In this document: positions 1 to 37,099 of the stretch, one piece after another
How positions within the stretch are numbered: the stretch's first letter is position 1
How the letters are laid out: each line of letters starts with the position of its first letter
Virus record (IMG/VR): IMGVR_UViG_3300017917_003962
Span: 1-37,099 of that record
Length of the DNA: 37,099 nucleotides
Source of the DNA: a virus
Reading direction: 5' to 3' (one strand)
Position numbers and translations under genes: made by a program
Notes under the pieces: generated by a model
What the model saw: only the letters and a program-made list of their open reading frames with translations
The model's database searches: none
Told to the model about the DNA's origin: nothing

Positions 1-1
1 A

Positions 2-82
2 GACCGGAACCCGGTACGTGATTCCATAGAGGTCATTGTGTACAGGAGTAGGTTCGAAAGGATTCTCAATGAAGATGGTTGA
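2..82 (+). CDS. C-terminal end of an upstream gene (partial)
   Basis: The second reading frame is open from the window edge and ends at TGA 80-82, giving a 26-residue tail ending in ILNEDG. Composition (charged, no stops) fits the end of a real protein, but the piece is too short for family assignment. Its stop overlaps the -35 hexamer of the promoter at 79-107. It could also be chance open frame; confidence is low. Confidence 0.35.
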   Translation, partial: DRNPVRDSIEVIVYRSRFERILNEDG

Positions 83-107
83 AGATCTAGGAGTTTGGAC
101 GTTGTAT
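79..107 (+). promoter_or_regulatory. Phage-type promoter P1 (TTGAAG-17-TTGTAT)
   Basis: TTGAAG at 79-84 and TTGTAT at 102-107 are separated by exactly 17 bp, and the bases before the second hexamer are ACG. The same layout occurs at 10814-10842, 11789-11817 and, on the minus strand, at 34061-34089 and 34973-35001. The ATG at 123 follows with a GAGG about 8 bases before it, so the leader would be very short. Confidence 0.72.
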
Positions 108-122
108 GACTGAGGCCGAGAC

Positions 123-812
123 ATGCCAAAACAAAAATCTCTATCATTTGATGTTACAGATGCCTTGTCTTTGGTGCGTGAATGCTTGACTGTAGATTAC
201 TTTCGTCCGTGGGATGGTAAGATTGCTATCCCGGCAAGCTTCATCCCTGGTAAGGGAAAGCTCCTCGTGGCAGTTGGGGATAACGCCACAGGAAAAAGCT
301 TTTTCCGGCGAATCGTGCAGAGTGTATGCAAGCGAACAGGAATTGAGTGCATCCACCTGTCTATGGAAGCCCGTCGGAACATTGCCTACAACCCTGGACT
401 AGCTTTTGTATATGGCTCCGAGGACTACCAGAGCACAGGGGTGAACTCGGCTAACACTGTCCTTGGGGCCATACAGACGAGCAAGGACCGAGAGAATCGG
501 CACGTCATTTTCTGGGACGAGCCTGACATTGGGTTATCGGATGACTGGTCAGCCTCAGCTGGGGTTGAGATCAAAGCCTTCATGGAAGCCGCTCCGGGCC
601 CTCTCGTAGCCGCCGTGGTGGTCACACACAACAAAGCCTTGCTGAGACAGTTGCTCCCCCTAAATCCTCATTTCTTGCATTTCGGAGAAGATCCTCCTAC
701 CAGCTTATCTGAATGGCTGGAAAAACCAATACGAATCCGACCCCTGTCTGAATTAGAGGAGGAAGGCCATCGACGTTTCAGATTGATTCAATCGATCCTC
801 AAAGGTGATTAG
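123..812 (+). CDS. P-loop ATPase, ABC-type fold
   Basis: The 229-aa protein has a Walker A motif, GDNATGKS, at residues 52-59. Residues 127-133 form a hydrophobic strand ending in a Walker B with adjacent catalytic Glu (VIFWDEP), followed by a D-loop-like GLSDD. A switch-type His is in VVVTHNK near residue 168. This order is that of ABC/SMC/AAA_21-type ATPases. A clear LSGGQ signature is missing; a weak Ser/Gly-containing stretch at 103-112 may replace it. There is no membrane segment, so this is likely a soluble ATPase acting with a nuclease, a DNA substrate or another phage protein rather than a transporter. It is the first gene after promoter P1. The exact role is unknown. Confidence 0.7.
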   Translation: MPKQKSLSFDVTDALSLVRECLTVDYFRPWDGKIAIPASFIPGKGKLLVAVGDNATGKSFFRRIVQSVCKRTGIECIHLSMEARRNIAYNPGLAFVYGSEDYQSTGVNSANTVLGAIQTSKDRENRHVIFWDEPDIGLSDDWSASAGVEIKAFMEAAPGPLVAAVVVTHNKALLRQLLPLNPHFLHFGEDPPTSLSEWLEKPIRIRPLSELEEEGHRRFRLIQSILKGD

Positions 813-823
813 GGAGGTGATAA

Positions 824-1273
824 GTGCGCTCCGAAGCTTATTCCATCCGAGGGAAGCCTGTAGCACCAAGAAAGCCACGCGTGCTCATACTAGACCTAGA
901 AGGCTACATCATCGTCGAGGATGATGACGGGGGACCCTACGCTGAGTTTGCCTTCCCGTCAGGCATCGAAACTTTTGCAAGGGCCTCTCTCCTTCCCAGT
1001 GACCTTTTCGAGAGCGCCTTGAGGCAAGCCATCGTCGGTCATGATACTTGGTCCTATGACCCATGCAAAGTTGGTTCTAAGGTCTATGGGGAGGCACCCG
1101 AACGAACTATCCCCAATAGAGTTCGGGTCATCAATGTGGCTCGTTGGAAAGTAAAGAATTGGGCAATTTTTGTAATAAACAGAACCTCGGAGTTGTTCAT
1201 TCGTATAGCCATCTTGGACCCGGACATTAGAGTCTTGGTCAAAAATGCCCTCACTCCAAGCACACTTAGGTAA
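824..1273 (+). CDS. Hypothetical protein, GTG start
   Basis: This is a 149-aa protein of unknown function. The GTG at 824 is preceded by AGGGAGGTGA (811-820), close to an ideal ribosome binding site, which fixes the start. It begins 11 bases after the stop of the ATPase gene, so the two are probably co-transcribed from P1. The N-terminal half has a VLILDLEGYIIVEDDD stretch that reads like a beta-hairpin followed by an acidic loop. No zinc motif, membrane segment or signal peptide is visible. I do not recognise the family. Confidence 0.6.
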   Translation: MRSEAYSIRGKPVAPRKPRVLILDLEGYIIVEDDDGGPYAEFAFPSGIETFARASLLPSDLFESALRQAIVGHDTWSYDPCKVGSKVYGEAPERTIPNRVRVINVARWKVKNWAIFVINRTSELFIRIAILDPDIRVLVKNALTPSTLR

Positions 1274-1309
1274 CGAGTAGTTGCTTGCTGTCAAATTTAT
1301 TTATCAGTT

Positions 1310-2680
1310 GTGACAGACATGGCCTGCCTCAACATCATCCAATCTGTAGTTCATCGATTCCAGAAAACCGCCGAGACTGAGTGGATTGACAACCATACTG
1401 ATGTCTGGATGGTCAAAAATCCAACGTCTGAGGCAATCTCTCGCCTCAAACGAAAAAAGTTTCAGTACCATAATAGGGGTTACTGGTATCTACCAAAATC
1501 CCATATAACTGAGGCCGAGTTCAAAAAGCTTCGAGCGCTAAGCGAAAAAGCAGAACAAGGTGCTGGTCAAAAAGAAAAGGACCTGGAGGAAAAGGCTCGG
1601 AAACGTGATTTAGAGATTCGTACCTTGTTTAACGAAGCCTCACAGAGAAACTACGTTGGGTTTGAGATTCTTCGTAACCCACACCTCCCAGAGCTGAAAA
1701 TACAAGGGGATACTTACCCAATTCGACAGTTAGCCCGGGATGCCGGGGGAGAATGGGACCAAGGTGCCTGGTACTTCAATATCAATAGGACTAAGATTCC
1801 GGAATTCAAGAAATTAATAGATGAAATCAAGGACATCTCGGACAAGATGAAGAACTTGATGTCCGACTTCGATGACTTACTGCGGGAGAGGAAGTACTGG
1901 TATGGGCTGAGGGTTGGTATGCAGTTTACAGGTAATGAGGTTTTGGTCCACGGTGATACACAGGCAATCAAAGAACACCTTCATGGGTTTAAGGCTAAGG
2001 GCTCCGATTGGGTTATAGACATTCGAGAGTATAACCCTGCGGACTGCAAGAAACTCATCGAACTACTTGATACTCTGGACCAAAAAGCAAAAGAAGAGAA
2101 AGAAGAGAAAAGAAAACTAGAGCCCCCTCGTCCTGTTTCTACTCCCAGGGACGAAAGAGAGAATGTGATCAAGAAGCCCAATAAGCAACCTGGGAACTGT
2201 TATTTCTGTAAGGGTTTGGTTAAGACCGGTGAGGGATGGTTGATCGTTTTTCAAAAAGCGTTTGATGAACGCGATTATTGGTCTCCCGTTCACAAAGATC
2301 CAAAGGTATGTGAGAAGATCAAAGAAGAGAATAAGCTGAAGAAAGATCTGTTGCAGTCACAGGGCAAGATGTTCACTGACCTGATGGATCTCTCTATGAG
2401 TAAAGGGGTTGCTCCGAAAGTGGAGAAGCCAATAGTACCACCGGGAGAGCTAATCATGCTCAGTGGTAGAAACGTTGCTCATGGTCGTGGCTACTGGGTA
2501 GTGATTGAGCCGGATAAGCGACATTATTGGTGGGTACAAAATAACGGTGCCGATGGGGATGATTGGGGTCAGAATAACATCCGCACTGAAGGCGCAGGAG
2601 CTATCGGTTGGCGAGTAGAGATGACCCCCGAAGCGAAAATCTTGATCGAGGGTCTATCCGGGAAGTCAATCGACAGCTAA
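1310..2680 (+). CDS. Multi-domain protein with DUF5710-like repeats, zinc-binding motif and conserved C-terminal DGDDW domain
   Basis: The 456-aa protein has at least two, perhaps three, copies of a module built around a Gly/Trp turn and a following Trp/Tyr (near residues 40-65, 140-165 and 205-245). The pattern, as in ARDAGGEWDQGAWYFN, resembles the DUF5710 type of small domain; that match is from memory of the family pattern. A charged coiled-coil stretch lies at about 80-105. Residues 297-332 carry CxxC followed by His and Cys, a probable zinc site. The last 70 residues (NNGADGDDWGQNN, then GAGAIGWR) are also encoded as a stand-alone protein at 7266-7574. GTG 1310 and ATG 1319 are both possible starts; neither has a clear ribosome site. 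The 3' end overlaps the convergent gene by 15 bases. Confidence 0.65.
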   Translation: MTDMACLNIIQSVVHRFQKTAETEWIDNHTDVWMVKNPTSEAISRLKRKKFQYHNRGYWYLPKSHITEAEFKKLRALSEKAEQGAGQKEKDLEEKARKRDLEIRTLFNEASQRNYVGFEILRNPHLPELKIQGDTYPIRQLARDAGGEWDQGAWYFNINRTKIPEFKKLIDEIKDISDKMKNLMSDFDDLLRERKYWYGLRVGMQFTGNEVLVHGDTQAIKEHLHGFKAKGSDWVIDIREYNPADCKKLIELLDTLDQKAKEEKEEKRKLEPPRPVSTPRDERENVIKKPNKQPGNCYFCKGLVKTGEGWLIVFQKAFDERDYWSPVHKDPKVCEKIKEENKLKKDLLQSQGKMFTDLMDLSMSKGVAPKVEKPIVPPGELIMLSGRNVAHGRGYWVVIEPDKRHYWWVQNNGADGDDWGQNNIRTEGAGAIGWRVEMTPEAKILIEGLSGKSIDS

Positions 2681-3190
2681 TAAGGACCCTTCGATTACTA
2701 GTTCTTTTTCCTGAAGGGCCACAGTAGCGGTCTCTATTATCTTAGTACCTTTCGCTTTTCTAGCCCCTTGGCGATAAACCCTATGCTCCTTACCCTCATA
2801 CTTGAACGTCCGGTAAGGCAGACTTCGAATCCACGTCGCTTGTAACCGACTACCCAACTTTTCTACGGTCAGGGTAGACCCACCAAGAAGGGCTTGGTCG
2901 ATAGGATCTATACCAGAGCACTCACCAGGGACGTCAGACTCGAACGGATCCCCTTGAAGAGCTTCACCGAGCGACAATAGTCCGATGTGAAAACTCGGGT
3001 ACCTTCCAGATAAAAAATTGGAATGCAGTAGGACGAAAATTCTATTTTTCTCTGCACTTGCTTCCAGAAATCCACCTGCTAAAATCCTCGCATCAACAAG
3101 GTCCGATTCACGTGTCAAGTGTTGAAAACGAGTAAGAACGACCTCAGAGGGGTCGTCAACCTCCAAGTCTCTATTGAATCTATTCTTCAC
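2666..3190 (-). CDS. Hypothetical protein
   Basis: This is a protein of about 174 aa with no recognised family. The frame could open at GTG 3205, but AGGAG lies 7 bases before GTG 3190 and there is no ribosome site before 3205, so 3190 is preferred. That start falls 4 bases after the stop of the next minus-strand gene upstream, a normal operon junction. The sequence mixes helical and beta segments, with no membrane segment or Cys cluster. A basic C-terminal third (TFKYEGKEHRVYRQGARKAK) could bind nucleic acid, but this is only a charge observation. Confidence 0.55.
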   Translation of the reverse strand: MKNRFNRDLEVDDPSEVVLTRFQHLTRESDLVDARILAGGFLEASAEKNRIFVLLHSNFLSGRYPSFHIGLLSLGEALQGDPFESDVPGECSGIDPIDQALLGGSTLTVEKLGSRLQATWIRSLPYRTFKYEGKEHRVYRQGARKAKGTKIIETATVALQEKELVIEGSLLAVD

Positions 3191-3194
3191 CTGA

Positions 3195-3572
3195 TCACTC
3201 CTCACTCAGTACTTCGAGGACATGGCCGGTGACGGATAGGGACCCATTTTCATCTTCAAATCGGTCAACCCACATCCCTATGTGGTTCACATTCGGAATG
3301 CTGCACTCGATGCCAGGAATGGTTTCCTCTGAGATCTCAAACTCCTCTTGCTCACGAGTTACCAAGATCGTTCGACGTTCAAGACGTTGCCGCCCATATG
3401 GGACGGGAAGTAGAACCCACAACATTAGAGCACCGTCATGAGAACGGTCTTCCGCCGAAAGAATTTGCGCTCCCGCAGGAAGCTCCAACACTCTTATATG
3501 TTTTCGTTTATCCAAAGGAAAGCCTCGGATCATTTGCCTTGGCTTTTGAAAGGACACTACCTGTACGTTCAT
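3195..3572 (-). CDS. Small conserved protein, DUF7352-like
   Basis: The 125-aa protein starts at ATG 3572, which has AGGGGG 6 bases upstream. A longer open frame reaches 3650 but would run into the divergent gene. The core (IRVLELPAGAQILSAED, then LMLWVLLPV and RRTILVTRE) follows the pattern of the short beta-rich DUF7352 family: a LP-GA-ILS strand, a WVL strand, then a final strand region. That assignment is from the remembered family pattern. The role is unknown; such proteins are common among phage small genes. It is coupled to the next gene at 3190. Confidence 0.55.
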   Translation of the reverse strand: MNVQVVSFQKPRQMIRGFPLDKRKHIRVLELPAGAQILSAEDRSHDGALMLWVLLPVPYGRQRLERRTILVTREQEEFEISEETIPGIECSIPNVNHIGMWVDRFEDENGSLSVTGHVLEVLSEE

Positions 3573-3648
3573 ACAGATCCCCCTAACACCGATTTTGAAA
3601 CCTACGCCTGAACATCCCTCAACAATTTCATTTGGTGTAGGAAAAAAC

Positions 3649-5040
3649 ATGCCACCTCAAGTAGGTCAGATGGTATTCCTACGACCTCACGACCCAACGG
3701 CCACCGAAGTTCTTCCGGAGTCTATGGCGCAAGTCATGTATATCGGCTCGGAGGAAATACACCTGAGATCGATTCACAACAACAACTTCTTACTGGTAAT
3801 GATACCACTACACAACTTTGACCACGATTGGATTCCTATGGAGGACTTGGAATCTAATGGGCTACATATAGCAAACGTCTTACCAGGTGTTACTTACCAC
3901 ACATCTGAACCAAGTTTCGTTGGCACCATACCAACTCGTAGTGACATCCCAATCAGTCAAGAGTCCATGCGTATTGAGCTACGAAAAGGATTCACCGAAA
4001 ACATAATAGGGCACCCAACCGGTCCGATTAGAGAACTGTCTAACGTTGAAGTGCCATACGACACGCAACTTGGAACTCTCGTTCAAATAGTAAGGGGAGG
4101 GGTGACTGAAAACTACATTGTAACAAGGGTTGTGACTCATGAGTCACCTTTTTACACTCAGGTCATAACCACAAGTTATGCAACCCTTCGTGAAGTGCAA
4201 CCCGCGCTCCCTTCTTGGTTTTGCACAGGAGCTCGGGTGCTATCTCGTAGTACACACCAAGAGGGCATCGTAACTGGGATCGTGGATGGACGAATCCATA
4301 TCCGACAAGGATCTGTCGTCCAAGCGTATACACTCGAACTAGCACAAACTCTATTCGACCCGATTGTCCTGACCATCCCACCGTGGTTATCCGTGGGCGT
4401 GCGTCTGAGGTTGCTCAAAAGTGAACAAATTTATACGGTTTTGGAAATAAATCCAGTTACCCGTGTCCTAGTCGTGACGATCGATGGGGAGCATCGCCCT
4501 CAGAGGTTCTCACTTGCCGACGTCGAGCAACATTGGAGCCTCGTCGAAAGTTTACAAGAAACACGCCCACACGATAGAGGTCGAACCCCTTACTCCCCTT
4601 ACGCCCCTGAACTCAATGATATCTTGCCCGAATGGATCAAACCGGGAAGTTTCATCCGCACGATAGCCAGGCCTCATAAAATTCTATGGGTTGCGAGCAT
4701 CGATAGGCAACGAGGGATCGCGAAAGCACAACGTGTCGTTAAATTTGAACCTGAGGTCCAGATAACCGGAACGTGGGAAGAGATACCATTTTATGGTCAC
4801 GCCTCTGTCAAAAAAAACTACGAACCCTTGGACTCGACAGGGGTGCCCCTTTCCGAGTACAATTGCCCCTACTGTGGAACGTTTGGTAGTAGAAGCAAGT
4901 CTATGGAAGAAAGAAGCCTCAAAAAAATCCGAGCCTTTAGTTGTCCAAAAAACCATCGCTGGTCTTTCCTGGCAGATGGGTCTGAAAATGACGGAAATTT
5001 AGCTCCACTAAGCCGGTTCGAACGGGAGCTTGATATTTGA
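3649..5040 (+). CDS. Tandem SH3-like barrel protein with C-terminal zinc ribbon
   Basis: The 463-aa protein starts at ATG 3649, with TAGGA about 7 bases upstream; the frame also opens at TTG 3595, which has no ribosome site. Three repeats share a Pro-x-Trp opening and a Gly-x-x-(hydrophobic)-Arg strand: PSWFCTGARVLS near 186, PPWLSVGVRLRL near 245 and PEWIKPGSFIRT near 327. Each is followed by two or three short beta strands. The N-terminus (PQVGQMVFLRP) and the region near 145 look like further diverged copies. This is typical of KOW/Tudor/SH3-like barrels. C406, C409, C432 and H436 form a likely zinc ribbon. A nucleic-acid or RNA-polymerase binding role is plausible but not shown. Confidence 0.6.
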   Translation: MPPQVGQMVFLRPHDPTATEVLPESMAQVMYIGSEEIHLRSIHNNNFLLVMIPLHNFDHDWIPMEDLESNGLHIANVLPGVTYHTSEPSFVGTIPTRSDIPISQESMRIELRKGFTENIIGHPTGPIRELSNVEVPYDTQLGTLVQIVRGGVTENYIVTRVVTHESPFYTQVITTSYATLREVQPALPSWFCTGARVLSRSTHQEGIVTGIVDGRIHIRQGSVVQAYTLELAQTLFDPIVLTIPPWLSVGVRLRLLKSEQIYTVLEINPVTRVLVVTIDGEHRPQRFSLADVEQHWSLVESLQETRPHDRGRTPYSPYAPELNDILPEWIKPGSFIRTIARPHKILWVASIDRQRGIAKAQRVVKFEPEVQITGTWEEIPFYGHASVKKNYEPLDSTGVPLSEYNCPYCGTFGSRSKSMEERSLKKIRAFSCPKNHRWSFLADGSENDGNLAPLSRFERELDI

Positions 5041-5074
5041 GCCCCACTTTGCCGGTGTAATCAGAAGCACGCCA

Positions 5075-6271
5075 ATGACAAAACCCACAAAGAATCAGAT
5101 CACGAAACAGGTCCCTACCAAACCAGTATGGTGGGACGCAAACTTATGCACGAGTTTAGACAACTACGTTCCTACAGCTCGAATGCTCGTAACGCATGCA
5201 ATTGCGTCAGGGGCTACAGTCTTCACGGGTAACTGCCGTGGAGTGCTAGAGGACGACGGAGAGGAGGGGGCAGTCCAGATGTTTTTGAAAGCCCTATCCG
5301 ACAAGGTTGGGGCTAGTGCTATTTTCGCGAGTGGTCCAATTTTTGGACGCGGGGCTTATGAAACGTGGCTTTTATGGGCCGAAGGCACAATAGTAGTAAA
5401 GGTAGGTACCGACAACAAGATCACTGTCTCGCTTGCGACCATTAACCAAGCACAGTATGTGGCGCTCGGAGAGACAATTGGTAGGTACCTGCTTCCGGAA
5501 AATGTCCGAAGCCCAGTTTATTCTTTGGCTGATGGACCAAACGGAATCGAGATAGCAGAGGTCGGATCAGCCTCCAAACCTTGGGAAGAAGAGAACTATT
5601 CGGAAGAGGTCGTCGAGGATTTCAAATTTGCCCGCGCCGAATTAGAGAGAGAAGAACCTTTGGGTCGCCTGCTTTTGATCGATGGCGAACCAGGAACAGG
5701 AAAAACCTTCTTTATTCGCGGCCTTATGGAGATAGTTTATGACGCAATTTTCGTACTGGTACCAAGCCATATGGTCGAAAATCTTTCGGGACCTGAACTG
5801 GTGCCGATGTTGATTCGTGCACGCGGTCTTGCAGGAAGCGATAAGCCCATCATCCTCGTCATTGAGGACGCGGATAAGGCCCTAGTCCCCAGAAACGACC
5901 AAGAAGGGTCTCTTACGGCAATTTCTGCTCTGCTAAATGTCTCAGATGGAATTTTAGGGCATACCCTTAACCTAAGGATCGTCTGCACCACTAACGCAAA
6001 AATTGAGGAAATTGACCCAGCCCTCAAAAGGCCAGGTCGCCTATCGAGGCAAATTCATGTTGGTTTACTAGATGCAAAAAAGGCCTCTGAGGTTTACTAT
6101 CGCCTGACAGGTACTGAGGGAGTGCAATTCGAAGGCCCTATGCCTCTTGCCGAGGTCTACCGATTTGCAAAAGCTGAAGAGATCGCCGACTCGGAAGATG
6201 AGACCGACGAAAGTGAGGAAGAGGAAGAAGACGATGACGTGGACTGGGACGATGACGAGGACGAAGATTGA
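5075..6271 (+). CDS. AAA+ ATPase with highly acidic C-terminal tail
   Basis: The 398-aa protein has an N-terminal domain of about 180 residues and one AAA+ module. Walker A is GEPGTGKT at residues 204-211 and Walker B is IILVIEDAD. Sensor 1 is CTTNAKIEEIDPAL (about 304-317), followed by the RPGRL arginine-finger motif ending at residue 323. This layout matches BCS1/FtsH/Cdc48-like AAA proteins. The last 35 residues are almost all Glu and Asp. Such tails can mimic DNA or recruit partners. The frame opens at TTG 5030, but its GGGAG is one base away, so ATG 5075 is preferred. It probably remodels a protein substrate, possibly with the co-transcribed small protein that follows with a 1-base overlap. 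Confidence 0.8.
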   Translation: MTKPTKNQITKQVPTKPVWWDANLCTSLDNYVPTARMLVTHAIASGATVFTGNCRGVLEDDGEEGAVQMFLKALSDKVGASAIFASGPIFGRGAYETWLLWAEGTIVVKVGTDNKITVSLATINQAQYVALGETIGRYLLPENVRSPVYSLADGPNGIEIAEVGSASKPWEEENYSEEVVEDFKFARAELEREEPLGRLLLIDGEPGTGKTFFIRGLMEIVYDAIFVLVPSHMVENLSGPELVPMLIRARGLAGSDKPIILVIEDADKALVPRNDQEGSLTAISALLNVSDGILGHTLNLRIVCTTNAKIEEIDPALKRPGRLSRQIHVGLLDAKKASEVYYRLTGTEGVQFEGPMPLAEVYRFAKAEEIADSEDETDESEEEEEDDDVDWDDDEDED

Positions 6272-6561
6272 TGCGAAAGCCCACTGATCTTATCCTTTTA
6301 CGAGCCCTCCTCGGCTCTAAGGCTCGTTTATCGGATAGCGAGGAGAAAGCATTTAGGGGTATGCTCACTGACTTGGAGAATGGAAAGATCATCAATTTAT
6401 CCAAGTCACAGAGAACATGGGCCGAGCAAAAGTACTATCACCTGCAACTCGATCGGGCATACAAGGACATTCCGCCCCCTAAAGTCACAGTTCGCAAAGA
6501 GGCTCCGATCAAACTCCCATGGGAAAAAAATCTCCCCCTGAAGCCACCCGGTAAAACCTGA
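6271..6561 (+). CDS. Small protein coupled to the AAA+ ATPase
   Basis: The 96-aa protein starts at ATG 6271, which overlaps the last base of the ATPase stop codon, so translation is probably coupled. It is helical and basic up to about residue 65, followed by a Pro/Lys-rich tail (IPPPKVTVRKEAPIKLPW). The helical core (LSDSEEKAFRGML, INLSKSQRTWAEQKYY) resembles the short helix-turn-helix-like proteins common in phages, in which a LS-x-x-Q-x-x-W segment recurs. The basic tail could complement the acidic tail of its neighbour. The function is unknown. Confidence 0.6.
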   Translation: MRKPTDLILLRALLGSKARLSDSEEKAFRGMLTDLENGKIINLSKSQRTWAEQKYYHLQLDRAYKDIPPPKVTVRKEAPIKLPWEKNLPLKPPGKT

Positions 6562-6562
6562 G

Positions 6563-6856
6563 TTACCTGCTGCTGGGTGGAGGATCTTCTTGGCCCGCCG
6601 GAGGGTGACTCGACGCTAAGCTCGTGAGCATTCGCTGAGATATCAATTCTAACTTATTGGTGAGTTCAGTCAGAACTGCCTCAATTTCACCCTCTGTTTC
6701 AACCAGAATTACATCTCCGAGCATGACCCTCCCCTGCCATAGGTCTGTCGATCCTTCTTCAGACGGGACACCAGTGAAGACTATGGACCCGTATGGGGAT
6801 AAGGTACGGACAGCATTGCATAGGTGGGTAAGCCTTCTCACGAGGGCCTCCTTCAT
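6563..6856 (-). CDS. Hypothetical protein
   Basis: This is a 97-aa protein on the minus strand, convergent with the previous gene (1 base between stops) and divergent from the next (20 bases between starts). Residues 22-60 look like a compact alpha/beta fold (SIVFTGVPSEE, VMLGDVILVETEG), followed by a long amphipathic helix and a disordered Pro/Ser tail. The start at ATG 6856 lacks a good ribosome site. With only 20 bases between the divergent starts, any promoter must lie within a neighbouring gene. The family is not recognised. Confidence 0.5.
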   Translation of the reverse strand: MKEALVRRLTHLCNAVRTLSPYGSIVFTGVPSEEGSTDLWQGRVMLGDVILVETEGEIEAVLTELTNKLELISQRMLTSLASSHPPAGQEDPPPSSR

Positions 6857-6876
6857 TATCGGTATTTGAAAGAAGC

Positions 6877-7269
6877 ATGAACGATATCAAACCAGAGATC
6901 GAGCAGTCCTGTGAAAATGCTCAAGAGAATGCGTTTCCACGCATGACGAATGAAGCGCTTGCCAACTTCGTAATGAACTACTGTGACGGAAAGCTGCTCA
7001 TGTCCAGTAATTTACCCAACCGACTTCTTCCACTGGTATTCCTCCCCCTCATGTTTGCCCTCCCTCAGTACAACGAAGCTACTCTCAAAAGTATCGGGCT
7101 TTTTTGGGAGTACTTTGACAAGGCAGGGCCGAGATTCATCAATGGGTACCCGTGCTTCACTACGTGTCATATCATGCGTTCCGAGGATTGGGAACGAGCC
7201 AAGCGAGCTATCAAGGTTGAGCAAGATCTACGAATGGATCGACGACATAACCTGTTCAAAGAGGTTTAG
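6877..7269 (+). CDS. Conserved hypothetical protein
   Basis: This is a 130-aa protein. AGAAG just upstream of ATG 6877 is a modest ribosome site. Residues 40-110 are the compact core: LPNRLLPLVFLPLMFALP, then FDKAGPRFINGYPCF and IMRSEDWERAKRA. The Leu/Phe-rich stretch is interrupted by prolines and is more likely a buried helix than a membrane span. I have no functional assignment. The stop codon sits in the hairpin shared with the convergent gene. Confidence 0.6.
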   Translation: MNDIKPEIEQSCENAQENAFPRMTNEALANFVMNYCDGKLLMSSNLPNRLLPLVFLPLMFALPQYNEATLKSIGLFWEYFDKAGPRFINGYPCFTTCHIMRSEDWERAKRAIKVEQDLRMDRRHNLFKEV

Positions 7270-7278
7270 TCCTCTTTG
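7257..7278. terminator. Hairpin at convergent stops
   Basis: CAAAGAGG (7257-7264) and CCTCTTTG (7271-7278) form a perfect 8-bp stem with a 6-base loop that contains the stop codons of both convergent genes. There is no T-run on either side, so it may act as a weak bidirectional terminator or a 3'-end stabiliser rather than a classical intrinsic terminator. Confidence 0.5.
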
Positions 7279-7574
7279 GCAGCGTCGATCAGAACTTTGG
7301 CCTCCTCAGTCATCTCGCACCGATAGCCGATTGCTCCGGCTCCTCCAGTTTGTATGTTATTCTGACTCCAGTCATCCCCGTCATGACCGTTGTTAATTAC
7401 ATACCAAAAGTAATTCCCATTTGGTTCTAGGACTACCCAGGTACCACCCCCGTAGATCCTTCCAGCACTACTAATCATGACCTCGGTCCATCCCCTTAAA
7501 TTATGCTCCCCTGGCATATAATTTGAGGGTTTGGCGCAGTATTCCCGAAGGCTTCGTTCGGCTTGATGTGCCAA
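7266..7574 (-). CDS. Stand-alone DGDDW-domain protein, paralogous to the C-terminus of the protein at 1310-2680
   Basis: Up to 102 aa. Residues 45-98 match the last 60 residues of the 456-aa protein about 5 kb away: both contain WVV-x-EP, NNG-x-DGDDW-x-QNNI, GAGAIG and EMT-x-EAK-x-LI. Roughly two thirds of positions look identical by eye. I recall this Trp/Gly/Asp-rich module from other bacterial and phage proteins, but no function is known to me. The start is uncertain: TTG 7574 gives the longest frame, ATG 7517 or 7478 are alternatives, and none has a strong ribosome site. It could be a gene or a duplicated remnant; the intact domain argues for a gene. Confidence 0.55.
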   Translation of the reverse strand: MAHQAERSLREYCAKPSNYMPGEHNLRGWTEVMISSAGRIYGGGTWVVLEPNGNYFWYVINNGHDGDDWSQNNIQTGGAGAIGYRCEMTEEAKVLIDAAKED

Positions 7575-7638
7575 ATCACGGCATCAAGCAATAAATTAAC
7601 AAAGGCTCATTGGGCACAGTTAAACAATCCATCCTATT

Positions 7639-7665
7639 GGGTAACCTAGAAATTCTAGTTAACCC
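7639..7665. promoter_or_regulatory. Imperfect dyad in the 7575-7697 intergenic gap
   Basis: Two 13-base arms centred on 7652 match at 11 of 13 positions when one is reverse-complemented; the core CTAGAA-A-TTCTAG is perfect. It lies between divergent genes, 33 bases before ATG 7698. The size and symmetry fit a repressor operator. The rest of the gap shows a TATTTA 12 bases before ATG 7698 but no -35 at a good distance. Confidence 0.4.
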
Positions 7666-7697
7666 TTCCCGGCCTCCCTTCGGGGTATTTAGTAGTT

Positions 7698-8498
7698 ATG
7701 CTATTTCGACTTGATAACCCTAGGCTCATCATGAATGCCCAAGAATTCCCGGCAAACATGGTGATTTATTGCCTTGCATACGATGGGTGCCCCGGAGACG
7801 TAGCTGTCCACTACCTGGAAAACAGCCATCGAATGACAGAAGGCCTTCAACCTACCCGAGGATTTGACATTTTCGAAGGAATGCGGGTTCATGAATATGT
7901 GATTCCATTTCAGAACCTGCACGATTCATTTGGAAGAAGAGGCTCCACGGCTGGATTCAACATCATCGCCAGGTCCTCATTTCGTGTTGCGGCTGCCAGC
8001 TATGGAACCAGAACTCTCGACATGACCATGATCTTCCCCCTAAATGGTGGGGGTATAATTCGTATTGCAATGGGGGCGCAAGAATGGGACATCGCCAACC
8101 CAACATTTGACCCTCGTGCACCAGTTCCTGCGGTAAATATGAACTATGGAGCTGGGCGAGGGAATGAATACATGAGCGGTCCAGCAGGTATCGACAATAT
8201 GCGGGTACCTGAAGAGATTCTCGTTAACGCTTACCAAAGAACGCATCGCGGCTATGTAGGTGGATCAGCAAGTGAGGTAGAACGGCGAAGGCAAGAACGG
8301 CTTGCAAACTTTGATTTTCAAGAAGTCCCGTCAGACGCAGTTGAGGCCAGCCGCTTGGCTCGAATAGCTCAAGCTAACGCTAGTGCGAACCAAGACAGCC
8401 CCTCTCCAGAAACACCTAGTATTGTCCTGCCAGTACCTAAGGTTTCAAAGGCCCCCCCAAGGTCACGTTTAGAGCGCATCGCGGACGACGAGAAGTAA
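7698..8498 (+). CDS. Hypothetical protein
   Basis: Up to 266 aa with two parts. Residues 1-150 are beta-rich and aromatic (FDIFEGMRVHEYVIPFQNLHDSFGRRG, FNIIARSSF, LDMTMIFPLNGGG). Residues 190-266 are charged and Pro/Ala/Ser-rich, likely flexible. ATG 7698 has no ribosome site; ATG 7731 (AGG 6 bases before it) is an alternative. The first half could be a virion or tail-associated jelly-roll-type fold, but this is only a composition-based impression. The next gene starts 3 bases after its stop, so the two are an operon. Confidence 0.55.
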   Translation: MLFRLDNPRLIMNAQEFPANMVIYCLAYDGCPGDVAVHYLENSHRMTEGLQPTRGFDIFEGMRVHEYVIPFQNLHDSFGRRGSTAGFNIIARSSFRVAAASYGTRTLDMTMIFPLNGGGIIRIAMGAQEWDIANPTFDPRAPVPAVNMNYGAGRGNEYMSGPAGIDNMRVPEEILVNAYQRTHRGYVGGSASEVERRRQERLANFDFQEVPSDAVEASRLARIAQANASANQDSPSPETPSIVLPVPKVSKAPPRSRLERIADDEK

Positions 8499-8501
8499 AC
8501 A

Positions 8502-8948
8502 ATGATTTTTGCTCGCGGTGTACTCATCCTCATGCAAATTCAGGCCACACTTCGCCATGTCATCGGGATCGGTTTTCGGAGAATCTCAGATATTCTCCTA
8601 TCCGACTTTCCTGCTACAGTCACAAATTCACCTAAGGCTCCAGCGGAACCAGTTCAGGAGACGAAAAAGCCTAGGGACCGAAGTAGCTATGACATGACCG
8701 AACACAAGACATTTTACATCGCCGCATCGGGGATCCTTCGGTCCATGCTTCAAGACTTTGAGGGGAAAACGGTGAGGGAACTAGAAGCTACTGTAGATTG
8801 CTCTCCGTCAACCATTCGAGCAACCGCAAAAAAACTAGTAGAACAGGGGGCTCTATCAGCCGAGGGATTCCCAGCAGTTTATAGGCTTAAAGACGACCAA
8901 ACAGCTGCATTGATTCGACTTGCAGAGTATCAAAAAAAGTGCCTCTAA
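8502..8948 (+). CDS. Winged helix-turn-helix DNA-binding protein
   Basis: The 148-aa protein ends in a winged-helix segment at residues 73-140: ASGILRSMLQDFEGKTVRELEATVDCSPSTIRATAKKLVEQGAL followed by a short wing (AVYRLKDD). This is the MarR/LexA-like pattern of a recognition helix (SPSTIRATAKKL) after a helix that reads VRELEATVD. The first 60 residues are of low complexity and may be a flexible arm; ATG 8694 would give a minimal domain. It is probably a phage transcriptional regulator of its own operon, for which the dyad at 7639-7665 would be the natural target. The stop overlaps the convergent gene by 4 bases. Confidence 0.65.
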   Translation: MIFARGVLILMQIQATLRHVIGIGFRRISDILLSDFPATVTNSPKAPAEPVQETKKPRDRSSYDMTEHKTFYIAASGILRSMLQDFEGKTVRELEATVDCSPSTIRATAKKLVEQGALSAEGFPAVYRLKDDQTAALIRLAEYQKKCL

Positions 8949-9526
8949 CGAAAGCGGACCCGAGCTTGTACGAGGGTCCGATAAAGCGCCTGCTTCCCCG
9001 GAAGGGAAAAGGGAATCTTGACTGACAGCTGTTCCCCTCCATTGTCCCCGCCCCATAAAACCATCTCATACGAAGTCCACTCTAAGGGGTTTATGGAGAA
9101 AGAACTAACGTCTTTTGAGCTATACGAAAGCGTAACGTGAGGCTTGTACTCCGGGAACTTCTTGGAGTAATCTACCCTAGCCTTGTCTAGACCTTTGCAT
9201 AACTCCCTATGAAGCTTATGCAGCTCGGGACTTTCTACCCTCGTAATGACCGGGACCCCGTCGTCTCCCTTTGGAAAACAACTGACCCTATCTAGACTTA
9301 AGGCAAAAGGAACTACCTTTTCCGAAACCTCGTAGGCGACCATGATCGCTTTCATAATCGTGTTGATTGGGATGTTATCCCCGAGATAGACCAAAGTAAT
9401 GTGTGCCTCTTTTTCTGGCACACGATCACCGGGTACATCTATCTTTTTGAGACTCTGGACTATCTCATCCGGTACGAGGATGCCTAGTATTGCCATCTTA
9501 CCAGTGACAAGATACAAGGAGTCCAT
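8945..9526 (-). CDS. 2H phosphoesterase (2'-5' RNA ligase / LigT family)
   Basis: The 193-aa protein carries both signature motifs of the two-histidine phosphoesterase superfamily: H42-I-T44 in EAHITLVYLGD and H130-V-T132 in YKPHVTLSY. The spacing of about 88 residues and the total length are typical. Members cleave cyclic 2',3' or 2'-5' linked nucleotides or ADP-ribose cyclic phosphate. Phage and viral members can degrade defence second messengers, including 2'-5' oligoadenylates and CBASS or Pycsar nucleotides (Acb1), but these motifs alone do not show that specificity. The start may be ATG 9526 or the internal ATG 9496. It follows the 9537 gene by 10 bases in one leftward operon. Confidence 0.8.
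   Translation of the reverse strand: MDSLYLVTGKMAILGILVPDEIVQSLKKIDVPGDRVPEKEAHITLVYLGDNIPINTIMKAIMVAYEVSEKVVPFALSLDRVSCFPKGDDGVPVITRVESPELHKLHRELCKGLDKARVDYSKKFPEYKPHVTLSYSSKDVSSFSINPLEWTSYEMVLWGGDNGGEQLSVKIPFSLPGKQALYRTLVQARVRFR
8955..8980. terminator. Hairpin just past the winged-helix gene
   Basis: CGGACCC (8955-8961) and GGGTCCG (8974-8980) form a perfect 7-bp stem with a 12-base loop, 7 bases beyond the rightward stop at 8948 and inside the last codons of the convergent phosphoesterase gene. No T-run follows, so termination strength is uncertain. Confidence 0.4.
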
Positions 9527-9536
9527 GCAACTCGGA

Positions 9537-9875
9537 CTACGCCTTCATACGTTCTTTCGTGACAGGAAAGAATAGTACTCCAGCAGACTTCTTTTCATTG
9601 GATCTCTGGTACGCCAGCTCACAGAGCATCATACAGTAGCAACCTAGAATGACGGCGCGCTCAAACAGGGCCCGAGGGTTGGCTCGGTTTACCTTAGCTG
9701 GATCCAGTTCCAGGATTTTCGACCGAAGCTGTGAAACAATGTCCGTGATAGGCACACCTTCCCAACTTTCTAGGAGGTCTAGGCCCCTGGATTCTAGGTA
9801 GAACTCCAAACAGACAGCGAATGAGGCTACCTCTGGGCTCACCGGGATTCCCAACTTCTTTGTTTTTCTATACAT
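9537..9875 (-). CDS. Hypothetical protein
   Basis: About 112 aa if it starts at ATG 9875, which has GAGGG 4 bases upstream; GTG 9917 opens the frame further but has no ribosome site. The protein is mostly helical (EVASFAVCLEFYLESRGLDLLE, IVSQLRSKILEL, RALFERAVILGCYCMML) with a short basic N-terminus. No family is recognised. It is the first gene of the leftward pair ending with the 2H phosphoesterase. The 9918-10084 gap before it holds TTGATC and TTGATT spaced by 17 bp on the minus strand, a distant relative of the phage promoter motif. Confidence 0.5.
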   Translation of the reverse strand: MYRKTKKLGIPVSPEVASFAVCLEFYLESRGLDLLESWEGVPITDIVSQLRSKILELDPAKVNRANPRALFERAVILGCYCMMLCELAYQRSNEKKSAGVLFFPVTKERMKA

Positions 9876-10084
9876 TGGTCCCTCGAACAAAGAGGGTTCA
9901 AGTGAGTTTCCAGCCACCTTTACATAGAATCAAGTTTGAAAGTGCTTCTTGATCAAGCTACACCAGCGAGACAGGACTTCCCTCCCCTGGTTTTTCGGGT
10001 CTTTTTCTTTAGTACTCGAAGCCCATTCCTAGGGTTTGAAAGTTACGGTACCCATAAATTATTTATCGAACCAACTCATAGGTT

Positions 10085-10477
10085 ATGGTTTCCATAGACA
10101 TTTTGGACGAGTGCCTAGCGGTCAAAGTTGCAGCCAGGTACAAAGAGGCCACGCAAAAAACGGTTAGGGTTAAGAACCGCGACACGGGAAACACCCAATG
10201 GAAGACCCCCGAGGCCCTGAAAAAGAACCCTGAAAATTACCAAAGGCTCCCCCAGCCCTATGACCGAAACCCTAAGGGAAGACCCCATCGACCAGAACAC
10301 CCAGGAAATGAAACGCTCCCTGAGCCACCTAAGCCCCCGAAACCAAAGAAGCCCCCGAAACCAAAGAAACTTCCCAAGCTCCCAGTTCCGGTACCCGTAA
10401 TCCCTGTACCGGAACCGCCCCACCCAGCTCAGCGTCGCCCTATCCCGGGTCAAAAATGGGAACGCCGTGACAGGTGA
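10085..10477 (+). CDS. Proline-rich protein
   Basis: The 130-aa protein has two parts. Residues 1-60 contain VRVKNRDTGNTQWKTPEALKKNPENYQRL, a short domain that I recall from phage-associated proteins (a VRV-x-N-x-TG turn followed by TPEALK-x-x-P-x-x-Y). Residues 75-130 are almost all Pro, Lys and Pro-Val, including two identical hexapeptide repeats KPPKPK. The tail is probably extended and disordered. No signal peptide is seen. ATG 10085 has only a weak AGG before it. Upstream, TTGAAA at 10036-10041 with TATTTA 18 bp later is a possible promoter. An antisense frame at 10115-10615 is a shadow. Confidence 0.6.
   Translation: MVSIDILDECLAVKVAARYKEATQKTVRVKNRDTGNTQWKTPEALKKNPENYQRLPQPYDRNPKGRPHRPEHPGNETLPEPPKPPKPKKPPKPKKLPKLPVPVPVIPVPEPPHPAQRRPIPGQKWERRDR
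10331..10366 (+). repeat. Tandem 18-bp repeat, two exact copies
   Basis: The 18-base unit beginning AAGCCCCCG and ending CCAAAG occurs at 10331-10348 and again at 10349-10366 without change. Each copy encodes six residues of the proline/lysine tail, so copy-number change would lengthen or shorten the tail without a frameshift. Confidence 0.85.
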
Positions 10478-10529
10478 CATGTTCACAAATCGATAGCGTT
10501 TTCTCAAAATACGTAAATCCACAAGACTT

Positions 10530-10558
10530 TTGATTGAATTGGTGTTAAGACATCGTAT
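10530..10558 (+). promoter_or_regulatory. Phage-type promoter P6 (weaker match)
   Basis: TTGATT (10530-10535), a 17-bp spacer ending in ACA, and TCGTAT (10553-10558). It keeps the spacing of the TTGAAR/TTGTAY family but differs at several positions. It lies 25 bases before the preferred start of the cysteine-rich protein, which supports it by position. Confidence 0.45.
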
Positions 10559-10583
10559 GCTCGTCGCGACCTGTCGAGGCGAA

Positions 10584-10808
10584 ATGCGATTAATCGCCAC
10601 CCTCAGTTTCCTCATTATTTTCAGCTATGCCCCTAATCCAGCCTATTGTAGGGGAAATAGCCAACAATGTTACAGATCATGTGTGAGCTGTAGGCTAAGA
10701 TGTCACAGAAACCAAGAGTGTCAGCATACGTGCTATGAACTGAAGAGATCATGCTGCTTGAGGGATGGGCGCGGACCAGGCCCGCGAGGGGACTGCACTT
10801 GTTCTTAA
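10584..10808 (+). CDS. Secreted cysteine-rich micro-protein
   Basis: The 74-aa protein starts at ATG 10584, preceded by GAGG at a normal distance; a longer frame from 10530 would overlap the promoter. Residues 1-16 form a signal peptide (MRLIATLSFLIIFSYA), with a likely cleavage after A16 or A20. The mature part has 11 cysteines in about 54 residues: three CxxxC units at 29/33, 36/40 and 46/50, then C57-C58 and C71-x-C73. The regular CxxxC spacing suggests a disulphide-locked helical hairpin in the periplasm or outside the cell. Its role is unknown; an envelope-acting phage effector (superinfection exclusion or inhibitor) is a guess. It sits between two promoters. Confidence 0.65.
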   Translation: MRLIATLSFLIIFSYAPNPAYCRGNSQQCYRSCVSCRLRCHRNQECQHTCYELKRSCCLRDGRGPGPRGDCTCS

Positions 10809-10813
10809 TTTGG

Positions 10814-10842
10814 TTGAAACTTTGGGATGCGAAACGTTGTAC
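10814..10842 (+). promoter_or_regulatory. Phage-type promoter P2 (TTGAAA-17-TTGTAC)
   Basis: TTGAAA at 10814-10819 and TTGTAC at 10837-10842, with a 17-bp spacer ending in ACG. The start codon at 10876 and its AGGAG lie 24-34 bases downstream, a normal leader. The gap carries no other feature. Confidence 0.78.
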
Positions 10843-10875
10843 CGGTGGACCACGTAAGGTTTACAAGGAGAGAAC

Positions 10876-11088
10876 ATGGACAAGCGAAGAGTCGCTGAGC
10901 TAGCAGTAATCCGCCGCCTCTCTCACCTATGGGGAGTAGCCCCGTACCGGATTGACGTTGATGTCAATCACCGCACAGGGCAGCTGTGCGTGCAGTTAGA
11001 CGGAACTCGCCCCCCAAGATACTTCCTTGACATTTTAGAGAATGACATCGAAACAACCACAACGTCCGCCAAGTCGAGGATGAATTAG
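10876..11088 (+). CDS. Small hypothetical protein
   Basis: The 70-aa protein starts at ATG 10876 with AGGAG 7 bases upstream. Residues 1-20 form a basic helix (DKRRVAELAVIRRLSHLWG). The middle is a predicted beta hairpin (YRIDVDVNHRTGQLCVQLDG), and the tail is Thr/Ser-rich. No family is recognised. It is the first gene after promoter P2, and the lipoprotein gene starts one base after its stop, so the two are co-transcribed. Confidence 0.6.
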   Translation: MDKRRVAELAVIRRLSHLWGVAPYRIDVDVNHRTGQLCVQLDGTRPPRYFLDILENDIETTTTSAKSRMN

Positions 11089-11089
11089 C

Positions 11090-11773
11090 ATGAAGTTTGT
11101 TCAATTGCTGGTTGTCGCGTGGTTTTTGTGCGCATGCGGTGGAACAGAAAGCCCCGAAAACTTGGGGGCTACTACAGAAGTTGATACCGGAGTAGTCGTG
11201 AGCGAACCAAGGCCAGACACTGACGCAGGTCGGTCAGATCCGGTTGACTCAAGCATCGTTGATGCAGTCCCAGATGCAAGCGTCATTGTAGACGTGAAAT
11301 TGGATTCTTGGACTGTGGATGTGCGAATGGATTCTTGGACTGATGTGAACGCCGTGGATGTTACGGTAGACGTTAGGCCTGCCGTTGACGCAATCTCTGA
11401 TGTAGCTCCCGCTCTGCCAATCGGTTGTGGACCGGGAATGAGGTATACAATAGAGAACGTAATAGAGGTTCGCGACAACGAACAACATCGATTATGGCGA
11501 CCCCGGTTAGGAATTAAGACCTTCGGCGAGGCCGCTCAGCTCTGTAGCAACCAGGGTTTTAGCTTGGCTACCGTTGCGGAGCTTACCGCCATATCCGGGT
11601 CAAGCTGGGCTGGGTGTGCTTGGAAAACAGACATTTTTGCTTGGACAGGAGGACCAACGACAACCGATAAGGCAACCGTTTTTCTCACAATGAACTACGG
11701 TAAAGATATCTCGGTAAAGCTTATTCCAAAAACTGCCCCTGCACATGTTTTCTGTGTAATTAGGCCAAAGTGA
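11090..11773 (+). CDS. Lipoprotein with Asp/Val-rich linker and Lcl-C/DUF1566-like domain
   Basis: The 227-aa protein has an N-terminal signal with lipobox L13-C14-A15-C16, so C16 should be lipidated and the protein anchored in the envelope. Residues 30-120 are a low-complexity linker of repeating Asp-Val, Val-Asp and Asp-Ala pairs. Such linkers are characteristic of Myxococcota surface lipoproteins. Residues 125-227 carry a compact domain with paired cysteines and the pattern TFGEAAQLC, GFSLATVAEL, GCAWKTDIFAWTGG and VFCVIR. That matches the DUF1566/Lcl C-terminal type of lectin-like fold. It probably was acquired from a host-like genome and may alter the host surface. ATG 11090 follows the previous stop by one base. 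Confidence 0.7.
   Translation: MKFVQLLVVAWFLCACGGTESPENLGATTEVDTGVVVSEPRPDTDAGRSDPVDSSIVDAVPDASVIVDVKLDSWTVDVRMDSWTDVNAVDVTVDVRPAVDAISDVAPALPIGCGPGMRYTIENVIEVRDNEQHRLWRPRLGIKTFGEAAQLCSNQGFSLATVAELTAISGSSWAGCAWKTDIFAWTGGPTTTDKATVFLTMNYGKDISVKLIPKTAPAHVFCVIRPK
11301..11342 (+). repeat. Direct 15-bp repeat in the lipoprotein linker
   Basis: TGGATTCTTGGACTG occurs at 11301-11315 and again at 11328-11342, 27 bases apart. It encodes the repeated DSWT in LDSWTVDV and MDSWTDVN. The repeat suggests the linker grew by duplication of a nine-codon unit. Confidence 0.75.
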
Positions 11774-11788
11774 ATACTGACTTATTCG

Positions 11789-11817
11789 TTGAAAGGGAAG
11801 CCCATCGAACGTTGTAC
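11789..11817 (+). promoter_or_regulatory. Phage-type promoter P3 (TTGAAA-17-TTGTAC)
   Basis: TTGAAA at 11789-11794, a 17-bp spacer ending in ACG, and TTGTAC at 11812-11817. GAGGAG (11822-11827) and ATG 11835 of the SNF2 gene follow at once, so the leader is only about 12 bases, as at P1 and P4. Confidence 0.78.
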
Positions 11818-11834
11818 TCCTGAGGAGAAAAGCA

Positions 11835-14165
11835 ATGGATCGCCCAAACTTCTACTCCGACAACTGCATCACCTGCGGAACTTATGTCCCCGCAAATGCT
11901 GGCGTTGCATTCCCTCCGCCTTCCGGGGGCAGCAAGTGGGTGGTAAAATGCAAGAAATGCGGAGGGGTTGTCGAGGGAGCCAAGCCTAAGATCCAAGTGA
12001 CCCGAGAGGGGAAGGACATCATCTTCAAACCTACCTCTTTCTTGGGAGGGGACCTATTCTCCGCCTACCGGAAGGCAACGAACGGCGCCAAGTTTGACCC
12101 CGTTCGCAAAAGCCAAGTCACCGACCTGGCTCATTCTGTCCTCATAGTCCAAAGACTCCATGAAGCTGGATTCTCCTTAGAACTTCCCCAGGAGCTGGTT
12201 GAGTCTCTTCAAAATCAGACAGCTTCCCTCAGGGCCGTCGTAGAGGAAGCGGGGAAGAGGGCAGACAAGGTTGACGCCGCCCTCCATGAGAGAGGGTTAG
12301 CCCTGTTTCCGTTTCAACGGGTTGGAGTCCAGTGGCTTGCTTCCCGCTACTCAGCCCTACTAGCAGACGACATGGGGCTGGGAAAAACCATCCAAGCCCT
12401 TACCTCGATCCCTCAAGAAGCCCCCGTCCTGGTGGTTTCCCCAGCCGTGGCTAAGGGCGTTTGGCAACGAGAGGCCTCCAAGTGGCGTCCCGAGCTAAAA
12501 GTCACGGTCCTAAGTGGTAGAGGAAGTTTTAGGTGGCCCGAATCATCTGAGATAGTGGTGGTCAATTATGATATTCTCCCAGGGGACCTAGCTAAACTGG
12601 GGGAGTGTCACCCTGGTACCGTACTAATAGCGGATGAAGCCCACAATTTGAAGGGCTCGAAAACAGCTCGCACAAAGAACTTTCGTGCAATTTCGGAGAA
12701 AATTTCGGGAGCCAGCGGTCGGGTTTGGCTATTAACCGCCACTCCACTACTTAACCGACCTCCAGAGCTCTGGAATGTGTTTCAGGCTGCCAACATTGCC
12801 CGCGAAGCGTTTGGATCATGGAAAAGTTTCCTTCGGCTCTTTAACGCAACTGAAAATAGGTGGGGGGGCTTTGAGTGGGGTCAACCTGAGCCTGAGGTAG
12901 CCGAGGCAATTAGCAGTGTTTCCTTGCGCCGAACCAAAACCGAAGTTCTCCCTGACCTGCCCCAAAAAATGTGGCGCGACGTAAGTGTTGAGTTAGACGC
13001 TCCAACCAAACGCCTATGCCAAAAGTTTGAGGAGGCAGTTTCCAAGTATACCAGGTTTTCCAGAATACTGGAACTGGAGTCTCCTGAAGAGGTTGTCGCT
13101 CGCCTTCGTTCTGAAAGTGTCGCCAAGTACGGAGACATGGCGGCCGAGATTGACAAGGCATTGTTGGCGTTTTCCCAAATGAACCAGAACGAATTTGAGA
13201 AAATTTCAGCCACAAGGGCTGCCATTGCTAAGGCAAAAATCCCAGCGTTACTGGAGCTGGTCGAAGACCTGGAAGAACAGGAAGAGCCAGTTGTTGTGTT
13301 CTCGGCACACCGAGCTCCTATTGATTTTCTAGCAAATAGGCCGGGATGGGCTGTCATTACAGGTGACACTCCAAATGAGGAGCGCACCCGAATCGAAAAC
13401 GAGTTCCAGGCCGGAAAGCTTAAGGGCTTAGCCGGGACCATTACGGCCATGGGAGTTGCCCTTACCCTAACCCATGCCTCTCAGGTAATCTTCGTTGACC
13501 GAGAATGGACTCCGGCCCTCAATGACCAGGCGGAGGACAGGTGCTGCCGGATAGGGCAAACCCGTGGTGTTTGCGTGTCCACCTTGGTAGGTAACGTCTT
13601 CTTGGATCAACGCGTAAATGCCCTGCTATCAGCTAAGCGTATGATCATCCAAGCATCAGTCACGGCGGCTGCGGACCAGACACCATCCATAGAAATTCCA
13701 GAGGTAGACGTAGAATCCATCCAAAAAGAATCTGAGGGAGAGGCTCAAAAGCTGACCGAAGCCCAAGAGGAAGCTAAACGTCGTCAGGAACAATTCGGGA
13801 ACGAACCAGAAAAGAAAGAGGTATCAGAAAAAGACCGAAAGCGACAATTGAAGCGCAACCGAATCCTCTGGGTTGCCAAGGCTAATATTTCCGAGAGAAG
13901 GGCCGCTAAGAACCTCGCGGAAGATTGGGCAGCCCAGAGTCTAGTGACTCTGTCTAACCTTGACCCAGATAGGGCTACCCTTAAGAACGACGAAGGGTTC
14001 AGTGCTTTTGACTACCACAAAGGCCATCGCCTTTCCGTAATGGTAGAAATTGGACTTACAGACTCCGAATGGTCGGATGCCATTCGTCTGTGCAAGAAGT
14101 ATCACCGGCAAGTCGGCGAGTGCCCCAGCGTGGGCTCCGAGCCAATATATCGAAGACAGGCCTAG
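11835..14165 (+). CDS. SNF2-family helicase/ATPase (SMARCAL1-like) with N-terminal zinc ribbon
   Basis: The 776-aa protein has C11/C14 and C39/C42, an N-terminal zinc ribbon. The ATPase core follows: FQRVGVQW (Q-like motif), Walker A DDMGLGKT at residues 178-185, DEAH at 267-270, TATP at 301-304, and the second lobe with VVVFSAHRAP, ITGDTPNEER and the motif VI region DQAEDRCCRIGQ (564-575). These are SNF2/Swi2 motifs in the right order and spacing. The usual RxHRIGQ is CCRIGQ here. Residues 625-776 form a charged coiled region and an extra C-terminal domain not typical of the family. It probably translocates on dsDNA to remodel replication or recombination intermediates or displace bound proteins. 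The start has GAGGAG 8 bases upstream. Confidence 0.9.
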   Translation: MDRPNFYSDNCITCGTYVPANAGVAFPPPSGGSKWVVKCKKCGGVVEGAKPKIQVTREGKDIIFKPTSFLGGDLFSAYRKATNGAKFDPVRKSQVTDLAHSVLIVQRLHEAGFSLELPQELVESLQNQTASLRAVVEEAGKRADKVDAALHERGLALFPFQRVGVQWLASRYSALLADDMGLGKTIQALTSIPQEAPVLVVSPAVAKGVWQREASKWRPELKVTVLSGRGSFRWPESSEIVVVNYDILPGDLAKLGECHPGTVLIADEAHNLKGSKTARTKNFRAISEKISGASGRVWLLTATPLLNRPPELWNVFQAANIAREAFGSWKSFLRLFNATENRWGGFEWGQPEPEVAEAISSVSLRRTKTEVLPDLPQKMWRDVSVELDAPTKRLCQKFEEAVSKYTRFSRILELESPEEVVARLRSESVAKYGDMAAEIDKALLAFSQMNQNEFEKISATRAAIAKAKIPALLELVEDLEEQEEPVVVFSAHRAPIDFLANRPGWAVITGDTPNEERTRIENEFQAGKLKGLAGTITAMGVALTLTHASQVIFVDREWTPALNDQAEDRCCRIGQTRGVCVSTLVGNVFLDQRVNALLSAKRMIIQASVTAAADQTPSIEIPEVDVESIQKESEGEAQKLTEAQEEAKRRQEQFGNEPEKKEVSEKDRKRQLKRNRILWVAKANISERRAAKNLAEDWAAQSLVTLSNLDPDRATLKNDEGFSAFDYHKGHRLSVMVEIGLTDSEWSDAIRLCKKYHRQVGECPSVGSEPIYRRQA

Positions 14166-14184
14166 TAAGGCCACGAGGTACAGT

Positions 14185-14910
14185 ATGACCAATCAAGTGT
14201 CAGAGGTGTCATTTTCATTTCTTGGGAAATCTTGGAAGTTCACCAGTTCCCCCGGTGGTCAGGGGAACTGGTACCTTAGAGGCACCAGTGACGAAGGATG
14301 GTATCTTGTGCAGATCGTCCAAAACACTTACGGTTGGACGGCCTATTTGTTTTGCGAAGGCGGGCACCTCGCGTCGGTCAACAAATTTACGGAGCAAGAG
14401 GCTCTATCCTCCCTCGAAAGCCTTCTGAAATCCGTAGATGTCATCCGGATTCTGGTAGCTAAAGGTGACGAAGGTAAAGCCATATGTCCAGATAAGGTTG
14501 ACCGGAACTTAGAAGACCACCAAAACGCGAATCCAATCGAGAATAAGCCGGGCTTGAGTTTCGAAGAGCACTATAAACTGCTTGACTTAGCGTGTCTTGC
14601 GTCTTGGGTCCACTGGGGTATGGGTTGGTGGAACTTAGATAGCGAGACGAAGATCACTATCATTATTGGATATGCCTGTGAATACCTTACAGGAAGCGTT
14701 CGGACCGAGTACCTTACGAAAGAAGATCAGGGTAGTGAAGAGCTACAGGGGTTCAATCCAGGTCAAATCAACGGATACGACCTCTATAAGATTTACGAGT
14801 ACCTAAAGAGGGACTCATTTGACTTCGTGTGGCATGCTCAAAGAGCAGATAGGTTTTGCCGAGATAGGGGTTATGCTCTGTGGCCTGAACCAGAACGAAA
14901 ACCTCAGTAA
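14185..14910 (+). CDS. Hypothetical protein
   Basis: The 241-aa protein starts at ATG 14185 (GAGG 6 bases upstream); a longer frame from 14050 lies inside the helicase gene and is unlikely. Residues 1-80 are beta-rich (VSFSFLGKSWKFTSS, WYLRGTSDEGWYLVQIV). Residues 130-241 are helical and aromatic (LDLACLASWVHWGMGWWNLD). No metal site or P-loop is visible. It starts 19 bases after the helicase stop and is probably in the same transcript as the next gene. Confidence 0.6.
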   Translation: MTNQVSEVSFSFLGKSWKFTSSPGGQGNWYLRGTSDEGWYLVQIVQNTYGWTAYLFCEGGHLASVNKFTEQEALSSLESLLKSVDVIRILVAKGDEGKAICPDKVDRNLEDHQNANPIENKPGLSFEEHYKLLDLACLASWVHWGMGWWNLDSETKITIIIGYACEYLTGSVRTEYLTKEDQGSEELQGFNPGQINGYDLYKIYEYLKRDSFDFVWHAQRADRFCRDRGYALWPEPERKPQ

Positions 14911-14936
14911 TATCGAGTGAGGCAAAGGGTGAGAGT

Positions 14937-15572
14937 ATGAGAGACAAAAGACTGAGAATTGAAGTCGGTGACCGTGTCAAGAGCATGGACAACTATGCTC
15001 CAATCCCGCATGAAGGGGTAATCAAGTCTATTGCCCTAGGGATGACTGAGGTTGGGGTCGCCCCGATTATCCGGGTTCTCGTGGATAAGAGTGACGGAAA
15101 GGAAGTCGAACCACATTTGCACGAAACCGCCCCGGGGCTTTGGGAAAAAATGTGTGAGGATGGTTCTAACGTTCCAGTCGATCCTTCCTTCTTGAGCCCT
15201 ACTGTTGTGTGCCCAGCTTGCGGAGAGCATCATGGAACAGGTCCATTCACTCCTGAAATGATGGCCCTATTTGGAAAATTTTCGAATTGTACCGAAACGG
15301 ATGAACGACTATGCATTCTGCAAGAGCTTGGTGAAAGATTCTTAGATGAGCTGGACTCCACAAATGCAGATCTACCTGAGTGGGTTCATGACATGCTAGA
15401 AGACGTCGAACAAGCGTGGACCGCGTACCACAGAATGCTCCTTCGAGTAGGACGACTTGTGGTTCGAAATCTTTCAGAGATAGGGCAGTCAAACGAAGCT
15501 ATTAGTAGTCACATAAGTAAGGTCATCAAGATACCACTTCCTGGAGGGAAGTCTGGGAAGTTTTCCAACTGA
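14937..15572 (+). CDS. Hypothetical protein
   Basis: The 211-aa protein starts at ATG 14937 with AAGGGTGAG upstream. Residues 1-60 (RLRIEVGDRVKSMDNYAPIPHEGVIKSIA, then VAPIIRVLVDK) look like an SH3/KOW-type beta barrel. A single CPACGEHHG at about 87-95 offers a possible zinc ligand set. The C-terminal half is helical with an acidic middle (ERFLDELDSTNADLPEWVHDMLEDVE). The function is unknown. It ends 1 base before the convergent XRE gene stop. Confidence 0.55.
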   Translation: MRDKRLRIEVGDRVKSMDNYAPIPHEGVIKSIALGMTEVGVAPIIRVLVDKSDGKEVEPHLHETAPGLWEKMCEDGSNVPVDPSFLSPTVVCPACGEHHGTGPFTPEMMALFGKFSNCTETDERLCILQELGERFLDELDSTNADLPEWVHDMLEDVEQAWTAYHRMLLRVGRLVVRNLSEIGQSNEAISSHISKVIKIPLPGGKSGKFSN

Positions 15573-15573
15573 C

Positions 15574-15930
15574 CTATGAAATTCTTTCCACAATCCTCTC
15601 AATGGCTTGGAGCTCCGAATCATCCAACTCGGCCCATACCTGGCTGAGCCTAATTGCAATCTTGTCTGCCTTAGCTGTTCCGGCCGGGAGCTTGAATTGA
15701 CCCAAACTAATCGCCGCTTTTGCCTCTAACTTGTCACGTTGCAGCCCGAGATACTCTGCCGCCTGTTCCAACTTCTTCGAGGCCAGCGGGTTTCGTCGCC
15801 CGGTTTCCACGTCAGATAGATAAGGAGCAGAACAACCAAGAATCTTTGCGAGAGCCGAGAGAGTCACCCCTCGCTTCTCCCGGGCCTTGCGAAGGTAGTC
15901 TCCAAATATCCGATGCCGGTCTACCACCAT
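15574..15930 (-). CDS. XRE-family helix-turn-helix regulator
   Basis: The 118-aa protein starts at ATG 15930 with GAGGG upstream; a longer frame to 16056 overlaps the preceding gene. Residues 8-65 are a standard XRE/Cro domain: FGDYLRKAREKRGVTLSALAKILGCSAPYLSDVETGRRNPLASKKLEQAAEYLG. The turn LAKILGCSAPYLSDVETG carries the recognition helix. The C-terminal half is helical and may dimerise. The start overlaps the stop of the 283-aa gene upstream (TAATG), so the two are coupled. It is likely the regulator of this three-gene leftward unit. Confidence 0.8.
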   Translation of the reverse strand: MVVDRHRIFGDYLRKAREKRGVTLSALAKILGCSAPYLSDVETGRRNPLASKKLEQAAEYLGLQRDKLEAKAAISLGQFKLPAGTAKADKIAIRLSQVWAELDDSELQAIERIVERIS

Positions 15931-16781
15931 TACGCCCTCAAATCCGAGCAAAGTAGCGCCCAAAGGCGACCATGTTTCTGCTGAAGAATTGCCTGATTGT
16001 CCTTCGTTCCCCCCCAACCTAGCAGTAGATTCAATGGGCATCCGAAGAGCACCCACCTCTCCAAAGCTCCAATAAGTTGATATACCCTCTCACAACCTAA
16101 CGTGGTTAAGCTTTCAAGTTCATTCACACATAGAATGATACTATCTAGTACTCGGTTATGGTAGCAAATCGTCATCAAAAAAAGCAGAAGCTCCACTTGG
16201 TCCTCAGTTCGAAGTATAGGACGGGCATTCACCTTTTGTAACAAGGCTGAGTCCAAAGACTTACCCTCGAGCCAATTACCGAGGGTAACCGCACTATCCT
16301 CAATTGAGGGAAGGGAATGCCGTTCCATGGACTCGAATCGAACCTCCACGAGTGCTCGATAAAAGTCCGAGATGGGGGACCGTCGGCTTACCATACCCAG
16401 AAGATTTTCCGGAATCGTGACTTCCCGACACGCCACTAAGCCCCAAAGAAGGTCCCAACCAAAGGGATTCGGGTAAGGAATCTCAAATGCAAGAACATCG
16501 TTTCTATTGGAACAAGTCAAGTTTCGGGATAGCCTGATGAGTATATCTGTATGACCTAAGGAGTTTACTTCATTCGGACTCATGAGTACCAAGCGACCGC
16601 TCAGAAACTTTGATACGTGGTCCCTATCAGCCTCCCGAACTACCTGAAATACCTTACGGGCAGGATTCTCTTGGTTATGAACCCATTCGACTACAGAGCG
16701 TAGCTGAGAGGGGCTTCTGTTTTTAGATTTTTTGTGGAAACGCCGGAAGTCTACCCAATACTCCTCAATAGAAGATTCCAC
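15930..16781 (-). CDS. Hypothetical protein in the XRE operon
   Basis: The 283-aa protein starts at GTG 16781 with AGGGGTG 7 bases upstream. The N-terminal third is charged and helical. Near residues 210-255 a hydrophobic strand, DSIILCVNELESL, is followed by helices and CPLNLLLGWGG. This reads like a Walker B strand and a sensor strand of a P-loop ATPase, yet no Walker A is visible, so it may be a degenerate ATPase-like protein or unrelated. Its stop overlaps the XRE start by one base. It starts 30 bases after the stop of the 151-aa gene. Function unknown. Confidence 0.55.
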   Translation of the reverse strand: MESSIEEYWVDFRRFHKKSKNRSPSQLRSVVEWVHNQENPARKVFQVVREADRDHVSKFLSGRLVLMSPNEVNSLGHTDILIRLSRNLTCSNRNDVLAFEIPYPNPFGWDLLWGLVACREVTIPENLLGMVSRRSPISDFYRALVEVRFESMERHSLPSIEDSAVTLGNWLEGKSLDSALLQKVNARPILRTEDQVELLLFLMTICYHNRVLDSIILCVNELESLTTLGCERVYQLIGALERWVLFGCPLNLLLGWGGTKDNQAILQQKHGRLWALLCSDLRA

Positions 16782-16810
16782 TTCAATACACCCCTATACT
16801 AAAGTTACCG

Positions 16811-17266
16811 TCACAGAAGGGCCTTCTTGAGCCAATCTGGTAGAAGGTCATCTTTCGAGTAACCTATGGCGACCCACCTTTCGGGTTCCTCACTAAGGTC
16901 TCCAAGCTTGGGAGCTCCAACCATGAGAACCTCTAACCAATTCCGGGCAACTTCCATAGACTTCTTTTTTCGCTCTAGTTGCTTATATGAGGACACTCGA
17001 ATAGTCAGATTCACGGCTAGCTTGTGAATCTGCTCAAACACCATCTTATGAAGGTTCGAAGGAGCGTAAATCAGGACTTTTGAATAGACTCCCTCCCCAT
17101 CCCCTTTCGCCATGGATAATGCCAAGACCAGTGTAGCATCCACAAGGCTCGGTTCTGGATTTTTAGTTGAAAACCCCCTACCAAACGCACTCTCATAGAG
17201 TGCATTCTGCTGACTGGTTAACGTGGTCCCAACGAAGATTTCGTGAACACTGATGCGATTTGCCAT
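16811..17266 (-). CDS. Hypothetical protein, first gene of the XRE operon
   Basis: This is a 151-aa protein starting at ATG 17266 with a weak ribosome site. The middle (DATLVLALSMAKG, KVLIYAPSNLHKMVFEQIHKLAV) looks like an alpha/beta Rossmann-type core with two hydrophobic strands. The end is a Trp-containing helix (LLPDWLKKALL). No catalytic motif is recognised. It leads a leftward unit of three genes ending with the XRE regulator, with about 90 bases free upstream that should hold the promoter. Confidence 0.55.
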   Translation of the reverse strand: MANRISVHEIFVGTTLTSQQNALYESAFGRGFSTKNPEPSLVDATLVLALSMAKGDGEGVYSKVLIYAPSNLHKMVFEQIHKLAVNLTIRVSSYKQLERKKKSMEVARNWLEVLMVGAPKLGDLSEEPERWVAIGYSKDDLLPDWLKKALL

Positions 17267-17357
17267 GTCAATTTCACATCCGAGGTTGATACCTCTTAAA
17301 TTACACCGACAGTCAACAAGGTCTGACCCTATCGATCGACATAGTCAAAACCAGAAG

Positions 17358-17606
17358 TTAGTTGAGAGTTAACGGACCGGTGGGTATCGAAGTAAGCGCT
17401 GGAAGATGCTTAGAAACTTGCCATTCTTCAAAAGCTTGGTAGAGCGTTTTGATCGCCAATGGCGTAGCCTTTGCTAATGTCAGTCGTACACGTAAGGCTT
17501 TCAAATCGCTTGATTCAGGCCAATCTGTGACCGCGAGTTGTTCGGCCAGTTCGCCAACAAAGTCCCTTCGATATCGCTGTTGTTTGAGCCACTCGGTGAA
17601 GTACAT
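17358..17606 (-). CDS. YozE/SAM-like domain protein
   Basis: The 82-aa protein starts at ATG 17606, with AAGGTG upstream, and its A overlaps the last base of the preceding stop. The opening FTEWLKQQRYRRDFVGELAEQLAVTDWP matches the YozE_SAM_like pattern: an aromatic F-x-x-WL helix, a charged turn, a DF-x-x-LA helix and a W-P turn. It is a single small helical bundle. Family members have no established activity. It is coupled to the widespread phage zinc protein upstream. Confidence 0.6.
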   Translation of the reverse strand: MYFTEWLKQQRYRRDFVGELAEQLAVTDWPESSDLKALRVRLTLAKATPLAIKTLYQAFEEWQVSKHLPALTSIPTGPLTLN

Positions 17607-18292
17607 TAGGGCACCTTATTTGGCATCGGCGCCATAAATACCCGCAATACGTCACTTCTTAGCTTGAAGGTCGGGGTTTCAGGTTGCTTGTTTTGGGCAT
17701 CCTCAGACTTGGCCCATTCGACCCACTTTGCGTAACGTGTTTTGAAGCGCCTAGCACACCACCTAGCAAAGTCCTCAACCGTTTCGCATACCGGAGACAC
17801 TGGGTAACCTTCAGGGGCTTTCCCACTCCAAAGTTGCCACCCGGTACCCGTAGGAGGTTCAACGGGCTCCCATTCCTGGTAGAGATCGACGCCCGCATAA
17901 AGCTGTGCTACCGCTGGATTTGGGTTGGGTACCGTCAAGGTTCCCTCACATGTCTCACACTCTCCCCAAATGTTCTTCCGCTTAGCCCGAATTTCAACCA
18001 ACAGCAGACGAACGCTGGGCGTATCGGACGCCCAGTCCCTTTTTCGAATCCTAATCACGTCTTTTTGTGGAACCCCACCTTCGATCATTTCGATTGCCTC
18101 TGCCGTAGAGAGCCTAGGCGCCCATGATCGAAATGTACTAAATAAACGCTTACAAGCCTTATTCAACCCCAACCCCAGACACTCTCCGCAGACAACAGGC
18201 CCCGGCCACGGGTTATGATACCCATGCCACACTTGCCCCAACGGCCACTGAAAGTCCACGGGAACACGTTTCACGCACAAGTGAGTCGCCAT
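17606..18292 (-). CDS. Widespread phage protein with VKRVP-DFxWPL motif and DnaJ-like zinc site
   Basis: The 228-aa protein starts at ATG 18292, judged by the family's typical opening (VKRVPVDFQWPLGQVWHGY); GTG 18352 extends the frame. Two CxxC pairs are present, in VVCGECLGLG (near residue 34) and GECETCEGT (near 115), as in DnaJ-type zinc hairpins. The motif EPVEPPTGTGWQLWSG with PVSPVCETVEDFARWCA is, from memory, shared with proteins in many unrelated phages. No biochemical role is known. The coupling to the YozE-like gene (TAATG) shows a two-gene unit. Confidence 0.7.
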   Translation of the reverse strand: MATHLCVKRVPVDFQWPLGQVWHGYHNPWPGPVVCGECLGLGLNKACKRLFSTFRSWAPRLSTAEAIEMIEGGVPQKDVIRIRKRDWASDTPSVRLLLVEIRAKRKNIWGECETCEGTLTVPNPNPAVAQLYAGVDLYQEWEPVEPPTGTGWQLWSGKAPEGYPVSPVCETVEDFARWCARRFKTRYAKWVEWAKSEDAQNKQPETPTFKLRSDVLRVFMAPMPNKVP

Positions 18293-18445
18293 GATAGCAG
18301 TTACACTGCTGGATAAGGTCTTCCAACAAGATTTGGCTTCGGTGTATCCCACCTTACATAGGAACCTGGGTCATTCCGTTACATCTGTAACCCCCAAGTT
18401 GTCCTTTCAAGTCCGGTGTAGCTATGAAACTGATGTCAGAAACAG

Positions 18446-18474
18446 CTTACAAATTCGAGAGTCAAATTTGTAAG
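18446..18474. promoter_or_regulatory. Perfect 10-bp inverted repeat, probable operator
   Basis: CTTACAAATT (18446-18455) and AATTTGTAAG (18465-18474) are exact reverse complements around a 9-base gap. The 19-base centre-to-centre spacing is just under two helical turns, typical of a dimeric repressor site. A hairpin RNA is the alternative, but the AT-rich arms favour protein binding. Confidence 0.6.
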
Positions 18475-18565
18475 AACGCTCGAGGTGCTGAGTCCCCAAT
18501 ACGTTGACACGAAATGTACTCGGTTAGTCATCAAGTCACTGACAAGGTCCCCGGTTACTTTTTGA

Positions 18566-18593
18566 TTGACCCTGCTAAGGGTGACGGTATCTT
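18566..18593 (+). promoter_or_regulatory. Sigma70-like promoter for the wall-lytic gene
   Basis: TTGACC (18566-18571), a 16-bp spacer and TATCTT (18588-18593) fit the housekeeping consensus much better than the phage motif. The leader to the TTG start at 18722 would be about 120 bases. Confidence 0.5.
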
Positions 18594-18701
18594 CGGACTT
18601 CCCTTAACCCATCCCCGAAAGAGGTCAACTAGCGACCAAAAAAACCATTTGAGATTGTAATTTCAACCAACCACATAGCCCTGCCAAAGAATTCGGCGGG
18701 G

Positions 18702-18717
18702 CCTCCTAAAGGAGGAG
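18702..18717 (+). promoter_or_regulatory. Ribosome site sequestered in a hairpin
   Basis: CCTCC (18702-18706), loop TAAA and GGAGG (18711-18715) can pair and hide the very strong AAAGGAGGAG ribosome site of the gene starting at TTG 18722. A near-perfect ribosome site combined with an unusual TTG start and a masking stem suggests controlled translation of a lytic gene. Confidence 0.5.
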
Positions 18718-18721
18718 ATCT

Positions 18722-19573
18722 TTGGACCAGGTAATTATTTGGGTTCTATCGCTGATGTCTACAATCGCTCCGCCCGGGAGGGCACAATACATCCCGGAAG
18801 CGCGCGAAGACAAAGACGAGGCTGTCGAGCGATATGAATCGATCGCTCGCGATGCTATCGGAGTCGTATACGATCCAGCCGAGAAGCCGTTATTTACGGG
18901 AAACTTCGGCCGCATTAAGACTCTGGACGTGCTACTCTCGGTGGCGTCTTTCGAAAGCGGGTTCCGACGAGACGTGGATTTCGGCGAGGGAAGGTCATCC
19001 AAGGGGGACGAGGGGCGAAGTTGGTGTCTGAATCAGATCAACCTTGGTAAGGCCAATTCCGAGGGCAGAACCCCTAACCGAATTATCGTGAACTTTGGAG
19101 GTGGCTATCGAATCACCTCTAATCAAGAAGAGGGATGGGGTGGTCAAGACCTTGTCGCTGATCGCAAGAAGTGCTTTCACGCGGCGCTTGCCGTTCTTCG
19201 TTCTTCCTTTGCTTCATGTGGGAAGTCAGCGCTACAGGACAAGCTGCGTGTCTATGCCTCTGGTTCTTGTGAGCGAGGAGAGGCTGAGAGTCGCCGGAGA
19301 ATGAGTCTGGCGAATTTTTGGATGACCAAAAAAATGCCACCTTTTAACGACGATGACGTCATGGCCTGGCTGGCAACGCCCGAAGAAAAACCCCAGCAAG
19401 AGACCGAAACCGCTCCACTTGAGCTTAGGATTTCGTATGCCGCCCCCCTTTCGTTGGGCTTTAGTCAAGGATGGGGTACTATTTTATATGACCCTCGCAA
19501 GGGCTGGGCTTCTAAGTTAGACTCCTTGTTTGGCTTAGTCTCTCCTGTCAACGCACTAATGAAACGACCCTAG
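18722..19573 (+). CDS. Lytic transglycosylase-like lysozyme-fold protein
   Basis: The 283-aa protein starts at TTG 18722, 4 bases after GGAGGAG. Residues 1-22 are a hydrophobic signal or anchor (VIIWVLSLMSTIAPPGRAQ). The domain at 60-200 has SVASFESGF with Glu at 78, the usual catalytic Glu-Ser pair of SLT-type transglycosylases, then SWCLNQINLG, in the place of the family's G-(L/V)-x-QI/QV motif, and LRVYASGSC, in the place of the AYNAG segment. The 80-residue C-terminus is Pro/Glu-rich, then beta-rich. It should cleave the glycan strand of peptidoglycan after export. The family is divergent, so the assignment rests on motif order. Confidence 0.6.
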   Translation: MDQVIIWVLSLMSTIAPPGRAQYIPEAREDKDEAVERYESIARDAIGVVYDPAEKPLFTGNFGRIKTLDVLLSVASFESGFRRDVDFGEGRSSKGDEGRSWCLNQINLGKANSEGRTPNRIIVNFGGGYRITSNQEEGWGGQDLVADRKKCFHAALAVLRSSFASCGKSALQDKLRVYASGSCERGEAESRRRMSLANFWMTKKMPPFNDDDVMAWLATPEEKPQQETETAPLELRISYAAPLSLGFSQGWGTILYDPRKGWASKLDSLFGLVSPVNALMKRP

Positions 19574-19612
19574 CCTTTCTATTTATCGGATGGCCGAAAC
19601 TGGAGGACCCGA

Positions 19613-19954
19613 ATGGCTCGAATGACAGACCAGGAACTAGTCGAACTCAAGGCCCGTGCAATTACGGCCATGGGATCTGGAAGCATTATTGGGAATGCCA
19701 ACAACTACCTTGTAGAACTCGTCAGTGAGGTTCAAGAGCTTCGCAAGGCTGGTCAAGTCAAGCCTTCTCTTCCAGGGAAACTCTTAGTGGGTGAGATGGA
19801 AGTCAAAAAAGTGGCCCTTGCTGAGGGTCCGAAGGACCTCCAGGTCAAGGTTGCTTCCCAAATTGAAGCACACGCCCAAGTAGAGGCTTCGGTAAGCGAA
19901 GAGACTCCAGCTCCAGTCACAAGTCCAAGCCCTAAAAAAGGCAAACGTCGCTAG
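19613..19954 (+). CDS. Small coiled-coil protein with basic tail
   Basis: The 113-aa protein starts at ATG 19613 with GGAGGA at ideal distance. Residues 5-50 form heptad-like helices (DQELVELKARAITAM, NNYLVELVSEVQELRKAG). Residues 75-113 are Ala/Val/Glu/Pro-rich, ending PSPKKGKRR. It may be a virion-associated or DNA-binding small protein, but I cannot assign it. It shares the rightward transcript with the transglycosylase-like gene, and the intrinsic terminator at 19976-20006 follows. Confidence 0.55.
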   Translation: MARMTDQELVELKARAITAMGSGSIIGNANNYLVELVSEVQELRKAGQVKPSLPGKLLVGEMEVKKVALAEGPKDLQVKVASQIEAHAQVEASVSEETPAPVTSPSPKKGKRR

Positions 19955-20673
19955 ACCCTATCGTCCTCTTCGTCGAACAACACCCGAGCAAATCGGGTGT
20001 TGTTTTCTAGGCTTTGTTGGAGAGTGAGCGCAACAAGATTCTTGATCCTCTCACTCTGATTTTCACTCACTACCGGAAGAGAGTCATACTCAAAGGAGAC
20101 ACTTGACCACGTCCGAAAAATGGACGCTAGGGTAGCGGTATAGCTACTCTCATCGGCCGTATAATACCCTTGGACTTTCAGCAAGTGAGAGTACTGAATT
20201 GGATCCCCAGAAAGAACAGCAGGCCATGCTTTTGAAAACCTCTTGTGCACGATACCAACATGATCCGTAGCCCCCTCTAAGAGGCTGTCAAACGCCCGGA
20301 ATCTACACCCAGGATGGTCCGGGTAGAACCAAAGAATGCACGTCCCATCCTTCCGATAGGCCGTAATCTTAGCAGTAGTCGGACTCTTGGCTTGGTAGGC
20401 CTCCGCTTGTGCCTTCTTCAGGATTTCATTACAGGCAAAATAGGTATAATCATATCCGTCACCCTCTCGGGATTTCACGTTCCCGAGGTTGTAGCAGTGA
20501 CAACTCTTCATCCAACCAGTCTCTAAGCTTGTCTGAGCAAGAAGAACCCATAACGACTCTTTCTTTGGGGGTTCTTCGAATAAGTTGAGCCAAGCCTGCC
20601 ATAAGGCCGTGATCAACGCTTCTTTGCTTACAGGGGTTTTTTTATCAGGTAGGCGTTCTGGCATACTCCACAC
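19951..20673 (-). CDS. Glucosaminidase/lysozyme-like peptidoglycan hydrolase (GH73-like)
   Basis: The 240-aa protein has a lysozyme-superfamily core: LLAQTSLETGWMKS with Glu51 as probable catalytic acid, then CYNLGNVKSREGDGYDYTYFAC. A later segment reads FRAFDSLLEGATDHVGIVHKRF, AWPAVLSGDP and GYYTADESSYTATLASIF, the usual end of N-acetylglucosaminidase domains. No signal peptide is seen, so export would need a holin or another route, as with canonical endolysins. Start GTG 20673 or ATG 20664; neither has a well-spaced ribosome site. It follows the CinA-NMNAT gene by 14 bases. Its 3' end carries the rightward terminator. Confidence 0.7.
   Translation of the reverse strand: MWSMPERLPDKKTPVSKEALITALWQAWLNLFEEPPKKESLWVLLAQTSLETGWMKSCHCYNLGNVKSREGDGYDYTYFACNEILKKAQAEAYQAKSPTTAKITAYRKDGTCILWFYPDHPGCRFRAFDSLLEGATDHVGIVHKRFSKAWPAVLSGDPIQYSHLLKVQGYYTADESSYTATLASIFRTWSSVSFEYDSLPVVSENQSERIKNLVALTLQQSLENNTRFARVLFDEEDDRV
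19976..20006 (+). terminator. Intrinsic terminator embedded in the convergent gene
   Basis: AACAACACCCGA (19976-19987) and TCGGGTGTTGTT (19993-20004) form a perfect 12-bp stem with a 5-base loop, followed by TT. It ends the rightward transcript of the 19613 gene 22 bases after its stop, and lies wholly inside the last codons of the convergent hydrolase (NNTRFARVLF). Confidence 0.75.
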
Positions 20674-20687
20674 GAAAAAGAGATGGA

Positions 20688-21818
20688 TTAGCCAGTTGTC
20701 CGGGCACGAATCTCAGATGAACTGATATCCCACTGACCGCGAAGTGGGATACATGATAGTCCTGGATTTCTAACATCTTCAAGAGTTACGAGTTTTCCTA
20801 AAAATGTGTCTCCATGGTTACCAAGTACTCTTCCGGCTACATAGAAAGTAGTATTCGTCTCCCTGAAACCAGTTACCAGGTCATCTAGGGTTGGACCCCA
20901 TTTACAATCCAGCATTCGAATAAGAGCATCGGCTCCGATAATGATCCCAACCCCTGGGTACCGTCTAGCTTTGTCCAAGTACAGTGGGAGACCCGAAGTG
21001 AAAAGCCGGTTTTTACCACTCAGCATCTTCGCTCGTTGCACCAAGGTCGCAAGACTTAGCTTTCCCTTATGCGGGCAATCCTCTTCGATCGCAAAGGCTA
21101 CGGGACCTCCAGTGAAGTTGACAAAACTATTCTCTATTCCGAAGTGCCCTTCGTGAGGGGGGTCAAAAGCTCCTGGGAATATCGCTCCGTGATTTAGATA
21201 GTCATCTCCCGGGGGCAAATCCTCCAATCGCTTACCCTCAGCGCTAAAATAAGGACGTTTGAAAAATCTTTTTTTGGCGAGTTGGGTACCCTCTACGTGA
21301 TCGATATACTGAACCGTATTAGGCTTGAACTTCAGATTCCCCCAAAGGTGTCCGGTTGCCTCTAGAATGACGTTTGCCACGAAAATATCACAAGCTTCCC
21401 CGTCAAGGATCCTCTGCTCCTTCCCCTGCCCTTTTTTGAGAATTATCGACGAGAGCATACAAGCATCATCTCGAAGGTAAGCCGCAAAGGCCCTGTGTTC
21501 CCCTTTATGGGCATAGGTTGAGGCCACCGAGGCCGTGAGGCCTATCCCAATTGCAGGAGCACCTCCGGGCTTGTAGGCCCTATAATAGGCCTCTGTAGCT
21601 AAGTCCACCGCTGTTTCCACTGAGGCATAGCTCTCCGGAGTGAAGCCCAAGTACTCATCTGTTGCCTCGGGAGCGTACGGAAAGGCTGACTCAACTAGGA
21701 CCGATGAAATGCCTGGAATGTTCCAAAGGTGCCCTTGGATTCCAGCTCCAGCCCCTGTACAAACAAGAGCTATTCGTACTTTTGTTGAGGTTAGCGACTC
21801 TAATAAGTTGGAGATCAT
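20688..21818 (-). CDS. CinA-like domain fused to NMN/NaMN adenylyltransferase
   Basis: The 376-aa protein joins two NAD-metabolism domains. Residues 1-165 match the CinA C-terminal (NMN amidohydrolase-like) fold: VCTGAGAG, then AVDLATEAYYRAYKPGGAPAIGIGLTAS. Residues 205-376 form a nucleotidyltransferase domain: FPGAFDPPHEGHF with H222-E-G-H225 (the HxGH motif), GIIIGADAL, and ISSSEIR (365-371), the ISTxxIR-type ATP-binding motif. The first activity converts NMN to NaMN in known members; the second joins the mononucleotide to ATP, giving NAD or NaAD. Its ATG overlaps the stop of the pseudokinase gene upstream by 4 bases, so they are coupled. A phage use could be NAD restoration against NAD-depleting defences; that is inference. 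Confidence 0.8.
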   Translation of the reverse strand: MISNLLESLTSTKVRIALVCTGAGAGIQGHLWNIPGISSVLVESAFPYAPEATDEYLGFTPESYASVETAVDLATEAYYRAYKPGGAPAIGIGLTASVASTYAHKGEHRAFAAYLRDDACMLSSIILKKGQGKEQRILDGEACDIFVANVILEATGHLWGNLKFKPNTVQYIDHVEGTQLAKKRFFKRPYFSAEGKRLEDLPPGDDYLNHGAIFPGAFDPPHEGHFGIENSFVNFTGGPVAFAIEEDCPHKGKLSLATLVQRAKMLSGKNRLFTSGLPLYLDKARRYPGVGIIIGADALIRMLDCKWGPTLDDLVTGFRETNTTFYVAGRVLGNHGDTFLGKLVTLEDVRNPGLSCIPLRGQWDISSSEIRARTTG

Positions 21819-22819
21819 AGTGCTCGTTCCAAGGCAGGAGAATCAGATTGAGAGATATCTGTCAGAACTTGATTGAGTTCTTCTTGCTGAGCCCAAGCAT
21901 CAGAGGCCCTCATCGCAGGGTTAAGGTCAAGGAACCTGTGAACGAAGTCTTGGAGAGATCTCGGCACCGAGTCTGGCATCATATTATTCTTAGGATCCCC
22001 TCCAAGCAAGGTAACTATACACTTAGCTAACATGTACAGATCTGTGACTGAACTAGAGTCACTATGGCTTAGTATCTCAGGGGCGTAATAATCCAAGTAA
22101 TCTGCTGCCACCGCCCTGACTTTACCCCTGGGTCCTCTGACAGCATAGGACCAATCTATGATCTTTAATCCACCATCGGTTGAATTCACAAGAATATGGG
22201 GAGGGAGCACTGCTCCGTGAAGGAACCCTTGCTCATGAACGAAACCAAGAGCCACAAGAGACTTTTTGAATACTCGACCAACATCCCAAAATCCTAACCC
22301 GTTTGAGTTTGCCCTCAAATCAAGTAGTGTTGAAAACCCGGTTAGTTTTTCGAGTATGTGACATTGAACGCCTGACGACGTCTTGAAGCCCCCATAGCTC
22401 CTAGGTAGGTATCTATAGAACTCCTCATTATTAGCGGATAGGGGGAATAAGGTGTTGAGCGTTCGAATCTCATTTTCAATCAATTCGTTGTCCAAGTTAT
22501 CCTGAACGACCTTTACAACTACCTGAACTCCTTCTTGTACCTCATCGATAAAGTCTGAGAGAATTCGAGAGAATCTAGTCTCAGGCTCCTTTGTGGTACC
22601 TTCCTCAATGGGCGTTGGTAGGATGTAGCTCCCCTCATAAATAGCACAGAGGTCCCCCTCTCTAACTTTTTCCTGTACTGTTAAGTACGCATCCCCAATT
22701 TTGGTGGATTTAAACCCTGGCTTGCTGAAATCAATAGTTGCAAGGATATCAGTCAGTGCTTTTTCCGGGCTTAGGGCAGACTTAACACTCATTTTTGCAT
22801 TGTGACTTCGCCTGGGCAT
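21815..22819 (-). CDS. Phage pseudokinase (Ser/Thr kinase fold, degenerate catalytic loop)
   Basis: The 334-aa protein has a protein kinase-like fold: VVVKVV with K103 as the likely ATP-contacting lysine, ILEKLTGFSTLLDL in the hinge, the catalytic loop GFLHGAVLPPHILVN (from H201), IIDWSYAV with D222 at the DFG position, and YYAPEIL as an APE motif. In the loop the canonical HRDLKPxN is HGAVLPPH: the catalytic Asp is Ala203, the Lys is Leu205, and the Asn is His208. Phosphotransfer is unlikely, but ATP binding may remain. I recall the same HGAV-x-PPH loop in other phage and bacterial proteins, so it is a conserved variant and not decay. ATG 22819 follows promoter-like sequence at 22884-22911. 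Confidence 0.75.
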   Translation of the reverse strand: MPRRSHNAKMSVKSALSPEKALTDILATIDFSKPGFKSTKIGDAYLTVQEKVREGDLCAIYEGSYILPTPIEEGTTKEPETRFSRILSDFIDEVQEGVQVVVKVVQDNLDNELIENEIRTLNTLFPLSANNEEFYRYLPRSYGGFKTSSGVQCHILEKLTGFSTLLDLRANSNGLGFWDVGRVFKKSLVALGFVHEQGFLHGAVLPPHILVNSTDGGLKIIDWSYAVRGPRGKVRAVAADYLDYYAPEILSHSDSSSVTDLYMLAKCIVTLLGGDPKNNMMPDSVPRSLQDFVHRFLDLNPAMRASDAWAQQEELNQVLTDISQSDSPALERAL

Positions 22820-22883
22820 CAGCTTCGCCTTCGCCTATATGGTTGATCTAACAAGACCCCGAACTCAATACACCATACTGTCC

Positions 22884-22911
22884 AATATACTCTGACGATC
22901 GATTTACTCAA
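22884..22911 (-). promoter_or_regulatory. Minus-strand promoter for the pseudokinase-NMNAT-hydrolase unit
   Basis: On the minus strand TTGAGT (22911-22906), a 16-bp spacer and TATATT (22889-22884) lie 65 bases before ATG 22819. The fit is to the sigma70 type and not to the phage TTGTAY motif. The remaining 22912-23035 stretch shows no clear promoter for the rightward M15 gene. Confidence 0.5.
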
Positions 22912-23035
22912 CGTTACACAGTGTACCACGTAAGTTGCCCGGACCAAGTGAGTTCCTGGAATAAATGACTCTCCTACATGTATCTTAGAAGTAAGCCTAC
23001 TGAAATTAAGACTCCACTTATGCCTGAGGCTGGGC

Positions 23036-23614
23036 ATGGACGCTGAAAAAACCGGAACGAAACCCGAGGCTCCCAACGACGCAAACTGGCCCCCAGCTCC
23101 AAACTTTGCGCCACCAGATCAGATGACTCGACGAAGTTTATTCGGGAAGTTTTCCTTCGTCCCGGCTCCGACACCAGGAAACCCTGAGGCAATCCGGATC
23201 ACTGACGCCTGGGTGTCCAAAAATATGGTATCTGTAGAGATTCCTCAGCTCCAAAATGTCGGTGCAAAACCTGTTCGAAACTCGGTCTTCTTCCATCGAA
23301 AGGGAACGGAACAACTCAAGTGTCTCTTCCAGGCGTGGGAAGAAGCTGGGCTTCTAAACCTAGTGAAAACATGGGGAGGATCCTATGCTCCTCGATTTAT
23401 TCGAGGAAGCCAGTCTATCTTGTCGAATCATGCTTTCGGTACTGCGTTTGACATCAATGTGCAATGGAACCCCCTAGGACAGATTCCAGCCCTCAGTGAC
23501 AAAGAAGGCTCGGTTAGGAAACTTGTTCCGATTGCACACGAATATGGATTTTTTTGGGGAGGGCACTTCCCACGTCGCGATGGGATGCATTTCGAACTGG
23601 CCCGTCTTTTGTGA
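23036..23614 (+). CDS. M15-family peptidoglycan peptidase (VanY/endolysin type)
   Basis: The 192-aa protein has the zinc peptidase motifs of the M15 family: SNHAFGTAFDIN with H132 and D139 (SxHxxGxAxD), and GMHFEL with H185, the third zinc ligand. PIAHEYGFFWGGHFPRRD also fits the family. These enzymes cut D-Ala-D-Ala or L-Ala-D-Glu bonds in peptidoglycan stem peptides. The first 50 residues are Pro/Ala-rich and lack a signal peptide. ATG 23036 has GAGG 7 bases upstream. It complements the two glycan-cutting enzymes nearby, so it may be the endolysin or a virion lysin. Confidence 0.85.
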   Translation: MDAEKTGTKPEAPNDANWPPAPNFAPPDQMTRRSLFGKFSFVPAPTPGNPEAIRITDAWVSKNMVSVEIPQLQNVGAKPVRNSVFFHRKGTEQLKCLFQAWEEAGLLNLVKTWGGSYAPRFIRGSQSILSNHAFGTAFDINVQWNPLGQIPALSDKEGSVRKLVPIAHEYGFFWGGHFPRRDGMHFELARLL

Positions 23615-23627
23615 GGTATTATGAGAC

Positions 23628-23849
23628 GTGTCCCAGCTAACTTCAGCTTCATCATTTAAGAAAAGCGCCGAGGGCCTCTCCGGGAAGTTGCGCCAACACG
23701 GCGTTCCCAGAGCTCTCCAACTAGCCTCTCAACTTGACCTTTTCGCAGAAAAGTTCACGATCAAGGAGGCTAGTCATGACGAGTATCTTGAGTTGATTGA
23801 CGATTACATGGGGTTGGTCTGTGAAGTTCGTAGGATTCTAGTACCGTGA
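23628..23849 (+). CDS. Small helical protein
   Basis: The 73-aa protein probably starts at GTG 23628; an ATG at 23621 gives only 12 codons in another frame. It is helical throughout (LSGKLRQHGVPRALQLASQLDLFAEKF, DEYLELIDDYMGLVCEVRRILV) with no transmembrane span. The start lies 13 bases after the M15 stop. A spanin or holin role was considered because of its position, but it has neither a membrane helix nor a lipobox. Its 3' end overlaps the convergent kinase gene by 12 bases. Confidence 0.45.
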   Translation: MSQLTSASSFKKSAEGLSGKLRQHGVPRALQLASQLDLFAEKFTIKEASHDEYLELIDDYMGLVCEVRRILVP

Positions 23850-24548
23850 GAAGTCAAGAATTACGCGGTCTACCTCCCGCCAAAGATCCTCAATCGTTCC
23901 ATTGTTTTCCAACACCGCATCGAATTCATCATCATAAGTCCCCAATAGATCAAGCTCACTTTGATGATTAGGCACCAACTTCAGCTTTTCTACTAGGCGT
24001 TTGACCCGAATTAGCTTCCCACCCTGTGCACGGATAGCATCAGCTTCATTTCGATACCTAAGGTCTGTAATAACGACATTCTTACCTGGCTTACCCCTAC
24101 ATGGGTAAAGACCATGCTTTTGCTCATAATACCAATTACCAGATTCGAGTCTTTTAGCCACTTGCATGGCGTAGTCAACCCAAGTGTTCAAGTAACACCC
24201 TCTCCCCCATTCTTCCCCCAAGGTACGAAGTGCATACCTTGGGGTCAGGAAGTTGGGCGTTATTTTCGTCACTAGGTCCTTGACTGACGTCGCGTCAACA
24301 GCACTTCTTGGGTATCTTGTGTCCGGCCTATTTCGCAGTTCGCTAGGCCCCCAAAGTTGATCATCCGAGAAGCTATAAATATCTCGAACAAATCTCTTCA
24401 TCGGGTCTGCAAAAGCCAAAGCGACGAATTCGTGTTCCATGACTAGCCGCTTTGCGGCTTCATCTTTTCCAGCCCCAGCGTTGCCTCGACGAGAGAAGAG
24501 ACCGAAAAATCTCTTCTCAATAGTGAGTCCAGAAATACCAACGATCAT
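23838..24548 (-). CDS. Deoxynucleoside monophosphate kinase with an interrupted P-loop
   Basis: The 236-aa protein matches phage dNMP kinases: MIVGISG strand, AGAGKDEAAKRL P-loop tail, FADPMKRFV, TPRYALRTLGEEWGR, NVVITDLRYRNEADAIRAQGGKLIRV, and LVPNHQSE. These enzymes turn dNMPs into dNDPs for phage DNA synthesis. The family normally has the strand run straight into the P-loop (GISG-x-AGAGKD). Here 15 residues, 8-22 (LTIEKRFFGLFSRRG), lie between G7 and N23. Removing them restores GISGNAGAGKD exactly. The DNA for the insert holds a perfect 9-bp hairpin. The start at ATG 24548 overlaps the previous stop by 4 bases and has GAGGA upstream. Activity with the insert is uncertain. Confidence 0.85.
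   Translation of the reverse strand: MIVGISGLTIEKRFFGLFSRRGNAGAGKDEAAKRLVMEHEFVALAFADPMKRFVRDIYSFSDDQLWGPSELRNRPDTRYPRSAVDATSVKDLVTKITPNFLTPRYALRTLGEEWGRGCYLNTWVDYAMQVAKRLESGNWYYEQKHGLYPCRGKPGKNVVITDLRYRNEADAIRAQGGKLIRVKRLVEKLKLVPNHQSELDLLGTYDDEFDAVLENNGTIEDLWREVDRVILDFSRY
24483..24527 (-). other. 45-nt in-frame hairpin insertion in the dNMP kinase P-loop
   Basis: On the coding strand the 45 bases after codon GGA-7 contain GAGAAGAGA, an 8-base loop and TCTCTTCTC (24518-24510 and 24501-24493), a perfect 9-bp stem centred in the insert with 9 and 10 bases either side. There is no stop codon in frame. The insert could be read through, skipped by the ribosome, or be a palindromic mobile element. 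Confidence 0.65.
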
Positions 24549-24835
24549 GTCGGAGTCCTCATAAAGCTCATCAACTTACCATCATCGTCGAATACGGCGG
24601 TGATATAGCCCCAACCTTGCTTGGGGCCGGATTCAATCACCCCGGTGATACCGTTGAGAAGACCCAGAGTACCCAACAAATCCGAGTGTACTTGAATGGT
24701 AGGGTGTTCACAGGTTTCCAAACTCGCATTGACGCGAACCTCGAGAAGCCTCCCAACGTCCTCTCTGACCCTAGGGTCCTGGATAAGGGCGTTGAGGCGT
24801 TGGATGATCTCGTTCGCAATTTCTACATCTTTCAT
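24545..24835 (-). CDS. Conserved small phage protein
   Basis: The 96-aa protein starts at ATG 24835, which overlaps the preceding stop (ATGA) and has GAGGT upstream. It reads as a helix (IANEIIQRLNALIQDPRVREDVGRLLE), a beta segment (VNASLETCEHPTIQV) and a second part with TLGLLNGITGVIE, GWGYITAVFDDDGKL. I recall this ordering, with the GLLNG and AVFDD-x-GKL segments, from small proteins in many phage genomes. The function is unknown. It is part of a four-gene chain joined by ATGA overlaps. Confidence 0.65.
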   Translation of the reverse strand: MKDVEIANEIIQRLNALIQDPRVREDVGRLLEVRVNASLETCEHPTIQVHSDLLGTLGLLNGITGVIESGPKQGWGYITAVFDDDGKLMSFMRTPT

Positions 24836-25143
24836 GTGACCTCTTGTTCGAACTCACGAATACTTTTTGCCTCAAATAGGATACGGGCTTCTGACACTGG
24901 AATGAGCCTATCGCGATTTTCCCACATGGCTTCGAAAATCTTCAATGGAATGTCTTCGTCCGTTTCCTGACAAGCTACGACGAGCAATTCACCACCTGGG
25001 TTGATACTCAGGCTATGCGCCATCCTTGAGGCCTCCACCGGACCCAAGGACCCATTCAGAACACACACCCCTAGACAGGTCCCCTCATTAGCGAAAGAAC
25101 AATAGGTAACAGCCCTTGCGAGTCGAAGTGCATCAGAGCTCAT
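24832..25143 (-). CDS. Hypothetical protein in the ATGA-coupled chain
   Basis: The 103-aa protein starts at ATG 25143, which overlaps the stop of the fusion enzyme upstream (ATGA). A frame to 25197 is longer but would overlap that gene by 58 bases. The fold looks alpha/beta: LRLARAVTYCSFANEG, GVCVLNGS, a helix, then GELLVVACQETDED and a C-terminal helix. No catalytic motif is clear. Position between a base-exchange/Nudix enzyme and dNMP kinase suggests a nucleotide-metabolism link, but this is context only. Confidence 0.6.
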   Translation of the reverse strand: MSSDALRLARAVTYCSFANEGTCLGVCVLNGSLGPVEASRMAHSLSINPGGELLVVACQETDEDIPLKIFEAMWENRDRLIPVSEARILFEAKSIREFEQEVT

Positions 25144-26345
25144 TTGTGAGTCCCATTCGTCAGAATTGAAGCCAGAATCATTCCTAAAGTGGCCCAATCC
25201 ACCGAGGGGCTACTCAAGATTTGACGTATAGATGTAAGCTCGATATGAGTCCTCTCTGTGTCCGTTTCGACACCAAAGGTCTTTCCAGAAGCTGAAGTAG
25301 CCCTAAGCTGATCTCGCTCCTCCTCAGTTAGGCGAGCAAAGAAAAGCGTAGTTGCATGAGCCGCAAGGGTACCGGCTACTTGACGAGTACCTAAGTCAAA
25401 TACCCTAAGAGGGTTAACCGAGAAGGAAGTTTCTTCCTCCAATTCAGCTAATGCCGTTTGTAGGGGCTCAAGATTCTCTTTAGAGGACCCTCCTGGCAAC
25501 TCTAAAATGTCCCCAGAGTGAGTCCGGGCAGGGCTCCTAAACTCCCTTACTAAAAGAACCTCCGTGTCAAAAAAGTAATCCGAAGTTCCCTTCTTATCTT
25601 CAGGACGATAGAACAAGGTAATTGCAGAAAGATCAGTACGCCCTAGTACAAATTCGTTGGACTTTATCCGATTCTCGGAAGCGATCCATACTTCTACGTG
25701 AAGTACCCAGCAGAAGACCTTTTCCCGGTTCGGGCCCACACGAAAGTTCCAAAGGACTTTGGCAGACTCCAGTCTATTTCCAGCAGCTTTCTGAGATGCA
25801 TACCAGAGTTGGAACGTTGGGTGAGTCCACACGAGTAATGGAACAGTAACTTCCCCATTCACACGAAACGCTCCATCGCCAAGAAGTTCCAAAGCTTTGG
25901 TAAGAACTCCGTCAAGGGTCTGAGCGACCGGAACCTTCAAACGTTCGGCCATGACTTGCATATAACGAACATTCTCGGCTTCTGGCGGACACCCCAGAAC
26001 CGCCTTTCCGGAGTCCGCCCAAATTCCCCATTCCACATTCGTGGTCAATGCGGGCATTGTTTGCATATTCCTCGGCACCCAGAATACGATCACGTCAGCT
26101 GCACTTAGTGCTTTTGATTCCCATTCAACTTGGTCTGTGTAATCACCCTTAAAGATACCACCCCTGTCCTCAGGCACATAGACATGCCCATTGAATCCAA
26201 GAGCCTCTAGAATTTTTATTGCCCCTGGTCTCCAACTCTTGACTGTAGAATTCCTTGGCGTTGGCCCAGCAAGAAAAATACTCTTAGTAACAGCTAAAGG
26301 AATCGGCTCGCGTGCGTAAATAACGTTTAGTTTATCTTGAGTCAT
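25140..26345 (-). CDS. Nucleoside 2-deoxyribosyltransferase-like domain fused to Nudix hydrolase
   Basis: The 401-aa protein has two nucleotide-active parts. Residues 18-150 follow the nucleoside 2-deoxyribosyltransferase-like pattern: SIFLAGPTPRN, GFNGHVYVPEDRGG, ALSAADVIVFWVPR and ALTTNVEWGIW. Residues 245-400 are a Nudix domain: EVLLVREFRSPARTHSGDILELPGG, then ALAELEEETSF. The usual REx-x-EE box is present but the first Arg is Ala, and there is one extra residue before it. The first domain would cleave or exchange a base; the second would cut a nucleoside diphosphate such as ADP-ribose. A related fusion theme (NMNAT-Nudix) is known in phages. The start at ATG 26345 has no strong ribosome site. 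It heads an ATGA-coupled chain. Confidence 0.75.
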   Translation of the reverse strand: MTQDKLNVIYAREPIPLAVTKSIFLAGPTPRNSTVKSWRPGAIKILEALGFNGHVYVPEDRGGIFKGDYTDQVEWESKALSAADVIVFWVPRNMQTMPALTTNVEWGIWADSGKAVLGCPPEAENVRYMQVMAERLKVPVAQTLDGVLTKALELLGDGAFRVNGEVTVPLLVWTHPTFQLWYASQKAAGNRLESAKVLWNFRVGPNREKVFCWVLHVEVWIASENRIKSNEFVLGRTDLSAITLFYRPEDKKGTSDYFFDTEVLLVREFRSPARTHSGDILELPGGSSKENLEPLQTALAELEEETSFSVNPLRVFDLGTRQVAGTLAAHATTLFFARLTEEERDQLRATSASGKTFGVETDTERTHIELTSIRQILSSPSVDWATLGMILASILTNGTHK

Positions 26346-26356
26346 TCTTGTCTCTG

Positions 26357-28021
26357 CTAAGGTAGGATTGAATCGTCGGTGAGGGTTGAGTCATCCATAA
26401 GGGCCTTCTCTATCTCAATGAGATCATGAGGCACCTTCCCCGAGGCTGCGATATTGTCTAGAAGCTTCTTGATCAATGCTTTTTTGGACTCATACGGACT
26501 CGAATGAGTCGGAGCCGGAAGACGAAGAACCAAATACAAGGACTCAGGAATAGACAACTCTCTTGGGTCCTTATGGAGTAGTTCTCGACATGCGGGCCCA
26601 ATACCGTAAATATCAGGTCCGAACTCGACCACGTTTAGGTAAAGCTCTAAAATTCGGTCCTTGGAAAGACTACTCTCTAAGGCGACGGTTAGGATAGCCT
26701 CTTGAATCTTTCTGCCCACCGTACGCTTTCGCGATAGCCACAGATTTTTGCTGAGCTGCATAGACAAGGTTGAGCCACCGCGAAAGAACCGTCCGAGTTT
26801 CAGATTATCTCTAAGGCTATGCTCAATCGCGGCTGTGATGAATCCCCGGTGCCCGAAAAATCCTGGGTCTTCCGTCGTGGTCAGGGCCGTTGCCATGTTC
26901 GGGGAAATCATCTGAAGTGGAACCCAATCTGGGGTACCCACCCCAGACTCTCTTTGAAAAGGCTTACCTCCTGGGTGGTACGCTGTGTACGTGAACTTTC
27001 GGTCAAGGACTTTGATGAAATCCGGAATCGGCCCATCCAACTTACAGGTATTTGTGATGGTAAGCTTTACATCTGGCTTCAGTTTCACGTGGAACTTGAA
27101 GAGCCCGGATAATCTGACTTGCGAGAGAGGGCCCGTTTTCATTTCGTCGGGAATCGCGTCGAGCCATTTTTGACAAGGTTCTTCTCCCCACGTAAGTCTC
27201 TGACTCAGGTTGAAGTTGACCTTGACTCCCTTAACCGAAACCCACAGGTCTCCGGCTATTGGGTTCTCCAAGTTTACTGGAGGGAAGCTTACATCATGAA
27301 AGGTCAAAAACCCTGGGAATAAACGTTCATGAGACACGGTAATGCCCCGAGAGCGAGCTGAGGCTTTTCCTCCCTCGAAATTGATTGATAGCCCTTGGGC
27401 CGAAATTGATTGACGTACAAGGGAATCAATTTCCAACTTACCTTTTAGGTCTAAGGTTCCCTTACTGAAAGTGACTTTTCCTACAGGAGTCTCATGAATC
27501 ATGAGATCTGGAGTGGCATCCCCGCCATCGAAGCTGACCCGATCTGCTTTACGGTCAAAGCAGAAGTTGGTCAGATGCACTTCCATACGAGGGTGCTTCG
27601 CGCGCAACTCAGAACTACACACTTTTGAAGAGTCAAATCCAGCCTTTCGCGCCTCCACGGTCCACTTGCCATTGCGTACAAGCAAGTCGATATTCTTGGC
27701 AACAAGATTATAGCCGTCCCCGTCCCCGTCCCCGTCGCCACCAATCAGGTTGACATCGAGATTTCCTCCATCGGCTTCAATGGACTTGTTATTTTTGCAG
27801 GCAAAGGCTCGAAGAATCGTTCCTTTCACATTTGGCCTATCAATACTTACTCCAATAAGGTCGGCACACTTGAGGCTTTTCAGCTTAACCTTGTCCACGT
27901 GGATTCCCGGCTTCAAGCTGTTTATGTACCGAGTAACCAGATAGGGTGTCGCCACATAGGTCAAGACAACGGACCCAGCGACGGTTCCAATGGCAATAGC
28001 CCATTTTGTTCGGGTTTTCAC
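26357..28021 (-). CDS. Peptidoglycan glycosyltransferase (GT51, class A PBP-type) with long periplasmic domain
   Basis: The 554-aa protein has an N-terminal membrane anchor (residues about 7-30) and all the main GT51 motifs: TEDPGFFGHRGF with E384, GGSTLSMQLSKN, RKIQEAILTVALE and KDRILELYLNVVEFG. The transpeptidase domain is absent. Residues 40-370 form a large beta-rich region, like the AsmA-like modules before some delta-proteobacterial monofunctional transglycosylases. The enzyme polymerises lipid II into glycan strands at the cytoplasmic membrane's outer face. Start GTG 28021, no ribosome site seen. A hairpin at 28045-28079 separates it from the VWA gene. Peptidoglycan synthesis by a phage gene is unusual. 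Confidence 0.9.
   Translation of the reverse strand: MKTRTKWAIAIGTVAGSVVLTYVATPYLVTRYINSLKPGIHVDKVKLKSLKCADLIGVSIDRPNVKGTILRAFACKNNKSIEADGGNLDVNLIGGDGDGDGDGYNLVAKNIDLLVRNGKWTVEARKAGFDSSKVCSSELRAKHPRMEVHLTNFCFDRKADRVSFDGGDATPDLMIHETPVGKVTFSKGTLDLKGKLEIDSLVRQSISAQGLSINFEGGKASARSRGITVSHERLFPGFLTFHDVSFPPVNLENPIAGDLWVSVKGVKVNFNLSQRLTWGEEPCQKWLDAIPDEMKTGPLSQVRLSGLFKFHVKLKPDVKLTITNTCKLDGPIPDFIKVLDRKFTYTAYHPGGKPFQRESGVGTPDWVPLQMISPNMATALTTTEDPGFFGHRGFITAAIEHSLRDNLKLGRFFRGGSTLSMQLSKNLWLSRKRTVGRKIQEAILTVALESSLSKDRILELYLNVVEFGPDIYGIGPACRELLHKDPRELSIPESLYLVLRLPAPTHSSPYESKKALIKKLLDNIAASGKVPHDLIEIEKALMDDSTLTDDSILP
27715..27738 (-). repeat. Hexanucleotide tandem repeat in the GT51 gene
   Basis: On the plus strand the unit CGTCCC repeats three times exactly (27715-27732) and is followed by a one-base variant. 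It encodes part of a Gly-Asp-Gly-Asp run near residue 95. Six-base steps keep the reading frame, so slippage would only change the length of the GD run. Confidence 0.8.
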
Positions 28022-28044
28022 ACTGGTTGGTTACACCGAAATGA

Positions 28045-28079
28045 CGAAAGGCGGACCAGGTTTTTCTGTCCGCCTTTCG
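28045..28079 (-). terminator. Perfect 12-bp hairpin after the VWA gene
   Basis: CGAAAGGCGGAC (28045-28056) and GTCCGCCTTTCG (28068-28079) pair perfectly around an 11-base loop, 20 bases beyond the VWA stop on the minus strand. The following bases on that strand are TCATTTCGG, not a clean T-run. It is either a terminator or a strong RNA 3'-end stabiliser that splits the leftward transcript before the GT51 gene. Confidence 0.6.
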
Positions 28080-28098
28080 ATTCAAGACTTACCTGCGG

Positions 28099-30447
28099 TT
28101 ACAGTTTGACTTGCACCTCTTTCATTTGGACCTTGCAATTGATCCCCGTGAGGTTCCCGAAGTCCAAAGTCATTGTGTTCTCATCAAGACTCGAAAACTC
28201 CGAGAACCACACCTGACCTACTACAATCGAGAACTTGATGCATGCAATCTCATAAATAAGCTGACGTGCCTTGGCAATAGCATCCTGGGCCTTGCCATCA
28301 ATCCACGCAATAAACGATGCCTCTGGGTCCACCGCTTTCGTGTACTCTGGTCCGTTGAGCCAAGCTTCAACTTCGCGCACGAAGGGCGCCATAAGAGCAA
28401 CGCTAGGGGTCATCTTGCTCGACCCCAACTTGGCCCGGACGTCAGCTACCTTGGGCAGACTTGAGAAACCTTTGATCGATACACATAACTCCTTACTCAT
28501 ATAGCAATCGGTGGCTTCGTCTTGGATGGTCTTGGGGCAAAAACCACTGTAATCAGTGAAACCTTGGCTCGCGAGCCATTCAGCGGCCTCGTTTCCGTAA
28601 GTGGACTTGAATGAAGCAGACTCTTTCCTAGGTACCTTCTCATCTCGATAAAATCTATACACTTTCTGAGCTGCCCTCGCGGTTTCTAGCTCAAAACTCT
28701 GCTGAAAAAGTACCTTTGCACTCGCGGACTTTACCATTCTCCTGTTGATAACGGGGAGTGCACTCAAGTTTATGACTCCCTCCACAAAGTCACCAGAGAT
28801 AGTCATCCGATTGGGCTTGGCCTCTTTCGGCAAAAGAGCAGCTAACTTATTTGCTGTGGCTTTAGTGACTCTCACCGGAAGCTTCTCGATATTGACCAAT
28901 CCGTCCTTGAGGACCGCATAATTTCGAAAAACGAATGTGGGAAAAACACAAGGTAGCTTATCTTTTAGGTTATCTGGCAGGCGAGAAGACAAATCTACGG
29001 TACCACTCTTACGAACAAGCATTGAGATATTCGGACGATCTTCATTGTAGGTCAGACTGGAGATTGGGTACCCATGTGGACACGGATCTGATTTAAATTT
29101 AAGGGCCTCGGGCTTACTATCCATAAGGGCCGCTAGCTCTTTTTGGAGATCCTTCAATTTGGTGGCATTTTTCTCAGAAGTCATCTTCTCGGTGATTTCC
29201 GCGATCTTAGCTTGCTCCTCCTCAGTAACAACTTCATTGGCATCTACTCGACTACGGCCAATTCTGGTATACTTGAATTCAGGGTGCTCAAGTAGAATTG
29301 TATTTGTAGTCTCAGAAGAGAGAAGTTGGAGGAGGTCTAAAATCGTGTACGCGTCATCGGCCGGAACCTTGTTCTGGTCAAACCCCTTGGTGAACCTACA
29401 CTTCACTTCGAAGGCCGCCGCTTTCACCGAATCCATATACTCTGAATAACGCTGCTTGCCAAAGCACGTTGAAAACTGTTCGATAAAGTGGACGTCCCCA
29501 AGACACTTAAGCAGGGGGTAAACAACATCCGGCTTCATTCGAACGCTGTAAAGGGACACGGCTGCATAAAGAGGAGGGATGATGCGAGTCTCTTTACCGC
29601 CATTTGCGAAGTCTCTAACAAGGGAACAAGCATCCTCAAAGGGCCTCTCACCTATCGGAGAAAGCCACCAAATTTCCGCAGTATCCTCGGGAACCAGGGC
29701 TTTTCCGTTATCAACCGAATAGGTTGTTAGGTCCCCATCTATCAAAGTATAGACAAACCCTCCGATAGCTGAAACTGGAATCTTGACCTCAATCCGAGGG
29801 GCCCCGGACAACTTTTTCGCAAGAACACCTTCAAAAATCGGCTGAAATCGGTCGAAGTGCTCTGCGAATATGAGCTGACCGCCAGCCTTCTCAGCCATTT
29901 CCGTCAGTAATGGTCGGTCTGCGTAATAGCCATACTCAACGAATGTTGCAGAACTGAGCCCCCCAGCCGTTTTTTCAACAACTCTTAGGATTTCTGACCG
30001 ATCCCACTGGTTGTCACATCCATCCGACATGAAAAAGAGACTGAATACATTATCGTTTTTCTTCTTGATTCTCTCGATAACCTTAGAGGCTTCTTCCAAT
30101 GGCTCTTTGAACCCAGTAAGGCCCACCGGCCTAAGCCACCGGTCAATCGCTCGATTTACCTCGGCTAGGTCTGCTAGGGTCGCCACAGGCTCTGCTTCTA
30201 AGAGGGTGCCGAACTCCTTCTTCCCTGAGAACCAGATCACACTCAAGGTGTCTTTCTCCCCAATGAGCTTAGGAAGCTTCTTTTTGAGTTGCTCCCTAAT
30301 CTTGGGTAATTCACTATACATTGACCCTGAGCAGTCGATCAAAACAATATGGTTGACAGGCCTTTCAATCGGCTTTTCGAGGCTTTCAGTCTTGGCAATA
30401 CACTCTTGTGTGAGAAATAAACCGTCAGAAACCTTAAAGGATAGCAT
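28099..30447 (-). CDS. Large VWA-domain protein
   Basis: The 782-aa protein starts at ATG 30447 with GAGGG 7 bases upstream; the frame opens to 30501 but without a site. Residues 30-200 are a von Willebrand A domain with a complete metal-binding MIDAS: D38-x-S40-x-S42 (LIDCSGSM), T111 and D142 (MSDG). The rest, about 580 residues, includes a coiled-coil stretch near 405-440 (EEQAKIAEITEKMTSEKN) and is otherwise unrecognised. No signal peptide is present, so it is cytoplasmic. VWA proteins often act with MoxR-type AAA+ ATPases; the AAA+ protein at 5075-6271 is a possible but distant partner. It follows the sigma factor by about 97 bases. Confidence 0.75.
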   Translation of the reverse strand: MLSFKVSDGLFLTQECIAKTESLEKPIERPVNHIVLIDCSGSMYSELPKIREQLKKKLPKLIGEKDTLSVIWFSGKKEFGTLLEAEPVATLADLAEVNRAIDRWLRPVGLTGFKEPLEEASKVIERIKKKNDNVFSLFFMSDGCDNQWDRSEILRVVEKTAGGLSSATFVEYGYYADRPLLTEMAEKAGGQLIFAEHFDRFQPIFEGVLAKKLSGAPRIEVKIPVSAIGGFVYTLIDGDLTTYSVDNGKALVPEDTAEIWWLSPIGERPFEDACSLVRDFANGGKETRIIPPLYAAVSLYSVRMKPDVVYPLLKCLGDVHFIEQFSTCFGKQRYSEYMDSVKAAAFEVKCRFTKGFDQNKVPADDAYTILDLLQLLSSETTNTILLEHPEFKYTRIGRSRVDANEVVTEEEQAKIAEITEKMTSEKNATKLKDLQKELAALMDSKPEALKFKSDPCPHGYPISSLTYNEDRPNISMLVRKSGTVDLSSRLPDNLKDKLPCVFPTFVFRNYAVLKDGLVNIEKLPVRVTKATANKLAALLPKEAKPNRMTISGDFVEGVINLSALPVINRRMVKSASAKVLFQQSFELETARAAQKVYRFYRDEKVPRKESASFKSTYGNEAAEWLASQGFTDYSGFCPKTIQDEATDCYMSKELCVSIKGFSSLPKVADVRAKLGSSKMTPSVALMAPFVREVEAWLNGPEYTKAVDPEASFIAWIDGKAQDAIAKARQLIYEIACIKFSIVVGQVWFSEFSSLDENTMTLDFGNLTGINCKVQMKEVQVKL

Positions 30448-30500
30448 TCTTGGTCCCTCAGTATGGGTGCAGACTGTGTTACACCAAGAGGGAGGGGTCA

Positions 30501-30521
30501 ACCCTCAATTATTTCGAGGGT
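30501..30521 (-). other. Small hairpin between the sigma factor and VWA genes
   Basis: ACCCTC (30501-30506) and GAGGGT (30516-30521) form a 6-bp stem with a 9-base AT-rich loop. It lies in the 97-base gap between the two genes. It has no T-run and is weaker than the hairpins at 19976 and 28045. Confidence 0.35.
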
Positions 30522-30544
30522 CAGAGATAGGATAGGACTCAGAA

Positions 30545-31267
30545 CTAAGCGGCTTTTTGTCGGGCTTGGAGTTTAGTCAGCCACTCTTCAAAGGCCTGCC
30601 CCTTCACAGGAGTCTTTTCTGCTAGCTTGGTCAGGCACCGACTAACCACCTGACGTACCCTCTCGCGAGAGATGCCATGTTCCTGTCCAATTTCATTTAG
30701 AGTTTCGTCTTCCATGATGCTCCTCCGAACAAACTCAGCTTCGCGAGTAGACATGTTTAGAAGGGCTCGATGCGCTATCTGAGTTACCTGTTGCTCGAAT
30801 ATCAGGTCCTCGACCGATGCAGACTCGTCCTTGAGCGTTGTTTCAAACGGAGGAGCGTCCGGGGACCAAGAGTTAGGTGCCATGTCCTCAAAGTTAAGGA
30901 CATGTCGATACCCTAATCTTACCTTCTTCAAGGGAAGATGCACAGTCGAGACATTATTCTTAATGTACCGAAGCATGTACCCTTTGATATACCACACTAT
31001 ATAAGTAAGGGCCTTGTTATCTCTTGACTCATCCCATTTTTCGTAACCGCGAAAGATTCCAATCCGACCCTCCTGAAAGAGGTCTTCTAGCTCACCCCGG
31101 TAGAGGGTTCCGGCACACTTTCGGCCGATTTTTTTGATCAGCGGCTCATGTAATTCCATGAGAATATTTATTGCCTTCTTATCCCCAGCCCGGAAGCGAA
31201 AAATGTACTCCCGATGCAATTGCTCGTCCTTTCTGATTCTTGCTAGGGTATTGGGATCCGAAATCAT
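30545..31267 (-). CDS. Phage-encoded sigma70-family RNA polymerase sigma factor
   Basis: The 240-aa protein starts at ATG 31267 (GAGG 6 bases upstream). Region 2 is clear: LEDLFQEGRIGIFRGYEKWDESR (about 60-82), then YIVWYIKGYMLRYIKNN, the core-binding and -10 recognition helices. Region 4 follows at about 165-215: NMSTREAEFVRRSIMEDETLNEIGQEHGISRERVRQVVSRCLTKL, whose helix-turn-helix (IGQEHGISRERVRQVVSRC) contacts the -35. Region 3 is short; region 1.1 is absent. It should redirect host RNA polymerase to phage promoters, most simply the TTGAAR/TTGTAY sites in this window. It lies in the leftward unit downstream of P4 and P5, so it could drive its own synthesis. Confidence 0.9.
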   Translation of the reverse strand: MISDPNTLARIRKDEQLHREYIFRFRAGDKKAINILMELHEPLIKKIGRKCAGTLYRGELEDLFQEGRIGIFRGYEKWDESRDNKALTYIVWYIKGYMLRYIKNNVSTVHLPLKKVRLGYRHVLNFEDMAPNSWSPDAPPFETTLKDESASVEDLIFEQQVTQIAHRALLNMSTREAEFVRRSIMEDETLNEIGQEHGISRERVRQVVSRCLTKLAEKTPVKGQAFEEWLTKLQARQKAA

Positions 31268-31282
31268 AAAAGACCTCAAAGT

Positions 31283-32593
31283 TTAACTAGGCTCAGGACT
31301 TAAAGCTTTTGCAAGCTTTGCGCCCCCTGCACGACATACGGTTACGAAAAACTCTCGAGTCCATGGGCCAAGTGCTCGTGGACCTTTCAAAATCCAAATT
31401 CGAAAGCATTCGGCAAAGCCTTCAATTGGGCTTGTGTCCCCATACTCAGAGATTTCCTCTACCTGAACGATCTCACCTTCCCAGCCCATGAGGAAGTCTC
31501 GGTAGCGACTCTCGTCAAAACTGGTGGCATCCCAAGGCACTACGGGAAAGCTCGCCAGCTCTTTGAATTTCAGCTCCTCGGTCTCGCTCTTGGCGGCCGG
31601 GAGAACAACGGAGAGAAGTTTGCGGTCGTCGTTGAACTCCTTGGGGTTTTTGGGGTCGATCTTGTTGGAGATTAGCTGGACAAACCGATAAATGTCATCC
31701 TTGGTGATCGTGACACCACGATTCGCAAGCACCTGCTCCCAATGGGCTCGCGCCTGGCCTGGGAGGGCCTTGAACCAGAAACGGTGGCCAATTTCGTGCA
31801 CCAGGGTACCCTTTCCAGCGTCCGACCCTGCCAGCCCGAGAGGGAAAAGGGTCAGCGTGTCGGTCTCCGGGTTATACATGCCGTTGGTGAGGGCTTCTCG
31901 CTGGTCAAATTTGAACGTCACCGTGAGGCCCTTGAGGGCTTCCCCGAACCCAGCCCCCCTGACCACGTCGAACCGCTTCTTGAGTTGGTTTAGTGCTGTG
32001 TAGAGCTCCTTCTCGGTGGTTTCGTCACCATCCCGGCCGAAGTTCTCCAGGATGACAGGCACCCCCCCAACCTCGAAATGGTCCACCTGGTCGTGCCTGA
32101 TCAGTGGACCCCCACCCTGGGAGTCCAGGTACTCACCTAGGTCCTTGAACGCCTTGGTGGCCGCTACCTGATAGCGCTTGATGTTCCGGTCTCTCTCGTT
32201 CCGGAGCTTAGCTAGGTCCGGGATGTTCCCGTACATCGTCGGGAACAAAATGCTTATGGTGTACCGGAAGTCCCAGGCTGATTTCTTGACCGATTTTTCT
32301 AAGTAGGTGTCCTTGTCCCGTTCCCGCTTTGGAAGGACCACCTTGTAGACCCAGTCAGTGAATTCATCCCTGAACCGGTTAAAAAGCGTCCAAGCTTCCT
32401 TGAAATAGTCTTTCGCCTTTTCAGCCGCCTCCTGGTCATCCCAGCCGAAATCCAGAGGGATGTCGCGGTAAATCTTGGTCATCATCCGGAGGTCCTTTTT
32501 CCACTTCTCCAGAGTGGCCTTGTCCACCACGGCGGCATAGCGCCGGGTCACGTTCGCGACGATCTGTCTCTGAGTGCAATTGATTTGGTTCAT
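31283..32593 (-). CDS. Zinc metallopeptidase, HExxH type
   Basis: The 436-aa protein contains HEIGH (H266-E267-x-x-H270) with a long helix, and a second motif IEGFAECFRIW with E395 as probable third zinc ligand, the gluzincin arrangement. The N-terminal 200 residues are charged and helical, starting MNQINCTQRQIV; a DFG-type or signal peptide is not seen. It is cytoplasmic unless packaged. A role in cutting a host or phage protein is likely, but the target is unknown. The start ATG 32593 has no clear ribosome site, and GTG 32596 is next to it. It lies 15 bases before the sigma factor start, so the two are co-expressed. Confidence 0.7.
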   Translation of the reverse strand: MNQINCTQRQIVANVTRRYAAVVDKATLEKWKKDLRMMTKIYRDIPLDFGWDDQEAAEKAKDYFKEAWTLFNRFRDEFTDWVYKVVLPKRERDKDTYLEKSVKKSAWDFRYTISILFPTMYGNIPDLAKLRNERDRNIKRYQVAATKAFKDLGEYLDSQGGGPLIRHDQVDHFEVGGVPVILENFGRDGDETTEKELYTALNQLKKRFDVVRGAGFGEALKGLTVTFKFDQREALTNGMYNPETDTLTLFPLGLAGSDAGKGTLVHEIGHRFWFKALPGQARAHWEQVLANRGVTITKDDIYRFVQLISNKIDPKNPKEFNDDRKLLSVVLPAAKSETEELKFKELASFPVVPWDATSFDESRYRDFLMGWEGEIVQVEEISEYGDTSPIEGFAECFRIWILKGPRALGPWTREFFVTVCRAGGAKLAKALSPEPS

Positions 32594-32628
32594 CACGTAA
32601 AGTATGAGATAGAAGGACTAACTAAACG

Positions 32629-33741
32629 TCAGCCCTCTTTCCAGCCGGGCATGAAAGACTGTTCAACGAGGGCCATGCACAGGTCATCGATTTTCTTTAG
32701 GTCTGGAGACTTAGGCAGAGTGGAGACTTTCTCCGCCTCTTCTATCTCCTTTTCCCTAGCATTAAACCACGAGGTCAGTTGATCAAATGTCCAAGCCCCA
32801 TTACGAATCGCCAATAGCTCCTCAGCGTCCTTCCGTCGCACCTTCAAGCTACCTGTTTGAAGCGTCTCTAGACAACTCCGCGTGAGCCGGACCAAGTGCA
32901 TGGCGTGCTTGCAATCGAACCCATACTTTGCTTCAATCTCCGCACGCGCCGGGTTTCGAGACTTTTTCCATTCTTGATATTGCTGAAAATTCCGAAGCTT
33001 GGAGTAGTACCGACGCTCTTTGTCCATGATTTGAAGAAAGTTGTCGTCAAACCCGAGTGACCTACCAGCTGACAACCAAATCTCGTCTGAGGCTTGCGGT
33101 TCACTCCAGGAGGTAACTTCCAACAATCGTCGGGTAAATTCCTCTTGAATCGCCAACCTTAGATCTGGAGTAACATCATCGAGTAAGTGCCAAGTCCACC
33201 CATCCACCTGCTTCGTGATCAGTGCCTTGGCCGCCATAATTTGGTCAGCAGGAATTACCGTTCTTTCGGGAAGTCCAAAGTCTCTCCGTTTGGGCATCAC
33301 TTCCACGGGATTTAAGAGCCAACTTCTATGAGTGAGGATACGCTTCATTTGCGCATGAGCATACCCAGAAAATGTATACTTGACCCGTCGAGTAAGGAAC
33401 AAATCTCGGTGGTCCAAAAGGATCTTAGACAAAGGAGTGGTAAGAAGGTGGTCCTCAGGTTCAGTAAAAATTAGCTCAAGTGCGTTTGGGTTGCACTGGG
33501 AAGCCAACTTCAGAAACTTTCGGAGTTCGAATATACAAAAATCAAGCTCCTTTTGTTCTATTTGCTCTACCTGCTTAGAACATCCGAGATAGTACACTTT
33601 CGGTGCAATGAAGATACCTCGAATATCAATGTCCGACGTCGGTAGGTTTGTGCCATAGGCATGAGATCCATGCCTCGTCATGTAGATAGTTTGGTCAGGG
33701 AGCCAAGCTTGGCTCCCTGTATACTGACTCCAGTGGAACAT
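32629..33741 (-). CDS. RlaP-type predicted nucleotidyltransferase
   Basis: The 370-aa protein matches the RlaP (PF10127) family: GSHAYGT at residues 25-31, then SDIDIRG with D37 and D39, the metal-binding acidic pair of DNA polymerase beta-type nucleotidyltransferases. The family is linked to RNA repair and ligation in phages and bacteria by gene context; the substrate is not settled. The C-terminal 200 residues are helical with conserved-looking DCKHAMHLVRL. Start ATG 33741 has only a weak ribosome site. It sits 24 bases after the MGWSC gene stop in the leftward unit. A possible phage use is modification of RNA or anticodon repair, as inference. Confidence 0.8.
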   Translation of the reverse strand: MFHWSQYTGSQAWLPDQTIYMTRHGSHAYGTNLPTSDIDIRGIFIAPKVYYLGCSKQVEQIEQKELDFCIFELRKFLKLASQCNPNALELIFTEPEDHLLTTPLSKILLDHRDLFLTRRVKYTFSGYAHAQMKRILTHRSWLLNPVEVMPKRRDFGLPERTVIPADQIMAAKALITKQVDGWTWHLLDDVTPDLRLAIQEEFTRRLLEVTSWSEPQASDEIWLSAGRSLGFDDNFLQIMDKERRYYSKLRNFQQYQEWKKSRNPARAEIEAKYGFDCKHAMHLVRLTRSCLETLQTGSLKVRRKDAEELLAIRNGAWTFDQLTSWFNAREKEIEEAEKVSTLPKSPDLKKIDDLCMALVEQSFMPGWKEG

Positions 33742-33764
33742 GATGGGACTTACACCGGCGAGAT

Positions 33765-34043
33765 TTAGAGGGTCTTCAAGAACTTGGGGGCTCTGGTAAT
33801 CCTTCCATCACCCTCGATCCGAAAAGTCATGGCTTTTACCACCCGTATGGACTCACTGCTTCTACTAACGACCCTTTCAATGGTGCCAGTGATGGCACCG
33901 TCATTGTGTTCCTTTCGAGAGGCCGCCCAGACATACCGGGTTCCTTCCACTTCAAACTCCGTTGAGAATCCCGTTTGGGCAACGCAAGCTTCAGCCCAAC
34001 GCTTCAATACTTCAGCAGCCTCAGCTCTACAACTCCAACCCAT
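33765..34043 (-). CDS. Conserved small protein (MGWSC type)
   Basis: The 92-aa protein starts at ATG 34043, which has GGAGGT 7 bases upstream; the ATG at 34049 is too close to that site. The opening MGWSCRAEA, the core ACVAQTGFS and SRKEHNDGAITGTIERV, and the end FRIEGDGRITRAPKFLK follow a pattern I recall from small proteins in many phages and plasmids. No function is known to me. It is the first gene after promoter P4, with the ribosome site falling almost at the expected transcript start. Confidence 0.65.
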   Translation of the reverse strand: MGWSCRAEAAEVLKRWAEACVAQTGFSTEFEVEGTRYVWAASRKEHNDGAITGTIERVVSRSSESIRVVKAMTFRIEGDGRITRAPKFLKTL

Positions 34044-34060
34044 CTCCATTACCTCCGAAG

Positions 34061-34089
34061 GTACAACGTCCCGGCTTCGATAGTTTCAA
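34061..34089 (-). promoter_or_regulatory. Phage-type promoter P4 (TTGAAA-17-TTGTAC, minus strand)
   Basis: On the minus strand TTGAAA (34089-34084), a 17-bp spacer ending in ACG, and TTGTAC (34066-34061). It is an exact match to P2 and P3 in both hexamers and in the ACG. It serves the MGWSC gene, then RlaP, metallopeptidase and sigma factor. It overlaps the last codon of the preceding gene. Confidence 0.8.
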
Positions 34090-34298
34090 CTTCCGAGAGT
34101 GATTGGGCCCCAAAAGTTGGCCGTTTTTTCGAGAGTACCCAAAGGGAAGATTGAGACTTTTCCTACATAGATCAGTTTCCCGTACTCAACACGGATCTCA
34201 ACAAGCTCCGTGTTGACCCCGTTCACGCCTTGGCGTGCACAGAGGTAGGTTCCTGGTTGGTTCGGGCGACTGCACTTCTTGATGAGTGTGGGTTCCAT
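34086..34298 (-). CDS. Small hypothetical protein
   Basis: The 70-aa protein starts at ATG 34298 with GAGGGTAAG upstream. It is beta-rich (LVEIRVEYGKLIYVGKVSIFPLG) and preceded by a short Cys-containing turn (CSRPNQPGTYLCARQG). It ends at the -35 of promoter P4. The family is not recognised. It is the third gene in the block served by promoter P5. Confidence 0.55.
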   Translation of the reverse strand: MEPTLIKKCSRPNQPGTYLCARQGVNGVNTELVEIRVEYGKLIYVGKVSIFPLGTLEKTANFWGPITLGS

Positions 34299-34309
34299 AG
34301 CTTACCCTC

Positions 34310-34579
34310 TTAGTATTCACTAGGGAGTAGTAAAGTTGTAGCCGAGCGGTCTGCCTCCGTTATGATCCAAAGAGGGCCCTTTTCGCTCTTGTAGCAAGAT
34401 AGGAGGCGTCCCCCGCGCATGATCGCCCGATCGTTTGTGTGCTTATCTTCGTCGCACAGGTCGCCCCAGTCTCCGCTTGCATGCCGGGTCAGGCACTCCA
34501 GCGGGAACTTTGGGTCCGTAAAGGTCCCTACGACTCCAGAAGTCTGTACGATTTGGCCTAATTGGATCTTCATGCTCAT
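34310..34579 (-). CDS. Conserved plasmid/phage small protein (GDWGDLC...ITEADRSATTLLLP)
   Basis: The 89-aa protein starts at ATG 34579, whose AGGAGG is 5 bases upstream; the frame opens to TTG 34594, which lies too close to the site. The sequence IQLGQIVQTSGV, RHASGDWGDLCDEDKHTND and WIITEADRSATTLLLPSEY matches a family I know from plasmids and phages (plasmid-related small protein). The function is not established. The start is 12 bases after the preceding stop. It is a good sign of a mobile or phage gene pool. Confidence 0.7.
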   Translation of the reverse strand: MSMKIQLGQIVQTSGVVGTFTDPKFPLECLTRHASGDWGDLCDEDKHTNDRAIMRGGRLLSCYKSEKGPLWIITEADRSATTLLLPSEY

Positions 34580-34590
34580 GAGTTCCTCCT

Positions 34591-34968
34591 TCAATGCGCC
34601 GTAAACCGGGCGCGTGATTCCCTTACAAACTCCGTGCCCCGGAGATAGGCTTCGCGGGCCCGCTCAAGCAAGCGGGTCAACACCGCCTGCTCTGACCCAG
34701 TACGGAGGACCTTCGGGAACTTACCAATCCCAAAGGATTTTTGATCGTTTTCGAACACAGTGCAGACGCGAATCGCGTCTTGCCCGCAACCACGAGCCAT
34801 GTCCGCGCCAACTCGCAGGCTCGTGTAAACCTTCACCTTCACGCTAGGGTCCATCTTGTGTGCGAAGACATACACGACTTCGCGGTTCTGGACCGTTCGG
34901 GTGAACCCCTTAGAGCTTAGAAGGTTCTCAATTGACTGAGCACTCACTGGGACGTATCGGGTTGCCAT
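34591..34968 (-). CDS. Conserved phage/plasmid small protein
   Basis: The 125-aa protein probably starts at ATG 34968 (MATRYVPVSAQSIENLL). A frame to TTG 35001 would run into promoter P5. The pattern is GFTRTVQNREVVYVF, then VKVYTSLRVGADMARGCGQDAIRVC, then LLERAREAYLRG. I recall this order (VYTSL then DAIRV) from widespread small proteins with no known function. The start is only 5 bases after the -10 of P5, so the message would be nearly leaderless or begin further upstream. Confidence 0.6.
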   Translation of the reverse strand: MATRYVPVSAQSIENLLSSKGFTRTVQNREVVYVFAHKMDPSVKVKVYTSLRVGADMARGCGQDAIRVCTVFENDQKSFGIGKFPKVLRTGSEQAVLTRLLERAREAYLRGTEFVRESRARFTAH

Positions 34969-34972
34969 GCCT

Positions 34973-35001
34973 CTACAACGGCATGGCTCCAAGATTTTCA
35001 A
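34973..35001 (-). promoter_or_regulatory. Phage-type promoter P5 (TTGAAA-17-TTGTAG, minus strand)
   Basis: On the minus strand TTGAAA (35001-34996), a 17-bp spacer ending in CCG, and TTGTAG (34978-34973). It differs from P2/P3/P4 at two of the nine bases before and in the second hexamer. It serves the block of three small genes at 34968-34086. Confidence 0.6.
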
Positions 35002-35044
35002 CCAAGGTTTAGGAAATCGTCAGACCAGTGCACAGTGAAACGTG

Positions 35045-35440
35045 TTATTCCACCGACGCCAGGACAGAATTGAGCTCTTGCTCTTCCTCGAATGTCATTT
35101 CCTCAGGCGCGTTCGGGTCATACGACTCATCGTATCGGTCCTCTCCAATCAGGTACCCAGGATGAAGCCCGTCGTGCACCTCACGGTGACATCGGCAACA
35201 CAGCAAGTCCACAACAGCAAGTTCCTTACTGATGGTATCCCAAGACGTCATCTTGTCCGAGATCGTGAACTCTTTCACCTGTGGGTCAGGGTGATGAAAG
35301 TCTAAGGCTGAAGGACATTTATCATACCCACATAGGAGACATTTCCCTCCCTTGTAGGCGATAGCCTTTTCCCTAAGTTGCTTGCGCTTCAAAGCGGCTT
35401 GGGTTCGACGGACCCATTTTCTATCTAAATCTGTGGTCAC
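35045..35440 (-). CDS. HNH endonuclease
   Basis: About 131 aa from GTG 35440; the frame opens to TTG 35470, and neither start has a good ribosome site. The HNH pattern is complete: C34-x-x-C37 in KCLLCG, the core ALDFHHPDP, and LLCCRCHREVHDG with two further zinc cysteines and a final His. It is free-standing, so it could be a homing-type or a DNA-packaging nuclease; a homing enzyme would be expected to sit at a junction in related phages. The acidic C-terminus (EEMTFEEEQEL) is not typical. It ends 44 bases before promoter P5. Confidence 0.8.
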   Translation of the reverse strand: MTTDLDRKWVRRTQAALKRKQLREKAIAYKGGKCLLCGYDKCPSALDFHHPDPQVKEFTISDKMTSWDTISKELAVVDLLCCRCHREVHDGLHPGYLIGEDRYDESYDPNAPEEMTFEEEQELNSVLASVE

Positions 35441-35584
35441 CCTAATCAAAATGCATAAGAAAATCCTCAATAGTGTATTTGTGGTTTCTAATTAGTGCTG
35501 GAAACAAGCTCAATAGCGACACGGCTCGGGTGAAGTTACGACACACTTTCCTACATCTACCTCAAAAAGATTCAAGATAATCGC

Positions 35585-35622
35585 CGTCAAAAGTTTGACC
35601 CTATAACGTGCGGCAGATATAG
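35585..35622 (+). promoter_or_regulatory. Promoter-like site with overlapping palindrome
   Basis: TTGACC (35594-35599), a 17-bp spacer and TATAGG (35617-35622) fit sigma70. The perfect dyad GTCAAA-AG-TTTGAC (35585-35598) covers the -35, as an operator would. However, TATAGGA also supplies the ribosome site of the gene at 35630, so a transcript from here would lack it. The site may serve the Dam gene, or the match is partly chance. The rest of 35471-35584 shows nothing clear. Confidence 0.4.
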
Positions 35623-35629
35623 GACGGGC

Positions 35630-35878
35630 ATGGGCAACGAATCCACCCAACCATTCCCTCCGTCATCGTTTAATGTGGTCCGGTCCGGACCCTGGGATCC
35701 AAAAACATTCGGAATTGTGCAGGTATCCGTCGTCGAGAAGAAAGGTAACTTAGAAGCTATTATCGAAAGTGAAAAGGATCCCCAGATTTACTTCAAAATC
35801 AAGGCATATGAGAGACAAGGATCGTACCTTTTTCTAAAAACTACTGCTTGGAGGTGGATCTTCCGAGCCGTCAAATAA
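35630..35878 (+). CDS. Small hypothetical protein
   Basis: The 82-aa protein starts at ATG 35630 with AGGA 5 bases upstream. The body is beta-rich (GIVQVSVVEKKGNLEAIIES, IYFKIKAYERQGSYLFLKTT) and ends in a basic, Trp-containing strand (AWRWIFRAVK). No family is recognised. It begins the rightward pair with Dam, with 17 bases between its stop and the preferred Dam start. Confidence 0.5.
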   Translation: MGNESTQPFPPSSFNVVRSGPWDPKTFGIVQVSVVEKKGNLEAIIESEKDPQIYFKIKAYERQGSYLFLKTTAWRWIFRAVK

Positions 35879-35895
35879 TCGGTGTTTATGATCTT

Positions 35896-36732
35896 ATGAC
35901 TGAAACACCTCAGACTAAAGCGAGCCCCTTCGTGAAGTGGGCTGGGGGCAAGAGGCAACTTCTCGCGACCATTCGCAGGAGGCTCCCATCGAAAATTCAA
36001 ACCTACTACGAACCATTCGTCGGAGGCGGAGCGGTCTTTTTCGCCTTAGCCAATCGCCGTACTTTCAAGCGGGCTGTGATCAACGATCTCAACTCGGAAC
36101 TTATCGATACCTACCGTGCGCTGGCAACAGGCAAAGTTCAAGAAGTCATCGAACTTTTGAGAACCTACCCCTATGACAGAGAATTTTTTTTGGATATGCG
36201 GACTAGAGTTCCGACCGAGCTAAACTTAGAAGAAAGAGCAGCGCGCTTTATTTACCTCAACCGCACTGGATTCAACGGGCTCTATCGAGTCAACCAGAGT
36301 GGGGGCTTCAATGTTCCGTTCGGAAGCTATACAAACCCCACTATCTGTGACGCTGAGGGGCTCGTGGAGGCCTCGAAAGCTCTTGAAGGTGTCACAATTG
36401 AGTGTCTAGACTTCGCCCTCTCTGTGGAGCCTGCGGGTCCCGAAGACGCTGTGTACTTTGACCCCCCCTACTTACCGAAAAGTGAAACTTCCAACTTCAC
36501 TGCATATACCGTAGACGGATTTACCCTAGGGGACCACGAACGATTAGCGGAAGTGTTTCGTGCCTTGGCTAATCGAGGGGTGTCTGTCTTACTGTCAAAT
36601 GCAGACGTGAGCGCGTCTCGGAAACTTTACCACGGGCATAGAATTTCGCGAATTCAAGCGAAACGGAGCATCAATAGCTCTGGAGACAAGCGGGGAATGG
36701 TGGGTGAGATTCTGGTCAGTTCAACCCTATAG
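35896..36732 (+). CDS. dam: DNA adenine methyltransferase, Dam-like (GATC type)
   Basis: The 278-aa protein has the length and motif order of Dam: motif X PFVKWAGGKRQLL (11-23), motif I YYEPFVGGGAVF (37-48) for SAM binding, and motif IV DPPY (189-192) for catalysis. The LNRTGFNGLYRVN segment is typical of Dam target recognition. It should methylate the adenine of GATC and protect phage DNA or set a transcription/packaging mark. No paired restriction enzyme is in the window. The frame opens at TTG 35848, but ATG 35896 gives the family length. Neither has a good ribosome site. Its stop overlaps that of the convergent DHH gene. Confidence 0.9.
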   Translation: MTETPQTKASPFVKWAGGKRQLLATIRRRLPSKIQTYYEPFVGGGAVFFALANRRTFKRAVINDLNSELIDTYRALATGKVQEVIELLRTYPYDREFFLDMRTRVPTELNLEERAARFIYLNRTGFNGLYRVNQSGGFNVPFGSYTNPTICDAEGLVEASKALEGVTIECLDFALSVEPAGPEDAVYFDPPYLPKSETSNFTAYTVDGFTLGDHERLAEVFRALANRGVSVLLSNADVSASRKLYHGHRISRIQAKRSINSSGDKRGMVGEILVSSTL

Positions 36733-36735
36733 GGT
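36724..36735. other. 12-bp palindrome at overlapping convergent stops
   Basis: ACCCTATAGGGT is a perfect palindrome. Its centre CTATAG contains the TAG of the Dam gene (36730-36732) and the TAG of the leftward DHH gene (36729-36727). The two genes thus share one symmetrical stop signal. Confidence 0.6.
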
Positions 36736-37099
36736 CTTGTATTCCTGGACAAGATTCAGAAGATAAACATACGGATTCGGGTCGTTTGGTTTCACATGGT
36801 AGCTGAACCCTGACGCTTTACTATGTCCGCCCCCACCATGAGCTTTAGCGAAAGCTCCCACATCAAAAGATCCCTTCGACCTGCATGAGACCGCAATCTT
36901 TGGTCCGAGTGCATCCGAGGTCGCGGGCCAGTTTTCTAGGTCCGCGTCTCGCTCAACGAAATATGAAAATGCCAGGACCAAGTCGAATGGCTGGGTCCGC
37001 AGTCGCTCAGCCACGTCACTGACAGCTGAGATTCCCTCGTGGATCAGAACCTGGATCCCATTCGAAGTTTTTGCCTTGTACGCCCCTTCTATAACTTTG
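36727..37099 (-). CDS. DHH-family phosphoesterase, C-terminal DHHA1 part (5' end outside the window)
   Basis: The reading frame is open through the right edge of the window, so 124 residues of the C-terminus are visible and the rest lies beyond. The segment SCRSKGSFDVGAFAKAHGGGGHSKASGF is the DHHA1 domain motif (GGGH-x-x-ASG) seen in NrnA/RecJ-like nucleases, which bind the nucleic acid end. DHH enzymes degrade short oligonucleotides (nanoRNase) or cyclic dinucleotides; the deciding DHH motif is outside the window. The GTG at 37014 is internal. It is convergent with Dam. Confidence 0.75.
   Translation of the reverse strand, partial: KVIEGAYKAKTSNGIQVLIHEGISAVSDVAERLRTQPFDLVLAFSYFVERDADLENWPATSDALGPKIAVSCRSKGSFDVGAFAKAHGGGGHSKASGFSYHVKPNDPNPYVYLLNLVQEYKTL

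Follow-up and report, generated by a model that had tools for sequence, protein, structure and literature searches.

An in-frame extension between strand beta-1 and the P-loop of a predicted T4-type dNMP kinase in a phage lineage

Introduction

In a viral sequence of 37,099 nucleotides (IMG/VR record IMGVR_UViG_3300017917_003962, referred to as the window in its full length), the gene for a putative deoxynucleoside monophosphate (dNMP) kinase carries 15 codons (45 nt), in frame and without stop codons, between MIVGISG, the strand that opens the fold, and NAGAGKD, with a perfect DNA hairpin at their centre. The question raised by this locus is whether the 45 nt are a mobile palindrome, a segment skipped by the ribosome, or part of the protein. 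A sequence-only reading had proposed all three, the last as an unusual P-loop extension, and it is this option that is supported, since homologues proved to have extra residues at this position but no hairpin. With a probability of about 0.95, the 45 nt are ordinary translated codons, and form an inherited, lineage-specific in-frame extension at the P-loop of T4-type dNMP kinases.

The features discussed are as follows:
23838..24548, minus strand: T4-type deoxynucleoside monophosphate kinase gene (236 codons; PHROG 139, Pfam DNMK PF21448, fold match to T4 dNMP kinase 1dek)
24528..24548, minus strand: start codon and strand beta-1 (MIVGISG)
24483..24527, minus strand: 15-residue extension LTIEKRFFGLFSRRG, residues 8-22, missing in canonical relatives and modelled as a beta-hairpin
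24462..24485, minus strand: contiguous Walker A motif (P-loop) GNAGAGKD, residues 22-29
24493..24518, no strand: perfect 9-bp inverted repeat with 8-nt loop, absent from six relatives, judged coincidental
24216..24244, no strand: second perfect hairpin within the kinase gene, with a longer stem (10 bp) and a 9-nt loop, used as internal control

Results

Identity of the kinase and placement of its N-terminus

The window protein is a predicted T4-type dNMP kinase, as judged by profile and predicted fold. It matched the PHROG 139 profile at E=5.2e-39 and Pfam DNMK PF21448 at E=7e-9 (36 bits, against a cut-off of 27.1), and the top-ranked fold match to its AlphaFold2 model was T4 dNMP kinase (1dek_A, Z 16.7, rmsd 2.9, 183 residues). 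D162 and R164 of the conserved DxR were invariant in an alignment of 41 sequences, and a P-loop of the form GxxxxGKD was present as GNAGAGKD at residues 22-29. The likeness to the T4 gene 1 dNMP kinase (PDB 1dek/1del) thus extends over the fold, the GKD-type P-loop, and the conserved D-x-R and H-x-S-E; the difference is that in canonical T4-type members beta-1 runs directly into the P-loop, whereas in the window's group 10-16 additional residues lie there.

The N-terminus is well placed, because the kinase ATG overlaps the TGA that ends the upstream ORF and GAGGA stands before the ATG. A wrong start codon was considered and rejected, given this overlap with the upstream stop and the conservation of beta-1.

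The 15 extra codons were found at exactly the positions first noted, and canonical relatives have no such residues (e.g., MIIGISGLAGSGKD). The description of the insert as splitting the P-loop holds only in part for the window protein, in which GNAGAGKD, a complete GxxxxGKD, stays contiguous after the extra residues.

Relatives carrying the extension

IMG/VR and bacterial genomes were searched, and well over 100 dNMP kinases were collected. In nearly all of these, with at least 82 distinct canonical N-termini, beta-1 leads straight into the P-loop. Alignment with the kinases of related phages revealed eight distinct IMG/VR relatives, mostly from large phages, with an extension at the window's exact site (e.g., GLTTEAGWFNGLSRKRGSAGAGKD, GLCYDPQGNKCSAGAGKD). 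The extension has 16 residues in three of them (L002, L022 and L145, of the type GLT.E......L.R.RG[SN]AGAGKD) and 10 residues in the other five (L144, L146, L182, L184 and L003; e.g., GCCEDPDGHRRIAGAGKD, GLHIDPLGNKRIAGAGKD, GLCYDPQGNKCSAGAGKD). The three longer forms, 51% (L002), 53% (L022) and 48% (L145) identical to the window kinase, all have the extension without the hairpin, a finding that the sequence-only reading had itself named as telling against its hairpin explanations. Among isolated phages, 187 records matched the kinase, all below 60% identity, and the N-termini read from two of these, Erwinia phage Kaldavass and Myxococcus phage Mx1, were both canonical.

A tree was built after removal of the columns between beta-1 and the P-loop, and in it the window and the eight relatives, nine bearers in all, fell on one side of a single branch, which was recovered in 96% of bootstrap trees and had a support of 94/92, just below the strict threshold of the tree tool. 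Presence of the extension required one change on this tree, vs 7.8 for shuffled labels. Most simply, the extension was probably gained once and then inherited.

Across the bearers, the extension is 10 to 16 residues long and its tip is poorly conserved, varying freely, while G7, an acidic residue near the extension start, and basic residues near its end recur. Conserved extension residues are written with differing codons among the relatives. Counts within the extension for the two closest pairs were 7 synonymous differences (18.4 sites) and 7 non-synonymous differences (59.6 sites), giving a pooled pN/pS of 0.31 (Fisher p = 0.014) from a small sample of 26 codon pairs. These observations point to a translated, constrained sequence.

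The DNA hairpin

The arms of the hairpin are GAGAAGAGA (24493-24501) and TCTCTTCTC (24510-24518), and its description, with 9 perfectly paired bp around an 8-nt loop at the middle of a stop-free, in-frame block of 45 nt, was exact in every respect. Its significance was assessed against a synonymous-codon null, in which amino acids were kept fixed and codons redrawn from window usage; 1.2% of draws contained a stem of 9 bp or longer (p about 0.012). Such stems were also present in 5 of 545 window coding segments of equal length. The 91-nt segment around the hairpin folded no better than its shuffles (z = -0.35), and when the RNA of the segment was folded for the window, L002 and L022, no structure stood out from those of shuffled sequences. 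In six extension-bearing relatives no comparable stem was present, the best perfect stem being 4-6 bp, and a DNA search of the extension region in the records of six relatives returned chance matches only.

Perfect hairpins with stems of 9 bp or longer (loops of 3-30 nt) are about five times commoner in the window than expected from dinucleotide shuffles (15 vs 3.1). Some of them lie in intergenic gaps, where they may be terminators, and others in coding sequence. The internal control, a longer hairpin within the kinase gene itself, falls in the conserved PRYALRTLG motif, where nothing has been inserted. The hairpin in the extension is at best weakly unusual, and was judged to be a coincidence; it probably arose by chance, from purine-rich EKR codons standing opposite pyrimidine-rich LFS codons.

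Insertion of a palindromic mobile mini-element, in frame, in this phage would account for a repeat that is both centred and perfect, yet a single copy of the unit is present in the 37-kb window (itself probably part of a larger genome), IMG/VR has no second instance of the exact 26-mer, and the same arms recur in only seven other IMG/VR contigs, with different loops and flanks. The tree, moreover, places the origin of the extension before the window lineage, and relatives have the extension without the repeat. An insertion of this kind is therefore highly improbable.

Ribosome bypass was given equally little credence. Under this reading the 45 nt would be passed over during translation, as happens in T4 gene 60 and in the mitochondrial byp elements of Magnusiomyces, with which the locus shares a hairpin-bearing block of about 45-50 nt within a coding sequence, and the product would be MIVGISG-NAGAGKD, with no peptide covering LTIEKRFFGLFSRR. 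The locus does have a hairpin of fitting size, and both flanking codons encode Gly (both being GGT in three relatives), but those of the window are unmatched (GGA vs GGC). In T4 gene 60 the two codons match (both GGA), a stop follows take-off, and the gap is non-coding (PMC5009743), whereas the window gap is open, in frame, without a stop codon, and under protein-level constraint in relatives. A conserved stem-loop of the gene 60 type was likewise absent from the six extension-bearing relatives, and the extension persists in relatives that have no hairpin.

Structural model and Walker A motif

The protein product of the extension is described here from sequence and model. With the 41-sequence alignment, AlphaFold2 produced a model with a mean pLDDT of 91.7 (mean of 84 for residues 11-20); an earlier run with four sequences gave an identical strand pattern at lower confidence. 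Since beta-1 extends over residues 2-11 and is followed by a return strand at residues 21-22, the extension is modelled as a beta-hairpin that feeds the P-loop. The additional residues (15-16, or 10 in other members) would carry beta-1 beyond its usual end, turn, and lead back to the P-loop as a short strand. DPxG[NH], a tight-turn type of sequence, forms the centre of four of the five 10-residue extensions. The extension lies at the entrance to the nucleotide pocket, basic residues immediately precede the P-loop, and the beta-hairpin would sit at the rim of the nucleotide-binding site.

In the five members with 10-residue extensions, Arg or Cys replaces the Gly normally found five residues before the GKD glycine, and AGAGKD is no longer directly preceded by the first Walker A glycine. 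Either G7 serves across the hairpin in these members or the glycine is dispensable. It is conceivable, though doubtful, that the Walker A motif of the group is truly split, with the invariant G7 at the end of beta-1 parted from AGAGKD by a beta-hairpin that gates or regulates the nucleotide site. A literature search on inserted or split P-loops returned nothing relevant.

Genomic neighbourhood

A nucleoside deoxyribosyltransferase-like domain fused to a NUDIX domain is encoded at 25140-26345 of the window, and lies beside the kinase in L002, L022 and L145. The product of 28099-30501, 800 aa long, matches von Willebrand A below threshold and is 62% identical in the 512-kb relative; in the 512-kb contig of L145 the 800-aa gene, too, is present farther along, with gene order as in the window. 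Content and order over 23838-30501 (kinase, 401-aa gene, 800-aa gene) match the 512,571-bp viral contig IMGVR_UViG_3300028654_000001, and this match makes the window a probable fragment of a huge phage genome.

Discussion

The bypass and mobile-hairpin lead is rejected as false. In its place, a single gain within one group of phage dNMP kinases, several of which belong to large phages, would have been followed by inheritance with changes in tip length. If the extension has a function, the most likely one is that of a small wing or lid near the ATP, shaping or gating the ATP/dNMP site, or of a subunit contact; we give such a role close to an even chance, and the extension would otherwise be a near-neutral decoration. 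The latter, a conserved but tolerated surface loop with no part in catalysis or assembly, is a sub-case within the same 0.95, and a serious alternative, tentatively put at somewhat short of even odds. It fits the range in length and the free variation of the tip, but not so readily the retention of the extension in all nine group members, its recurrent residues, or the excess of synonymous over non-synonymous change in two close pairs.

The inherited extension is a modest and mildly unusual lineage-specific variation on a known enzyme. The junction of beta-1 and the P-loop is among the most constrained sites of NTP-binding proteins, and as modelled here it can take a beta-hairpin of 10-16 residues, with the first Walker A glycine displaced in some members. 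If G7 still serves in those five members, their Walker A motif would work in two pieces.
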